Origin: Deltaproteobacteria bacterium
Lineage (GTDB): Bacteria; Myxococcota_A; UBA9160; UBA4427
Direction of reading: 5' to 3'
DNA: 64,000 nt
Assembly (NCBI GenBank): GCA_002719955.1
Contig: PBFW01000053.1
Coordinates: 1-64,000 of the forward strand
Part shown: positions 1 through 64,000 of the stretch, piece after piece
Numbering within the stretch: position 1 is the stretch's first letter
How the letters are laid out: each line of letters begins with the position of its first letter
Translations under genes and position numbers: made by a program
The notes under the pieces: generated by a model
Told to the model about the DNA's origin: nothing
Seen by the model: the letters and a program-made list of their open reading frames with translations, nothing else
Databases searched by the model: none

Positions 1-569
1 GCGGGATCACGCGGCCCCTCGTCGGCGAATTCACTCGGATCCAGGACCCGGATCTCGATCGGATTGTCCAGGGACTCAGGCTCCGGCTCCCCCGTCGCCC
101 GCGCCCGCAAGATCGACCATTCCTCGAGACCCTCGGGCGATCCGGTCTCCGGCATCGCCCTCTGATGGCTGATTCCCTCTTCGGGCCGCGCGAAACTCGC
201 CGACATGTTGAAGATCGCCTCGCCCGACTGGTGAGCGACGATCCGGCGCGTTGTGAAGGTCTGGCCATCACGGATCCTGTCGACAACGAAGCGGATCGGA
301 ATGTCGTAGCGCCCCGGTCGCAGGAAATAGGCGTGGATCGAGTGGAGCAGACTGCTCGCTGGGTTTCCCCGGGTCTCGTGTTCGTCGAGGGTCGCCATGG
401 CCGCCCGAACGGATTGAGCGGCGACTAAGCCGCCGAAGAGGAGTCCCTCTCCCGGCCCCGGATCACCCAGAAAGAGGTCTCGGTCCAGGGGCTCGAGCAG
501 GAGCCGATCGCACAGATCGTCGATCGGGGTTCGGCCGGATTCTGGGGCGGGGGTCGTCGTCATGGGCAT
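1..569 (-). CDS. Acyl-CoA thioesterase II (TesB-like), 3' end outside the window
   Basis: Not in the ORF track because it runs off the edge; my minus-strand translation gives M(PM)TTTPAPESGRTPIDDLCDRLLLEPLDRDLFLGDPGPGEGLLFGGLVAAQSVRAA...LLHSIHAYFLRPGRYDIPIRFVVDRIRDGQTFTTRRIVAHQSGEAIFNMSASF, typical TesB double-hotdog sequence. Confidence 0.8.
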   Translation of the reverse strand, partial: MPMTTTPAPESGRTPIDDLCDRLLLEPLDRDLFLGDPGPGEGLLFGGLVAAQSVRAAMATLDEHETRGNPASSLLHSIHAYFLRPGRYDIPIRFVVDRIRDGQTFTTRRIVAHQSGEAIFNMSASFARPEEGISHQRAMPETGSPEGLEEWSILRARATGEPEPESLDNPIEIRVLDPSEFADEGPRDP

Positions 570-745
570 TCTGGTTCCCTGCGAGGAGGGCCGTCGTCGC
601 GCGGCGCCGCACCGTAGCAGAGGTCCCCGAGGTCGAACGCAAACCAAGCGCGTTGGCCGAATCGGGGACGATTGCGATTGGGCGGGCGTTCCTGACTCAA
701 CAGAAATGGTAGAACTAAATAATTGATCCGCATTGAAATAAAATA

Positions 746-771
746 TAGTAACCATAAACTTAGAGTTACTA
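746..771. promoter_or_regulatory. Inverted repeat TAGTAAC-N12-GTTACTA in an AT-rich island just upstream of the TetR gene; candidate operator
   Basis: Perfect 7-bp arms at 746-752 and 765-771, inside a ~90-bp AT-rich stretch in GC-rich surroundings. Confidence 0.45.
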
Positions 772-783
772 GTATTTATAATA

Positions 784-1500
784 ATGAGGATTGAGAGAAT
801 GTCTGTCGGATTGTCCAGGCTGACGAGAGCCTCGAAAAAGGCGCGCACCCGCGAACGGATTCTTGCGAATGCGATCGCATTGTTTTCAGATCGTGGGATT
901 CGCCGGACGAGACTGGCCGAGGTGGCCTCCGCGAGTCAGATCTCGGAGGCGACACTCTTCAATTATTTTCCCACGAAGGGGCGTTTGGCGGAAGCCTGGG
1001 TACGCGGTGAGGTCGCGGCGATCCTGGCGAGGGTGATCGCGGATTCGCTCGATCGGGACGGAAGCCTGCGTTCAGCGATTCGTGCGGCCTGCCGTGAGAT
1101 CGCGGGCATCTCGATTCTCGAACCGGCGCTTCGTTTCGAGGCCTGGCAAGAAGTTGGGCGGGCCGTGGGAACCCCGCAGACCGAGGAGGGCCTGCTCGCG
1201 GTGGGATTGCGGGCGGAACAGAAACGCGAACGTGTTCGCGCGGATATTCCGGCCGTCGATCTCGCCGAGATTCTGCAGGATGCGATCGAAGGCGGCCTGA
1301 TCGCCGGTCTGCGGAACCGGGTCGATCTGGGCGAAGGCACGGCCACCGGTGCTCCGGATGAGGCCGACCTGTTTCGTGCCATTCGGTCTCGGGTCGATCT
1401 CGTTCTCGATGGGTTCCGCAAGCGGAACGAGCGGGTATCCGCTCCGGCACCGCGTTCCGCCTCGCTGCGGCGGGCTACGCGTCCGGGGCCGAGAACGTGA
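784..1500 (+). CDS. TetR/AcrR family transcriptional regulator
   Basis: N-terminal HTH: KARTRERILANAIALFSDRGIRRTRLAEVASASQISEATLFNYFPTKGRLAEAW. Start may be 784 or 799. Confidence 0.9.
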   Translation: MRIERMSVGLSRLTRASKKARTRERILANAIALFSDRGIRRTRLAEVASASQISEATLFNYFPTKGRLAEAWVRGEVAAILARVIADSLDRDGSLRSAIRAACREIAGISILEPALRFEAWQEVGRAVGTPQTEEGLLAVGLRAEQKRERVRADIPAVDLAEILQDAIEGGLIAGLRNRVDLGEGTATGAPDEADLFRAIRSRVDLVLDGFRKRNERVSAPAPRSASLRRATRPGPRT

Positions 1501-1963
1501 ATGTCTCGGCTCCGACGACCTCGCCGTCGCCGGCTACGATTTCGACGGTCCAGTCCCCGATCCAGTCCTCCCGCAATTCCTTGCTCGACCAGACTCTCCA
1601 GCGCGGCCCGCGGACAGCGAAGGGGACCTCGGCAACGGTCTTGCCATCGTAGATCCAGCGATGGGTCACGGTTTGTCCCGAGAGCCGCCTTAGATCCGAG
1701 AAAAGGAAGATCTTTCGAGTCTCATTCGACACGAACGTGACCTGATCGACAGGCTCCCGGTTTTCGACTGCGGTCGTGAACTGAGCGAGAACGTTGGGCA
1801 GTGCGCTGGGAAGGGTGCTTGCCTCGATCGTTTCGGGATCCTCGGGTGCGTTTTGGGCGAGAGCCTGCCCACTCCCCCCGAGCAGCAGCACGAGGCCGGT
1901 CAAGGCGCCGAGAGCGGGGATCCAAAGCAGCGAGCTGGATTCGAATGGGGCGAGAGAAGCCAT
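1475..1963 (-). CDS. DUF2914 domain protein, membrane or exported
   Basis: N-terminal hydrophobic segment; C-terminal VTHRWIYDGKTVAEVPFAVRGPRWRVWSSKELREDWIGDWTVEIVAGDGEVVGAETFTF resembles DUF2914. 3' end overlaps the TetR gene 3' end. Confidence 0.7.
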   Translation of the reverse strand: MASLAPFESSSLLWIPALGALTGLVLLLGGSGQALAQNAPEDPETIEASTLPSALPNVLAQFTTAVENREPVDQVTFVSNETRKIFLFSDLRRLSGQTVTHRWIYDGKTVAEVPFAVRGPRWRVWSSKELREDWIGDWTVEIVAGDGEVVGAETFTFSAPDA

Positions 1964-2086
1964 CCGGGAATACCCTCCACGCGGGCGTGCTCGCTCGATT
2001 GCCGTCGATCGAGCGAGTGCCTGTCCCCGACAGGGTAGCGACTTTCACGACGGGGGACGCACATCGATCGGCGCTAGGGTCGGGCG

Positions 2087-2671
2087 ATGGAATTGATCCT
2101 GATCCGACATGCCGAGCCGATCGAGGAGGCCCGGAGCGATGGCTCACCGGCCGACCCTCCGCTCAGCGATCGCGGTCGTGCCCAGGCCCGGGCGGTCGCG
2201 GGATGGCTTTCGTTTCGGGGGATCGATCGGATTCTTTCCAGCCCCGCACTTCGCGCTCGACAGACGGCCGAGGAAATGGCGCGTCGGGCGGGTCTCGAAA
2301 TCAGCATCGACGACCGCTTGCGCGACGCGAATGCGCAGGCCGATCGCTACATACCGCGCGAGGTGCAAAAGTCGCGTGACCCGGAGGCCTATCGCGCACG
2401 CCTCGACGAGTATCGCGGCTCCTCCCGTCTGGCTGGAATCGCGAATCGCGTCGCCGAGTCTCTCGACGCGTGGACATCGCTTTGTCGGGGTGAGAGGGTG
2501 GCGGTCTTCTGCCATGGCTCGGTGATCAACGTTTACGCCGCGCGCGTACTCGGGCTCGAAAACCGGGCGTTTTTGGAGCCAGACTATGCGAGCAGCCACC
2601 GTTTTTTGGTTTCCGAGATGGGGGTTCGCAGCCTGCAAAGCCTGAATGAGACCGCATATTTGCCCAGTTGA
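2087..2671 (+). CDS. Histidine phosphatase family protein (phosphoglycerate mutase-like)
   Basis: MELILIRHAEP motif, SSPALRARQTAEEM, C-terminal FCHGSVINVY. Confidence 0.9.
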   Translation: MELILIRHAEPIEEARSDGSPADPPLSDRGRAQARAVAGWLSFRGIDRILSSPALRARQTAEEMARRAGLEISIDDRLRDANAQADRYIPREVQKSRDPEAYRARLDEYRGSSRLAGIANRVAESLDAWTSLCRGERVAVFCHGSVINVYAARVLGLENRAFLEPDYASSHRFLVSEMGVRSLQSLNETAYLPS

Positions 2672-2783
2672 GTTGCAAATTTTGCCTACGTGTTGCCAGC
2701 CCGGAACCCACAGGAAATTGACCGCGGGACGAATTTTCTTTGCCACTTCTCCGGTGCCGCCGTGTTAAGTAAAGAGAGGGAAC

Positions 2784-2889
2784 GAGATCTCACGGCCTGC
2801 CTATCCCGAGAAACCAGCGCAGATTGCCGTGGGCGTCAATTTGCTGGGCTGACCTGGGAAGGGATCGGGAATTAGGCAGGCCGTGTCTC
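2784..2889. ncRNA. Candidate structured RNA or long imperfect inverted repeat
   Basis: CACGGCCTGCCTA (2791-2803) is the exact reverse complement of TAGGCAGGCCGTG (2873-2885); TCCCGA (2804-2809) pairs TCGGGA (2865-2870) across a 2-nt bulge; flanking GAGA/TCTC extend it; inner CCAGC...ATTG/CAAT...GCTGG hairpin. Lies in a ~455-bp gap with no convincing ORF. Confidence 0.45.
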
Positions 2890-3126
2890 GCTTCCCCCCG
2901 CGTGCCCTATGCATTCGAGCATCCCATGGGCGTCCAGGATTTTCTGTTCAGGGGTTGTGCGGCGCGGAGGACGAGGGAGGGATGGGTGACGTCCATCACG
3001 CGCGACCTCCCACACTCGGCCGAATGATCCCTTACCCCCCCTGCCGCATCGGCTCGTGTTCCTTCGAGCCGGTTCCTGATCGGGTTCTGCGGTGGTCTGT
3101 GAGCCGATCCGGATCTGCAATGACGG

Positions 3127-4638
3127 ATGGGGCAGAGGATCGCGATGCCCTCCGTCCAACAACTGAAACAGCGCCTGGTGCGGACTCTGAGAGCGAAGAA
3201 GCTCGACGCCGCGTTGGGTGCACTCGACATGCTCGCGCAGGAGGAGCCCGAGGATCCGAACTGGCCCTGGCGCGCGGCACGTCTGCTCCGCGCACGGGCG
3301 GATACGCCCGGTGAGATCGCTGCGCTCCGTCGAGCGCTCGAGTTGCAGGTCGATCAGGGGCTCGTGCTCGACGCGATCGCGAGTTGCAATGCGATTCTCG
3401 AGGTTGCGCCGGATGACGCAGGCACCCTCGAAACGATGGATCTGCTCTACCTCGAGGGTTCCTGGGGCGGGTCGGTGCCGGCCGGCGCTGCTGAATCCAC
3501 GATCAGCCCGGATCCATCCGATTCGAGGCGCGCTGATCTTTCTAAAGACACGACGGGGGCACCGCTCGATTCGCTTCGTTTGACGGAATGTGTGCCGGGC
3601 GCGCGCTCGATCCGGATGGGCGACGCGGCGTCCGGTCGGATCAAAGAGATCCCGATCGACGGGAAGCTTTGCCTCGATGACGAGACCGCTCTCGATCTGC
3701 ATCTCGACGAATGGTCCTCCTGCCAGGGCTTGAAGGATATTGCGACCGCCCAATCCCTCTGCCGGCTCGGTGATGCGCGCCCGAGCGTGGGCCTGCCGGG
3801 AGGACGGCCAGAACGTGGAGCTTCACTTCGGGCGGAGCTCGCGAATATCCCTCTTTTCGGAGAGCTCGATCCCGCGAGTCTGCACACGCTGATCCGAAAG
3901 GTTCGCGTCGTCTCGCTCGAGGCGGGCCAGGTACTCTTTCGGGAGGGGGATCCGGCCAATAGCCTCTATATCGTCGTCGACGGCGCAGTCGTCCCGATTG
4001 CCGAGGGAACGCGCCGACGAAAGCTCGCCGTTCTCGAGCGGGGAGAATTCTTCGGCGAGATCGGTCTGATGGCGAAACAGCCGCGTAATGCCACCATCGA
4101 GGCGCTCGTGGACAGCAAGCTGCTCGCGATCGGTCGCCGCGTCGTGTGGGAATTGATCGACGAAGCGCCGAGCGTTGCTCAGGGAATTCTGCGTTTCTTG
4201 CGCGCGCGTCTGATCGATCGCCAGATGCGCACGAACCTCTTCTTCTTCGCCTTCGTTCATGCCAAGCGCGAAGCGGTCGCACGCCAATTCCGATTCCTCG
4301 AGGTCGAGGATGGGGCTACGCTCATCGAAGCCGGCCGCCCGCCTGATGGCCTTTTCGTCGTTCTCTCCGGTTCCCTCGCTGTGATCGAGCAGAGGGGGGA
4401 AGCGAACAAGGTGCTCGACACGCTCGAACTGGGGGATGTCTTCGGGGGGCTCTCCTTGCTCGACGGACGTGTGGCCCCCGCGGATGTCGTCGCGACGGGG
4501 AAGTGTTGGCTCGTGGTCTTGGGTGAAGGGCGTTTTCGGAGGATTCTCGAGGCGAATCCCCGTCTCGACCGCGTCCTGAGACGCATCGCAGGGGAGAAGA
4601 CCAAGCGCCTCGATCGCGGTTCAGTCGTGGCTCTTTAG
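3127..4638 (+). CDS. Cyclic nucleotide-binding domain protein (two cNMP-type domains, N-terminal helical region)
   Basis: PLFGELDPASLHTLIRKVRVVSLEAGQVLFREGDPANSLYIVVDGAVVPI...GEFFGEIGLMAKQPRNATIEAL; second domain FLEVEDGATLIEAGRPPDGLFVVLSGSLAV. Confidence 0.85.
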   Translation: MGQRIAMPSVQQLKQRLVRTLRAKKLDAALGALDMLAQEEPEDPNWPWRAARLLRARADTPGEIAALRRALELQVDQGLVLDAIASCNAILEVAPDDAGTLETMDLLYLEGSWGGSVPAGAAESTISPDPSDSRRADLSKDTTGAPLDSLRLTECVPGARSIRMGDAASGRIKEIPIDGKLCLDDETALDLHLDEWSSCQGLKDIATAQSLCRLGDARPSVGLPGGRPERGASLRAELANIPLFGELDPASLHTLIRKVRVVSLEAGQVLFREGDPANSLYIVVDGAVVPIAEGTRRRKLAVLERGEFFGEIGLMAKQPRNATIEALVDSKLLAIGRRVVWELIDEAPSVAQGILRFLRARLIDRQMRTNLFFFAFVHAKREAVARQFRFLEVEDGATLIEAGRPPDGLFVVLSGSLAVIEQRGEANKVLDTLELGDVFGGLSLLDGRVAPADVVATGKCWLVVLGEGRFRRILEANPRLDRVLRRIAGEKTKRLDRGSVVAL

Positions 4639-6312
4639 TTCGCGCAGGCTCTTCTCCGCTTTCTTGGGGGCACTCTCGTCGCTTTCGCCCCCTCCCTCCT
4701 GCTCGGGGGGATCCGTTTCCGGTTTCGGCAGGTAGGGCTCGGCGATTCCGATCTTGATCGGCGTACGGTGTGCGAGCGGGGTGGAGGCGTAGAGACCATT
4801 CAGGACGCCCGTGAAGACGAGTTCGAGTTCGTTGCGGGTTCGCGTCGAGAGGGCCTGCAGCGTCTCGTTCTCGAGGGCGCGCGCGATGCGCAGCCGAGTC
4901 ACCCTGAGCGAGCGGACCCCATCGTCGTCGAGGGGACGGAAGCTATGCGCGAATGCGCGGGCGCGGCCTCGGAATCGGGTTCCTGAGTCTGCCACGCTGA
5001 GCACGGTCAATCGGTAGACGAGATCTCCGTAGCGAACGAATGTCATCTGCGCGCCGAGGCCGCTCGTCGCGCGCCCCTCGATTCGGATCGCCGGCAATTC
5101 GCCGATCTTGATTTCACGCCGTTCCCGGATGTGGATCCGCATGTCCTCGAACTCGCTCTCGATGAAATCATCGACGACCTTGGAGAGCTCGACGTCGCCC
5201 CCCCCCACGACCGTCAATGTGGCCTGGGCATCGCGCGCGGGTGAGAGGGCACGTACGGCTTGTTGAGTGTTCATCGTCGTCCAACCCTGCGGAAAACGGA
5301 TCGAGAAGCGCAGTTCGGGGTGGACGAACCGGTTCTCGTCGTCGAAGAGTCCGCCGGCGGGATCGTCCCCGATGATCAGACCGTCGATCATTTCGTAGAA
5401 ACCGTTCGTCTTGTCGCTCGCGACGCCGGGTACGCGTTTCCACTCGAGTGTGGTTGCCCGATTGGAGGCGAGCGCCGAGCGTTCTGGACTCGTCGGGTGG
5501 GTGGCGAGGAAGTTCGGCAAGCGTGACCACCCGACGACATAGCGCTCCGAGGCATCGAGTTTGCGCAGAAAGCGGGCGATTCCTTCAGGGTCATAACCCG
5601 CCCGTGCGGCCAGGATCTGCCCGCCGCGGTCGGCATCCCTTTCCTGGTCGCGACCATAGGCGGCGATTCTGGCGGCGCGCAGCAAGCCGATGGCGAGGGG
5701 ATTCATGCGACGGTTGTACTCGATCCGGGCCGAGGTGTGGCGCTCAGCCGCGTGTGTGATTTCGTGTCCGAGGACACCCGCCAGTTCGTCCTCGCTCGTG
5801 ACGAGCGCGAGCAGGCCTCGGGAGACGAAGATCTTGCCGCCCGGCAGCGCGAACGCATTGGGCGCGCTCTGATCGACGATCTTGAATTCGTAGTCGAAGG
5901 GCCGATTCGGAGCGTGTCGGAGAAGGCGGACGGCGACGCTCCGTACATATCGGTTCAGCGCCTCGTCTGCGACCAGACCGAGTTCGGCCTCGATCGACTC
6001 GGTCTGATCTTCGCCGACCCGTCGGTCGTCGTAGACCGTGTCCAGTACGACGCGCCCAGGACCGCTTTTCTTCTCGTTCTCGTCGTCGGCCGGCTCGGTT
6101 TCGACAGTCTCCTCGGACGCCTCCTCCCCCGATCCGGATTCTCCGGGGTGTCCAGGCTCAGCGGGGGGCAAGGCTTCGCCGGGTGCTTGGGGTGTCGTCG
6201 ATCGCTCGGCTTTTGTCGAAGTCTGGGCGCTGCGCGATTCGGCGTCGGGTGAGGACGCGCAACTCGCGATCAGCAGCGCGAAAACGAAGACGAGTGCGGC
6301 TTTTCCTGTCAC
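4621..6312 (-). CDS. M48 family metalloprotease, predicted lipoprotein
   Basis: Lipobox LIASC; HEITH zinc motif in GVLGHEITHAAERH; QERDADRGG. Converges on and overlaps the upstream gene by 18 bp. Confidence 0.88.
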   Translation of the reverse strand: MTGKAALVFVFALLIASCASSPDAESRSAQTSTKAERSTTPQAPGEALPPAEPGHPGESGSGEEASEETVETEPADDENEKKSGPGRVVLDTVYDDRRVGEDQTESIEAELGLVADEALNRYVRSVAVRLLRHAPNRPFDYEFKIVDQSAPNAFALPGGKIFVSRGLLALVTSEDELAGVLGHEITHAAERHTSARIEYNRRMNPLAIGLLRAARIAAYGRDQERDADRGGQILAARAGYDPEGIARFLRKLDASERYVVGWSRLPNFLATHPTSPERSALASNRATTLEWKRVPGVASDKTNGFYEMIDGLIIGDDPAGGLFDDENRFVHPELRFSIRFPQGWTTMNTQQAVRALSPARDAQATLTVVGGGDVELSKVVDDFIESEFEDMRIHIRERREIKIGELPAIRIEGRATSGLGAQMTFVRYGDLVYRLTVLSVADSGTRFRGRARAFAHSFRPLDDDGVRSLRVTRLRIARALENETLQALSTRTRNELELVFTGVLNGLYASTPLAHRTPIKIGIAEPYLPKPETDPPEQEGGGESDESAPKKAEKSLRELKSHD

Positions 6313-6413
6313 GGTCGCACTCCGTCGTTGGGCGGATCCGTCGTCGAGTCTATCATCCGGACCGATCGCGGGCCTCGGTCGGCCATGTGAGGACGGGTGA
6401 GGGGACTCGATCG

Positions 6414-8102
6414 ATGAGTGAGTGGACGCTCCAGAAGAATACGCGGTTCCCCGGCCTGAAGGGACCCATCGTCGTCTGTGTCATGGATGGAGTCGGCGTA
6501 GGACGTCGCGACGGGTCGGATGCAGTCTGGCTCGCTCGCACCCCGACGCTCGATCGGCTCGCCGAATCGGGACCGACCGCAGAGCTCGTCGCTCACGGGA
6601 GGGCCGTCGGGATGCCTTCCGACAGCGATATGGGCAATAGCGAGGTCGGGCACAACGTGCTCGGGGCGGGGCGCGTTTTTGATCAGGGCGCGAAGCTCGT
6701 CGCTGGGGCGATTGCGGAGGGAACGCTCTTCGAGGGAGCCCAGGCCCACGTCTGGCGGGACCTCGTCGAAGGGGTCCGAAATCGTCATTCCACATTCCAT
6801 TTCCTGGGGCTCCTCTCCGACGGCAACGTTCATGGTCACATCGATCATCTCTTTTCGCTGCTGCGTCGTTGTGATCGGGAGGGGATCGAACGCGCACGAA
6901 TCCATGTTCTGCTCGATGGCCGAGACGTTTCAGAGACGAGCGCCCTCGACTATGTCGATGCGCTCGAAGCATTGCTCGAAACGATCTCGGAGAAGCCCCG
7001 ACGCGACTATCGGATCGCTTCCGGCGGAGGCCGGATGACGACGACCATGGATCGCTACGGAGCGGATTGGGGGATGGTCGAACGCGGTTGGAAGACGCAT
7101 GTCAGGGGGGAGGGTCGCGGCTTCGAGAATTGTCGGCGGGCCATCGAAACGTTTCGAGGAGAGTCGGCTGGGATCGGTGACCAGATGCTGCCCCCATTCG
7201 TCGTTATCGAGGGAGAGGGGAAGCCCGTCGGTCCCGTCGTCGACGGTGATGCGTTCGTCCTCTTCAACTTTCGCGGGGATCGGGCGATCGAGATCAGTCA
7301 GGCCTTCGAGTCGGAGCAGCTACCCTATTTCGATCGAGGTTCCCGCCCCGACGTGCACTTTGCGGGCATGATGGAATACGATGGGGATTTGCATCTGCCC
7401 TCCCGTTTTCTGGTCGCCCCGCCGATCATCGATCGCACACTCGGTGAATTCCTCTCTCGCGCCGGCCTCCCGCAGCTCGCGATCAGCGAAACCCAGAAAT
7501 TCGGGCACGTCACGTATTTCTGGAATGGGAACAAGAGCGGCGCCTTCGACGAAGATCTCGAGACCTACGTCAAGGTCGCTTCCGACGCTCGTCCTTTCGA
7601 AGAGCAGCCCGGGATGAGGGCTTCCGAGATCACCGATCGTTTGATCGAGCAACTGCGGTCCGGTCGTTATCGACTGGCTCGGGTGAACTACGCAAACGGG
7701 GATATGGTCGGCCACACGGGGTATCTCGAGGCGACCGTTCAGGCGGTCGAAGCCGTGGATTCTCAACTCGCGCGACTCCTGCCCGTCATCGAGGATCTGG
7801 GTGGCGCGTTGATCGTCACAGCAGATCACGGAAACGCGGACTGCATGTTCGAAATCGATGAGAGGACCGGTGAGCCGGTGCTGAACGCGAGGGGCGATAT
7901 CCAGCCCAAGACGAGTCATACACTGAATCCGGTTCCCTTTCATGTATTCGTTCCGGGGGCGAAGATTTCGCTGGCAGCGTGTGCAGCGGGAAGTGCTAGG
8001 CCCGGCCTCGCCAATGTGGCCAGCAGTGTTCTGTCGTTGATGGGATTCGACGCGCCAGAGGATTACGAACCGACACTCATCGCTTGTATCGATCGCCCCT
8101 GA
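6414..8102 (+). CDS. gpmI: 2,3-bisphosphoglycerate-independent phosphoglycerate mutase
   Basis: VVCVMDGVGVG..., MPSDSDMGNSEVGHNVLGAGR, VLLDGRDV, ADHGNAD. Start moved to the ATG at 6414 (MSEWTLQKN); the track ORF start at 6183 overlaps the M48 gene. Confidence 0.95.
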   Translation: MSEWTLQKNTRFPGLKGPIVVCVMDGVGVGRRDGSDAVWLARTPTLDRLAESGPTAELVAHGRAVGMPSDSDMGNSEVGHNVLGAGRVFDQGAKLVAGAIAEGTLFEGAQAHVWRDLVEGVRNRHSTFHFLGLLSDGNVHGHIDHLFSLLRRCDREGIERARIHVLLDGRDVSETSALDYVDALEALLETISEKPRRDYRIASGGGRMTTTMDRYGADWGMVERGWKTHVRGEGRGFENCRRAIETFRGESAGIGDQMLPPFVVIEGEGKPVGPVVDGDAFVLFNFRGDRAIEISQAFESEQLPYFDRGSRPDVHFAGMMEYDGDLHLPSRFLVAPPIIDRTLGEFLSRAGLPQLAISETQKFGHVTYFWNGNKSGAFDEDLETYVKVASDARPFEEQPGMRASEITDRLIEQLRSGRYRLARVNYANGDMVGHTGYLEATVQAVEAVDSQLARLLPVIEDLGGALIVTADHGNADCMFEIDERTGEPVLNARGDIQPKTSHTLNPVPFHVFVPGAKISLAACAAGSARPGLANVASSVLSLMGFDAPEDYEPTLIACIDRP

Positions 8103-8179
8103 GCGCAGCGGTGATCACGGGTCCCGCAGCGGTTCCGAGCGGGGCGATCTCCTCTTCAGATTCGACCTGGGGAGGGCTT

Positions 8180-8656
8180 CTATAAGGTGTCGGTCATCTT
8201 GCCCACGAGCCGAGTGAACTCATCCTGCTCCGATTCCGGCAGGACCTGCTTGATGTGCCCGACCAGCCCCATCAAGCTCTCATGGCAGCGCCGCAGCGCG
8301 TCCACGGCGGCGGGGGTGGATTCGAGTACGACCGAGCGACGATCGTCTGGATTCGGGTGACGGGTGACGAGTCCGCGCGCCTGCAGCCGGTCGACGATCG
8401 CGGTCATCGTGCTGCGAGGGAGGTTGAGATCCGCGACGAGACGCTTGACGCTGGTTGGCCCGGAGGCCGCCAGCAGCGCCACGAGATCGAGTTCTCTTCC
8501 AAATAATCCCGTCGATGATTCGAGATCGACACTTCTCAGTCGCAATCTCAGACTCATGTGAACCAGGAGTTCGAGGAGCTTGTGGTCTCGATCCGACACG
8601 GGCGGGGTAGGCGGCGACGGGCCGGGTTGGGACGAGCCTTGTTCGAGCGCATTCAT
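8180..8656 (-). CDS. MarR family transcriptional regulator
   Basis: LVALLAASGPTSVKRLVADLNLPRSTMTAIVDRLQARGLVTRHPNPDDRRSVVL. Start set at MNALEQ. Confidence 0.9.
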   Translation of the reverse strand: MNALEQGSSQPGPSPPTPPVSDRDHKLLELLVHMSLRLRLRSVDLESSTGLFGRELDLVALLAASGPTSVKRLVADLNLPRSTMTAIVDRLQARGLVTRHPNPDDRRSVVLESTPAAVDALRRCHESLMGLVGHIKQVLPESEQDEFTRLVGKMTDTL

Positions 8657-8955
8657 TGCGGCCCTCCGAACACCCAGATGGGAGGCGGGTTCAGCGTCAT
8701 GGTGGGTATTACGTTCGAATGAGCGAACGGTTTCATTCCATGACAAACCGCAGATTCGGGCCACGAGCGGAGCGCGCGTATCGAGCAGGGGGCAGGCGCA
8801 GATGGTGGTGCATTATCTCCCGCGGGGTGGTCGCGCCGGTCTACAGCGTCTTTCGGCGCACGCGGTTCCGCTTGAGCGCCGGTGGCGAGCGGGGTACGTT
8901 GCGCGGCCCGAAAACAACTCGCGGTCATTTAATGGCCCCAGAATAGGAATCGCCC

Positions 8956-10194
8956 ATGTCGACTTCGCAGCCCGCTCCCCTGGCCGGCGTTCGGATCATC
9001 GAGAGTTCCATGCTCGGCCCCGCCGGGATCACGACCCACCTCGCCGACCTCGGCGCCGATGTCATCAAGGTCGAACCGCCGCAGGGCGACTACATCCGTG
9101 ATATGACCTGGCCGATCATCGAGGGTGTCTCCCTGATGCATCTCCATCTGAATCGCGGCAAGAAGAGCATCGCTCTCAATCTCAAGAATCCCGAAGCCGT
9201 CCAGGTCTACAAAGATCTGGTGGAGACCGCCGACTGTGTCGTCGAAGCGATGCGACCGGGTTCACTCGCGCGTCGTGGTCTCGGCTTCGATGATCTCAAA
9301 GAGATCAATCCGAAGATCGTTTTCTGCAACATCTCGGGTTACGGGATGACGGGTCCCTACCAGAATCTCCCGGCGCACGGCATCGCCTTCGATACCTGGG
9401 CGGGCATCATCCGGCCGGCCTATGACGAAGAGGGCTTCTGTTATATCCCCGAACACGCCTCGATCGGCATCCATGCCGGTCCGATCTTCGGCGCGTTCGG
9501 GATCCTCGCGGCGATCATTCGCGCGCGCGAGACTGGCGAGGGGGCATTCATCGAGGTCGGTCAGTCCGACGCAGCGGCCTATATGGACTGGTATCGCTCC
9601 GAATCGTTCATGGCCTATCGCCGCCCCGAAGACGTGGTCACCGGAAACAAGGCCGACAACTACGAGCGTCGCGCGGTCGGGACTGCCGGAATGAAGGAGG
9701 GTGTTCGCTATCAGATGTACGATGCGAGTGACGGCGTCGTCATGATCATGTGCTCCGAGCAGGCGTTCTGGAAGAATTTCTGTGAGGTCGCTGGCCGGAC
9801 GGATCTCTTCGAGAAATGGCCGGGTTCGAAATACGCGGATCACGCTCGCAATAACCGTGAACTGCAGGCGGAACTGAAGCAGATCTTCAAGACGAAGACC
9901 TGCCAGGAGTGGATCGATCTCGGGAACGAGAAAAATTTTCCGATGGCCCCGGTCAACACGCCAGAGGACATCGTCGAGGATCCTCAATTCCAGGAACGCT
10001 TCGACATTTTTCCCCACGAAAAACACGGTGCAGACATGTTGCCTTTCCCGGTGCAGTTCGTGAACGAAGAATTGCCTACGCCGACGAAGGCGCCCACGGT
10101 CGGGGAGCATCGCGCGCAGGTGCTTGCTGATGTGCTCGGTTACGACGCGGCGAAGGTCGAAGCACTGAAGGAAAAGGGTGTCTTTGGCGCTTGA
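8956..10194 (+). CDS. CaiB/BaiF CoA-transferase family III
   Basis: LAGVRIIESSMLGPAGITTHLADLGADVIKVEPPQGD; GRKSIALNLKNPEA-like segment. Confidence 0.92.
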   Translation: MSTSQPAPLAGVRIIESSMLGPAGITTHLADLGADVIKVEPPQGDYIRDMTWPIIEGVSLMHLHLNRGKKSIALNLKNPEAVQVYKDLVETADCVVEAMRPGSLARRGLGFDDLKEINPKIVFCNISGYGMTGPYQNLPAHGIAFDTWAGIIRPAYDEEGFCYIPEHASIGIHAGPIFGAFGILAAIIRARETGEGAFIEVGQSDAAAYMDWYRSESFMAYRRPEDVVTGNKADNYERRAVGTAGMKEGVRYQMYDASDGVVMIMCSEQAFWKNFCEVAGRTDLFEKWPGSKYADHARNNRELQAELKQIFKTKTCQEWIDLGNEKNFPMAPVNTPEDIVEDPQFQERFDIFPHEKHGADMLPFPVQFVNEELPTPTKAPTVGEHRAQVLADVLGYDAAKVEALKEKGVFGA

Positions 10195-10732
10195 TCCCGA
10201 GGCGGCGCTCGCGTCCCTCAGAACCCTCCATGAGGCGATCGACCGTGAGGTCGACCTGCTCAACGAGGAACATGCGGAGCGGCTGCGATGTGGTCCCGGC
10301 TGCTCCGCTTGTTGCCTCGACGGCCTGACGGTCGAGGCGGTCGAAGCCGAGCGCATTTGCCGCGCCCACCCGGATCTGCTTCGGGACACCGAGCCCCACC
10401 CGATCGGCGCCTGTGCCTTTCTGGATGGCGAGGGGAGTTGCCGTGTCTATGCGGATCGCCCCTCTCTCTGTCGGAGCCAGGGACTTCCACTGCGTTTTCT
10501 TCTCGAAGACGAGCACGACGAGGTCGTGGAAAGGCGTGACATCTGTCCGCTCAATCTCGAGGGAGGGCCTCCACTGGAAGAGCTGGTCGAGGAGGCTTGC
10601 TGGCTGCTCGGCCCGGCTGAGCTTCGACTCGCGGCGATTGCCGACGCCTTCTCCACAGAGGGGAAGAGGGAGCGGGTGGCGCTACGAGGACTTTTCGAAC
10701 GGGATCGGCCTAGCAATAGAGAATCGCGTTAG
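10178..10732 (+). CDS. YkgJ family cysteine cluster protein
   Basis: CGPGCSACCLDGL...CAFLDGEGSCRVYADRPSLCR. GTG start overlaps the CoA-transferase 3' end by 17 bp. Confidence 0.8.
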   Translation: MSLALDPEAALASLRTLHEAIDREVDLLNEEHAERLRCGPGCSACCLDGLTVEAVEAERICRAHPDLLRDTEPHPIGACAFLDGEGSCRVYADRPSLCRSQGLPLRFLLEDEHDEVVERRDICPLNLEGGPPLEELVEEACWLLGPAELRLAAIADAFSTEGKRERVALRGLFERDRPSNRESR

Positions 10733-11025
10733 GTCCAGGTGCTCACGTCGGTTCGAGATCGGATCTGCCCGACGGAGAGTCCCTGGATTTCGATCGTCTT
10801 GCGAGCCGAGTGATGTCCAGAGATGATCGAAACGTCGTCTGGGGAAATTCCCAGCGCAAGCGCAACGATTTTCTCGGCCGCTGCGTTGGCTTTTCCCCGC
10901 TCAGGAGGCGCCACTACGCGAACCTTGAGTGTCTCCCCGAGCCAGCCGTCGACGGATTCCTTCGACGCGCCGGGGGCGACTTTGAGCGAGACCCGGGCGG
11001 GCAAGGCGTCAGCGCCCCCTTCCAT
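10729..11025 (-). CDS. DUF167/YggU family protein
   Basis: VSLKVAPGASKESVDGWLGETLKVRVVAPPERGKANAAAEKIVALALGISPDDVSIISGHHSARKTIEI. Confidence 0.88.
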   Translation of the reverse strand: MEGGADALPARVSLKVAPGASKESVDGWLGETLKVRVVAPPERGKANAAAEKIVALALGISPDDVSIISGHHSARKTIEIQGLSVGQIRSRTDVSTWT

Positions 11026-11197
11026 CGAATCGAAAATCGAGAAGCCAGCGGATGCGGTTCGCGTCGATCTCTCTCGCGGCGTTCTCAGAATCGCTCGAGG
11101 GCATCACGTGCGAGCTTACTCGATCGGCCTGCAGCGAGGGAGCAGGGGTGATGGCGAAGCTTTTTCTTGGGGGCTTCCGTGTTGATTCAGCCGGAAT

Positions 11198-11425
11198 TCA
11201 GGGCGGGTCCGGGCGGGACACTTCCGTCTCGGTTCGGACGGTCCACCGCTCCAGTTCCGCGCGATCGGCTGGATGTTCAGCCGCCGTGAGGACGAGAGAA
11301 AGGCTGAGGGCGAGGCCAGCCAGAAGTCGTATTCGCCCGCGTTCGAAAAGGGCGGGGAACGATGCCAACACCAACGCGACGAGTGCGCTGGCAGAGTCGG
11401 GATTCATCTCGGGCCAGGACCGCAT
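11198..11425 (-). CDS. Small hypothetical membrane protein
   Basis: 75-aa ORF with one hydrophobic stretch (LLAGLALSLSLVLTA); no recognised family. Confidence 0.3.
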   Translation of the reverse strand: MRSWPEMNPDSASALVALVLASFPALFERGRIRLLAGLALSLSLVLTAAEHPADRAELERWTVRTETEVSRPDPP

Positions 11426-11551
11426 GCGCTCTCCTCTCTACCGGCTGCCGGGCATCACCTGGACCGCGCCGTCGCCTGGTCGATCCATCCGAGAATCGGG
11501 GACCGAAATCGGATCCCGCCCTTCGTGGCGACCGGGTCGGAGGGCTCGAGA

Positions 11552-12505
11552 TCAACTCGGAAATTTCTGTCCCGACCACTCCTCGCTCAACACCCATAAC
11601 TTGTTCGCGGCTTCTTTATCGAGCGCCCACGACATCACGCCTTCACTCATGTCGGACGATTCGATCACCGGCGCGACTCCGCAGTCCTCGCAATAGACGC
11701 CGCCCCTATCATCGAATTCCGAAGTCGTGGCGGCCCATACCGTCGTCGCCGCACCCTGTGTGATCTCCTTGAACTTCATCGGTTCTGCTTGCGGTCTGCC
11801 CTTCAGAAGGTTCTTGACGTCCTCGCCGCTCATGTGACGTCCGAGTTCCGTATGGATGGCGCCCGGGTGGACGGCGACGGAACGGACACCGCGATCCTTG
11901 AAACGCTCATCGAGCCCGACGCTGAAGAGGATATTGGCGGTCTTGGCCTGTCCGTAGGCGACGAATTTGCTGTAGTCCTCCTTCTCGAAGAGGGGGTCGT
12001 CAAAACGCATCGGGGACATGCGATGGCCGCCGCTCGAGAGGTTGACGATTCGCGCGGGTGCCCCGGCGAGGATGTTTTCCATCACGTGCGCGGTCAGGAC
12101 GAAATGTCCGAGGTGGTTCGTGCCGAGTTGGGTGTCGAGGCCCTCCTTGGTTCGTCCGAGGGGGCAGGCCATGACGCCGGCGTTGTTGATGAGGCGATCG
12201 ATCTTGGGAAAGCGATTGGCGATATCGTCGGCGCCCCGGCGAACGGAGTCGAGGTCGAAGAGGTCGAGGACGGCGAATTCGATCCGCGCCTTGGGAACGC
12301 TCTTGAGGATCGCTTCGGCAGCGGCACGGCCCTTGGCTTCGTCTCGGACGACGCTGACGATTCGTGCGCCTCGGGAAGCGAGGACGCGGGCCGTTTCGAC
12401 ACCGAGGCCCGCGGAGGCGCCGGTGATGACGATGGTCTTGTCCGAGAGGTCGATCCCTGCGGCGGCCTCCTCCGCGCTCGTTTCGGCCCCGAATGGATGA
12501 GTCAT
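11552..12505 (-). CDS. SDR family oxidoreductase (retinol dehydrogenase/WWOX-like)
   Basis: KTIVITGASAGLGVETARVLASRGARIV, NNAGVMACP, NLSSGGHR, YGQAKTANILF. Start set at MTHPFGAE. Confidence 0.92.
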   Translation of the reverse strand: MTHPFGAETSAEEAAAGIDLSDKTIVITGASAGLGVETARVLASRGARIVSVVRDEAKGRAAAEAILKSVPKARIEFAVLDLFDLDSVRRGADDIANRFPKIDRLINNAGVMACPLGRTKEGLDTQLGTNHLGHFVLTAHVMENILAGAPARIVNLSSGGHRMSPMRFDDPLFEKEDYSKFVAYGQAKTANILFSVGLDERFKDRGVRSVAVHPGAIHTELGRHMSGEDVKNLLKGRPQAEPMKFKEITQGAATTVWAATTSEFDDRGGVYCEDCGVAPVIESSDMSEGVMSWALDKEAANKLWVLSEEWSGQKFPS

Positions 12506-12662
12506 TTGATCTCTCCTGCTGGCTGTGTGGATGCCAGGGGAGGATAGGGGTTTCGGTTGCGCGAGGATCCCCGCCGAGGTGTCGCTCTGGAATGGGGTCG
12601 CCCGCCTTCGGTCCGAGGGGGGCATCCCCGGCGCTCGCCGTAGTCGGAACGCGTGCTTCGTC

Positions 12663-13865
12663 CTATCGGCTCGCAATCTGCGCGTGGGGAATATGTACGA
12701 AAGCGATTCGGCGGCGATTCCAGGTGTAGCTGAGGGCGAGATCGTTCCCGTGCGCGATGATCGCGGGGTAGGAAAACTCGCCGGGTGCCGTTTCTACGTC
12801 GATCTGGCCGGGCCAGCTCTGGCCATTATCCCTCGACAGGAGGACGCAGAGCGGCGTGCGTGCCGCCCAATTACCCTGGACCGGGTTGCAGGCGAGGGCG
12901 AGGGTGCCATCGGGAAGACGGGCGAGATCGAGTCCGCTGTTGTTGTTGGGAAGAGCGATGGCATAGGCGCGGGACCAGGTCAGGCCGTCGTCGTTGGAGT
13001 CCGCTCGGTGCACGCGGCCGTCTGTGCTTCGGAAGAGGGCATGGACGCATCCCGGTCGCGATTCCCACAGCGTGGGCTGGATGAGCCCCTTGCCGACGAA
13101 TTCTCGACGATCGATCTCGACGAGCTGAGTCGCGGTCCAATCCTCCTCGCCGCTCGCACTTCGATCGAAGAAGGCATCCCAGCGTCTCCAGCGTTCGATT
13201 GATGCGCCGGCGAGCCAATCGCCGGAAGCGAGGCGGATCGGTTTGTTGCGGACGGCACCGCGCCCGCCTCGATCGCCTGGGACGAGCGGCCGAGCTTCCT
13301 GCCAGGTCTGACCGCCATCTCTCGACCGCTGGGACCAGGTCGTCCACCGGCGGATGCGCCGGCCAACTTTGAAGTGAAGGACGAGATCCCGCCCGCCCGG
13401 AGATAGGGCGAAGAGCACCGGATTCCAATGGGGTTCGTCCGACACCTTCGCGATTCGGGTGGGCTCGCTCCAGCGGGTGTTGAGAAAAGAGCCGCCCCCG
13501 GCCTCGGTCGGTGCCGGATTGCGTCGCGCGGCCCAGATCGCGACATCGTCGTGCCCCTCCCGCGTGCCCGCGAACCACGCCGCGAGGAGGCCGCCTCCTT
13601 CGAGGGCGACGAGGGTCGTCGCATGGCATTGTGAGAACGGACGCTGATCTCCGAAGAGATGCTCGATGTCGAGCCGGGGCCGTGTCGCGGCGCTTCGAGG
13701 TGTAGGACCATCAGGATTCGCTGTCGGATCGTCGTCGGGCATGACGGGAGCATCAATTCTCGTTCGAGAGGTCGACGGGATCGGATTGATCCGTGGTCGT
13801 GTGCGTGCGAATGCGAGGAAGTCTCGCACATCCCGATATCGCCGGACATCGATCATGTGTTTCAC
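12663..13865 (-). CDS. Sialidase family protein (BNR/Asp-box neuraminidase-like)
   Basis: Three Asp-boxes: SRDGGQTW, SNDDGLTW, SRDNGQSW; CHATTLVALEGGGLLAAWFAGTREGHDDVAIWAAR. True start may be the internal MPDDDP. Confidence 0.85.
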   Translation of the reverse strand: MKHMIDVRRYRDVRDFLAFARTRPRINPIPSTSRTRIDAPVMPDDDPTANPDGPTPRSAATRPRLDIEHLFGDQRPFSQCHATTLVALEGGGLLAAWFAGTREGHDDVAIWAARRNPAPTEAGGGSFLNTRWSEPTRIAKVSDEPHWNPVLFALSPGGRDLVLHFKVGRRIRRWTTWSQRSRDGGQTWQEARPLVPGDRGGRGAVRNKPIRLASGDWLAGASIERWRRWDAFFDRSASGEEDWTATQLVEIDRREFVGKGLIQPTLWESRPGCVHALFRSTDGRVHRADSNDDGLTWSRAYAIALPNNNSGLDLARLPDGTLALACNPVQGNWAARTPLCVLLSRDNGQSWPGQIDVETAPGEFSYPAIIAHGNDLALSYTWNRRRIAFVHIPHAQIASR

Positions 13866-13982
13866 CGGGGCACCGGCTTGGGTGATTCCACCAACCCGAA
13901 GAGTTCCTCGGCCGAAACCGACGGTGATCCTTTTGGTGCGGACAGCCTGCGGACGATAGGCAACTCAGCTAAGGAGGAGTTG

Positions 13983-14249
13983 ATGATGATCGAGACTGGC
14001 AGCGATATCCTTTTCCAGGAGCCGACCTGCGATACCCGTCGCCTGCGCCGCTCCGTCGTCGTGGAAGCGTCTCCCGATGAATTCTCGATTCAGTTCGTGG
14101 CGGACCCCTTCGCCTTCGAGAAGGATCAGGAAGTCCGGATGTGTTTGAGCGGCAAGCGCGAGTCCATGCAGCAGATCGGACGGACCATCGAGTCCGAGTC
14201 CGAGCCCGACTCCGAATCGGATGTGGTTAGATCGACCGTGATCGACTAA
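13983..14249 (+). CDS. Small hypothetical acidic-tailed protein (88 aa)
   Basis: Strong Shine-Dalgarno AAGGAGG at 13971-13977, then ATGATGATCGAG; C-terminus ESESEPDSESD. Stop overlaps the convergent ECH stop by 4 bp. Confidence 0.55.
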   Translation: MMIETGSDILFQEPTCDTRRLRRSVVVEASPDEFSIQFVADPFAFEKDQEVRMCLSGKRESMQQIGRTIESESEPDSESDVVRSTVID

Positions 14250-15046
14250 CGCCCCTTGAAATCGGGTTCTCGCTTCTCCATGAAAGCGCTCATCCCCTCC
14301 GCGAAATCTTCGGTCGCGGCGCATGCTGCCTGAGCGAGCGCCTCGATTTCGAGCGCCTCGTTCATCGTCACCGATGCCGCTCGATGCAGACTCTGTTTGA
14401 TCTGCGTGAGCACGATCGGCGGATGCGTGCTGAGTCGGCGAAGCTTTTCTTCGACCGCTTCTTCGAGGCTGTCGCCGTCGAAGATCGCATTCACGAGACC
14501 GATCGCTCGTGCTTCCTCCGCCGAGACCCAGTCTCCGAAGAAGGCGAGCTCCTTCGCTTTCTGCATGCCGACCAGGCGGGGCAGGAGCCAGGATCCTCCG
14601 CAGTCGAGGGCGATGCCCCGCTTCACGAAGATCTCAGAGAAACGCGCGGTCGGACTCGCATAGACGAGATCGCAGGCCAGCGCGAGGTTCGCTCCCGCAC
14701 CCGCGGCGATCCCCTCGACGATCGCGACGACGGGTTTCGGGAAACGGTGGAGCTTGCGAATCGTCTCTCCGTAGACGCGGTTCATGAGGTCCAGGGTATT
14801 CGCCGTGGGGGATCCAGAGCGAGGGGCGCTCTTGCCGTTCGGCGTCAGATCCCCCCCCGAGCAGAAATTGCCCTCGGCGCCACGCAGCGACACGACGCGC
14901 ACCTCCGGGTCGGATTCGAAATCCGTGAGGATCTTTGTGAGCTCGATGGCCATCGTCGGGCTGATGGCGTTGCGTTTCTCGGGGCGCCGCAATTCGATTC
15001 GGCCAATCGCGTTCGTCTTGTCGATCTGGAGGGTCTCTAGCGCCAT
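14246..15046 (-). CDS. Enoyl-CoA hydratase/isomerase family protein
   Basis: RIELRRPEKRNAISPTMAIELT, GAEGNFCSGGDLTP, AIVEGIAAGAGANLALACDLVYASPTARF. Confidence 0.93.
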   Translation of the reverse strand: MALETLQIDKTNAIGRIELRRPEKRNAISPTMAIELTKILTDFESDPEVRVVSLRGAEGNFCSGGDLTPNGKSAPRSGSPTANTLDLMNRVYGETIRKLHRFPKPVVAIVEGIAAGAGANLALACDLVYASPTARFSEIFVKRGIALDCGGSWLLPRLVGMQKAKELAFFGDWVSAEEARAIGLVNAIFDGDSLEEAVEEKLRRLSTHPPIVLTQIKQSLHRAASVTMNEALEIEALAQAACAATEDFAEGMSAFMEKREPDFKGR

Positions 15047-15092
15047 GCGGCATCCTTTCGTTTGGAACTGATTCGGGGAGAAAGAGGCTCGA

Positions 15093-15659
15093 TCATTCTC
15101 TCTTCGAGCCAAGGCTTGCGAGCAGCCCATAGAGCACGTCGCTCGCGTCCCGCTTGCCGGAGAGCTGATCCTGCGGAATCTCCCACCAGACTTCCTCGGG
15201 GATCTTCATCGACCATTCCCCGACCGCCGTGCGTTCGGCGATCTTCCATCGGCCTTCGCGTCGTTCGAAACGATCCAGGTAGCGAAAGCCTGTTGCGAGA
15301 TTCATATAGGGTCGGGTGTCGTCGCTGCGATGGAGGGAGATACCGTAGGTTTCGCAGGCGGCGCGATCGCCGTTCCCGCCGCGGATACGTGGTTCTGGAC
15401 TGAGGTTGGGGTCGAAATCGAGATCGATCAGGATATTGGCGACCAGATGCATCGACCAGCGATAGCGCGCCGTCAATTTGTCGACCCAGGCGATATATTC
15501 CTCGACGCCGCCCGAAAAGCTGCCGTGATGGTCCTGGGCATCGGAGTGGTAGCAGGCGCGGACGAGATCGAAATCCCGACGGTCGATTCCGCGGCAATAG
15601 CGAAGGACGACCTCTTCGATCGCCTCTTTGTCGAGCAGGGCGGAAATGCGCGGGTCCAT
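15093..15659 (-). CDS. Nuclear transport factor 2 (SnoaL-like) family protein
   Basis: ISALLDKEAIEEVVLRYCRGIDRRDFDLVRACYHSDAQDHHGSFSGGVEEYIAW. Confidence 0.85.
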   Translation of the reverse strand: MDPRISALLDKEAIEEVVLRYCRGIDRRDFDLVRACYHSDAQDHHGSFSGGVEEYIAWVDKLTARYRWSMHLVANILIDLDFDPNLSPEPRIRGGNGDRAACETYGISLHRSDDTRPYMNLATGFRYLDRFERREGRWKIAERTAVGEWSMKIPEEVWWEIPQDQLSGKRDASDVLYGLLASLGSKRE

Positions 15660-16176
15660 GACAGCGAGACTAGCAGGCTCGCGTGACCCGGTGAGTCAGT
15701 TCGTTTGGGCGCTCGGTGTTGGGTTGGGGATATACGATCGATAGGCGTCGGGCATGCAGAAGATCGGCCGGCAAGAGCTGGGCCCAGAGCTTGCCGGGCA
15801 GGAAGACGACCTGGGGAAGGAGGCCGAGGGCGGTGATCCCGACGACCCTCCCGATCGAAGCCACTGCGAAGAGGAGCGCCCCCTCGCTCGTCATGTCGAG
15901 TCCGGGCGCACGAGTGGCACCAGCGAGATGAGCTATCGAGGATCGATCGAACGATTGGGAGCCGGGCTCAAGGGTGTCTGGGGCGGCGACCCGGGCCTTT
16001 TGCTCCGCTCGAAAGTCTTGGCCCCGGATCGAATCACGGGGCTATGATCAGCGCTCTCCCGCGGTCGCGTGTAGGCGCTGCCGCGAGGAACAATTTGAAA
16101 ATCAGTCGGTTGGACGGATTTGGGTCGCGCGACGCGGCGAATTGGCCCCTCCGACGATCTGGCAGGAGTCGATCTG

Positions 16177-17217
16177 GTGAGCGATAGCCCCCTTTCACGC
16201 AACTCTCTGCGCTTCGGCGTGATGTTCGGATATTGGCAGGCCCAGCCCCCGCCAAATTTCATCGAAGTGGCCCAGGAGGCGGAACGTCTCGGATTTCATT
16301 CGGCTTGGACCGCCGAGGCCTGGGGCTCGGATGCTTTTTCGCCGCTGACCTGGATCGGTGCGCATACGACTCGCTTGAAACTCGGCACGTCCATTGTTCA
16401 GATCTCCGCGCGCACACCGACGTCGACGGCCATGCACGCGCTCACGATCGATCATCTGAGCAAGGGTAGGATGATGTTAGGCCTGGGTGTTTCCGGGCCA
16501 CAGGTCGTCGAGGGATGGTACGGTCAGCCCTTCAGCAAGCCCCTAGCTCGAACGCGTGAATACGTCGATATCGTTCGGCAGGTCCTGCGCCGCAAACAAC
16601 CGGTCAGGAACGATGGTGAACATTATCCTTTGCCTTATTCGGGCGAAGGGGCCTGGGGCATGGGGAAACCGCTCAAGCCGATCACACATCCGCTTCGTGC
16701 GGACCTTCCGATCTATCTCGGGGCGGAAGGTCCGAAGAATGTGGCACTCGCTGCGGAACTTTGCGATGGCTGGCTTCCACTCTGGTACACGCCCTATCGC
16801 GAGGAGGTCTACGCCGAATCCTTGACCGACGCACCGGACGATTTCGACATCGTTCAGGGCGTGACTGTCAGCGTGACCGACGACATGGAGAGTGCCTTAA
16901 ATGCGCTACGTCCGATGCTCGGCTTCTATATCGGGGGCATGGGCTCGAAGGATCGGAATTTTCACAAGGAGCTGATGGGGCGTATGGGTTATCCCGAAGC
17001 GGCGCAGAAGATTCAGGACCATTTCATGGCGGGCGAGCGTGGGGAGGCGATTGCGGCCGTTCCCGACGAGTTCATCGACGAAATCGCGCTGATCGGTTCG
17101 AAGGAGCGCATCCAGGACCGCCTGCAGGCCTGGAAGGAGAGTCGCGTCACGACGGTCCTGCTTCATGCCCAGGACCCGGCGTCGTTGCAAGTGATGTCCG
17201 AAGTCCTGATGGGCTAG
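16177..17217 (+). CDS. LLM class F420-dependent oxidoreductase
   Basis: FGVMFGYWQAQPPPNFIEVAQEAERLGFHSAWTAEAWGSDAFSPLTWIGAHTTRLKLGTSIVQISARTPTSTAMHALTIDHLSKGRMMLGLGVSGPQVVEGWYG. GTG start chosen. Confidence 0.9.
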   Translation: MSDSPLSRNSLRFGVMFGYWQAQPPPNFIEVAQEAERLGFHSAWTAEAWGSDAFSPLTWIGAHTTRLKLGTSIVQISARTPTSTAMHALTIDHLSKGRMMLGLGVSGPQVVEGWYGQPFSKPLARTREYVDIVRQVLRRKQPVRNDGEHYPLPYSGEGAWGMGKPLKPITHPLRADLPIYLGAEGPKNVALAAELCDGWLPLWYTPYREEVYAESLTDAPDDFDIVQGVTVSVTDDMESALNALRPMLGFYIGGMGSKDRNFHKELMGRMGYPEAAQKIQDHFMAGERGEAIAAVPDEFIDEIALIGSKERIQDRLQAWKESRVTTVLLHAQDPASLQVMSEVLMG

Positions 17218-17258
17218 CGAGACGCGAAGAAGAGAACGAAGCAATCGAGAGGAAAGAT

Positions 17259-18131
17259 ATGGACTTTGGATATTTCGGATTGAACGTCGGCGCGCTCAAC
17301 AACGCCGACTCGATCGAACGATGCGTTATCGCTTGTGAGCAGCTCGGCTACGAATCGGTCTGGACAGGAGAGCATGTCGTGCTGATCGATCCACACGAAC
17401 CGCCGTCCCCCGTTCCGCCGGAATCGAATTTCGTCGACTCGATCGCGAGCCTCGCTTTCGCCGCGGCGAAGACCGAACGGATCAAGATCGGATCGGGGAT
17501 CATCCTGCTGGCCCAACGCGATCCGATCGTTCTGGCCAAGGAACTCGCGGGCGTCGATGTCCTTTCCAAGGGCCGTCTCCTCTTCGGACTCGGCGTGGGT
17601 TACGTCCCCGGCGAATTCGAAGCACTCGGCATCCCCTACGAAGAACGCGGCGCGCGAACGACGGAGAATATCGAGGTCCTGCGCACGCTCTGGACCCAGG
17701 AAAAGCCCAGCTTCGAAGGTCGATTCACGACATTCTCGGGAATCCAATCCCACCCGATGCCCATCCAGAAGCCGCATCCGCCGATCATCGTCGGCGGAAA
17801 TTCGCCGCCGGCACTGCGCCGCGCGGTCTCCCAGGGCGATGGCTGGTACGGCTTCTTCATGGACGTCGCCGCCGCGGCGGCGATGATTGGTGCGCTCGAG
17901 GAGACGGCCAAGAGCACCGAGCGGCCGGACTTCCTGGGCCGGCTGACGATCACCATCACCCCCCCCGGCCCGATCGATGGCGACACCGCCAAGCGTTATG
18001 AGGACCTGGGCGTTGATCGTCTCGTCATGATGCGGGGCTACCAGGATATGGCTGGGGCCGCGGGCGGGGAAGTCGACGACGCGATCGTGAAATTTCTCGA
18101 GGATCAGGCCCGCGCCTTCGGGATCGGCTGA
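17259..18131 (+). CDS. LLM class F420-dependent oxidoreductase
   Basis: MDFGYFGLNVGALNNADSIERCVIACEQLGYESVWTGEHVV...GRLLFGLGVGYVPGEFEALGIPYEERG. Start moved from the track ORF 5' end (16761). Confidence 0.92.
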   Translation: MDFGYFGLNVGALNNADSIERCVIACEQLGYESVWTGEHVVLIDPHEPPSPVPPESNFVDSIASLAFAAAKTERIKIGSGIILLAQRDPIVLAKELAGVDVLSKGRLLFGLGVGYVPGEFEALGIPYEERGARTTENIEVLRTLWTQEKPSFEGRFTTFSGIQSHPMPIQKPHPPIIVGGNSPPALRRAVSQGDGWYGFFMDVAAAAAMIGALEETAKSTERPDFLGRLTITITPPGPIDGDTAKRYEDLGVDRLVMMRGYQDMAGAAGGEVDDAIVKFLEDQARAFGIG

Positions 18132-18139
18132 CCCGGGAT

Positions 18140-18946
18140 ATGTCGACGATCCTGACGAAGCAGATCGAAGAGGGGGTCGCCCTCGTGACGCTCAACCGCC
18201 CCGAGCGTCGGAATGCGCTCGCCATGGACCTCGTGATCGAGTTGACGGAAGAGATGAAGCGCTTGCGTCACGATCGGGATACGCGCGTGGTCGTCCTGAA
18301 TGGTGCTGGGCAGGGCTTCTGCGCCGGAGCGGATCTGGTCCAGGATGGCGATCGCCCGCCTGGAGCGGAGGGGATGACCGAGCTCGGGTTCATCTACCGC
18401 ATGCAGGAACATATCGCCGAGATGATGATTGCCGTTCACGAGCTTCCGAAGCCCGTGATCGCAGCGGTGCACGGCGCCGCTGTCGGTGGCGGCCTAGCGC
18501 TCGCGCTCGCGAGTGATATGCGCGTTGCGGCGGACACGGCCAAATTCGGCTCCGTCTTCATCAAGGTCGGCCTCTCGTCCTGCGATGTGGGAACGAGTTA
18601 TTTTTTGCCACGGCTCGTCGGTCCCGGACGGGCCTTCGAATTGATGACGACCGGTCGACACTTCGATGCGTCTGAGGCGTTCGAGATGGGACTCGTCCAG
18701 AGCGTCGTTGCCGAGGGGAAAGAGATCGAGAAGGCGCTCGAGACCGCGCGCTTGATCGTTCAAAACAACGAATACGGCGTTTGGATGACGAAATCGGGCA
18801 TGTGGACCAATCTCGATGCGCCGAGTCTTCGACACGCGATGGAACTCGAGAACCGCACACAGGTTCTCGGAACCTTCACCGGAAACATGACGGAGGCGAT
18901 GCAGGCGTTTCGCGAGAAGCGCGATCCGCGCTGGAAGCCGCTCTAG
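18140..18946 (+). CDS. Enoyl-CoA hydratase/isomerase family protein
   Basis: VALVTLNRPERRNALAMDL, GAGQGFCAGADL, AAVHGAAVGGGLALALASDMRVAADTAKFG. Confidence 0.93.
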   Translation: MSTILTKQIEEGVALVTLNRPERRNALAMDLVIELTEEMKRLRHDRDTRVVVLNGAGQGFCAGADLVQDGDRPPGAEGMTELGFIYRMQEHIAEMMIAVHELPKPVIAAVHGAAVGGGLALALASDMRVAADTAKFGSVFIKVGLSSCDVGTSYFLPRLVGPGRAFELMTTGRHFDASEAFEMGLVQSVVAEGKEIEKALETARLIVQNNEYGVWMTKSGMWTNLDAPSLRHAMELENRTQVLGTFTGNMTEAMQAFREKRDPRWKPL

Positions 18947-19115
18947 CGCATGAAGGCCCTTTGCTGGGAGAGAATGCTCAGGCCTTCCCCCGACGAATCG
19001 ACCCGGGCAACATTTCATGCTGGGCGATTCGAGTGGACTCAGCATGAGTCCGCGCTTCGTTCGACCGATCAGAGGGGGCCCTGATCTTCCACCACCCATC
19101 GCGACGAAGGCCAAC

Positions 19116-20924
19116 ATGAACGCCATCCTCATTACGCTCAATGTGATCGTGCTCGCGAGCCTGGCCGCACTCGGCTCCGTATGGTCGCCCGCGCTCTTCG
19201 CATACTTGATCGTGGGGCCCTTCGCGGTCCTGAGCCTCTGGGGGGTTTCGAAGGGCGATATCTCCGCTCGGACGATCTTCGTGACGACGGCTGTCGTCGC
19301 GATCGGGGGGCTTGCGGTCGCGAGCTTCTACCGGCCGGCGGCGATGTACGGCGTCATCCTGGTCGGCCCGATCGTGTTGCTCGGTCTCGTGGATATGCTC
19401 CAGAGGAAACGCGCGCTCCGACGCAACTTTCCGGTTATCGGCCATGTCCGCTATCTCTTCGAGACCGTTCGTCCCGAGATTCAGCAATATTTCGTCGAAT
19501 CCGACATCGATGGTCGGCCCTTCAATCGTGAGGATCGCTCGCTCGTCTATCAACGCGCCAAGGGCGCCCGGGACACCCTTCCCTTTGGAACCCAGCGTGA
19601 TGTCTACGAAGTAGGTTACGAGTGGATCAATCACTCGATCGTGCCCGTTATACCCACGAATTCGCGTCCCCGGGTCCTGATCGGGGAAGGGCGCTGCCAA
19701 AAGCCCTACTCGGCATCGCTCTTGAATATTTCTGCGATGAGTTTTGGTGCCCTCTCGGGCGCTGCGATCGAATCGCTCAACAAGGGGGCCAAGGAGGGCG
19801 GTTTTGCCCATAACACCGGTGAGGGTTCGATCAGTCCCCATCATCTGCATGGAGGTGATCTGATCTGGCAGATAGGCACCGGCTATTTCGGTTGCCGAAA
19901 CGCCGATGGGGGCTTCGACGAGGACTCTTTCTCCGAACGCTCGCAGCTCGATCAAGTCAAGATGATCGAGATCAAGATTTCGCAGGGCGCAAAGCCCGGG
20001 CACGGCGGAATTCTTCCAGCGGCGAAGATCACGCCGGAGGTGTCGGCGATTCGCGGGGTCCCGATGGGCGCCGATGTCGTTTCTCCGCCCGGTCATGGCG
20101 CGTTCTCGACACCCATCGGATTGCTCGAATTCGTCACCAGGCTGCGGGACCTTTCCGGGGGCAAGCCCGTGGGCTTCAAGCTCTGTGTCGGAAAACAGCG
20201 GGAGTTTCTGGCGATCTGTCGGGCGATGCTCGAGACGGGCCTCGTCCCCGACTTCATCACGGTCGATGGTGGCGAGGGGGGAACCGGGGCCGCACCCTTC
20301 GAGTTCTCGAATAGTCTGGGCAGTCCGCTCATCGAGGGACTCACGTTCGTGCACAACGCGTTGGTCGGAATCGGTCTGCGCGACCAGATCAAGATCATCG
20401 CCTCCGGCAGGGTTTCGAGCGGATTCGGGATCGCACGCATGATCGCCCTGGGTGCTGACCTGTGTAATTCGGCACGCGCGATGATGATGTCGATGGGCTG
20501 TATCCAGGCCCGAAGATGTAATACCAACGACTGTCCGGTCGGGATTGCCACCCAGAATCCGGCCCTGACGGGCGGTCTGGTCGTCGAGCAGAAATATCTC
20601 CGTGTTGCGCGTTACCACGGCGAGACCGTTCACGCAGCGATCGATCTGATGGGAGCGGCGGGATTGGCGACGCCGCAGGAACTTCGTCCCTGGCATATCA
20701 TTCGTCGCATCTCGCAGCTCGAGACACGTCATTATGGCGAGATCGTCGAGTTCCTGGAGCCGGGGGCTATATTGCGGGACGAATTGCCTGAGGGATTCGC
20801 GCGCGCGTGGCGGGCGGCCTCGGCGTCGAGCTTCATCTGTGCGGTGAACCCGATCGATGTGGATGGATTTCAACCGGGCCAAACCGGGGACGGGACGCCC
20901 GCCGGAGGCGCGGGCGCCCGCTGA
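19116..20924 (+). CDS. FMN-binding glutamate synthase family protein (GltB central domain-like), membrane-anchored N-terminus
   Basis: N-terminal TM helices; LNISAMSFGALSGAAIESLNKGAKEGGFAHNTGEGSISPHHLHGGDLIWQIGTGYFGCR; GGEGGTGAAP; MGCIQARRCNTNDCPVGIATQNP. Confidence 0.92.
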   Translation: MNAILITLNVIVLASLAALGSVWSPALFAYLIVGPFAVLSLWGVSKGDISARTIFVTTAVVAIGGLAVASFYRPAAMYGVILVGPIVLLGLVDMLQRKRALRRNFPVIGHVRYLFETVRPEIQQYFVESDIDGRPFNREDRSLVYQRAKGARDTLPFGTQRDVYEVGYEWINHSIVPVIPTNSRPRVLIGEGRCQKPYSASLLNISAMSFGALSGAAIESLNKGAKEGGFAHNTGEGSISPHHLHGGDLIWQIGTGYFGCRNADGGFDEDSFSERSQLDQVKMIEIKISQGAKPGHGGILPAAKITPEVSAIRGVPMGADVVSPPGHGAFSTPIGLLEFVTRLRDLSGGKPVGFKLCVGKQREFLAICRAMLETGLVPDFITVDGGEGGTGAAPFEFSNSLGSPLIEGLTFVHNALVGIGLRDQIKIIASGRVSSGFGIARMIALGADLCNSARAMMMSMGCIQARRCNTNDCPVGIATQNPALTGGLVVEQKYLRVARYHGETVHAAIDLMGAAGLATPQELRPWHIIRRISQLETRHYGEIVEFLEPGAILRDELPEGFARAWRAASASSFICAVNPIDVDGFQPGQTGDGTPAGGAGAR

Positions 20925-21003
20925 TCCCCATCGCTCGCCCCGGAATCGGTCGGGGGTGGCGGGGAATCAATGGCTGGAGTCGACCATCCGGCGTCGACTC
21001 GAT

Positions 21004-21504
21004 CTAGGGAAGCGGATCGAGCAGGACTTCCGTTCGATCGTGCTCGATCACGCCCCAATCGCCCATTTCATCCGCTCCGAGTTCGCGCTCGACGACGCGC
21101 AGTCCGCCGTCGCAGAAAACGAAGCGCGTCCACACCCCGCTGTGGTCGGATTCGAATTCGATGAAACTGCCGGTTTCGACATAGGGGGCGATCGGCTCGA
21201 AGAAGCGGGCTATGGCGCGGGCGGGGAGCTCGTCCATCATGCCTTCGCGACCGATACCGCTCACACCGCCTTCGGGCGCTTCGTATACGATCAGATGTTC
21301 ACCGAGCCCGATCACCGAGCGCATCGCTCCCGCGAAGGTCGAGGCGGCCGCGAGTTCGCGGTACGCGGCGGGTTTTTCATGGATGCCACGTGAGATGAAG
21401 GTCGATTCTGTTGGGAACGCTGCCTTGACGGCCGCGACGGCGGCTCGTTCGCTCGCTGCGTCCATTCGGAATTGCGCTTTTTCGATCCAGACGGCGGTTC
21501 CCAT
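21004..21504 (-). CDS. Hypothetical protein
   Basis: 166 aa from MGTAVWIEKAQF; no recognised family; coherent coding-like sequence between flanking genes. Confidence 0.6.
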   Translation of the reverse strand: MGTAVWIEKAQFRMDAASERAAVAAVKAAFPTESTFISRGIHEKPAAYRELAAASTFAGAMRSVIGLGEHLIVYEAPEGGVSGIGREGMMDELPARAIARFFEPIAPYVETGSFIEFESDHSGVWTRFVFCDGGLRVVERELGADEMGDWGVIEHDRTEVLLDPLP

Positions 21505-21783
21505 CGATTCACTCCGATCCTGGGCCCCGGGATTCAACTCCCGAGGTGTACAAACGGGAGACTCCGCGACAAGGGCTGCGCGGGTCGGCCGGTACCGGAT
21601 CCCTCGGGTCGCCGGTGTCTTGTCTTGAGCCTCGGCTCGAATTTTCTCCTGCCGTCGATCCGAGCGCAGCGGCCCACTACGATTCGGGTCGGATCGACCA
21701 CGCGTTCCCATCACCCGTCGTCGGGGATTGCGGAGAGGGCCATCGATCGTGGCCCGCCGCTCGATCCGGAGGGGAATGAAACG

Positions 21784-23160
21784 ATGCGAGTAGAACTAGA
21801 TGCATTGACGAGAACGGCGCTGCCCGCGCATTGGCAGCAGGCCTTCGAGTGGACGGAACGTCGACTCGGCGGGCGGGTCATCGCGTGGGAAGCCCAGCCC
21901 CGCTGGCGTCCCGCCTGCTTCTTCGAGCTCGAGAAGGAAGACGGCGAGATTCTGCCCCTCTATTGGCGTGGCGCCCGCGGCGAATTCCATTCGAGTACCC
22001 GCCCCTTGGAGCGCGAGATGCGCGTGATTGAAGTCTTCGAGCGCAACGGCATCACGGTTCCTCACCCGCACGGTGTCTGTGAGGATCCGCCGGGATTGCT
22101 GCTCGAAAAGATCCCCGGTCGTTTTGGCCTGGAGACCGCTGATGATGATGCGCATCGCATCAAGGTCCTCGACGAATACCTGACGGAACTCGCGAGGATC
22201 CACACGATTCCGATCGAGGAATTCGAGGCGATTGGCTATCGCCGCCCGGAGAGTCCAGAGGTGAGCTGTCTGGGGGAAACCCTGCTTTTCGAGCGGAGCT
22301 ATCGGGCGACGAAGACGAGGCCGGATCCGATGATCGAGTTCCAACTCGGTTGGTGTAAGCGCAACGTCCCGAGGGAACGCAGCGATCTGTCATTTCTCGT
22401 CTGTGACGGTGGTCAGTTCATGTTTGACGATACCCGGATGACCGGGCTGCTAGATTTCGAACTCGCCTATATCGGAGATTACGCGGCAGATATCGCCAGT
22501 CTAAGGACCCGAAACCTGACCGAGCCCATGCTGATTCCACTCGGTGACATCATGCGTCGCTATGGCGAGATCAGCGGACGCGAGATCGACTTCAGCGTGA
22601 TCGACTACCATACGATTCGATTTGCCTTGATCAACCCGCTCTCGGTCGCCGGGCAGCTGACGGATCCAGTTCCCGAGGCAAACTATGTCCAATATCTTGC
22701 CTGGTATGTCTGCTATGGCCGCTGCGGTCTCGAGGTCATGGCAGCGACGACCGGGACCCAGCTCGATCCGCCGTCGATTCCCGATGAGCGCCCTTCGCGA
22801 CGCTCTCCTGCCATCGAACAATTGACCACCCTACTCGACCCGGGGGCGGTGGGGGAGGATGGCGAGCAAGCCTATCGGCTCGACCGGATGCAGAGAATCG
22901 CTGTCTATCTCGATCGATCGGATCGTCATGGCCCCGCCCTCGAAGCCGAGGACCTCGACGACGTGGCGAAGTTGATGGGCAGGCGCCCATCGACATGGCA
23001 GGAAGCCGACGCTCAGCTCGAGGAGCTCGTCTTCGCCTCCGGGCCCGAGCGGGACGACGAATTCATCCGCTATTTCCATCGCCGACTGTCGAGGGAGGAG
23101 GCGCTTCTCTATCCCGTTCTTCGAGAGCAACAGGATCTGGAGATATCGGTTCTTTCATAG
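21784..23160 (+). CDS. Phosphotransferase (aminoglycoside phosphotransferase/kinase-like) family protein
   Basis: Kinase-like core: HPHGVCEDPPGLLLEKIPGRFGLE; FMFDDTRMTGLLDFELAYIGDYAADIASLRTRN (DFE-like). Confidence 0.8.
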   Translation: MRVELDALTRTALPAHWQQAFEWTERRLGGRVIAWEAQPRWRPACFFELEKEDGEILPLYWRGARGEFHSSTRPLEREMRVIEVFERNGITVPHPHGVCEDPPGLLLEKIPGRFGLETADDDAHRIKVLDEYLTELARIHTIPIEEFEAIGYRRPESPEVSCLGETLLFERSYRATKTRPDPMIEFQLGWCKRNVPRERSDLSFLVCDGGQFMFDDTRMTGLLDFELAYIGDYAADIASLRTRNLTEPMLIPLGDIMRRYGEISGREIDFSVIDYHTIRFALINPLSVAGQLTDPVPEANYVQYLAWYVCYGRCGLEVMAATTGTQLDPPSIPDERPSRRSPAIEQLTTLLDPGAVGEDGEQAYRLDRMQRIAVYLDRSDRHGPALEAEDLDDVAKLMGRRPSTWQEADAQLEELVFASGPERDDEFIRYFHRRLSREEALLYPVLREQQDLEISVLS

Positions 23161-23259
23161 CCAATGCGACCGCTGTAGCCTTTGGTCCCACGAGGAACCC
23201 GGGTTTCCATCCGTCGATCCACTGACCCCGTTCCATGGAAGAAGGAAGTCGAAGAGAGC

Positions 23260-25647
23260 ATGCCGAACGAATCCCCCCTTTCCGGTCTTCGCGTCGTCGA
23301 CCTCGCCGATGAGAAGGGTGAGCTCGCCGGTCGCATCCTGGGCGATTTCGGTGCCGAGGTCGTCCGCGTCGAAGGGCCGAGCGGCGCCCGCTCGCGAAGT
23401 CTTCCTCCCTTCGACGCCGAGGGCCGAAGCCTTTATTTCGCCTCTCGCAACTCGAATAAGCTCGGGCTGGTGCTAGATCTGGATGTCGAACTCGATCGCG
23501 ATAAGCTGATCGATCTGCTCGCTCGCGCCGATGTATTGATCGAATCGGAGAAGCCCGGCCGCATGGCGGAGCTTGGGCTCGATCCGGCGGCGCTCTCGGA
23601 GCGCTTTCCCCATCTGATCGTTCTTTCGATCTCGGATTTCGGGCAGACGGGTCCCTATCGCGACTGGGCCGCAACGGATTCGACGATGGGTGCCATCAGC
23701 GGGATGCAATTCAAGGCGGGGGTCGCGGCACGCGAGCCGCTCATCCCCCCCGCCGCCCTGTCCTATGACATCGCGGGTATCATGGGCGCCTACTCCGCCA
23801 TGGTCGCCTACTACCAGCGCGAACGAACGGGTTGGGGTCAGACGATCGATCTATCCGTGCTCGAGGCGGTGGCCCAGCAGACCGATTGGTCCTTTTCCAA
23901 CGGTTCGATGAACGAAGCGAAGAGCATCGACGCCCCGCAGACGCGTGTGGGCTCGGGGCCCGTTTATCCGATCTTCCCCTGCAAGGGTGGATACGTTCGA
24001 TTGGTCATGATGGCGCCGCGTCAATGGCACGCGATGCGCGCGTGGCTGGGCGAGCCCGACTATCTCCAGGATCCGATCTACGATTCCTTCCTCGGGCGAA
24101 TGCAGATTCTCGATGCGTTGGCTGTTGTGATCGGCGATCTCTTCGAGACGATGACCCACGAAGAGGTCTCCTTCGAAGCCCAGAAGCGCGGCATCGTCTG
24201 CACTCCGGTTCTCGCGCCGAACGAGGTCATCGACAACGACCACTTCAAGTCGCGCGGGACCTTCGTCGACGCGGAATACGCCCCGGGTGCATCCGGCCCG
24301 ATCGCCTCCGGTTTCTTCGAACTCGATCGCGAACGGATGGGCTATCGCATGCGGCCACCCGCCCTCGGGGAACACGCGAGTCGGATCGAAGCCGATTTCT
24401 GGTCGGATCCGCGTCCCGCACCCCTGGGCGCTCGCCCGGACCCCTCGCGTCCCTTCGAAGGATTGCGGGTTCTTGATTTCGGAATCGGTGGTGTGGGTGT
24501 CGAGGCGGCTCGTTTCTTTGCGGATTACGGAGCCGATGTGATCAAGATAGAGAGTCGGACCTATCCCGACTTTATTCGTGTGGTGATGTCGACGGAGATG
24601 AGTGGTTCCTTCGCTTCCTCGAATCGCTCGAAACGTGGATTCGGTGTCAATCTCAAGACGCCGGAAGGGGTGGCGCTGCTACACGAACTCGCCAAGCAGA
24701 GCGACGTCGTGACCGAGAATGGTTCGACCGGAATGATGAGCGCGATGGGTGTGGGCTACGAAGAGCTTTCGACAACGAATCCCGAGATCATCCTGGCGAG
24801 TAGCCAGCTCCTAGGCGATCACGGCGTCTGGTCGAATTGGATCGGCTATGGCCCCAGCACCCAGCCCATCGGCGGACTCGTCTACCTTTGGGACTATCCC
24901 GAAGAGGGGCTGCCGGCGGGGGGGACCTCGATTTTTCCGGATCATCTAGCGGGGCGCCTGCTCTCGATCACGGCGCTCGCGGGCCTCATTCGGCGGCTTC
25001 GGACCGGCAAAGGAGGGCACGCCTCCGTCGCTCAGGCCGAGGGCGTGGTGAATATGCTCGGCACCCAGATGCTCAAGGCGGGGCTCGATCCGGGCAGCGT
25101 TCAGCCGCGTGGGAACCGAAACGAACGCGGCGCGCCCTGGGGTTCCTATCCCTGTGCTGGCGAGGATCAGTGGGTCGCGATCACGGTGCGAGACGACCTG
25201 GATTGGAAGCGGCTCTGCGCTGCGCTCGGAGAACCCGAGTGGGCTCAGGCCGAGCAATACTCGACCACTGAAGGTCGTTTCGCCGCCCACGACGAAATCG
25301 ATCAGAAGCTGATCGAGTGGACCCGGAGCACAGCCAAGCGAACTGTGACGGCGACATTGCAGATGTTCGGTGTGCCCGCGGCGCCGATGTATACGGCCTC
25401 GGATCAGCTTGCTGATCCCCATTTCCAGGTGCGGGGTTTTCCGCGTTGGGTCGACCAGCAGGGGTTGGGATGGATGGCTTTCGAGGGGCCCGCTTTCCAT
25501 ACGACCGGCATGCAGGACATCACGCTCTTCGAAGCCCCACTCATCGGTGAGCATACCCGGGAGATCGCGAGTGGCGTGATGGATCTCGATGAGAAGGCGA
25601 TCGAAGAACTGATCGCCGAGGGTATTCTAGAGGTGACCGAGGACTAG
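23260..25647 (+). CDS. Tandem-fused CaiB/BaiF CoA-transferase (two family III domains in one polypeptide)
   Basis: N-half LSGLRVVDLADEKGELAGRILGDFGAEVVRVEGP; C-half FEGLRVLDFGIGGVGVEAARFFADYGADVIKIESR. Confidence 0.93.
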   Translation: MPNESPLSGLRVVDLADEKGELAGRILGDFGAEVVRVEGPSGARSRSLPPFDAEGRSLYFASRNSNKLGLVLDLDVELDRDKLIDLLARADVLIESEKPGRMAELGLDPAALSERFPHLIVLSISDFGQTGPYRDWAATDSTMGAISGMQFKAGVAAREPLIPPAALSYDIAGIMGAYSAMVAYYQRERTGWGQTIDLSVLEAVAQQTDWSFSNGSMNEAKSIDAPQTRVGSGPVYPIFPCKGGYVRLVMMAPRQWHAMRAWLGEPDYLQDPIYDSFLGRMQILDALAVVIGDLFETMTHEEVSFEAQKRGIVCTPVLAPNEVIDNDHFKSRGTFVDAEYAPGASGPIASGFFELDRERMGYRMRPPALGEHASRIEADFWSDPRPAPLGARPDPSRPFEGLRVLDFGIGGVGVEAARFFADYGADVIKIESRTYPDFIRVVMSTEMSGSFASSNRSKRGFGVNLKTPEGVALLHELAKQSDVVTENGSTGMMSAMGVGYEELSTTNPEIILASSQLLGDHGVWSNWIGYGPSTQPIGGLVYLWDYPEEGLPAGGTSIFPDHLAGRLLSITALAGLIRRLRTGKGGHASVAQAEGVVNMLGTQMLKAGLDPGSVQPRGNRNERGAPWGSYPCAGEDQWVAITVRDDLDWKRLCAALGEPEWAQAEQYSTTEGRFAAHDEIDQKLIEWTRSTAKRTVTATLQMFGVPAAPMYTASDQLADPHFQVRGFPRWVDQQGLGWMAFEGPAFHTTGMQDITLFEAPLIGEHTREIASGVMDLDEKAIEELIAEGILEVTED

Positions 25648-25672
25648 CCATTCGCGCCTGGTCCTAAAGCGG

Positions 25673-26461
25673 TCAAATTCCGGCGAGATCCAGATCCAGG
25701 TTCGCGCTCGTGATGCCACCGTGGATATCCATGACGGACCCCGTGACGTAGCCGCTGGCCGGCGACGCCAGGTAGAGAGCGCCGAGGGCGATATCCTCCG
25801 GTTCGCCGAGTCGCTTGAGCGGCGTCGCGTCGACCATCGCCTTGTGAACGGTCTTGTTCGTCAGCACGGTCTCGAGTGCAGAAGTCGCTGTGGAACCGAC
25901 CGCGATCGCGTTGACACGGATCTTTGGCGCGAGATCTTCGGCTAGCAATTTCGTGAAATGGGTCATTGCGGCCTTCGCCGTTCCGTAGGCGGTGAAGCCC
26001 TTGCCGGTCATCTGGCCGATCGAGGATGAAATATTCACGATCGCTCCGCCACGCTCGGCCATATGCGGCACCGCCGCCTTCGAGAGCGAGAAGGCCGTCG
26101 TCACGTTAAAATGGAAGGCACCCGCGAATTCCTTTTCGGTCGTTTTCAGAAAATCCTTGGGCATCGATCCGCCGACATTATTGATGACGATATCGATGCG
26201 GCCGAACTCATCGGCCGCTCGCTGGGTGAAAATTTCGAGGTTTTCGGTCTTCGCGGCGTTGCATTGCACGACGAGGGCACGACGGCCGAGCTTGCGAATT
26301 TCTTCGGCGACCGCTTCGAGTTCCTCGACACTGCGCGCGGCCAGCGCGACATCGGCGCCATTCTCCGCGAGGGCGAGGGCGGTGGCGCGGCCGATGCCGC
26401 GGCCCGCGCCGGTCACGAGGGCTACTTGATCATCGATTCGGAAGCGGTCGAGAATGGGCAT
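25673..26461 (-). CDS. SDR family oxidoreductase
   Basis: QVALVTGAGRGIGRATALALAENGADVALAAR, NNVGGSMP, YGTAKAAMTHFTK. Confidence 0.93.
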   Translation of the reverse strand: MPILDRFRIDDQVALVTGAGRGIGRATALALAENGADVALAARSVEELEAVAEEIRKLGRRALVVQCNAAKTENLEIFTQRAADEFGRIDIVINNVGGSMPKDFLKTTEKEFAGAFHFNVTTAFSLSKAAVPHMAERGGAIVNISSSIGQMTGKGFTAYGTAKAAMTHFTKLLAEDLAPKIRVNAIAVGSTATSALETVLTNKTVHKAMVDATPLKRLGEPEDIALGALYLASPASGYVTGSVMDIHGGITSANLDLDLAGI

Positions 26462-26619
26462 GGCGCCAGTCTAGCGCCGCGGATGGGGGCTGCAGCCGAG
26501 TGTCGATTCCGACGGGCAGCGGGCGGGCGCGCGGCTAGACTCGATCCACCGGCCGATGGAGCCCGGGCGGAGAAGCCCGGACCCTGCCTCGGGACGGCGA
26601 GCGAATGAGGGAGATCTTC

Positions 26620-27477
26620 ATGGACGATTTCAAGGGCCGCGTCGCGGTCGTGACCGGTGCCGCGAGCGGGATCGGCCTGGGTGTGGCCGAGCGATTTCTG
26701 AAAGAGGGCATGAAGGTCGTTTTGGCCGACGTCGAGAAGGGGAGCCTGGACAGGGAGATTGCTCGTCTCTCAGGGGCAGGCGGCGATGTGCTCGGCGTCG
26801 TGTGTGACGTGCGTGATCCCGAATCCGTGAAGGATCTCGCGGCTCGAACGCTCTCGCATTTTGGCGGTGTACACGTGCTCTTCAACAATGCCGGTGTCGC
26901 GCCGGCGGGGCCGATGCTCGAGACGACACCCGAGGATTGGCGGTGGATCGTCGAGGTCAATCTTCTCGGGGTGGCCTACGGTGTGACGACCTTCGGCCCG
27001 ATCATGAAAGAGGCTGGCGAGGGGCATATCATCAATACCGCTTCGGAAGCCGGGCATGTCTCGAGCGCTGTGCTCGGGATGTATACCGCGACGAAGCATG
27101 CGGTCGTCGGTCTTTCCGAGTCGCTCTTTCGCGAACTCGAGGGGACGGGGGTGAGTGTCCATTGCCTGTGCCCGAATCTGGTCAAGACCGAGATCTTCAA
27201 TTCTGAACGCAACCGCGACGACGGTGTGGAGATGACTGCCTCTCAGACCGCGACGATCGCACCGCTTCGCGAAGCGATCACGGCGATGGGGATCACGCCG
27301 ACCCAGGTCGCTGGTGACATCCTCGACGCAATGCGGGCTGATCGGTTCTGGATCTTCACCCATGACCTGACCAAACAAGCGCTCGGCATCCGAGCCATGG
27401 ACATCGAAGCCGGAAGAAATCCGACCAATCCCTATGTGGGGATCGGGAGGCTCGACGAGTTCGCTTCGCTGAAGTGA
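26620..27477 (+). CDS. SDR family oxidoreductase
   Basis: VAVVTGAASGIGLGVAERFLKEGMKVVLADVE, NNAGVAPAG, YTATKHAVVGLSE; start MDDFKGR preceded by AGGGAG. Confidence 0.93.
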   Translation: MDDFKGRVAVVTGAASGIGLGVAERFLKEGMKVVLADVEKGSLDREIARLSGAGGDVLGVVCDVRDPESVKDLAARTLSHFGGVHVLFNNAGVAPAGPMLETTPEDWRWIVEVNLLGVAYGVTTFGPIMKEAGEGHIINTASEAGHVSSAVLGMYTATKHAVVGLSESLFRELEGTGVSVHCLCPNLVKTEIFNSERNRDDGVEMTASQTATIAPLREAITAMGITPTQVAGDILDAMRADRFWIFTHDLTKQALGIRAMDIEAGRNPTNPYVGIGRLDEFASLK

Positions 27478-27553
27478 TGCGAATACGGAGCCTCCCGGTT
27501 GACTCCCTTCATCGAGTCTTGCCAGCCGAATGGGGTCGAGATCGAGGCCTTCC

Positions 27554-27619
27554 CTCGCCTCCGGTTGTGGCAGTATCCGTCCGCCCGAAGTGGCCTTGTT
27601 GCCCTAGAACGGAGGCGAG
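27554..27619 (+). promoter_or_regulatory. RBS-sequestering stem-loop upstream of the AMP-binding ligase
   Basis: CTCGCCTCCG (27554-27563) exactly complements CGGAGGCGAG (27610-27619), which contains the SD-like GGAGG next to the TTG/GTG start region. Confidence 0.4.
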
Positions 27620-29281
27620 TTGATTGTGACGATGCGCGACCTTCTCTTGGCGCGGGCGGAGGACGACTCCCCGGCGCTTTTCTTCGAAGATCAAGAGTGG
27701 ACTTGGCGGGAGGTCGTGCAGGCCTGTTGTGAGCGTGCCGAGGCCTTGATCGCCTGGCGCGGCGACATCCCCTCCAATGCGAGCCCCCCTTTTCACGTCG
27801 GCGTATTGCTCGAGAACGTGCCCGAGTATCTATTCCTGAGCGGAGCCGCTGTCCTCGCCGGCGCGACACTCGTCGGAATCAACCCGACCAGACGTGGCGC
27901 CGGCCTCGAGCGTGATATCCGTCATACCGATTGCCAGATCCTGATCACCGAGGATCGACACGCGGATCTGCTCGAAGGTCTGGTCCTCGACGTTCCGGAG
28001 AACCGTCGCTTCGACATCGCGAGCTCCTTCTGGAAGGAATCAATCGCTGCGTTCGCGGGCGCGGGCGCACCCGACATCGAGCCCGACCCGGACGCGGTCT
28101 ATATGTTGATCTTTACATCAGGCACGACCGGAGAGCCCAAAGCGGCGCTTTGTTCTTCTGCTCGAACGGCGATGGCTGGGAAGATGCTCAGCCAGATGCG
28201 TGGACTGAGTGCCTCCGATCGCGGCTATCTCGTGATGCCGCTTTTTCATTCGAATGCACATATGGCCGGTGTCGCGCCGATCATGGCGGTGGGCGGATCC
28301 TGGGCGATTCGCCGCAAATTCTCGGCATCGGGATTTCTGCCCGATGTGCGGCGCTACGGCGTCACCTATTTCAATTATGTCGGCAAGCCACTGACCTATA
28401 TCCTTGCGACCCAGGTCAAGGCCGATGATGCAGATAATCCGCTGCACACGGCATTCGGGAACGAGGGTGCGGAACACGATCTTGCTCGCTTTGCCGACCG
28501 TTTCGGATGTGAGGTCGTCGACTCCTACGGTTCGACCGAGGGCGGGATCGCCATCGGTCGAACACCCGATACGCCGGTCGGATCGCTCGGTGTCGCTCCT
28601 CCTGGGACGCTCATACTCGATCCGGAGACGCGCGAGGAATGTGTGCGCGCGCGTTTCGGAGAGAATGGACGATTGCTGAATTCAGATGAAGCAATCGGCG
28701 AAATCGTCAGCACCCAGAGTGCTCGGCAATTCGAGGGCTATTGGCGAAACGATGAAGCGAACGAAGAGCGGACCCGCGACGGGATCTACTGGAGCGGGGA
28801 TCTCGGCTATCGCGACGATGATGGTTTCTTCTTTTTTGCGGGGCGCAATATGGACTGGTTGCGTGTCGACGGTGAGAATATCGCCGCTGGCCCGATCGAG
28901 CGGATTCTTTGCCGAAATGCGGACGTCGCGTTGGCCGCGGTCTATGCTGTGCCGAATGCGGACGTCGGGGACGATTGCATGGCTTCGCTGATCTTGCGAA
29001 GCGGTCTCGACTTCGACGCAGAGGCGTTTGGGCATTTTCTGACTCAGCAATCGGATCTCGGGACCAAAATGGCGCCACGCTATATCAGGGTGGCGAAGGA
29101 GCTTCCCTCGACCGAGACGAACAAGATCCTGAAGCGCGTTCTGAGAGACGAAGCGTGGGAGTGTACGGATCCGGTCTGGCTGCGTGATGGTGACACCTAT
29201 CGTCGCCTGATGGACGAGGACATGAATTCGATCCGATCCGCCTTCGAAGCGCGTGGCAGGATAGGCGAACTCGACCGTTAG
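27620..29281 (+). CDS. AMP-dependent synthetase/ligase (fatty-acyl-CoA synthetase-like)
   Basis: MLIFTSGTTGEPKAALCSSART (P-loop-like motif), VDSYGSTEGGIAIGR, YWSGDLGYRDDDGFFFFAGRNMDWLRVDGENIAA. Start TTG 27620, GTG 27626 or ATG 27632. Confidence 0.93.
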   Translation: MIVTMRDLLLARAEDDSPALFFEDQEWTWREVVQACCERAEALIAWRGDIPSNASPPFHVGVLLENVPEYLFLSGAAVLAGATLVGINPTRRGAGLERDIRHTDCQILITEDRHADLLEGLVLDVPENRRFDIASSFWKESIAAFAGAGAPDIEPDPDAVYMLIFTSGTTGEPKAALCSSARTAMAGKMLSQMRGLSASDRGYLVMPLFHSNAHMAGVAPIMAVGGSWAIRRKFSASGFLPDVRRYGVTYFNYVGKPLTYILATQVKADDADNPLHTAFGNEGAEHDLARFADRFGCEVVDSYGSTEGGIAIGRTPDTPVGSLGVAPPGTLILDPETREECVRARFGENGRLLNSDEAIGEIVSTQSARQFEGYWRNDEANEERTRDGIYWSGDLGYRDDDGFFFFAGRNMDWLRVDGENIAAGPIERILCRNADVALAAVYAVPNADVGDDCMASLILRSGLDFDAEAFGHFLTQQSDLGTKMAPRYIRVAKELPSTETNKILKRVLRDEAWECTDPVWLRDGDTYRRLMDEDMNSIRSAFEARGRIGELDR

Positions 29282-29331
29282 GCGATCCGGAGAATTGCCC
29301 TTCGAATCGATCGCTCAGGGTGTCGTCGGTC

Positions 29332-30071
29332 TCATTGGCAGATCGGCTGACTCGTCGTGATTTCGGTATTCGACTCGAGGACACAGAAGAGCGGCTCGGG
29401 ATCGATTTCGTTGGCACACATCCAGGCGGTGTTTCGATCTTTCGATTCGGCGAATACACAGGCGATGCGATCGGCCGTCGATCGCGGGCGCTCGACGGCT
29501 TGCCCCGCGTCCTTCTCCCAGTCGACCTGTGTTCGGCTCTCCGAGCGTGGGATGGACTGCCAGCCCGTGAGTTCGACTCTGGAAGAACCCTTCGGCAGGG
29601 AGGGGACGGGGGCGAATTCGAGGCATCCCTGCGCGGTCGGGTAGAAGAAGCGAAGTGCGAAGCCTCGGCGACTCTCGGCGGCCTCGAGATCAGCGATTTC
29701 GTGCTCACCGATGGCGATATCCAGTGCCAGCGCCCCGGTATCCATGCCGGAAAAAGCCAGTCCGCGATCGATAGCCAGTCCGAGATGGGGACGAACGTCG
29801 ATCGCATGAAGGCGTTTACCGTCGTCGAGAACGTCGAGACTCAGGAAGCTCTCGTCGAGTCCGAGCGCGTTGGAGTTGCGCGAGACGGCTCGGAGATCGG
29901 TGCGGTCCCCCGCTGCGCGAGCCATCAGTCGCGTGGCATGGCGAGTGTCGGGCGCTTCTGAATCTTGGTCGTAGACGAGCGTGTTGAGCCCGCGCGCTCG
30001 AGCGCACTAGCGGCGGATCGATCGGCACCGATCTGCACGAACCATCGCGAATCGTTCCGGCGGGCGGCCAT
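29332..30071 (-). pseudogene. Possible frameshifted hypothetical gene
   Basis: Minus-strand ATG at 30071 gives MAARRNDSRWFVQIGADRSAASALERAG; sense then appears to continue in another frame as LNTLVYDQDSEAPDTRHATRLMARAAGDRTDLRAVSRNSNALGLDESFLSLDVLDDGKRLHAIDVRPHLGLAIDRGLAFSGMDTGALALDIA.... Frame change near 29985-29990. Confidence 0.3.
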
Positions 30072-30415
30072 CGACCCGACTCAATACACTACGCAAGAAT
30101 TCCCGATCTTCGACTAGGTGTTTCTCGCGAGGCTACATAAAGAGAAAGCGCGGACGCGCGAGGAAGATCTGCGGAGCATGGTACGCTCGCGATCGGACAC
30201 AAAACCGTGATCGAGGCGTGGTGGCTTGCTGGCTATCGCGTGCCGGTTTGATGGCGGTGGTGGGGCGATGGCGAACGGAGGGCGTGCCGCGCAAGGGCGT
30301 CGTGGCTCTTTGAGAAAGGCGGTGAACTCGCAGTGATCTCCCCCTTGGGCGCTCGCAATTCTTTCGTGCCGGGGATTGGAACCCGCAGCGTCGACGCGAG
30401 TCGGTCGGGGGGCGC

Positions 30416-30787
30416 ATGAGTTCGCTCGAGGTCGCGGCCAAGGAGCCCGAGGGTCGATCTCTCCGGCTCTGGCGGGTCGTTCTCTCTCTCGCGGAGCCGG
30501 CGGGGGCCCTTCGCGACCAGCCGTCCCACCCCGGTCTGTCCGAGAACCTCGTTTTCGAATTCGACGAGGCCTATACGGCCTTCGTCGATCGCTTCAGCAC
30601 GCTGCCGAGTGAGGCGCAGATGCTCGCGCTCCAGGCCCTTGACACGAAAGTCGCGGCTATGGTGGGCGCGAAGGATGCGGATTTGTGGACGCAGAGGGCG
30701 CGCCGGGAAGATCCGAATTGGGACGATGTGCGATCCCTGGCGACGAGGATTCTCGTCGAATTCGGCTGGCCGACGATGCACGCATGA
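30416..30787 (+). CDS. Hypothetical protein
   Basis: 123 aa: ENLVFEFDEAYTAFVDRFSTLPSEAQMLALQALDTKVAAMVGAKDADLWTQRARREDPNWDDVRSLATRILVEFGWPTMHA; no recognised family. Confidence 0.45.
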   Translation: MSSLEVAAKEPEGRSLRLWRVVLSLAEPAGALRDQPSHPGLSENLVFEFDEAYTAFVDRFSTLPSEAQMLALQALDTKVAAMVGAKDADLWTQRARREDPNWDDVRSLATRILVEFGWPTMHA

Positions 30788-31385
30788 AAATTGTGTCCGA
30801 TTTCCGGTGATGCGACGGCCGCGCTTTCACGTATTCGACTCCGGGGGTCGCCAAGGAGAAGAAATAGTCTCGACGATCCCCCTGGAGAATTTGTTGTTCC
30901 TGGATCCGCAACTTGCCGGCAACTGGGCCGCGATCGTGGCCGATTTCATGAACGCCGAATCCGCCCTTCCGGGTTCCCTGTGGCCTCTCGAGGGGCAGGA
31001 TGCCCACGTTGTGTGCTATTCGATCGAAAAGATCGATCGGACTGCCCACGGAACGTGCGATGCGGCAGGAGGCGTGGAAATCGAGGTCGCGCGGGTGGAT
31101 CAGGTAAATCCTGAACCCCTCTCTAGTGTTGGGTGTCCTATCCCTTCGACGCCCCAGATGAGGATGAGATGATCGGAGGCTTCGACCCGACCGAGATCAT
31201 TGCCTGCGCGCTTCGGCCGCAGGGAAGCTGGATGTATATATTGACGCTGGTAGGTTTCGTCCTGGCCTCGTGGTCGATCGCCCCGAAATGCGCTCCCATT
31301 CGCCCCGCCATCACTACGCCATCGAGTTGGTTGGAGTCATCAGCGCTTCCGGTGCGTTTCTCGCGTGCGGAATCTTCCTGACGGC

Positions 31386-32195
31386 CTAGCGTTTTTCGTC
31401 CAGCGCTTCGAGAATCATCAATCCATCGTGCAGAGCGCCTGCGTCATGGGTACGGAGGTATTCAGCCCCGGCACGGGCCGCGTGGAGTTCCGCGGCGAGT
31501 GTGGCTGCACCGATTTCATCCACCCCCCGTCCGGTAATCGCGCGAAGGAAGGACTTGCGCGAGACGGAGATGAACACGGGGCGGCCGAAGCGCGCACGCA
31601 GCTTGGGGATGTGTTGAAGGACCGCGACCGACGCTGCGGGGTCGCTGCCCAGGAAGAATCCCATCCCCGGGTCGATGATGAGTCGCTCTTCGGCGACGCC
31701 GGCGAGAACGAGCTCGTTGAGTCTCGCGTCGAAGAATCGTTGGATCGATCCGAGGACCTCCTCAGGAGAGGCCTCGGTGCGCACGGCGCGTTCCCGCTCG
31801 AGCAATGAGTGCACGACGACGAGGTCGACCTCGGCCGAGGCGAGGCGGGCCTGTGTTTCCGGTTCGGGGAAGCCCCGGATGTCGTTCAGCAGGGCCACAC
31901 CGGCTTCGAGCGACCAGGCCAGGACTTCGGGATCCGTCGCATCGACGGAGAGGGGAAGAGACCCGCTCCGGAGCGCGTCCACGACGGGCGCGAGTCGCTC
32001 GATCTGAAGGGCTGCGGAGACGGGTGTCGCGTCGGGGTTGCTCGAGGCTGGTCCGAGTTCGAGGATATCCGCCCCGCTCTCGGTGAGGGCGCGGGCATGC
32101 TGGATGGCCGCTGTCGGGGCTAGGTAGCGACCTCCGTCCGAGAATGAATCCTCGGTGATATTCACTACCGCTACGACCTTCGGGGCGACGCTCAT
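31386..32195 (-). CDS. folP: Dihydropteroate synthase, Sul-like
   Basis: VVNITEDSFSDGGRYLAPTAAI, ELGPASSNPDATPVS, LNDIRGFPEP, DPGMGFFLGSDPAASV, ISVSRKSFLRAITGRGVDEIGAATLAAELHA. Confidence 0.93.
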   Translation of the reverse strand: MSVAPKVVAVVNITEDSFSDGGRYLAPTAAIQHARALTESGADILELGPASSNPDATPVSAALQIERLAPVVDALRSGSLPLSVDATDPEVLAWSLEAGVALLNDIRGFPEPETQARLASAEVDLVVVHSLLERERAVRTEASPEEVLGSIQRFFDARLNELVLAGVAEERLIIDPGMGFFLGSDPAASVAVLQHIPKLRARFGRPVFISVSRKSFLRAITGRGVDEIGAATLAAELHAARAGAEYLRTHDAGALHDGLMILEALDEKR

Positions 32196-32563
32196 CTCGG
32201 ATTTCTAGCACGCCCCTCTCGACCCTGTGGTCGAACGTCTCGTCGAGGGCCTCGTGCCGGAGGTGAGCAGGGCTCGTTCGAACGCGTTAAGTGGGTCGCC
32301 GCGCGCTTTGGATGGCACATGGGGTGGTGCAGCAAATTGTATCAGGGCCCCCTTGCGGAGCGTTCGGGGCGGTGACTCCGAATTTTACATCGCTTTTACG
32401 TAGCTGCCCTGTTCGATCGTTTTCCGAGCCGACCGATTCAGCTACATCTGCGTTCGCGTCCTGTCTTGATCACGAAGAGATCGGTCGATTCGACAGATTT
32501 CGAACAGTTCGTTCGAGCCTCTGCTTCATCAACCGATGCCCCCGCGAAAGATGATTGAAATCC

Positions 32564-33457
32564 ATGAACGCTGCGATCGACCTCGATAACCGCGTCTCTG
32601 CCGACTCTGCGCCCGCTGTCGACCCGGCAGTCGAGGTCTCTCTCGAATCGAAGGGAGTCAAAGCCAAGAAAGGCTCGGTTCTCCGATACCGCGCCGATCG
32701 TCGCTCGGTCTCGTTCGTGTTGGGGATGTTTGCGTTGCATGCGCTCGCCTTCTTTCTCGCTCCGCCTTGGCTGGCTGCGATCTGCCTCGTCCCGCTGGCG
32801 ATCGGAAGCATGTTCATTGCAGCGATCAATCATCACCATCAGCATTTCAATACGTTCCGCTCGCCGTGGTTGAATCGGATCTACGAACTAGTCCTGGCGT
32901 TACAGACCGGCATCAGTCCTTTCGGTTGGGTGCTGCACCACAACCTCGGTCACCATCGGAATTATCTCAACCAGCCCCCTCATCCGGAGCCCGATGAGTC
33001 GAACTGGACTCGCCCGGATGGTTCTCAGATGGGCCGGGTCGAATACACGATCGATCTCATCTTGAACCATCAGCTCGACATCTTTCGAGTCGGATGGAAA
33101 TATCCGAAATTCCTCCGGGCCTTCCTGCTGATGAAGATTCCGCTCTACGTGATCATCGCAGTCGCGCTCTACATCAATCCCGTGAATGCCTTCCTGGTAC
33201 TGCTGATTCCTTCGTTCATCGCGCTCTGCCACACGTCCTGGGCGACCTACGAACACCATGCCGGCCACTATCCGACGGATCATTACGATGCGAGCATGAA
33301 TCGGAAGAATGCCATCTTCAATTTCCTGACCTGCAACCTGGGCTTGCACACCGCACACCATCTGCGCCCGGGGGTCCACTGGTCGCTTCTCCCGAAGCTC
33401 CACGAAGAGATCGAGAACAGGATTCCACCGGAGATGATTCTGACTACCTTCTGGTAG
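32564..33457 (+). CDS. Membrane fatty acid desaturase family protein
   Basis: Histidine boxes NHHHQHFN, HHNLGHHRNY, HTAHHLRPGVHW; multiple TM segments. Confidence 0.9.
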   Translation: MNAAIDLDNRVSADSAPAVDPAVEVSLESKGVKAKKGSVLRYRADRRSVSFVLGMFALHALAFFLAPPWLAAICLVPLAIGSMFIAAINHHHQHFNTFRSPWLNRIYELVLALQTGISPFGWVLHHNLGHHRNYLNQPPHPEPDESNWTRPDGSQMGRVEYTIDLILNHQLDIFRVGWKYPKFLRAFLLMKIPLYVIIAVALYINPVNAFLVLLIPSFIALCHTSWATYEHHAGHYPTDHYDASMNRKNAIFNFLTCNLGLHTAHHLRPGVHWSLLPKLHEEIENRIPPEMILTTFW

Positions 33458-34873
33458 ATGACCGAATCCACTTTGCCCACGAATGTGCGATCAGGCTTCG
33501 CACGTGTGCTCCACGAACTGACCCAGCGCGATCATACGCAGGGGCGGCTGCTCGTGTCGATCCTCGTGCTGGCCGCGCCTGCCGTCGTCTCCTCGTCGGG
33601 CATGGCGCTCTTCCAACTCTTCGATCTGCGTTTCCTCGGGCAGATCAGCGGTGAAGCGGTGGCTGCGGCCGGCGCGACGAATCAGACCCTGCGGCAGGTT
33701 TTCCAGGTTTCCGCGTTTGGACTCTCGATTGGGATCCAGATGATGATCGCATTCGCGGTGGGGCGGTCACGACTCGAGGAGGCCGAACACGTCGCAGGCC
33801 AGAGTTTTCTCATCACCGGTCTCCTCGCCCTGCTCGCGATCGTGACGGTCGGACTCTTTCCCAAGTTCTTCGTCTCGCTGATCGTGAATGATGCAGCCGT
33901 TCCCATGGCCGAGACCTACGCGCGCATCACTTTCCTCTTCTTCGCCTTCAATATGTTCGCCCAGGCGTCCAATGGCATTCTGGTCGGTTCGGGGGACGCG
34001 ACGACACCGATGTTGATCGGTTTGGCACAGGTCCCCGTCATCATCTTCTTCGAGTGGGCATTGGCATTCGGGAAATTCGGGATGCCCGAGTTGGGCGTCG
34101 CCGGGATCGCCTATGGAACGGCGATCGGCGGTGGATTTTCCTTTGTCCTCGCGATGTGGGCGCTCTTCAGCGGGCGCAGCCGTGTGCATCTGCGTGCTCG
34201 CCACTTACTACCTGATGGGCCCACCCTCGCCCGGATCGTGGGAACCTCGTGGCAGCCCGCGCTCCAGATGGTCGCACGCTCGGCGATGATCATGGTCTTC
34301 ATGTTGCTGGCCGGGCGACTCGGCAGCCACGTGCAGGCGGCGTACACGATCGGGCTGCGGATCGAGATGATTGCGGTCATGATCGCGTTCCCGATTGCGA
34401 ACGGCTGCGCGACGCTCGTGGGGCAAAATCTCGGGGCGGGCGATCCGGATCGAGCCTGGCGGGCGGTTTGGGCGGCAGCCGCGGTCGAGGTGGCGATTCT
34501 GTGGCCGGGCGCTGTGCTGCTCTATTTCTTCCGGGACGCCGCGGTCGCGATCTTCACCAGCGACGCGCAGGTCGCGGCGGAGGCGAGTGAATATCTCCGC
34601 TATGTCTCGTTCATCCTCACCTTCTGGGGAGTCTATTTCGTCGCGTTCCGAACGCTTCAGGCCGCAGGGGACATGATTACGCCGATGATGATCTCACTCG
34701 TGTTGGCGATCTGTCTCGGTACGCCACTCGCGATCTATCTGTCCGGTCGTCCAGAATATGGGTCATCGGGGATGTGGATCGCGAACGCGACCTACTCGGT
34801 CGCGAATGCGCTCTTGATGCTGGGATGGCTCTTTAGGGGCCGCTGGGCGCGCCGAGCCGTAGCGGATCGTTGA
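33458..34873 (+). CDS. MATE family efflux transporter
   Basis: LAAPAVVSSSGMALFQLFDLRFLGQISGEAVAAAGATNQ...; NGCATLVGQNLGAGDPDRAWRAV. ATG directly follows the desaturase stop. Confidence 0.9.
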   Translation: MTESTLPTNVRSGFARVLHELTQRDHTQGRLLVSILVLAAPAVVSSSGMALFQLFDLRFLGQISGEAVAAAGATNQTLRQVFQVSAFGLSIGIQMMIAFAVGRSRLEEAEHVAGQSFLITGLLALLAIVTVGLFPKFFVSLIVNDAAVPMAETYARITFLFFAFNMFAQASNGILVGSGDATTPMLIGLAQVPVIIFFEWALAFGKFGMPELGVAGIAYGTAIGGGFSFVLAMWALFSGRSRVHLRARHLLPDGPTLARIVGTSWQPALQMVARSAMIMVFMLLAGRLGSHVQAAYTIGLRIEMIAVMIAFPIANGCATLVGQNLGAGDPDRAWRAVWAAAAVEVAILWPGAVLLYFFRDAAVAIFTSDAQVAAEASEYLRYVSFILTFWGVYFVAFRTLQAAGDMITPMMISLVLAICLGTPLAIYLSGRPEYGSSGMWIANATYSVANALLMLGWLFRGRWARRAVADR

Positions 34874-34885
34874 TCCGCTGCGGCT
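34855..34885 (+). terminator. Strong hairpin at the MATE gene stop codon
   Basis: AGCCGTAGCGGATC-gtt-GATCCGCTGCGGCT, 14-bp stem with one G-T pair; no clear U-tract. Confidence 0.45.
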
Positions 34886-35018
34886 AGATCGATTCGCGTC
34901 TCGTCACGCGCAACCTCGGCCGCGGGCAGGGAGCCGGAAAGCCTTCGGCGTCGAACCGCCTTCTTCGTCCAGAACCGGATCGAGACCGATGTGGCGGTCG
35001 GAGTGGGTTGGACGAGAT

Positions 35019-35330
35019 TCAGTTCAGTGCGAGCTTCTCGGGAATCTCTGTTTTCGGGGTGCCGATCGCGGTTACGATGCAGGTCTCGACCTGTTGCGGC
35101 ACACCCGTATTCGTGCACACCATCGACGTCGGACTGCCGAGGCGCTGCAGGAAATCATCACTCTCTAGCCCGGCCGACTTTTCGAAAGCGTCGTCGAGTT
35201 GGATTGCGGCGATCGACGCGAAGACGCCGGGATCTATCGCTGGGCCGGTATCGAGGGTGCCGGCCGAGGCCGAACCGGTCCACGCGAGCGCGAGCAGCGC
35301 TGCGAGGACGAATCGTGGTCTAGGTCGCAT
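35019..35330 (-). CDS. Small exported hypothetical protein
   Basis: Signal peptide MRPRPRFVLAALLALAWTGSASA; two Cys in the mature part. Confidence 0.5.
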   Translation of the reverse strand: MRPRPRFVLAALLALAWTGSASAGTLDTGPAIDPGVFASIAAIQLDDAFEKSAGLESDDFLQRLGSPTSMVCTNTGVPQQVETCIVTAIGTPKTEIPEKLALN

Positions 35331-35570
35331 GTCGGGGGGCTCCTTTGGATGCGCTTATCGGACACTCGATGGATCGCTTGAGGCGTTCTTCCAGCTCATT
35401 TCGAAATCATTCGACTCGGATATGCGACTTGCTGACAATTTCCTGCCGAGACCGCGATAAATCGCGTTCCGGATCCGTATTCAGACCCTGCCGGCGTTCT
35501 TGATCTCGGGAAAACGATCAGGTGAATTCCAGAAACACCGGACTAGACTTATCCGAGGAACGTCTCGCGG

Positions 35571-36563
35571 GTGCGCTGGACACCGATACCGAGGAGGTTG
35601 AAATTGCGACTCTGGGACGAAGAACTCGAGGGGTATCGGGAAGAAGCTCGTGCGCTCCTGCAGCATATTCCGGCATTGGCGCAATTCGCCGCTGATATGG
35701 ATCCGGTCGAGCGTGCGCAAGCGGCCCGCAAGTCGTTTGGTGAAACGATGCAGGTCGAGCCTTCCGAGGCGGCCGAGCTTTCGACGATTCCGGGCCCTGC
35801 GGGTGATCTGCCGGTGCGAATCTTCCGGCCGAAGGGTGAGGCCCGCGGGCTTTTCCTGCACCTGCACGGGGGTGGCTGGATCCTTGGTCATCCGGAGATG
35901 AGTGATCCCTCCAACCAACATCTCGCTGACGACTTCGACCTGGCGGTGGTGAGCGTCGACTATCGACTCGCGCCGGAATATCCCTACCCAGCGGGGCCCG
36001 ACGATTGCGAGACCGCTGCGAAATGGTTGCTCGAAAAGGGCCCTACGGAATTCGGTGCGGACAGGATGTTCATCGGTGGCGAATCTGCCGGCGGCCATCT
36101 GACGCTCGTCACGGCCCTTCGCATTCGGGATCGTCTTCAGGCCGCTGATCGACTCCTCGGCCTGAATCTAGTCTTCGGTTGGTACGACGTGAATGGGACG
36201 CCGAGCCAGCGGGATAACGGGGGCCACAAGGACGTACTCGATCCGGACAACCTCCGTTTCATGGTCGATTGCTTCACGCCGGGCCTTTCTGAGGAAGAAC
36301 GGCGAGCCCCCGACATCTCACCGCTCTTTGCTAATCTCGAAGGTCTGCCGCCGAGCCTGATCAGCGTTGGCGGCTACGACCACCTCCGGGACGATTCGCT
36401 GTTCCTCGCACCACTTCTTGCGGCGGCGAACGTCGATGTCGAGCTTCAGGTCTATCCGGACTCGCCACATGGATTTCAGGGGCTGCCCACACAGATGGCT
36501 GCCGCGTCCGCGGTGCGGACCGATATCTGGCTCGAACGAGTGATGAAGCAGGCCGGGATCTGA
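35571..36563 (+). CDS. Alpha/beta hydrolase fold family protein (HSL/acetyl-hydrolase type)
   Basis: FLHLHGGGWILG (HGGGW), FIGGESAGGHLT (GESAGG), GYDHLRDDS, SPHGFQ. Confidence 0.9.
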   Translation: MRWTPIPRRLKLRLWDEELEGYREEARALLQHIPALAQFAADMDPVERAQAARKSFGETMQVEPSEAAELSTIPGPAGDLPVRIFRPKGEARGLFLHLHGGGWILGHPEMSDPSNQHLADDFDLAVVSVDYRLAPEYPYPAGPDDCETAAKWLLEKGPTEFGADRMFIGGESAGGHLTLVTALRIRDRLQAADRLLGLNLVFGWYDVNGTPSQRDNGGHKDVLDPDNLRFMVDCFTPGLSEEERRAPDISPLFANLEGLPPSLISVGGYDHLRDDSLFLAPLLAAANVDVELQVYPDSPHGFQGLPTQMAAASAVRTDIWLERVMKQAGI

Positions 36564-36649
36564 ACGATGTGCGGAGATGCTCGTGGGCGAGACGATCAGC
36601 ACGACGAGCTGCAACCCGAATCAACCGCTCTTGCCAGAGGAGGGAAGTC

Positions 36650-36991
36650 ATGGGTGTCCATCGACTGATCGTTTTTACTGAACCAAAGCCGGATCAAGAC
36701 GCCGAATACAACAAGTGGTACGACGAAGTTCACTTGAGAGAAGTGCTCGAAACCGACGGATTCGTCGCAGCTCAGCGATTCGCCGTCGCGCCTTCACAAC
36801 TCGGAGAAGTCGGCAAGAGCGTGCCGAGCCGCTATCTGGCGATCTACGAGATCGAGGCTGAGAGCCTCGATTCCGCCCTCGAGAAGCTGTTTTCAAGAAC
36901 GGGGGAGATGAACATGACGGACGCGATGGATCTCGCGAGCGCGACGGCCATCGGCTACTCCGCGATCGGGGAGCGTCAGCGCTCCGCCTGA
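36650..36991 (+). CDS. EthD/dimeric alpha-beta barrel-like small protein
   Basis: RLIVFTEPKPDQDAEYNKWYDEVHLREVLETDGFVAAQRFAV...SRYLAIYEIE. Confidence 0.7.
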   Translation: MGVHRLIVFTEPKPDQDAEYNKWYDEVHLREVLETDGFVAAQRFAVAPSQLGEVGKSVPSRYLAIYEIEAESLDSALEKLFSRTGEMNMTDAMDLASATAIGYSAIGERQRSA

Positions 36992-37084
36992 TGGTCGGAG
37001 GGACGGAGGCGGATCGCTCCGCATCCGGAATTGGATTCAATCCACACGAAGGGCCACTCGCTCGAGAAGGCCAAGGAGAAACTC

Positions 37085-37963
37085 ATGCAGAACTACTCGG
37101 GCAAAGTTGCCGTCGTCACCGGAGGCGGCGGCGATATCGGCAAGGCGATCGCCAAACGGCTCCTCGCGGAGGGCGCGAAGGTCGTCGTCTCCGATGTCGA
37201 AAAGGGAGCGCTGGATGCGGTCGTGACCGAGCTGTCCCAGGGCGGGGGCGAAGTCACGGGAATCGTGACCGATGTCTCCGATCCGGAATCGGTCGAGGCA
37301 CTCGCGGAACAGGTTTATGGAGAGCACGGTGCCTGTCATCTTCTCTTCAATAATGCCGGTGTGGGCGCGCCCTCGGTCAATGTCTGGGAGACGACGATCA
37401 ACGACTGGAAATGGGTCCTCGGGGTGAACGTCATGGGCGTGATCCATTGTATCCAGAGTTTTGTTCCACGCATGATCGCGGGGGGCGAAGAGGGCCACGT
37501 GATCAACACCTCGTCTGGAGATGGGGGGATCGCGCCGATGGCGGGGCAGTCCGTCTACGCCTCGAGCAAGGCCAGCGTCTCGATCATCACGGAGTGCCTC
37601 GCGGCGCAGTTCAGCCAACAGCATCCGAACCTCAAAGCGACGATCTTCTACCCGTCGGGGGGCTTGCTCAAGACGGGAATCTGGAGCTGCGCGCGCAATC
37701 GACCGGAAGAGTTCGCGCGCGAGAAGCCCTCGGGACAGCCCGAGGACCTGATGGGCGCGTTCATGAAACACGCGGAAGAGACGGGCATGGATCTCCAATT
37801 CCAGGATCTCGACGATCTGGCCACCGCGCTGATCGCTGATCTCAAGGCCGACAAATTCGTCGCGATGCTCGGAATCGAGGGTGCCGGCCAGACGCTCCGC
37901 ACTCGGGCCGAGAAGATCGGTCGCGGCGAAGCGCCCTTCGATGAACATTCGATGATCGCCTGA
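37085..37963 (+). CDS. SDR family oxidoreductase
   Basis: VAVVTGGGGDIGKAIAKRLLAEGAKVVVSDVE, NNAGVGAPS, YASSKASVSIITE. Confidence 0.92.
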   Translation: MQNYSGKVAVVTGGGGDIGKAIAKRLLAEGAKVVVSDVEKGALDAVVTELSQGGGEVTGIVTDVSDPESVEALAEQVYGEHGACHLLFNNAGVGAPSVNVWETTINDWKWVLGVNVMGVIHCIQSFVPRMIAGGEEGHVINTSSGDGGIAPMAGQSVYASSKASVSIITECLAAQFSQQHPNLKATIFYPSGGLLKTGIWSCARNRPEEFAREKPSGQPEDLMGAFMKHAEETGMDLQFQDLDDLATALIADLKADKFVAMLGIEGAGQTLRTRAEKIGRGEAPFDEHSMIA

Positions 37964-37969
37964 GGCTGA

Positions 37970-39385
37970 ATGAGCCAGGATTCGACCAGCGCCCCCTGGG
38001 ATTCATCGGAATCTCAGGGGGCGAGCCTGCCGTCGACGAACGCTGAAGGACCGTCCGAAGGTTATGCGTGGTACGTCGTCGGCGTGCTGATGCTGGTCTA
38101 CCTGTTTTCGTTTCTCGATCGGCAGATCCTGAGTCTGATGGTCGACGACCTGAAGGTCGGCCTGTCGATCGATCGCGATTGGCAGATCGCATTCTTGATG
38201 GGGCCCGCCTTCGCGGTCTTCTATACGATTTTCGGAATCCCCTTCGGACGCGCCGCGGATACACGCAGCCGCAAGCACACGATCTCCCTGGGCCTCGTGC
38301 TCTGGAGCGTGATGACCGTTGCCTGCGGATTTGCGCGAAATTTCTGGAGCATGGCGCTTCTGCGGGTCGGTATTGGAGTCGGGGAAGCCTCTCTTTCGCC
38401 GTCGGCCTACTCGATCATCGCGGACTATTTTTCTGGGGCGAAACTCGCGCGGGCGATCGCGATCTATGCGAGCGGAATCTACCTCGGTTCGGGGCTCGCC
38501 TATCTGATCGGTGGTCAGGCGGTTTCGATATTGCGGGGAACGACTCCCTGGCAGATCCCGATCCTTGGAGTCATTCCCGGTTGGCAGAAGGTCTTCATCA
38601 TCATCGGGCTTCCCGGCCTGCTCGTTGTCCCACTCCTTCTTCTGACGGTGCGCGAACCGCTTCGGCGTGGTGTGATCTCGTCTCGCATGGGCGATGGAAG
38701 AACGGATCTTCCGTTTTCCGAAGTCTACGCCTATGCGAAGGAGAATTGGAGAGCACTCGCTACGCATAACGTAGGTTTCGCGCTGCTCTCCTTTTCGAGC
38801 TACGGCACGGGCTCCTGGCTCCCCTCGATGTTCAAGCGCGTTCACGGTTGGGACGTGGCTCAATTCGGTTTCGTCTACGGCTTGATCGTCTTTATCGGAT
38901 CGGCGAGTGGGGCGATTCTCGGTGGTGTGATTGCTGACGCGCTTGGAAAACGGGGATATCGAGACGCGAAGATTCGGGTGGGGTTCTTTGCAGCCTGGAT
39001 CTGGCTCCCCTTCGGTATCGCTTTTCCCATGATCGACGACGCTTCCCTTGCGATGGTCTGCGCTGCGCCGGCAGCGTTTCTTGCTTCGATGCCCTTCGGA
39101 GTTGCGCCGGCCGCACTCCAGGAGATGATGCCCAATAATCTGCGTGGGCAGATGTCGGCGATCTACCTCTTTGTGACGAATCTCCTGGGTCTGGCGATCG
39201 GCCCGCTGATCGTCGGTGCGATGACGGACTACGTCTTCTCCGAGGAGCTCTACGGACTCGAGGGGATTCGCTGGTCGCTCCTATGGACGACGCTCACCGC
39301 TCATCTGATCGCGGCCCTCCTCCTCTACAAGGGGATGTCGGAATATCGGAAGGCGCTCGATCGATTCGACGTGCGGGGCGAATGA
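37970..39385 (+). CDS. MFS transporter (spinster-like)
   Basis: LMLVYLFSFLDRQILSLMVDDLK, IPFGRAADTRSRKHTISLGLVLWSVMTVACGFARNFWSMALLRVGIGVGEA. Confidence 0.92.
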   Translation: MSQDSTSAPWDSSESQGASLPSTNAEGPSEGYAWYVVGVLMLVYLFSFLDRQILSLMVDDLKVGLSIDRDWQIAFLMGPAFAVFYTIFGIPFGRAADTRSRKHTISLGLVLWSVMTVACGFARNFWSMALLRVGIGVGEASLSPSAYSIIADYFSGAKLARAIAIYASGIYLGSGLAYLIGGQAVSILRGTTPWQIPILGVIPGWQKVFIIIGLPGLLVVPLLLLTVREPLRRGVISSRMGDGRTDLPFSEVYAYAKENWRALATHNVGFALLSFSSYGTGSWLPSMFKRVHGWDVAQFGFVYGLIVFIGSASGAILGGVIADALGKRGYRDAKIRVGFFAAWIWLPFGIAFPMIDDASLAMVCAAPAAFLASMPFGVAPAALQEMMPNNLRGQMSAIYLFVTNLLGLAIGPLIVGAMTDYVFSEELYGLEGIRWSLLWTTLTAHLIAALLLYKGMSEYRKALDRFDVRGE

Positions 39386-39477
39386 GATCTGCAGCCGGAG
39401 CATGTTCGTGATCGGGCGAATCTCTTCCGCAGACTTCCTCGGTCGGATTTGCAGAAGCAGACCGCCGGGTTGCCCCG

Positions 39478-40623
39478 TTACGCCCAGAGGCTGATGATAT
39501 GTCCATCGCTTGGATCGAGCGCGCCGCCCAAGACTTCCCGGCAGACTCGTTCGAGCGCTTCGGGGCCAACGTGGCGCTGGATCTTCATCCAGACGTCGCT
39601 GAATGCGGTGAATTCCTTCCAGGAGGCTCCGATCCGTTCCTGTAGACCCCCGGCGCCCCAGTCCTGCGTCCGTTTTGCGATTCGACCGGGTGCAAAAAAG
39701 AACTCGGGTCGCGGCCCCGGCAGCTCACGCGCGCGGGGTTCGGCTTCCCAATGGGTCGCTCCGGCGGTGCAGGAATATTTGAGGTTCTCCCGCAAGCGTT
39801 CGCGAATTCCGCCGATGACTTCGCCGTTGCCCGCCATGTCGATCATGACCGCACCCTCACTCCATACGAGGTCGGGCATCGCGTCGAGTTCGTCGTAGAG
39901 GACGACATCGTCATAGCAGCCGAGCCCCTTCACGAATTCTCGGTTTCGGCCCGAGGTCAGACCGATCACGTTTCCCTGGGCTCGGACCTTGAGCAGGTGG
40001 GCCAACGCGGTCGACGTCTTGCTCGAGGCACTCGTCACGACCGCTGTCGCGACCCCGTAGAAATTCTCGTCGGCGAGAAAATCGTCGACCAGAAACGAGG
40101 TCATGAAGAGGCTGCGCAGAAGGAGGATTTGGTCTTCGCGTTCGACCTCATAGAGCGCGTCGGGACCCACGGTGTCGGGAGCCACATAGTTGTAGCCTCG
40201 GTAGACCGGCACATGGTCCGCTCGATGGGCGGCGCCATCGACCATGTCGAGTTCGTTAGGTTGGGCATCGATCAGGAGGTGCGACTCATCGGGAAGAACC
40301 CGAAGCAGCGCGCACCGACTTCGACATCCGAGTGGTGAGAATCGATGACGTCACCGAAGGCCATGGCCGGGATGCGTCCCCAGCGATCGGGGCGCGGGAA
40401 GAATCCCCAATAGTTCAGCAGATCGCCGGCAGCGGCATAGGGAAAATTATTCGATGTGAGCGCGAAACGATCGACCTTGAAGAGGATCTGGCCGTCGGAG
40501 AGCGCGCTGATCGGTGCGCTCTCCGACGAAACGACAATCGTGAAAATCGTCGCGGTTGACCTGGGAATCGATCGGGCCTTCGGCTGCGGTCGTCGTGTCA
40601 GAAATCTCCGAGCCTCAGGTCAT
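39478..40623 (-). pseudogene. DUF2855 family protein, disrupted by two compensating frameshifts
   Basis: My translation: VNRDDFHDCRF (frame 0) / SDGQILFKVDRFALTSNNFPYAAAGDLLNYWGFFPRPDRWGRIPAMAFGDVIDSHHSDVEVGARCFGFFPMSRTS* (frame 2) / HLLIDAQPNELDMVDGAAHRADHVPVYRGYNY... (frame 0, continuing as the 255-aa track ORF). ATG at 40623 is followed by an in-frame TGA at codon 3. Confidence 0.7.
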
Positions 40624-40648
40624 CGAGTTCTTTCGCATCCCATCTCGA

Positions 40649-41269
40649 TCAGTTCCACAGACACGCGAGTTCTTCCGCCGTCGTCGGCGTCGTGATGCGG
40701 GCCAGGCTGTGTTCGAGCACGGCCTCCGCGTAATCCGGTGGGTAACCCGCCACGCAGTCCTTGACGAGGACGACATGGTAGCCGTGGTTGATCGCCTCGA
40801 TGACGACACCCTGGATACCCACATTCAGGGAAACACCGGTCGCGACGACCGTCTCGACACCGAGGGAGCGGAGTGTCGGGTCGAGATGGGTTCCGATGAA
40901 TGGGGACATGCCATGGAGGCGGACCGAGTCGAGATCGTTCGCGTCGGGGCCGAGTTCCGGGATGACTTCGGTCGTTGCTTCGCCGAGCAGCATATGGTCC
41001 GGGTTCTTGAGGAGTTGATTCACCATCGGCACATTTGCGTAGGAGCCCCGGCGGTCGGTGCGAAAGGCCGCGCGACAGTGGACGACCGGGATTTGCGCGC
41101 TTCGTGCCGCGTCCAACAGGAGTCCGAGGCGTTTCGGGACGCCCTGTGCATCAACGACGTCGGCGAGTGCACGCAGGGCGCTGAGATCGCCGACCACGCC
41201 GCGCTGCATCTCCATGGTCAGGATGGCCGTGCGGCCGGGATTTACCAGTTCTTCGAGTTTGCTCATCAT
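40649..41269 (-). CDS. Cysteine hydrolase (isochorismatase-like)
   Basis: TAILTMEMQRGVVGD, IPVVHCRAAF, VETVVATGVSLNVGIQGVVIEAINHGYHVVLVKDCVAG. Confidence 0.88.
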   Translation of the reverse strand: MMSKLEELVNPGRTAILTMEMQRGVVGDLSALRALADVVDAQGVPKRLGLLLDAARSAQIPVVHCRAAFRTDRRGSYANVPMVNQLLKNPDHMLLGEATTEVIPELGPDANDLDSVRLHGMSPFIGTHLDPTLRSLGVETVVATGVSLNVGIQGVVIEAINHGYHVVLVKDCVAGYPPDYAEAVLEHSLARITTPTTAEELACLWN

Positions 41270-41276
41270 GCGCTCC

Positions 41277-41765
41277 TCAGTTTTCGATTCGCTGCGCAGG
41301 CTCGCCCCCGGCGGGCCGCTCCCCGGTACCGGCTTCGACCCCGTCCATCTCCACACGAATGCGCCGCAGTTTGAGATGAAGGATCCGCCATTCCCCGTCC
41401 GGATCCTTGCGGTATTTCTCTTCGTACCAGCCGAGACCCCAGAGATGCTCAAAAGGGGATCCCTGGGGCCACCAGAGCATGTCCTCCATGGCCCAGGTGC
41501 CCTCGGCCGAATCCGGTCCCGTCAGCTGGATGATCGGTGTATGCCCGTGATGGCAGGTCCTCACTTTCTCCAGGATCGGCGGGAGAAAATCTTTGAAAGT
41601 CTGGCGTCCGTGCAGGATCGGCGTGCCTTCTTCGGTCGTGTCGATCGTGACGTCTTCGCAGAAGACCTCCGCCCATTCGTCCCAGCGCTTCTGGTCCATC
41701 AACAGGAAATAGCGCGCCTTCAGCTGCTTGATCTTCTCGATCTCCACGAGGTCGTCAGGGCTCAT
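41277..41765 (-). CDS. Nuclear transport factor 2 (SnoaL-like) family protein
   Basis: LVEIEKIKQLKARYFLLMDQKRWDEWAEVFCEDVTIDTTEEGTPILHGRQTF. Confidence 0.85.
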   Translation of the reverse strand: MSPDDLVEIEKIKQLKARYFLLMDQKRWDEWAEVFCEDVTIDTTEEGTPILHGRQTFKDFLPPILEKVRTCHHGHTPIIQLTGPDSAEGTWAMEDMLWWPQGSPFEHLWGLGWYEEKYRKDPDGEWRILHLKLRRIRVEMDGVEAGTGERPAGGEPAQRIEN

Positions 41766-42002
41766 CTTCTCTCCTTTGGGTCGGATCATTCTATCCGTCC
41801 CGCGCGGGCGGGGCAGCGCGCGGGAAAGCCCGATCCAGCGTGCGCCAGGAGCGCGTCGATTCGGCGCCCCAGAGTCGTTCGGGGAAGCGCTCTCGAAGAG
41901 GAGTGGGCGCCGGGCCGGACTTGCGGTGGGGTTCCGCGGTCGGAGGGGCCGTAAGTAGTGGATATTCAGTTTCAAAATACCGCCCCGGCTACTGGAGAGG
42001 CA

Positions 42003-42058
42003 TTGACTCGAATGTCAACTTTTTGGGTCCTTGGATGAAATCGACATTGATTTTCAAT
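42003..42058. promoter_or_regulatory. Two inverted repeats upstream of the Bfd-like gene; candidate Fur-type operator
   Basis: TTGACtcgaatGTCAA at 42003-42018 and ATTGAtttTCAAT at 42046-42058 in an AT-richer stretch. Confidence 0.4.
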
Positions 42059-42139
42059 TTCTCCCGCAATAGAATTCAAGCTCTTCCGGACCGGTCCTTC
42101 GCCGGGTCTGGCCGAATCGAATCGATGAGGGAAGCCCCG

Positions 42140-42376
42140 ATGCTCGTTTGTCATTGTCGCGGAATCAGCGACCGCCAGATCCGTCGCCTCGTGAAGGACG
42201 GCGCCAGTTCGACGCGTGACGTCGCGTGCGCGACCGGAGCGGGCATGCGGTGTGGCGGCTGTCGTTCGAACGTGACAAAGGTCGTGAACGAGGCTGTCGA
42301 ACAGGAATTCCGGAAGGCGGGTTCCAGGGTCGCATCCGAGATGCTGCTTCCGCTTTCGATCCCCGTCGAGGGCTGA
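42140..42376 (+). CDS. bfd: Bacterioferritin-associated ferredoxin-like [2Fe-2S] protein
   Basis: MLVCHCRGISDRQIRRLVKDGASSTRDVACATGAGMRCGGCRSNVTKVV: CxC...CxxC Bfd signature. Symbol by family. Confidence 0.8.
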   Translation: MLVCHCRGISDRQIRRLVKDGASSTRDVACATGAGMRCGGCRSNVTKVVNEAVEQEFRKAGSRVASEMLLPLSIPVEG

Positions 42377-42480
42377 ACACCTTTTCCAGAGAGTCCGCGC
42401 GGTGATGGGTTTCGCTCATTTCGCTTCGAGGCCGCACCGACCCGCTCGGGATGGGGTTCCGCTGTGGGGTCGTTCGCAGA

Positions 42481-43239
42481 TCAGGCGCGTCGGTTGCGGG
42501 GGCGATTCGTGAGTGAGGACTCGGGTCTCGAATCGGCGGTCGATTCGGATTCCTGTTCGGTCCTCCAGTGCAGCCAGGATCGCAGGCTCGAGAGTCGGCC
42601 GGGGCCGTGATGTTCTTCGAGACCGATGGCCCATTGTACGGCCTCGATCAACAGATCGGTCGAGAGGCCGAAGACGCTTCCCTCATCCCAGCGCAGCGTC
42701 GAGTTGTAGTAGAGATCGTCGCCGATCCTGGCTTCCTCGCGTGTGAAGACGTCGGGGTCAAAGAGGGCCGACACACTTGGTGTGTGAATCGCTTCGACTT
42801 CGGCGGGGTTCGCCGTGAAGGTCGGTCGAGTATCGAGCCAGCCCACGACGGGGACGAGAAGATGCCCCGCACCGCTCCAGGCATCGTCGAGGCGACCGAG
42901 CACCTCGACTCGATTGCGTGGAATTCCAACCTCCTCTTCGGTTTCGCGCAACGCGCCCGTGACCCAGTCTTCGCCGTCTTCGAGACGACCGCCTGGGAAG
43001 GACATCTGCCCGGGATGCCCGCGCAGGGTCGCCGCCCGTTTGGTCAGGAGCACGCGTAGATCCCGGTCCTGCCGCCAGAAACAGAGCAGCACGCTCGAGC
43101 GCTTGAAATGCTCGGGGACGTCATCGGCCGGAAATAGGAAGGGCTCGCGGGCTCCGATTCTGCGAAGGCGTGTCTCGAAACAGGCCGCATCGAAGCGATG
43201 CGGAAAAGGGTGGGGTGGATTGGGGGATTGGGAGACCAA
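42481..43239 (-). CDS. NUDIX hydrolase, CoA pyrophosphatase-like
   Basis: LLTKRAATLRGHPGQMSFPGGRLEDGEDWVTGALRETEEEVGI (Nudix box with upstream LRxHxGQxxFPGG). Confidence 0.9.
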   Translation of the reverse strand: MVSQSPNPPHPFPHRFDAACFETRLRRIGAREPFLFPADDVPEHFKRSSVLLCFWRQDRDLRVLLTKRAATLRGHPGQMSFPGGRLEDGEDWVTGALRETEEEVGIPRNRVEVLGRLDDAWSGAGHLLVPVVGWLDTRPTFTANPAEVEAIHTPSVSALFDPDVFTREEARIGDDLYYNSTLRWDEGSVFGLSTDLLIEAVQWAIGLEEHHGPGRLSSLRSWLHWRTEQESESTADSRPESSLTNRPRNRRA

Positions 43240-43322
43240 CGCTCAGTCCGCCGGGTCCCTTGGCTCCGAAGAGGACTCGTGCTTCTGCTGCGCGTCGTCG
43301 GTGTTTCTCGATCTTCGATCCA

Positions 43323-44381
43323 TCATTCGAATCCGAGGCTCTTCATGTCGACGATGTTGCGCAACGCCTCCCCGCGAAGAAAGCGCTGGAGGTTGTCGTA
43401 GAAGAGTTCGAAGACGTCGTCCATGTAGCGGTCGACGGCGACCGAGGAGTGCGCCGAGACGTAGACATTCGGAATATCCCAGAGTGGGCTGGAGGGATCG
43501 AGGGGTTCCGGGTCGAAGACATCGAGCACGGCCGCAGCCAGCGGCTCCTCGCGCATGACTCGGACGAGTTCGGTTTCGTCCACCAGCGTTCCGCGCGCGA
43601 CGTTCACCAGGATCGCATGCCGTGGCATCGCTGCGAGGGCGGCCGCATCGATCAGGTGGTGGGTTTCCGCGGTCGCCGGTGCGGCGACGATCACGGCGTC
43701 GGATTGAGCGAGCAGTTCGTGGAGTCGATCGGTCGAGAAGAGCTCGTCCACCTCCTCGGCGGAATCGCCGGGGCGTGCGCTTCGTTTCAAGCCGAGGGTG
43801 CGGCAGCCGAGCGCTCGGGCGCGAGAGGCGACGGCCTTGCCGATGCCTCCGAGCCCGACGATTCCGATCGTCGACCCAGAGAAGGTTCGGCCATAACTGC
43901 GCTCGAATCGGTGGCCCTGCTGGAACTCGTCGGCTTCGCGAAAACGCTTCCAGACCTGGAGCAGCCGGCCGATCACCCATTCGGACATCGAGCCCGCACT
44001 CACTCCAGAACAATTCGTGAGGACGACACGATCCTGTGCGACGCCCGCGGTCGAGAACTGTTCGACTCCCGCGCCCGCGCCCTGAATCCAGCGCAGGTTC
44101 GGGGCCCGCTCGGAGAGTCGATCCGGTGTGTGGAGCGTCGTCAAAACATGGGCTTGCGCGAGGACGGCCTCGCGCTCCGCGGCGACGGAGGTCGCCCAGG
44201 AGGGAGGCTCCGTGTGGGGATGGCCGGCGGGCTCGGTCGCCCAATCGGCTTCGGGATCGATTGGCAACACGCTTGCTTCGACTCCGCCGAGCGCTGCGAG
44301 GCGCTCGAGGTATTTTTCCTGGGCGAAAGGGGGGAAGCCCAGACAGACCCGCATCGGGTGCCGCCCTGATTCATCACTCAT
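43323..44381 (-). CDS. D-2-hydroxyacid dehydrogenase family protein
   Basis: GSTIGIVGLGGIGKAVASRARALGCRTLGLKRS, ILVNVARGTLVDETELVRVMREEPLAAAVLDVFDPEPL. Start MSDESGRHPM. Confidence 0.92.
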   Translation of the reverse strand: MSDESGRHPMRVCLGFPPFAQEKYLERLAALGGVEASVLPIDPEADWATEPAGHPHTEPPSWATSVAAEREAVLAQAHVLTTLHTPDRLSERAPNLRWIQGAGAGVEQFSTAGVAQDRVVLTNCSGVSAGSMSEWVIGRLLQVWKRFREADEFQQGHRFERSYGRTFSGSTIGIVGLGGIGKAVASRARALGCRTLGLKRSARPGDSAEEVDELFSTDRLHELLAQSDAVIVAAPATAETHHLIDAAALAAMPRHAILVNVARGTLVDETELVRVMREEPLAAAVLDVFDPEPLDPSSPLWDIPNVYVSAHSSVAVDRYMDDVFELFYDNLQRFLRGEALRNIVDMKSLGFE

Positions 44382-44645
44382 CTTGATCCCGCTCCGCGGC
44401 TCGGTCCGTTCACAGCCTCGGGTGCCAGCCGCCAGCGCCCCGGTTGTCGTGCCAGGAAGGCGCGTGCGCTGAGTGTCGCCGCTTTTGTGGGTGAGTTCAA
44501 ACGCTCTCACCCGAGCAGGGGGGAAACGAAGGGCGTGCTATTTTTCGCGCGTGCGAAGACCTGGAGCCTCTTGAGAAATCAATTGGCCCTTATCAGGGAA
44601 AGACCGGATCGACAGGCGGCGTAGATGCCGGAAAAGTGGGAGGGT

Positions 44646-44749
44646 GCGTGCCGGATGCTCGGGCCACGTGGGTGACGGGCCCGGGGAGCCGATCTCTTCA
44701 CGATCGCGGTGGCTAGGCACGCGAGACATATTCCTTCTCGATGAAGGAA
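44646..44749 (+). promoter_or_regulatory. Candidate structured 5' leader of the small zinc-ribbon gene
   Basis: GCGTGCC (44646-44652) complements GGCACGC (44716-44722), enclosing CGGGCC...GGCCCG (44660-44665/44678-44683) and a GATC-based hairpin; then perfect TTCCTTC-tcgat-GAAGGAA (44731-44749) ending 11 nt before the ATG. Confidence 0.4.
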
Positions 44750-44760
44750 AGGGGGTGATC

Positions 44761-44925
44761 ATGGGAAAGGCCTGCGCTTGGTGCGGAACCGTATTGCAAA
44801 CGATTCTGAGACCCAGCATCAGCACGATGAGCAATTCGCTCTGTCAGGGTTGTCTCGAGGAACTCCAATCCGCGCTCTCGACCAGTGGTCTGCGCGGGAG
44901 AGAAACGAAGCCTAGACTCAACTAG
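44761..44925 (+). CDS. Small zinc-ribbon-like protein (54 aa)
   Basis: MGKACAWCGTVLQTILRPSISTMSNSLCQGCLEELQ: CxxC...CxxC; purine-rich SD AAGGAAAGGGGG upstream. Confidence 0.6.
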   Translation: MGKACAWCGTVLQTILRPSISTMSNSLCQGCLEELQSALSTSGLRGRETKPRLN

Positions 44926-45071
44926 CCAGACCCCGACGAGATCGATCCGAGCCTGGAGCGTCTCGCTAGGAGCGAGCTGAGGCGCGGCACCTTTCATGGA
45001 TTCCGGCGGATCCGCTTGCGCCAATCACTCTTGCGTGCGCGCGTGGCGAAAGGCGTGAGGAATAGACGCGG

Positions 45072-45941
45072 ATGAAGTTCTGGCAGTCGATCACCTGGGC
45101 CGAGACCGACCAGCTCTGCGAGGTTGCTCTTTTTGCGGACGAGCTCGGCTTCGGGGGGATCATCGGCGCCGATCACGCGCTCTATCCGAGAACGATGACG
45201 CCCAACTATCCCTACTCGGAGTCAGGCTACCCGCCCCAGACCGCCGAGAGCGAATATCCTGACATGTGGACGAGTACGGCGGCGATGGCTGCGGTGACGA
45301 CGCGGCTGCGCTTCGTTTGTGGGGTCTACGTGTTGCCGCTTCGTGATCCGATCGAGGTCGCGAAGCAGGCGGCGACCCTGTCCATCCTCTCCCAGGGGCG
45401 CTTCGTGCTGGGCGTCGGTGTTGGATGGATGAAGGAAGAGTTCGACATCTATGGCGTCGACTTTGCCAGCCGAGGCCGGCGGATGGATGAGATGATCGCG
45501 GTCTTGCAGGGGCTGTGGAGCGGTGACTATTTCGAGTTCCACGGGGAGTTCTTCGACTTCGACCCGATCGTGGTGAGCCCGAAGCCGAGCCACCCGATTC
45601 CGATCTACTTCGGTGGAACGGCCCCCGTCGCTCTACGCCGAACGGCTCGAGTCGGGGACGGCTGGATCGGGGCCGGGAACCAGCCAGAGGATGTGCCGGG
45701 TGTGCTGGCGGAGATCGCCCGGCTGCGTGTGGAAGCGGGGCGTAGTGATCAGCCCTTCGATTCGTTGGTCGGGGTCTATGCGGATCCCGATGTCGATCTC
45801 TTTCGCAGACTGGAGGACGAGGGAATGACGTCGGGGATTCATCTGCCCTTCTGGTTTGCCTTCGACGGTCCGTCGACCCTCGATCAGAAGAAGGCGCTGA
45901 TGGAACGATTTGCCGAGGATATTCTTCGGCATTTCAACTGA
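45072..45941 (+). CDS. LLM class F420-dependent oxidoreductase
   Basis: MKFWQSITWAETDQLCEVALFADELGFGGIIGADHALYP...LRFVCGVYVLPLRDPIEVAKQAATLSILSQGRFVLGVGVGWMKEEFDIYG. Confidence 0.92.
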   Translation: MKFWQSITWAETDQLCEVALFADELGFGGIIGADHALYPRTMTPNYPYSESGYPPQTAESEYPDMWTSTAAMAAVTTRLRFVCGVYVLPLRDPIEVAKQAATLSILSQGRFVLGVGVGWMKEEFDIYGVDFASRGRRMDEMIAVLQGLWSGDYFEFHGEFFDFDPIVVSPKPSHPIPIYFGGTAPVALRRTARVGDGWIGAGNQPEDVPGVLAEIARLRVEAGRSDQPFDSLVGVYADPDVDLFRRLEDEGMTSGIHLPFWFAFDGPSTLDQKKALMERFAEDILRHFN

Positions 45942-46107
45942 GATCCGATCGGATTCCCACTCGCGGCGTTCCGACCGAAAGGGAGCGATCGGCTTCGTCG
46001 GTGTTCGCGAATGCGATTTTCATGACGGGCTTCTCTAAGTCAGCTCAAGGCTGTCAAAGACCGTCGCCTGTGGACGTGTTGCGAAGGGCAGGAGACATCG
46101 CAGCCGA

Positions 46108-47598
46108 TCAGTCTGCCGCCGCCACGCTCCTTCCGGCCATTCGGCCAAAAAAACTGCTTCCGCCAATAGAGAGGCCGCTCGCATAATGGCTACCCGACCG
46201 GGTGAGGCCCGCCGACGTGCGGCCCGCGGCGTAGAGACCCTCGACGATTTGTCCATCGACTGTCAGCACTTCACCCGTAGGCCTCGTGTCGAGTCCACCC
46301 AATGTGAATGCGGCCCACACGCTATTGCCAACGGAGAGGTCGAGTGCGGCAAAGGGTGGGTGATCAAGCGGCGTGACGTATTTCTTTGCCTTGTGAAAGA
46401 CGGGATCGACACCCTCTGCGGCGAAGCGGTTATAGGACGCGAATGTGTGGACGAGTTGTCCTTCGGACATGCCGAGAGATTTTTCCAGATCTTCGATCGT
46501 CTCTTCGACCGCGACGATCTTGTAGCCGCCCATTGATTGTCCATAGGTATCGTCGTCGACGATCAAGAAAGCCGTTCCACCCGCCTTCTTCTTGATCGCG
46601 TCGGTCACGCGGCCGTGATAGCAGTCTTCGTTGATGAAACGCTGGCCATGTTTGTTGACGACCAACCCCTTGATGTGGCCGACGGGCGGGAAGAAGGGTG
46701 TCGTCATGAGTCCCTCGCTCATGTTGATCGCGGCACCGCCGACACCCATTCCCATCCGAATTCCGCTGCCGTCACATCCGTCGCTTCCGATCGGGTAATT
46801 GCAGTCCGCGAGATCTGGTGCGAATTGCTCGACCATTGGGCGATTCATGATGAAGCCGCCCGTCGTGAGGACCACACCTCGTCGCGCACGAATCGCGACG
46901 TCTTCGTCCTCGACTCTGGCGATCACACCAACGATGCGCCCCGTATCGCTTCTGATCAGTGTCTGCACGCGGGACTCGTTCTGGATCGTGCCACCCAGCG
47001 CGCCGAAGGTAGTGATCATCTTCTCGATGATATGGCCCCCCGCACTGCCTTCCTTCTTGGGTTTGTGGCCGCGGGGAACGGGGGTCGCTTCTTCGGAGAA
47101 TGGATAGGCCTGCTCGTTGCCGGAGTAGATCAGGCAATCGTCTGTGGGGGGGAAGATGACTTTCTCATCGTAGTAGGTGTCCTTGAACTCGATGCCGAGG
47201 CTCTCGAAGAATGCGAAATGTTCGAGGCTATTCTCGCAATAGAGCCGGACCTTTTCGGGATCGGCGGTCGGGCCTGCTGCCCCCTTCATGTGGGCGTGCA
47301 TGTTCTCCAGCGTGTCCTCGAAGCCCGCAGCCTTCTGGACGCGCGTGCCCCCACCGAAATAGATCGTTCCTTCGGACAGGGCCGTCGCGCCACCGCCGCG
47401 CGTCGCGCGCTCGAGGATCAGCGTCGAGGCGCCTGCGCGCACCGCCTCGATGGCGGCTGCACCGCCCGCAACGCCGAATCCGACGACGACCACGTCGAAC
47501 TCTCCCCACCAGGAGTCGATCGAAGCGAGCGAGCGAGGCTCGGAGGGGAGCGGGTCGTGATTGGAGGAAGTGGGGCTCTCGGGCATGGGGTCGTCCAT
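46108..47598 (-). CDS. FAD-dependent oxidoreductase (fumarate reductase/KstD-like FAD_binding_2)
   Basis: FDVVVVGFGVAGGAAAIEAVRAGASTLILERATRGGGATALSEG; GEVLTVDGQIVEGLYAAGRTSAGLTRSGSHYASGLSIGGSSFFGRMAG. Confidence 0.92.
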   Translation of the reverse strand: MDDPMPESPTSSNHDPLPSEPRSLASIDSWWGEFDVVVVGFGVAGGAAAIEAVRAGASTLILERATRGGGATALSEGTIYFGGGTRVQKAAGFEDTLENMHAHMKGAAGPTADPEKVRLYCENSLEHFAFFESLGIEFKDTYYDEKVIFPPTDDCLIYSGNEQAYPFSEEATPVPRGHKPKKEGSAGGHIIEKMITTFGALGGTIQNESRVQTLIRSDTGRIVGVIARVEDEDVAIRARRGVVLTTGGFIMNRPMVEQFAPDLADCNYPIGSDGCDGSGIRMGMGVGGAAINMSEGLMTTPFFPPVGHIKGLVVNKHGQRFINEDCYHGRVTDAIKKKAGGTAFLIVDDDTYGQSMGGYKIVAVEETIEDLEKSLGMSEGQLVHTFASYNRFAAEGVDPVFHKAKKYVTPLDHPPFAALDLSVGNSVWAAFTLGGLDTRPTGEVLTVDGQIVEGLYAAGRTSAGLTRSGSHYASGLSIGGSSFFGRMAGRSVAAAD

Positions 47599-47750
47599 TG
47601 CAGGTTTGCTCGGGAGCGCCGTAGCGTAGCGGCTCGAAACCTCCGTTTCAGACGACGTCCCGATGCGCCCGCCATCCGATCCTGCGCGCGCATGGCCGGT
47701 CGCTGAGAGGATCTCGTCGCGCGGGATCGTTTGGAGGCCCCCCCTCGTCT

Positions 47751-47778
47751 AATGGTATAAAGTACCATTTACAAATGG
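47751..47778. promoter_or_regulatory. Overlapping inverted repeats, candidate operator in the divergent promoter region
   Basis: AATGGTA-taaag-TACCATT (47751-47769) overlapping CCATTT-ac-AAATGG (47765-47778). Confidence 0.5.
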
Positions 47779-47873
47779 ACGATTCGATCGACGATGCCTC
47801 GATTGGGCGGGCGGCCCCGATTGGCCGTGCCGCGGAGCCGGCCTCATCCCCGCGAAAGGAGTTTCGGATTTCG

Positions 47874-48674
47874 ATGCGCCCCCGCCCCAAGCCTGCTCGA
47901 TTCCAGTCCCTCGGTGTGGCACTCGTCGTGGGGTGGGTGTGCGCCTCGTTGGTTCGAGCGGAGGAGCGGCAAGAAATCCCGCCGAGTTTCTGGGACTCGG
48001 TCTTCTGGACCTATACCGCCGGCTTCGATTTCAGCCGGGGCGATTACGGTCTGGCTCGGAATTCGACCCTCTTCTACATGCCGCTCGGCGTGATCGCCGA
48101 CTACGATCGTTTTCGAGTGCAGGCCGTCGTCCCCTTCATCGTGAGCGATGGGCCGACGTCGGTTCTATTGGATATGGCTCCCATGCCTCTCGAGTCGGAA
48201 ACGAACTCGGGTGTCGGAGAAATGTTGGTCTCGGCCAGTTATGTCCTGGATCCCTTTGCCTCGGGGCTTCCGCTGGTCGAATTGGGAGTGCAGCTGACGG
48301 TGCCCACGCGATCGAAGAACGAACTCGGTACCGGTGGCTGGGGATTCGCGACACGCATCGACTGCTTCCGGGAATGGGGGCCGGTCACCCCCTTCACGTC
48401 GTTTGGGCGAAAATTTTATACGAGTGATTCTCTCGACGACCGCTTCTTTGCGTCGGTGGGGGCGAGCGTCGAGCTCACGGATCTCGTGGCGGCGGGTGTC
48501 TCCTACGACTGGCTCGAGGAGACTTCCGGTGCGACACCCGATGCGCACGAGATCGTCCCCTTTCTTGTTCTCGCAGGGTCGAAGCGGTGGTCGTTTGGAC
48601 CCTATGGCGTCATTGGTCTTTCGGACGCGTCGCCAGATTATGGCGTCGGTCTGAGCGTGAGCTTTGCACCATGA
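47874..48674 (+). CDS. Predicted outer-membrane beta-barrel protein
   Basis: Signal peptide MRPRPKPARFQSLGVALVVGWVCASLVRA from the internal ATG; alternating amphipathic strands throughout; C-terminus YGVGLSVSFAP. Confidence 0.65.
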   Translation: MRPRPKPARFQSLGVALVVGWVCASLVRAEERQEIPPSFWDSVFWTYTAGFDFSRGDYGLARNSTLFYMPLGVIADYDRFRVQAVVPFIVSDGPTSVLLDMAPMPLESETNSGVGEMLVSASYVLDPFASGLPLVELGVQLTVPTRSKNELGTGGWGFATRIDCFREWGPVTPFTSFGRKFYTSDSLDDRFFASVGASVELTDLVAAGVSYDWLEETSGATPDAHEIVPFLVLAGSKRWSFGPYGVIGLSDASPDYGVGLSVSFAP

Positions 48675-48723
48675 TGAGATGGAAGAGTCGGCACTTGTTG
48701 CTCGCGCTGAAAGGAAGGGTCCG

Positions 48724-49650
48724 ATGAGCGGATCCGAGTCCCCGCCTTCGGTGGATTCCGCCGCTGTGCTCGTCGCGATGCTGCGGCGCATGCTCCGGCC
48801 GCTGGTGCGTTTCCTGGTCTCGCGGCAGGTTCAATATCCCCTCGTCTCGCGACTGCTCAAATCGCTCTATGTCGAAGTGGCGACTTCGGACTTCCCCCTC
48901 GAAGACAAGCGGCTCACGGTGAGTCGCTTGAGCCTCTTGACCGGCATCCATCGGCGGGAGGTCAAGCGGATTCAGGAGCAGGCTGCTCCGGGGGAGGCGC
49001 CGACCCCTCCGGCGATCACCCTCGGCGCGCAGATCGTGGCGCGTTGGACCGGGGAGGCGCCGTGGATCGATGACGAAGGGAGGCCCAGGCCACTTCGTCG
49101 GCAGAGCGACGAGGGCGATATCCCTTCTTTTCAGCGACTGGTGAACTCCGTCAGTGTCGATATCCATCCGCGTTCCGTACTTGACGAGTGGCTTCGGCTC
49201 GGGATTGCTTCGATCGACGAGGACGGTGCGGTCGCCCTGAAATCAGAAGCATTCGTGCCTTCGCGGGGCTTCGAGGAGAAGGCGCATTATGTCGGGCGCA
49301 ATCTACGTGACCATCTGGCCGCCGCTGCGGGCAACCTCGATTCCGACGAATCCCCGTTTCTGGAAAGAAGTGTCCACTACGGCTCCCTTCCGTCAGCGGC
49401 AGTCGAGGAATTGTCGGCGCTGGCGCGCGAAGCGGGTCAGGAGGTTCTCGTTCGGATCAACGATCGCGCGCGGGAATTGAAACGAGGGGCGGCGGAGCGA
49501 GGGGAAAGCGAGGGGCTGGATCATCGGCGCATCACCTTCGGTGTCTACGAATTCGATGCGCCAACGAACGAGGGGGCTGGGGAAGTCTCTGGATCGAGTG
49601 CAGAGAGGGCCCTGAACGAGGTGCCGGAAGGAGGGGGTGATGCAGATTAG
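48724..49650 (+). CDS. DUF6502 family protein
   Basis: LVAMLRRMLRPLVRFLVSRQVQYPLVSRLLKSLYVEVATSDFPLEDKRLTVSRLSLLTGIHRREVKRIQEQ (HTH-like). Confidence 0.8.
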   Translation: MSGSESPPSVDSAAVLVAMLRRMLRPLVRFLVSRQVQYPLVSRLLKSLYVEVATSDFPLEDKRLTVSRLSLLTGIHRREVKRIQEQAAPGEAPTPPAITLGAQIVARWTGEAPWIDDEGRPRPLRRQSDEGDIPSFQRLVNSVSVDIHPRSVLDEWLRLGIASIDEDGAVALKSEAFVPSRGFEEKAHYVGRNLRDHLAAAAGNLDSDESPFLERSVHYGSLPSAAVEELSALAREAGQEVLVRINDRARELKRGAAERGESEGLDHRRITFGVYEFDAPTNEGAGEVSGSSAERALNEVPEGGGDAD

Positions 49651-50902
49651 TCGATTCGCCACCGGATCCTCTCGTCGGGCGGTTCCGTCTCGGTGCATCC
49701 CCGTGATGCTCTTGATCGTCATGATGCTCTTGCCTGGGGAACGGGTTCTTGCGGAATGTTCCGAGGAGGGCTGGGCGACCGCGGAGTCGCTCGCGTCACC
49801 CCGCACAAACGATCTGGTGGCGGCCGGAGCCGATGGAATCGGGGGATCGGGATTCGGCTCGGATCCGGGCGACGACGACGGGATCGGGGGATCGGGATAC
49901 ATACCGGCGGATGAAAGCCCGGACGACGGCATCGGCGGCTCCGGTCTCTTCGGAACGATCACGGGCTTCGGAAGCGTCTGCGTGAACGGTGGGCGCGTGC
50001 GCTACGACGATTCGGTTGCCGTTTCGATCGATGCTGTATCGGCGGCCGTGGGGGATCTCGCGGTCGGTCAGGTCATTCGCATCAACCTGGAAACGCGCGA
50101 GGACGGCGTCTACGCCCGAGAGATCGATGTTCAGCACGAGGTGCTCGGCCCGATCACCGCGGCGGGAGGCGACGGCATCGATGTAATGGGTCAGCGCGTC
50201 TCGCTCGAGTATCTCGCCGATCACGCTCGGAGCGAGATCGAGGTGGGCGCGCGGGTCGCCGTGAGCGGGCTTCGTCGATCCGACGGAACGGTCGTCGCCT
50301 CGAGAATCGTCCCCGCCCCGAGCACCACGCCGGACCTGACGCGCGGCGTGCCGATGTCGGTCGATGAATCTTCGTTTCGGATCGGTGGTACGCTCATCGC
50401 TCCGCTCGCGTTCGACCCCTCACAAGGGTCGGGGTTGTCGGGCCGATCGGCTCCCCACCAAGGTGGACGTGAGATCGTGCAGGGATCCTGGAATGTGGAG
50501 TTGGGTCGACTGGAGGCGAGTCGACGTGGAGCCTCGCCGGTTGCGTCGGCCCATGCTCGGCAGGTCGACCTCGAGGGTTATGTCGAACGAAACGAGGCGG
50601 GCGTGTTGGCCGTGGGGGGCGTTGCTTTCTCGGTCGGTGAGGGAGCGGCGACGATCCGCAGCGGCGAGCGGGTCCGCGTGCGCGGTGTTCGCGAAGCGGC
50701 GGGCGAGACGCTCCGGTTGAGGCGTGTGATGCGCGTCGCGGAGCGCCCCATGTTCCGCGCCCTGGATCCGGGTGTACGCCCCCCCCAGGTGCTCCGTCCC
50801 GATCTCCGGGGGCAGCGACCGCATCCCCCCCGCCCTCATCGCATCCGAAGGCCGCCTCCGCGCAACGATCGCCTGCCTCCGAGGCGCCCGCCGCCGTCGT
50901 AA
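49640..50902 (+). CDS. DUF5666 domain protein, exported, with DGIGGSG repeats and an Arg/Pro-rich C-terminus
   Basis: Hydrophobic N-terminus; GLFGTITGFGSVCVNGGRVRYDDSVAVSIDAVSAAVGDLAVGQVIRINLETREDGVYAREIDVQHEVLGPI; overlaps DUF6502 by 11 bp. Confidence 0.78.
   Translation: MQISRFATGSSRRAVPSRCIPVMLLIVMMLLPGERVLAECSEEGWATAESLASPRTNDLVAAGADGIGGSGFGSDPGDDDGIGGSGYIPADESPDDGIGGSGLFGTITGFGSVCVNGGRVRYDDSVAVSIDAVSAAVGDLAVGQVIRINLETREDGVYAREIDVQHEVLGPITAAGGDGIDVMGQRVSLEYLADHARSEIEVGARVAVSGLRRSDGTVVASRIVPAPSTTPDLTRGVPMSVDESSFRIGGTLIAPLAFDPSQGSGLSGRSAPHQGGREIVQGSWNVELGRLEASRRGASPVASAHARQVDLEGYVERNEAGVLAVGGVAFSVGEGAATIRSGERVRVRGVREAAGETLRLRRVMRVAERPMFRALDPGVRPPQVLRPDLRGQRPHPPRPHRIRRPPPRNDRLPPRRPPPS
49832..49945 (+). 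repeat. Three DGIGGSG-encoding heptapeptide repeats
   Basis: DGIGGSG encoded at 49832-49852, 49877-49897 and 49925-49945. Confidence 0.9.
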
Positions 50903-51056
50903 TCCCGGCGCGGAGCGCAACAGCGCTTCTTCACGCATCGGGGCGCTCAAGGGCCCGCTGACCCCCGGTCTTCGCCGGTCCTTTCGCATTCGGGGTACTG
51001 TCCCGCCACGCTCGCGCGCTGCCTGCGCGCGGCCTCAATTGCCAGGAGGTCTCATC

Positions 51057-51908
51057 ATGAAATTCGGGCTCATATTCGCCAACGCCGGCCCCTTTGGTCG
51101 GGCGGAGGGATTGACCCATCTCGCGCAGACTGCGGAATCCGTCGGTCTCGAATCGCTCTGGACTGTCGAACACGTCGTCGTGCCGACGGGTTATGCCTCG
51201 CAATATCCTTATAGCCAGGACGGCAGGATGCCGGGTTCGGAAGAGAGCCCGATTCCGGACCCCTACGTCTGGCTGGCTTATGCTGCGGCGGTCACGAAGA
51301 CGATCAAGCTCGCGACTGGCATCATCATCCTCCCCCAACGACACCCCTTCTATGTCGCCAAGGAGGCGGCGACCCTCGATCAGCTCTCCGGGGGCCGCCA
51401 TATCCTGGGCGTCGGGATCGGTTGGCTCGAAGAAGAATTCAAGGCGATGAAGGTGCCCTTCGACAAGCGCGCCTCGATCACGGACGAGTCGATCCGGGCG
51501 CTGCACGACCTTTGGAGCGAGGGTCCTTCCTCGCATAAGGGTGATTATTACGAGTGGACGGCGGTCGAGTCGAATCCCAAACCCGTCGGGGGCAGGATTC
51601 CGATCGTGATCGGCGGACACACGAAAGGGGCTGCGCGCCGGGCGGCGCGTCTGGGGGACGGGTTCTTCCCGGGACAGGCCGACAAGCTCGAGGAATGTAT
51701 CGCCGAGATCAAGGCGGAATGTGCTCGCATCGGGCGGGATTCGAGCGAGGTCGAGATCAGCGGTGGCAGCCGGCCCACACCGGATGAAGTGAAGCGTCTC
51801 GAGGACCTGGGTGTCAGCCGATTCGTGATCGGTCCCCCCGGTTTCACGAAGGATGACGTCGAATCGGGTCTCGAGAAGCTGGGCGACGAGCTCTTCTCGA
51901 AATTCTAG
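51057..51908 (+). CDS. LLM class F420-dependent oxidoreductase
   Basis: MKFGLIFANAGPFGRAEGLTHLAQTAESVGLESLWTVEHVVVP...IKLATGIIILPQRHPFYVAKEAATLDQLSGGRHILGVGIGWLEEEFKAMKV. Confidence 0.93.
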   Translation: MKFGLIFANAGPFGRAEGLTHLAQTAESVGLESLWTVEHVVVPTGYASQYPYSQDGRMPGSEESPIPDPYVWLAYAAAVTKTIKLATGIIILPQRHPFYVAKEAATLDQLSGGRHILGVGIGWLEEEFKAMKVPFDKRASITDESIRALHDLWSEGPSSHKGDYYEWTAVESNPKPVGGRIPIVIGGHTKGAARRAARLGDGFFPGQADKLEECIAEIKAECARIGRDSSEVEISGGSRPTPDEVKRLEDLGVSRFVIGPPGFTKDDVESGLEKLGDELFSKF

Positions 51909-51947
51909 ATCCGAATCCACGGTGCCACCCAGAAGACGATGAGGGCA

Positions 51948-51975
51948 CCCGCCTGCGTCTTCGAGCGCAGGCGGG
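51948..51975. terminator. GC-rich hairpin between the LLM and ABC-F genes
   Basis: CCCGCCTGCG-tcttcgag-CGCAGGCGGG perfect 10-bp stem; no U-tract, so only terminator-like. Confidence 0.35.
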
Positions 51976-52009
51976 CCGATCCGAGCGGATTGCGCGACAG
52001 TCCGGGCCC

Positions 52010-53965
52010 ATGCCCGTTCTCGACGCTCACGAACTTCGCAGATTCGTCGCCGGCCGAACGCTCTTCGAAGACGTCCAGTTGACGATTCGGCGGAGCGAGC
52101 GGGTCGGTCTGGTCGGCAAGAATGGATCCGGGAAGAGCACGCTGGCACGCGTGCTCGCGGGGCTCGAGGAGTCCGATGGTGGTCGGGTCTCGTATCGACG
52201 GGAAGCGACGATCGCGTATCTCCCCCAGGAACCGGATTTCGAGCCCGGGCGGAGCGTGCGCGAGGTCGTGCTCGAGAGTCTGACCGAATGGAGCGCGACT
52301 CGTCGCCGCTACGACGAACTCACGGAGGCGCTTTCCACCGCGGATGATCCGAGCCAACAGTCTCGGCTCGCGGCGGAGCAGGCAGAGATCGGGGAGGCCC
52401 TCGAGCGTCATGGGGGTTGGGAGCGCGAACACGAAGCCGAAGCCACGGTCGGACATCTCGGCATCGTCGATTCGAGCCGTCTGGTCGACACGCTGAGCGG
52501 TGGTGAGGCGCGTCGGGTGGCGCTGGCTCGCCTCCTGGTCGCCGAGCCGTCGCTCGCGATTCTCGATGAGCCGACGAACCATCTCGACATCGCGACGATC
52601 GAGTGGTTAGAAGAATACCTGCGCGATCGCTTCAAGGGCGCGATCCTTTTGATCAGCCACGATCGCAGGGTGCTCGACGCCGTGACGACCCGCACCCTCG
52701 AGATCCACGACGGCCGTATCGACAGCTATGACGGCGGTTATGCACGCTATCTGCTCGGCAAGGCGGAGCGCGAAGCGCACGCCGACCGCACCTGGCGGAA
52801 TACCCAGAATTTTCTGCGCCGCGAAGTCGAATGGTTGCGGCGTGCACCGAAGGCGCGTGGGACGAAGCAGAAAGCGAGGATCTCGCGCGCAGAAGCGGCC
52901 CTCGAAGAAAGGGCGCCCGAGGTCGACCGCCAAGCGGATCTGCGGATGCGATCCGAGCGGCTCGGCAAGACCATCCTCGACATCAAGGATCTGTCGATCG
53001 AGCGCGATGGCAAACGTCTGATCGAAGGCCTGGAGCTCGCACTTCGCGCCGGGGATCGAATCGGAATCGTGGGTCCGAACGGGTCGGGCAAGACGAGCCT
53101 TCTGCTCGCGATCCTCGAAGAACTCGAGCCGATGGGGGGCCAGATCATCAGGGGCGTGAATACCCAGATCGGTTATTTGGATCAGGCCCGCTCGGAACTC
53201 GAGCCGAGCGCAAGCCTTCGTGAGGCGGCCGTCGGCGACGCAACTGAAATTGCGATCGGTGATGAGAGGCTCTCGGTCGGGAGCTATCTCGAGCGTTTTC
53301 TCTTCGACCGCCGGCAGCAGCGACTACGGGTCGGTGAGTTGTCCGGGGGGGAGCGGGCGCGGGTCTGTCTCGCGCGGCTGCTCGCAAAGCGATGCAATCT
53401 GATCTTACTGGACGAGCCGACGAATGACCTCGACGTGGCCACACTCGGTGCGCTGGAGGCGATGCTGCTCGATTTTGGTGGGAGCATCATCCTCGTGAGC
53501 CACGATCGTTGGCTCCTCGATCGTGTGGCGACCGGGATTCTGGCCTTCGAGGGAGAGGGGCGGGTCGAATACTTCGTTGGGGATTATTCGGATTTTCGGG
53601 AGCGAGCTGACCGGAAAGGATCCGGAGCCCCTGCGAGCGCGGCGAAGAAGTCGAATCCGGCGAGCGTTGCGTCGGTCACCTCGTTGGCCCCGGGGTCGGC
53701 CGAGTCCCGCGCTCGGCCGAAAAAGCTCAGCCACAAGGAACGTCGAGAACTCGACGGTCTGCTCGAATCGGTCGAGGCGGCGGAGGGAATCACAGCGGCC
53801 CTCCAGGCCCGCCTCGCGGATCCGCAGACCTATCGACTGCCTCACGAAGAAATCGCTGAACTCCAGAGTGAACTCGCGATCGCCGAGGCCGAGGCGCTTC
53901 GATTGACCGAACGCTGGGAAGATCTCGAGGCTCGAAACGCGGCGTTCGAAGCGAGCCAGCGTTGA
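52010..53965 (+). CDS. uup: ABC-F family ATP-binding protein (Uup-like)
   Basis: Two Walker A (GKNGSGKST, GPNGSGKTS), signatures LSGGEARR and LSGGERARV, C-terminal coiled coil ELDGLLESVEAAEGITAALQARLADPQTY. Symbol tentative. Confidence 0.92.
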   Translation: MPVLDAHELRRFVAGRTLFEDVQLTIRRSERVGLVGKNGSGKSTLARVLAGLEESDGGRVSYRREATIAYLPQEPDFEPGRSVREVVLESLTEWSATRRRYDELTEALSTADDPSQQSRLAAEQAEIGEALERHGGWEREHEAEATVGHLGIVDSSRLVDTLSGGEARRVALARLLVAEPSLAILDEPTNHLDIATIEWLEEYLRDRFKGAILLISHDRRVLDAVTTRTLEIHDGRIDSYDGGYARYLLGKAEREAHADRTWRNTQNFLRREVEWLRRAPKARGTKQKARISRAEAALEERAPEVDRQADLRMRSERLGKTILDIKDLSIERDGKRLIEGLELALRAGDRIGIVGPNGSGKTSLLLAILEELEPMGGQIIRGVNTQIGYLDQARSELEPSASLREAAVGDATEIAIGDERLSVGSYLERFLFDRRQQRLRVGELSGGERARVCLARLLAKRCNLILLDEPTNDLDVATLGALEAMLLDFGGSIILVSHDRWLLDRVATGILAFEGEGRVEYFVGDYSDFRERADRKGSGAPASAAKKSNPASVASVTSLAPGSAESRARPKKLSHKERRELDGLLESVEAAEGITAALQARLADPQTYRLPHEEIAELQSELAIAEAEALRLTERWEDLEARNAAFEASQR

Positions 53966-54016
53966 GCGAGCACCCCGCGATCCGAACGACGCTCGTGCGG
54001 CCAACCGATAAGAAGG

Positions 54017-55003
54017 CTAACCGGCGAAATAGATGATCGCTCCCAGCACGATCAACAGGAATACGAAGACTCCGATCCCCCGCCGCGCCGAGCTGCGGGC
54101 GCGATCCGCGAGCCACCAATTGCGGGGGCGCATCCCACGCCAGACGAAGGTCAGGATGGCGGCGAGGGTCACGGCGGTCACGTTGCCCCCGGCCAGAAGC
54201 AGGGCCGAGAGGGCGCTGCGCCATTCCCCTGCCGAGAAAAGCATGCCGCTAGCGACCGTCGGGGGGAGCAGGGCGACCGCGACCATGACGCCGGTCAGAT
54301 AGGTGGGGGCGCCCGTCGTGAAGGCGAGTGCTCCGGCACAACCCGCCGCCAACGCGAGTACGAGATCCCAGACATCGACCTGTGCGCGTGAGGCGAGCTC
54401 TGGGATCGACGGGTCCACACCCAAGACGAGGCCGAGGACCATCGCAATCATGAGCGTGAGCGCGAACCCGGCCCCAGTTGTGATCAGCGAACGTCGGACG
54501 AGAGGTGGGTCCCCCAGCACGAGGCCGAGCGCGATCGCCATATTGGGTCCGAGCAGAGGCGCTACGACCATCGCCCCGATGACGGCGGCCGTGTTGTCGT
54601 GGGAGAGTCCGATCGCCGCGACGATGGCCGCGAGGACGACGAGCGAGAGGTAGTGGCGATGCAGCTTGGCACCATCGGCGATGCTGGCGTAGACCTCTTC
54701 GCGGCTGACGGCTGCGGCGCTTCGGAGGTGTTCCGCGCGATTCGGTGAGCTGGCGGCGGGCGGTCGCGGCAGGACGGCATCGAGGCTCTCGACGAGAACC
54801 ATCAGACCGCCGCGGTCGGCGATGCGCTCATGAAGCGTGTCGAGTGCGATCCCCGAGCGCTCGGCACCCAGGATGGCGTGGACGACCTTGCCGAAGCGTC
54901 CGCCATCCTCGCTCCAGGTCTGCTGACTGAGCTCGGCGAGCGTTTCGCGCGCGTCCGCTGCCAGCTCCGGCGGTACATGGGCTTCGATGATCTTGAGCGC
55001 CAT
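54017..55003 (-). CDS. DUF389/TIGR00341 family membrane protein
   Basis: IGLSHDNTAAVIGAMVVAPLLGPNMAIALGLVLGDPPLVRRSLITTGAGFALTLMIAM; start MALKIIEAHVP. Confidence 0.88.
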   Translation of the reverse strand: MALKIIEAHVPPELAADARETLAELSQQTWSEDGGRFGKVVHAILGAERSGIALDTLHERIADRGGLMVLVESLDAVLPRPPAASSPNRAEHLRSAAAVSREEVYASIADGAKLHRHYLSLVVLAAIVAAIGLSHDNTAAVIGAMVVAPLLGPNMAIALGLVLGDPPLVRRSLITTGAGFALTLMIAMVLGLVLGVDPSIPELASRAQVDVWDLVLALAAGCAGALAFTTGAPTYLTGVMVAVALLPPTVASGMLFSAGEWRSALSALLLAGGNVTAVTLAAILTFVWRGMRPRNWWLADRARSSARRGIGVFVFLLIVLGAIIYFAG

Positions 55004-55085
55004 CGGTGTTCTCCCCGTCTCTGAGATTCTCTTCCCGAGGCCCTCGTTCCCGGACCTCATGGTGAGGGTAACGGAGACATGGTGA

Positions 55086-55376
55086 GTTCCCCGGCTGGCC
55101 GTTGCGCAGATCGCGCGCAAAGAGGGCGTCGAAGTCGAGGCGATTCACGCGGGCGAGGGGCCCGCTTTCTCCGATCCGACGGACGCGGCGGTCTACCGGT
55201 TTTCTGTCGAGCTACTCGAGCGCGACCAGGTGTCGGACGAGACCTTTTCCGAGCTGGCTGAGCGGCTTCCGGAAAGGGAGCTGGTCTTCGTGCTCGGCTA
55301 TTTCACGCTCGTTTCGATGACACTCAATGTTTTCCAGGTGGCACTCCCTGAGGGTGAATCTCTGCCCCTCGACTGA
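55086..55376 (+). pseudogene. C-terminal remnant of a carboxymuconolactone decarboxylase (CMD)-family gene
   Basis: Open frame without usable start: VPRLAVAQIARKEGVEVEAIHAGEGPAFSDPTDAAVYRFSVELLERDQVSDETFSELAERLPERELVFVLGYFTLVSMTLNVFQVALPEGESLPLD*. Not in the ORF track. Confidence 0.6.
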
Positions 55377-55639
55377 GATCCGTTGGACCTCGATGTGATC
55401 ACCCATCGATCGATGTGCTAGATTGCCCTCCCAAGAAAACAGACCGAAGAGGGAACACGCTCCTGACCGAGCCTCTTCGAGTCCGAACTCGATCCCAGAT
55501 CGACATATCCGAGTGTTTCCAGGCCCAGAGTCTGTTCCGTTCCTTTCCCTTCCTTGCCCCCGAGAGGGTTCAGCAATCGGGGCGCGGCGAACGATCGACA
55601 GAAAGGGGTCCTCGAGAGACTCCACTGAGCAGTGAGAAC

Positions 55640-57502
55640 ATGACGACGAATGAGAATTTCGCGGGCCTTCCCGCGCCGATCCGTGCTGCCCTCGAAAAGA
55701 AGGGCTTCGAGAGCCTCACCCCCGTCCAGCAGGCCGTCATCGAGGCCTCCTCCGAGGGTCGAGATCTGCGTATTTCATCTCAGACCGGTTCGGGCAAAAC
55801 CGTCGCATTCGGGATTGCCCTCGCCGAGCATTTCATTCGCCAGAACGAATCCGTCAGCGCCACCCGTCCCAATGATCGGGTCGCACATCCGGCGGCCCTG
55901 GTGATCGTTCCGACGCGAGAACTCGCCGCGCAGGTCCGCGAGGAATTGCATTGGCTCTATGCCAGTCTTCATGAGTTGCGGGTTGAGGTCGTGACCGGCG
56001 GAACGTCGATCGGGCTGGAGCGCCGCGCCCTTTCGCGCGGACCGGCGATCGTCGTCGGTACGCCGGGTCGCTTGCTCGACCATATGCGCAACAACGCCAT
56101 TCGATGCGACCGGATCGAACACGTTGTGCTCGACGAAGCGGATCAGATGCTCGATATGGGCTTCCGCGAAGAACTCGAAGCGATTCTCGAGCAGCTGCCC
56201 GAAGAGCGCATGAGCCATCTGGTCTCGGCGACCTTTCCGCGCGCCGTGCTGGCGCTCGCGAATCAATATCAATCGGATCCGTTGGTGCTCGAGGGAACAC
56301 AGCTCGGGGTTGCCAACGCTGATATCCAACACATCGGCTATGCGATCCGGCGTCACGAGACCTACCCGGCGCTCGTGAATATCCTGCTTCTCGCGGGCGA
56401 CTCACGTTGTCTGCTCTTCGTGAATCGTCGCGTCGACGCGACGGAATTGGCGGAGAAGCTGGCCAGCGATGGCTTCGGAGCTGCGCCCTTCAGCGGCGAA
56501 CTCGCTCAGGCTCAGCGCACGCGAACGCTCGGCGCCTTCCGTAACGGGACGCTCCCGATCCTGGTCTCGACGGAGGTCGCCGCGCGCGGAATCGATGTTC
56601 CCGGAATTTCGATCGTGATCCACGTCGATCCGCCCCGCACGCCCGATGCCTATACGCATCGAAGTGGTCGAACCGGTCGCGCGGGGCAGACGGGACGCAG
56701 CATGCTCTTCGCGACACCCTCCGAAATGGGCCGCGTCAAGCGGATGTTGAAATACGCGAGGATCGAGATTTCCTGGCAGCCCATTCCGACTCCCGAGAAG
56801 GTCGAAAAGGCTCTTCGCAAACAGGCGCGGCGCCTGCTCCACGAGCGGCTCGCCGAACACACGCCCACCGAGATGCAGATGATGTACGCGAAGCAGCTTC
56901 TCGAGGATCGTGATCCGATTCACGTGACCGCGACGCTGCTCGATCTCGCCGCGCCCGAAGTGAACTGTGCGCCGATGAGGGTGGTCGGTTTCGATCCCGA
57001 TCGCGAGCGAGAGCAGGGGCGCAAGAACGCGCGCCCGGATCGCAATGAGCGTCGCGAGCGACCCCAGCGCCCGGGCCGCGGCGGGGGCGGGCGGGATCGG
57101 GATCAGGCAGCCGACTTCACCCGCTTCTTCGTGAGCTGGGGCGAGGAGAGCGGTGCGACGACTGGACGACTTCTGGGACAGGTATGTCGCCGGGGAGGAA
57201 TCGAGAGTCATCAGGTCGGCATGATCGAGGTGTCGGCGCGAGTCTCCTTCGTGGGTGTTGCGAATGACGTCGCCGACAGATTCGAAGCGCGCGCCCGCCG
57301 ACCCGACGCGCGCGACCCGGGAATCGTCATCAAGCGTGCCGAGGAAAAGGAGTTGCGTTCGGGCCCGGATCGCCCTTCGCGCAATGGACCCTCGACCGGC
57401 CCCGCGAGCCCTGGACATCGTCCCCGCCCCAACAAGCCGAAGGGCTTCAAGCGCACAGGTGCCTTCAAGTCCAAGAAGCCTGGGCATCGTCCGGGACGCT
57501 AG
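55640..57502 (+). CDS. DEAD/DEAH box RNA helicase with DbpA-type RNA-binding C-terminus
   Basis: SQTGSGKTVAFGIALAE, PTRELAAQVREEL, LDEADQMLDMGF, VSATFP, ARGIDVPGI, HRSGRTGRAG; C-terminal FTRFFVSWGEESGATTGRLLGQVCRRGGIESHQVGMIEVSARVSFVGV. Confidence 0.93.
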   Translation: MTTNENFAGLPAPIRAALEKKGFESLTPVQQAVIEASSEGRDLRISSQTGSGKTVAFGIALAEHFIRQNESVSATRPNDRVAHPAALVIVPTRELAAQVREELHWLYASLHELRVEVVTGGTSIGLERRALSRGPAIVVGTPGRLLDHMRNNAIRCDRIEHVVLDEADQMLDMGFREELEAILEQLPEERMSHLVSATFPRAVLALANQYQSDPLVLEGTQLGVANADIQHIGYAIRRHETYPALVNILLLAGDSRCLLFVNRRVDATELAEKLASDGFGAAPFSGELAQAQRTRTLGAFRNGTLPILVSTEVAARGIDVPGISIVIHVDPPRTPDAYTHRSGRTGRAGQTGRSMLFATPSEMGRVKRMLKYARIEISWQPIPTPEKVEKALRKQARRLLHERLAEHTPTEMQMMYAKQLLEDRDPIHVTATLLDLAAPEVNCAPMRVVGFDPDREREQGRKNARPDRNERRERPQRPGRGGGGRDRDQAADFTRFFVSWGEESGATTGRLLGQVCRRGGIESHQVGMIEVSARVSFVGVANDVADRFEARARRPDARDPGIVIKRAEEKELRSGPDRPSRNGPSTGPASPGHRPRPNKPKGFKRTGAFKSKKPGHRPGR

Positions 57503-57523
57503 AAGTCATGGGATGACTTCTAG
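57499..57523. terminator. Perfect hairpin shared by two convergent stop codons
   Basis: CTAGAAGTCAT-ggg-ATGACTTCTAG, 11-bp stem; contains the helicase TAG (57500-57502) and the minus-strand TAG (57520-57522). Confidence 0.6.
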
Positions 57524-58485
57524 ATCCGAAGAATCCAGCCGCGCCGGTTCATCCACCACGTCGGCGTGAAGACCATCGCCAATATGGCGCCGATGACCGC
57601 GAACGTTGCGATCTGTGGTGAGGAGAGGGCCGCCAGTCTGGCGTAACCGTCGCGCAGCGCCAGCGTCGCGACGATGACGGCGAAGACGTGGATGAGGTAG
57701 GCGGTGATCGAATTCCTGCCCATGATCTCGAGCGCACGAATGATTGCCCCGTGTCGATCCTTGCACTCGATCCAAACGTAGAAGAGGGCCGTCGCTATCA
57801 GCCCGATTCCAGAAGCGAATAGCACGAAGCTTCCCGTCCAGATCGCTTTGATCATCGGGTGGACGCTGCCCCAGGCCACCCCGCACAGGATTGCGGCGGT
57901 ACCGGCACCGAGCAGCCCGAGGATCAAGCGTTTGGGGCCTTCGCCATGTCGTTGGATCCACTCGCCGGCGAGGGTCCCCAAAATGGCAATCACCGCGGTG
58001 GCCGGGAGCGAGAGCAGGGCTCCAGCGCTCCAAGTTGGAATACCGGCGGCGTCGGGGAAGAGACGGCCCTCACCGAGGATCAACAGGTCGCTCCAGGCCG
58101 CGATGTTGAGATTCCGCTCCAGCAGGTTTCCGGGACCCACGCCGGGAAAGGCGAGCCATGAAATAGAATTGATGCACAGGCCGAGCACGATCAGCAAGAG
58201 GCTTCACTTGAGGATGGGATGCCAGGCAATGGGCTCTTCGCGGCGCTCTCCCCTCGAGAGTGCGATCGCGATTCTCACGAAGAAGAGAAAGAGGGGGAAG
58301 ACGATGTCGGCGAAATGCACGCCGACCCAGCGCGCGTGGAGAAGCGTCGGGTAGGGATCTCCGCCGGGGAAGGCCCGCTCGACGGCCCTGGCCGTGTTGG
58401 CGGCGACCATTCCGACGATGGCGAATCCACGCGCGGCGTCCAGGGAGCGGAGTCTTTTCGTCGGTGCGTCCTGGGTGGTCTGCAT
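57520..58485 (-). pseudogene. DUF5009/heparan-alpha-glucosaminide N-acetyltransferase-like membrane protein interrupted by one in-frame TGA
   Basis: MQTTQDAPTKRLRSLDAARGFAIVGMVAANTARAVERAF...FPLFLFFVRIAIALSRGERREEPIAWHPILK*SLLLIVLGLCINSISWLAF... Both halves are in the same frame; TGA at 58206-58204. Confidence 0.75.
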
Positions 58486-58676
58486 CGGAGCTTCCCGGTC
58501 GTGACCTGATCGGGCAGAGGATAGCCACTCGAACCCGCCCACCATCGGTCGAGGGTCGGCTGTGATCGAAAAACGCTCGCCCTCGTGGTCGAATGCCGTG
58601 TCCGCCGGCAGGCGGCGGGGGTGGCGGATTCCCTCTAGGCTCTCGATTCGAATTCGACTCGGAGAAGGAGAGCAGA

Positions 58677-59291
58677 ATGGCTGAAGCGAAGAAGTTGGAC
58701 GCGCCCACGCTCACGAAAAGCGGCATGGGAATCGTCGATGGAATACCCCTCGAGATCGCCGACGAGAGCCCGGGTGCGCTGCGGGATGCCGTGCAGCTCC
58801 TGCTCGACATGGAGGCCATTCGCCGTGTCAAACATGCCTATTTTCGCTGCATCGATACCGGCAATTTCGAAGAACTCGCCGACTTGTTCCATCCCGATGT
58901 AAAAGTCCATTTCATCGGCGGAACCTATGAATGGAAGCTCGAAGGGCGCGAGGAATACCTGGCCTCGATCGGCCAGTCCTTTCACACTCGATCCGTCGGT
59001 CACCATAACGGCCACCATCCGGAGATTGAGATCCTGAGTCCCACCAGGGCAACCGGTGTCTGGTACTTGACCGACAATATGTGGGTCATGGATCAGAAAT
59101 TCTTCACGACGGGTTCAGCGATCTACTGGGATACCTATCTCAAGGTCGATGGCCGCTGGCTGATCGCAGATTCGAAATACGAGCGTATCTACGAATTGAA
59201 CGAGCAGCAGAAGGCCGAACCCAGGTTCGACTATCACTACCTGGGCAAATACGCGAAGCCTCCGGCACCGGGTATCACCGGCGGCGCCTAG
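58677..59291 (+). CDS. Nuclear transport factor 2 (SnoaL-like) family protein
   Basis: LDMEAIRRVKHAYFRCIDTGNFEELADLFHPDVKVHFIGGTYEWKLEGREEYLASI. Confidence 0.87.
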   Translation: MAEAKKLDAPTLTKSGMGIVDGIPLEIADESPGALRDAVQLLLDMEAIRRVKHAYFRCIDTGNFEELADLFHPDVKVHFIGGTYEWKLEGREEYLASIGQSFHTRSVGHHNGHHPEIEILSPTRATGVWYLTDNMWVMDQKFFTTGSAIYWDTYLKVDGRWLIADSKYERIYELNEQQKAEPRFDYHYLGKYAKPPAPGITGGA

Positions 59292-59743
59292 CCCGGCTGG
59301 CAATCGAAGACCGGAATATTCCGGTCGGTTCGCGCGCGATAGTCGGCGAACTCGTGATAGTGCTCGACGCAGATCGGCCAGAGTTCTTCCTTTTCGGCAT
59401 CATCGACCTGGCGGGCGACGAGTTTCATCCGCTTGCCCATGAATTGGGCGACGATATTCGGATCGGCCTGGATATTTCTCACCCAGATGGGGGATTTGGG
59501 TGCACCGCCCTGGGAGCCGACGATGATCACGCCTTCCTTGTGGGGGACGTACATGAGCGGAATCGTGCGCGTCTTGCCCGATTTCGCGCCTTTCATCTCG
59601 ATTAAGACCACGGGTCGGCCCTGGAATTTGCCCATCAGGCGTCCACCGGTCAGCTTGTAGACGAAGCTGTTCAGGCCGGAGAAGGGTTTGATGAAACTTC
59701 GCAGCTGCTTGAACTCTTTTTCGGTCATCGCGTTTTCGGCCAT
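59288..59743 (-). CDS. Nitroreductase/DDN-like deazaflavin (F420)-dependent family protein
   Basis: VYKLTGGRLMGKFQGRPVVLIEMKGAKSGKTRTIPLMYVPHKEGVIIVGSQGGAPKSPIWVRNIQADPNI. Confidence 0.9.
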   Translation of the reverse strand: MAENAMTEKEFKQLRSFIKPFSGLNSFVYKLTGGRLMGKFQGRPVVLIEMKGAKSGKTRTIPLMYVPHKEGVIIVGSQGGAPKSPIWVRNIQADPNIVAQFMGKRMKLVARQVDDAEKEELWPICVEHYHEFADYRARTDRNIPVFDCQPG

Positions 59744-59942
59744 GCTGGGCTCCTTCGGTCTTCGATCGTTGTGGCGTGCGCGTGGCCGCCGGGGGATGGA
59801 AGCGGCCCCGATCCGTGGGGTGCGCTCTAGTCTAGCGAGGCGAAGCGGCAAGTCGGTAGTCCCGGGGTGGCTGAAGGGCAGGGACGCGTGGTCCCGGTCA
59901 CCGTGCCTATGGCCGCCGAGCGGGTGAAGACCGCCCCGCCTG

Positions 59943-60356
59943 CTAGGGGCGCATCGATTTCAGTGCGATCGTCGACATGGCCTTCGCGATGATTTCGCCC
60001 TCGGGCGTGCGCAGGAGGCCCTCCGCGAAGACGGTCGTCCCCCCCATCTTCTCGATCCAGCCCTCGGCGACGACGATGCCCGGATGCGCCGAGCGGTAGA
60101 AGGAAACCTTGATGTCGAGAGAGATCGAGACGCGCTCGAAATTGGCCTTCGCCATGGCCGCGATCGCCATGGCATTATCGATCCAGCCGGTGATGAACCC
60201 ACCCTGGATGATATCTCCCGAGTGACATTGATTCTTCTTGGCTTCGTACTCGGCGACGACCCGGCCCTCTTCCGTGTCGACCTCGATCATTCGAATGAAA
60301 CCCATCGTCTGCAAGAGTGGGTTATGCGAGGGATCCCAACCTTCTGGTGTCTGCAT
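59943..60356 (-). CDS. PaaI-like hotdog thioesterase
   Basis: GFIRMIEVDTEEGRVVAEYEAKKNQCHSGDIIQGGFITGWIDNAMAIAAMAKANFERVSISLDIKVSFYRSAHPGIVVAEGWIEKMG. Confidence 0.88.
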   Translation of the reverse strand: MQTPEGWDPSHNPLLQTMGFIRMIEVDTEEGRVVAEYEAKKNQCHSGDIIQGGFITGWIDNAMAIAAMAKANFERVSISLDIKVSFYRSAHPGIVVAEGWIEKMGGTTVFAEGLLRTPEGEIIAKAMSTIALKSMRP

Positions 60357-60367
60357 TTCTATTCGCC

Positions 60368-61315
60368 TCAGGGATGTAGTCGGCGCCGAAGGATCTGCAC
60401 AATCTCGTCCGTATTTCGCCTGGTTGGTTCGGCCTGCGGTAGAAACGCGGAGCCGTGGAATGTTCCGGCGTAGTTGTGAAGCTCGACCGAGACGCCGGCC
60501 TCGAGCATCCCCATCGCATAGCGAATCCCCTCGTCCCGCAATGGATCGAATTCCATCGTCGAGATGTAGGCGGGCGGAAGTCCCGAGAGATCCTCGGCTC
60601 GAGAAGGGGCCGCGTAGATGGAGGGCTCTCCCTCATGATCCGGGCCCAGATAATGTTGCCAGCTGTAGACCGCATTCGGTCGATTCCAGAAGGGCGTATC
60701 TTGGAAGGCGAGCATCGAGGGCGTGTCGAGCCGGTCGTCGAGCTCTGGAATCTCGAGCAGCTGGTAAGAGATCGCGGGTCCACCCTTGTCCCGTGCCATC
60801 AAGGCGAGTCCCGCGGCGAGTCCACCCCCGGCGCTCTGGCCTCCGATCGCGATCCGCTCGGGGTCGACGCCTAGCTCTGCGGCGTGCGCGTGCAGCCAGG
60901 ACAGCGCGGCATAGCAATCTTCGATGCCCGCTGGAAAGGGAGCCTCCGGCGCGAGCCGATATTCGACGCTCACCACGACCGCGTCGACCTTCGCGGCGAT
61001 CATTTCGCACCAACCATCCATCATCTCCACATTGCCCAGGATGAAGCCGCCGCCGTGGATCTCGAGAAAACCCGGTCGTGGCCCATCAGCGCCGTTTTTG
61101 GGGCGGTAGATCCGGATCGCAATTTCGGGGGCATCGCCGAGCCCCGCGATCCCCCGCTCCTCCGTAGCGACATCGTCGCGCGGCGGGGCGGATACGAAAG
61201 TGTCGTCGCGCATCGCCCGCACCGCCTGGATCTTCTCGACCGTCGAATAGTCCTGGACGGTGGGGAGTTCGGGAAGGAAGGGGATGAAGTCCTTGTCGAA
61301 TGCGTAGTCGGCCAT
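60368..61315 (-). CDS. Alpha/beta hydrolase fold family protein (HSL type)
   Basis: EIHGGGFILGN, IAIGGQSAGGGLAAGLAL, EFDPLRDEGI, YAGTFHGSAF. Confidence 0.92.
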   Translation of the reverse strand: MADYAFDKDFIPFLPELPTVQDYSTVEKIQAVRAMRDDTFVSAPPRDDVATEERGIAGLGDAPEIAIRIYRPKNGADGPRPGFLEIHGGGFILGNVEMMDGWCEMIAAKVDAVVVSVEYRLAPEAPFPAGIEDCYAALSWLHAHAAELGVDPERIAIGGQSAGGGLAAGLALMARDKGGPAISYQLLEIPELDDRLDTPSMLAFQDTPFWNRPNAVYSWQHYLGPDHEGEPSIYAAPSRAEDLSGLPPAYISTMEFDPLRDEGIRYAMGMLEAGVSVELHNYAGTFHGSAFLPQAEPTRRNTDEIVQILRRRLHP

Positions 61316-61430
61316 GGGCCGACGATAGCAAGGGACTCTCGACTGCCACGGGTCTGGCGGGCCGCCCGCCCATTCGTTTTTCGGGACGGTCGCCGAGTGG
61401 GGCGGTGGTTACCCCGGGTGGGGCACGGAT

Positions 61431-62552
61431 TCATCCCGCGAAGGGCGTGGTGCTGATCTTGTCGACCGAAACGCGAGGCCGCGGAGGCGGCGAGTCGGCA
61501 CCGACCCAGCGAAGTGCGAGGGCGCCGCGCCGATGTCCCGCGGTATCGAGCCAGTTCGGCCGTCCAGGATCCCGTGCTGAGATCGAGATTCGGACTTTCC
61601 CGTCTTTTTCGAGGACGGCCGTCTCGTGGTTCACGTGGGTGTCATAGTGGTGATAGTCGAAGGATTCGAGCCAATGGTTCCCGATCTGCAGATTCCAGTA
61701 GTCGAATCGCTCGGGGGGTTCGAGCACGACGCTGTAGACCTCGTCGTCCGCGAGTTCCCAATAGCTGTAATGATAGGTCGTGTTCGGGTCGCCCTGGGCG
61801 GTGGCCAGGAATTTCGGGTCGATCTCGCGAATCTCGAAGGGGTGTTCCTGGAAGGAGGCGGTCCATGCGAGGAATTGGCCGACGATGCCGCTGACCATGA
61901 GGCCTACGCGATCGACGGTCTGGACGAAATTCGCCGGATCGAGTGGGGCGGGTCGCTCTCCAGCATCGACGCGGGCGAGTTCGAGCGAAGCCGGCTTCTC
62001 TTCGCGTCGCCGTAGGACCGTCTGGCGAATGCTCAGCGAATTGGTCTGATCGCCCATCGGGAGCCAATTGCCCGGTTGCTCCTCGCGGCTGATCAGGAGT
62101 TCGAAGCGGCCCTGCTCCATTTCGAGCTCGTTGGTGGTGACATAATGATCTCGAACCAGGCCGGTGGGCGTGCCGAGCGCGCCGGAGAAGGCACCGATTC
62201 CGAGCAGGGCCACGTCGTTCATGCGCCCCGTCAATTTGTAGACGTATCTGGGCGAGAGGCGCGCGCTCGCGTAGACGTAGTCGGGGTTGTCGAGGCCGAT
62301 CTTGGGGCTGGTGGTCGAGAGGACCGATTTGGCCGGGTCGGATTCGTCGAGGCTCGATCTGAGGAAATGGCTGGTGATCCGTGCGAGGTAGCGATATCCC
62401 TCGGCGCGATCGAAGTCGTCGCTCGGTGCCGCCGCGAGGATCTCGTCCCCCGCCTCTTTCAGGGTGTCACAGAAATCCCGCCAGGCTTGTCCGCTGGCAA
62501 GCCGCTCATCGACCTCTCCCGCCGATCCATCGTCCGACCTGTTCCCCGACAT
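61431..62552 (-). CDS. DUF1214 domain protein
   Basis: SPRYVYKLTGRMNDVALLGIGAFSG...EPPERFDYWNLQIGNHWLESFDYHHYDTHVNHETAVLEKDGKVRISISARDPGRPNWLDTAGHRRGALALRWV. Start set at MSGNRSDD. Confidence 0.78.
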   Translation of the reverse strand: MSGNRSDDGSAGEVDERLASGQAWRDFCDTLKEAGDEILAAAPSDDFDRAEGYRYLARITSHFLRSSLDESDPAKSVLSTTSPKIGLDNPDYVYASARLSPRYVYKLTGRMNDVALLGIGAFSGALGTPTGLVRDHYVTTNELEMEQGRFELLISREEQPGNWLPMGDQTNSLSIRQTVLRRREEKPASLELARVDAGERPAPLDPANFVQTVDRVGLMVSGIVGQFLAWTASFQEHPFEIREIDPKFLATAQGDPNTTYHYSYWELADDEVYSVVLEPPERFDYWNLQIGNHWLESFDYHHYDTHVNHETAVLEKDGKVRISISARDPGRPNWLDTAGHRRGALALRWVGADSPPPRPRVSVDKISTTPFAG

Positions 62553-62593
62553 TGCTTGAATGCTCCTCGGTCCGCGCGGTGGGCAAGCCCCGG

Positions 62594-63808
62594 TCAAAGC
62601 GCTTCGTAGAACGCCTTCAGAACCGCGAACCCGGTCGGCCCGCCAACGAGGCCCATACTCATCTTGTTCATGACATAGCCGAAACCGACGCCCGCGTCCG
62701 GGTCGGCCATGCCGATCGAGCCCCCGGCCCCCGGATGGCCGAAGGCGCTCTTGTTCGGAGAAAGCGGCATGAAGTCGCTCCGGAGCATGAAGCCGAGGCC
62801 GTATCGCATGGGCAGCTGTCCCAGCGTGGCATCCGGGCCCTCCGCCTCTTCGGTTCGTGCGCGCGCGATCGAGTCCGGTTCGAGTAGCCGCACGCCGTCG
62901 ACCTCGCCGCCGCAGGCGAGGGCGCCGTAGATCCGAGCGAGCGCTCTCGCGTTGCCATGACCATTGGCCGCCGGGATCTCCGCCTGACGCCATTGCGGCG
63001 AGTTGTGCGCGCCGGCCCTGATCCTCGGGTTGTTGAAGGCTGCCCCGGTCATCGTCGTCGGGTCCGCCATGTCTCGCATGAAGTCGCCGAGGGGGCCCTT
63101 GATCCGCGCGATCGGTTGTCCCTCCTTTGCCGGCGCCGTCGAGCGCGGTGGGGCGATGCTGCCGATCAGGTCGGAAACCCGTGCGTGCGCTTCGCTGGGG
63201 AGTCCGATGTGAAAATCTGCGCCCAGGGGCTGGGCGACATCCTCACGAAAAAGCTGACCGACGCTCTTGCCGGCCACTCGCCGGATGACCTCGCCCACGA
63301 GGAAGCCGTAGGTCACCGGGTGATAGCCGTGCTTCGATCCGGGCTTCCACCAGGGTTCGGTCTCGGCGAGCGCTTCACACATCGCGTTCCAGTCGTAGAG
63401 CGCCTCGGGGGGCAACGTCTTGCGAATCGCGGGGAGGCCCACCTGATGACTCAGGAGCCAGCGAACGGGGACCTCCCCCTTGCCCGCCTGGGCGAACTCG
63501 GGCCAATAGCGCGCGACCGGAGCGTCGAGATCGATGCGTCCCTGCTCGACTAGGCGATGGGCGATGAGCGCAGTCATGCCCTTGGTCGTCGAGTAGGTAT
63601 TGGCGATCGTATCGCGCTCCCATTCGTGGGCGTGACCCTCCGACGGTTTCGCGGTGTAGCCGCCCCAGAGGTCCACGACCGATTCTCCGTTCAGGGTGAA
63701 GGCAATCGATGCGCCCACCTCGTCGCTCGCGAGTTTGTCGGAGAAGACCCCTCGGACCTCCGAGAAACGTGGGTCGCAATATCCGTGGAGGGGGACGGCA
63801 GGCTTCAA
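62594..63808 (-). CDS. Serine hydrolase, class C beta-lactamase/esterase family
   Basis: TIANTYSTTKGMTALIAHRLVEQGRIDLDAPVARYWPEFAQAGKGEVPVRWLLSHQVGLPA (SxxK: STTK); FGHPGAGGSIGMADPDAGVGFGYVMNKM. Confidence 0.92.
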   Translation of the reverse strand: MKPAVPLHGYCDPRFSEVRGVFSDKLASDEVGASIAFTLNGESVVDLWGGYTAKPSEGHAHEWERDTIANTYSTTKGMTALIAHRLVEQGRIDLDAPVARYWPEFAQAGKGEVPVRWLLSHQVGLPAIRKTLPPEALYDWNAMCEALAETEPWWKPGSKHGYHPVTYGFLVGEVIRRVAGKSVGQLFREDVAQPLGADFHIGLPSEAHARVSDLIGSIAPPRSTAPAKEGQPIARIKGPLGDFMRDMADPTTMTGAAFNNPRIRAGAHNSPQWRQAEIPAANGHGNARALARIYGALACGGEVDGVRLLEPDSIARARTEEAEGPDATLGQLPMRYGLGFMLRSDFMPLSPNKSAFGHPGAGGSIGMADPDAGVGFGYVMNKMSMGLVGGPTGFAVLKAFYEAL

Positions 63809-64000
63809 GTTCGTTCTCCGCCGGGCTGGGGGGCGACCAATCGGGACCGAGTCGTCGCCGGGAAGAGATGGGCTCGGTCGATCGCATCCGGACCATCGGC
63901 CAGAGGTCGAAAGGAGAGGTCGGCGGTGAGCATCCCGGGCATCGCTCAGGAGTCTAACCCGTCCGAGCGCATTGACGGGTCGACGATGGGGACATCGGGT

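Follow-up and report, generated by a model that had tools for sequence, protein, structure and literature searches.

A Myxococcota genus has a chromosomal Sul-type dihydropteroate synthase as its only full DHPS match and lacks folP in the usual operon

We analyzed a 64,000-nt stretch of DNA (contig PBFW01000053.1 of assembly GCA_002719955.1, hereafter the window) from a bacterium of the phylum Myxococcota, focusing on a minus-strand gene that starts with ATG, ends with TAG and lies between plus-strand neighbors (Table 1). Its product contains a single Pfam domain, Pterin_bind (195.8 bits), and passes the dihydropteroate synthase (DHPS) equivalog model TIGR01496 with 229.9 bits against a cut-off of 162.6. 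In a 47-row alignment that includes E. coli FolP, the protein keeps the residues that are invariant across Sul-type and ordinary DHPS, and by analogy with published enzymes it would catalyze the DHPS reaction.

Table 1. Positions of the features discussed, in window coordinates unless another locus is named.
Feature	Position	Strand	Remarks
Small hypothetical gene	30416..30787	+	No Pfam match; homologues in L004-L008, L090 and L092
Sul-type dihydropteroate synthase gene (FolP with Sul motif)	31386..32195	-	269 aa; monocistronic between plus-strand neighbors
Codons M178-G179-F180-F181-L182, Sul-type loop	31650..31664	-	From alignment; F180 is the counterpart of Sul2 Phe179, the sulfonamide-discriminating residue
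Fatty-acid desaturase gene	32555..33457	+	Divergent neighbor; conserved in all genus relatives with enough flank
MATE-family transporter gene	33458..34873	+	Adjoins the desaturase gene in the window; also in L006; less widely conserved
Divergent DHPS-like gene and divergently encoded PTPS gene (PTPS-III motif)	L003:1387-2277 and 2244-2759 (G000:C56)		
1303-bp block	L035:5815-7117, L037:5814-7117, L038:5815-7117, L039:5815-7117, L041:3163-4465, L067:5815-7118		

The window protein most closely resembles the sulfonamide-resistance enzymes Sul1-3. Its best raw NCBIfam scores are to Sul2 (302 bits), Sul3 (262) and Sul1 (230), although it stays below the respective curated cut-offs of 575, 475 and 600 bits. 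Against solved structures, phmmer ranks Sul2 (285.9 bits), Sul3 (256) and Sul1 (226.5) above ordinary DHPS (at most 154). The E-value of 2.7e-84 for Sul2, compared with 4.9e-44 for the best ordinary DHPS, argues that this likeness is not due to chance. A sequence-only reading of the window had described the gene as a DHPS with the Sul1/Sul2 signature, quoting segments nearly the same as those of the mobile enzymes. All of these segments are present, and the description of near-sameness holds for the motifs but not for the protein as a whole, which is 54% identical to Sul2, 50% to Sul3, 46% to Sul1 and 32% to E. coli FolP.

We then considered the loop after the conserved DPG. Aligned with Sul1-3, E. 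coli FolP and about 100 relatives, the window protein has DPGMGFFLG opposite the DPGFGF--GK of E. coli FolP, which agrees with the two-residue-longer loop proposed in the sequence-only reading. The two extra residues form a Phe-containing insertion as in Sul1-3, and M178, F180 and L182 align with Sul2 M177, F179 and L181. An AlphaFold2 model built from 46 sequences (numbered without the first Met; mean pLDDT 90.5, pTM 0.90) predicts a four-residue helix over G179-L182 (GFFL), corresponding to the lengthened alpha-6 helix. The model is poor at protein residues 17-22 and 134-139 and says nothing about those loops. When it was compared with Sul structures, as had been suggested from the sequence, its 15 best PDB matches were all Sul1, Sul2 or Sul3 chains (TM 0.86-0.95), ahead of any ordinary DHPS. 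Together, motif, profile, predicted fold and phylogeny (below) support the assignment of the window gene product as a true Sul-type DHPS.

The surroundings of the gene are those of an ordinary chromosome, as the initial reading had it, with the hypothetical gene on one side and the desaturase-MATE pair on the other. We found no transposase, integrase or other folate gene among the approximately 35 larger ORFs scanned in the window (ORFs below about 150 aa were scanned only in part). Across the genus, the Sul-type gene lies between the small hypothetical gene and the desaturase gene wherever the flanks allow this to be seen. The GC content is 0.657 for the gene and 0.624 for the window; neither this nor the neighbors, conserved as they are across the genus, support a recent arrival.

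We surveyed the distribution of Sul-type DHPS in related genomes, most of which are draft MAGs (the window's own genome is 94% complete and 8.6% contaminated). When 80 genomes of the order were scored with the Sul2 profile, 15 reached 252-303 bits and the rest at most 144. The 15 comprise all nine genomes of the genus, all four of genus g2, the single genome of g4, and one genome from another family (G017). In all nine genomes of the genus, the Sul-type protein is the only full DHPS match, and none of the 80 genomes carries both a Sul-type and an ordinary FolP. The search for a second folP in the window's own genome, also suggested at the outset, returned no ordinary one: its three Pterin_bind proteins are MetH, the window gene product and a divergent DHPS-like protein. 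Across the phylum, 23 of 379 Myxococcota genomes carry a Sul-type DHPS (at least 249 bits, the best ordinary protein reaching 171), again as the only full DHPS match. Full-length Sul-type proteins fetched outside the order carry DPGMGFFL, with DPGMGLFL in G348 (the G352 sequence is a fragment); the highest-scoring ordinary DHPS fetched outside the order lack DPGMGFFL.

In ordinary relatives, folP occupies a slot flanked by ftsH and cdaA, and glmM lies downstream. By contrast, ftsH is directly followed by cdaA, with folP missing, in all 12 Sul-type genomes of the family for which the cdaA locus was retrieved. Three other families contribute a further seven Sul-type genomes, all with the slot empty; the five ordinary genomes checked alongside these keep folP. 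Overall, folP is absent from the slot in 19/19 Sul-type genomes and present there in 20/20 ordinary ones; these counts exclude G045, in which only a fragment is left at a contig edge, and G017, for which the search retrieved only the other DAC gene. Ordinary relatives and E. coli (ftsH-folP-glmM) share this operon position, which makes the loss of folP the derived condition. What the sequence-only reading had missed is thus that the Sul-type gene is the sole full DHPS of its lineage and that folP has disappeared from its usual operon slot.

We looked for DHPS, FolK, FolC, FolB and PTPS in the genus to place the enzyme within folate synthesis. FolK and FolC are each found in 9/9 genomes, so the pathway needs a DHPS. 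FolB was found in 0/9. The PTPS motif ExxHGH, a signature of the FolB-bypassing PTPS-III (PMC5041015), occurs as ERLHGH in all nine PTPS proteins found, which come from eight of the nine genomes. The pathway therefore probably runs from GTP through dihydroneopterin triphosphate, PTPS-III, FolK and the Sul-type DHPS to FolC. The window's own genome alone also carries a second PTPS gene (L188, G000:C59:15777-16229) with the motif AERLHGH, which may be contamination, estimated at 8.6% for this genome, or a paralogue.

A tree calculated without the loop columns groups all Sul-type proteins in one clade (100/100), with the window protein inside; the phylogeny called for earlier thus does not place it deep within ordinary FolP, and the insertion is present. 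The protein belongs to a branch of ten rows composed only of Myxococcota (100/96), with the MAG PW6 (77% identity) as its sister. Within the family, a single origin of Sul-type DHPS is not rejected (AU p 0.33; flanking-gene tree p 0.25). In an extended tree, the starred branches require no fewer than two changes between the Myxococcota rows and the rest. Holding Sul1-3 as a single clade is rejected (AU p about 1e-144). Sul-type DHPS also occur in Streptomyces, Streptacidiphilus and Kribbella (L014, L016, L020, L027, L028, L052).

We favor the reading, at a probability of roughly 0.83, that the window gene encodes a housekeeping and probably sulfonamide-insensitive DHPS, which displaced the ancestral folP long ago. 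This enzyme would condense 6-hydroxymethyl-7,8-dihydropterin pyrophosphate with pABA in a Sul-type active site. At the pocket for pABA, the alpha-6 helix would be lengthened by the two-residue Phe insertion, leaving enough room for pABA while Phe180 would collide with the sulfonamide group that sulfa drugs carry. A Sul-type gene would have taken over in ancestors of the genus, and perhaps more than once in the phylum, and the ordinary folP would have been lost from ftsH-folP-cdaA-glmM, the order of gain and loss being one that we infer. In the published Sul enzymes, the loop Phe is needed for resistance, and its replacement by Gly abolishes resistance, letting the drug bind again while pABA kinetics hardly change (PMC10328974). 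Furthermore, E. coli FolP placed under selection acquires a Phe-Gly insertion that extends alpha-6 from two to four residues (PMC10328974). Insensitivity of the window enzyme would be the natural prediction from this mechanism, and bacteria of this lineage are probably naturally resistant to sulfa drugs.

Several other readings can be weighed against this one. The window gene might be an acquired, extra resistance gene, with the housekeeping role filled by the divergent DHPS-like paralogue next to the PTPS gene. That protein matches Pterin_bind (89 bits), keeps several DHPS motifs and could in principle carry DHPS activity; it is present in seven of the nine genomes, and in these its gene has a PTPS-III-motif gene as partner on the same contig. 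However, it misses the DHPS equivalog cut-off (99 versus 162.6) and has DPNLGI in place of DPGxGF. Genome G058 carries the Sul-type gene with no match to the paralogue found, weak matches to the paralogue coexist with ordinary FolP in other genera (G041, G020), and genomes without a Sul-type gene have an ordinary folP in the operon. We regard this assignment of roles as decidedly improbable. Less probable still, to the point of being very hard to sustain, is that the gene is a close relative of the direct sul1/sul2 progenitor, with Myxococcota as the donor. Sul2 is indeed the best PDB sequence match of the window protein, and the motif segments are nearly identical to those of Sul1 and Sul2. 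Yet identity to Sul2 is only 54%, compared with 70% for the FolP of Parvibaculum sedimenti, which is the sister of Sul2 in our tree (100/94), in agreement with the published Rhodobiaceae origin of sul2. Sul3 pairs with a Prevotellaceae MAG (69% identity, 100/97), apart from the Leptospiraceae rows. Sul1 has no resolved place in the tree, though its nearest rows are Alphaproteobacteria and Actinomycetota. Since its branch holds only Myxococcota while Sul2 and Sul3 pair with other phyla, the window gene is related to the mobile genes as a cousin rather than a parent. Direct ancestry of sul2 and sul3 is ruled out by tree and identity, and the earlier suggestion of kinship with the reservoir that gave rise to the mobile sul genes finds no support in a branch lying away from Sul1, Sul2 and Sul3.

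A further alternative keeps the housekeeping role and drops the resistance: the loop might fail to block the drug, leaving the enzyme sulfa-sensitive despite its motif. The motif is widespread in bacteria without known sulfonamide exposure, and Venkatesan et al., who found it in hundreds of DHPS entries, called the significance of such natural variants unclear (PMC10328974). Against this, all three resistance-linked residues (M, F and L) are present in the window protein. Moreover, Sul-motif FolP from Rhodobiaceae and Leptospiraceae confer sulfamethoxazole resistance in E. coli and motif-less FolP do not; distant motif-bearing FolP gave MICs of at least 512 mg/L, against 8 mg/L in E. coli (PMC6335563). 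We therefore consider a sensitive enzyme unlikely, if less so than the two readings above.

The displacement by a putatively insensitive housekeeping DHPS touches on the open question of why resistant DHPS predated sulfonamides. Sulfonamides are synthetic drugs. It is conceivable, though doubtful, that a clean exchange of the operon folP for a Sul-type DHPS was repeated and ancient, in Myxococcota and other phyla, and driven by natural DHPS inhibitors or pABA mimics encountered by bacteria of soil and water. If so, the Sul loop would be an old defense trait rather than a chance pre-adaptation to a synthetic drug. In Myxococcota, a lineage without any clinical history can rely on a Sul-type enzyme as its sole DHPS over long evolutionary spans, and matched genomes with empty and filled slots allow the cost and benefit of the loop to be studied. 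These findings also call for caution with metagenomic data, as "sul-like" matches below curated cut-offs can be ordinary housekeeping genes.

Sul-type genes also appear on mobile-looking DNA in our data. A 1303-bp block recurs at 98.7-100% identity in six genomes of Bacteroidota/Ignavibacteriota (Paenimyroides, a "Chlorobi" MAG, and Flavobacteriales, Bacteroidetes and Chitinophagales MAGs), its boundaries being fixed and its surroundings different. It carries an unnamed Sul-type gene that is 60% identical to Sul3 and below the Sul3 cut-off. GTTGGGC stands at its start and the complementary GCCCAAC near its 3′ end, as in integron cassettes; these core boxes are complementary, with an attC-like fold not significant by energy alone (z -1.39). 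The block looks like an integron gene cassette with a mobile Sul-type DHPS. The Paenimyroides aquimaris copy has Tet(X), AadS and Erm(F) genes as neighbors, together with an integron-type integrase. PLSDB plasmids contain no near-identical copy. A second, related Sul-type protein is identical in Lewinella, a Bacteroidia MAG and, on two contigs, Phaeodactylibacter xiamenensis (L042, L043, L044:2233-3045, L045); the L044 copy, from Phaeodactylibacter, adjoins CatB, EreD and Tet(X) genes. The Prevotellaceae MAG gene paired with Sul3 (L049:6001-6777) is the closest Sul3 relative seen outside plasmids and closer than any Leptospiraceae row, a pairing that questions the published Leptospiraceae origin of sul3.

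Among known systems, Sul4 resembles the window protein in being DHPS-derived and is a resistance enzyme, but it lacks the two-residue insertion (PMC6335563). Kinship with it is ruled out by a score of 77.1 bits against the Sul4 cut-off of 600. Mobile sul4 modules reported in Myxococcota MAGs (PMC12772301) are of a different type from the window gene. The ordinary FolP of the same Myxococcota family (G044, G043, G040) and of E. coli belong to the same reaction family and share the catalytic residues; they differ in lacking the insertion and in their identity of approximately 31-40% to the window protein. The genes of the ordinary FolP in the family sit in the ftsH-folP-cdaA-glmM operon, and the window gene lies elsewhere. 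Mobile Sul2 (7S2J/7S2K), Sul3 and Sul1 share the loop, fold and motifs and are the best sequence and fold matches. By contrast with these, the window protein is 46-54% identical and below every Sul cut-off, and its gene is chromosomal, among neighbors conserved across the genus, rather than in an integron, ISCR or plasmid context.

The closest parallel is the chromosomal Sul-motif FolP described in Rhodobiaceae and Leptospiraceae by Sanchez-Osuna et al. in 2019 (PMC6335563), a main text in which a term search returned no mention of Myxococc- or Deltaproteobacteria. Our literature search, with most subscription journals outside its reach, found no paper on folP replacement in Myxococcota. Chromosomal Sul-type FolP as such were thus already published; what is new here is their distribution in Myxococcota as the sole full DHPS match, with the operon folP missing, which widens the known reservoir beyond these two families. 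Like the window protein, the Rhodobiaceae and Leptospiraceae enzymes carry the two-residue Phe insertion, are chromosomal with no mobile element, and fall in the same clade. They come from other phyla, the window protein lying in its own Myxococcota branch with 53% identity to the Parvibaculum sedimenti protein, and the Myxococcota case differs further in the displacement of the operon folP, shown by the empty slot.
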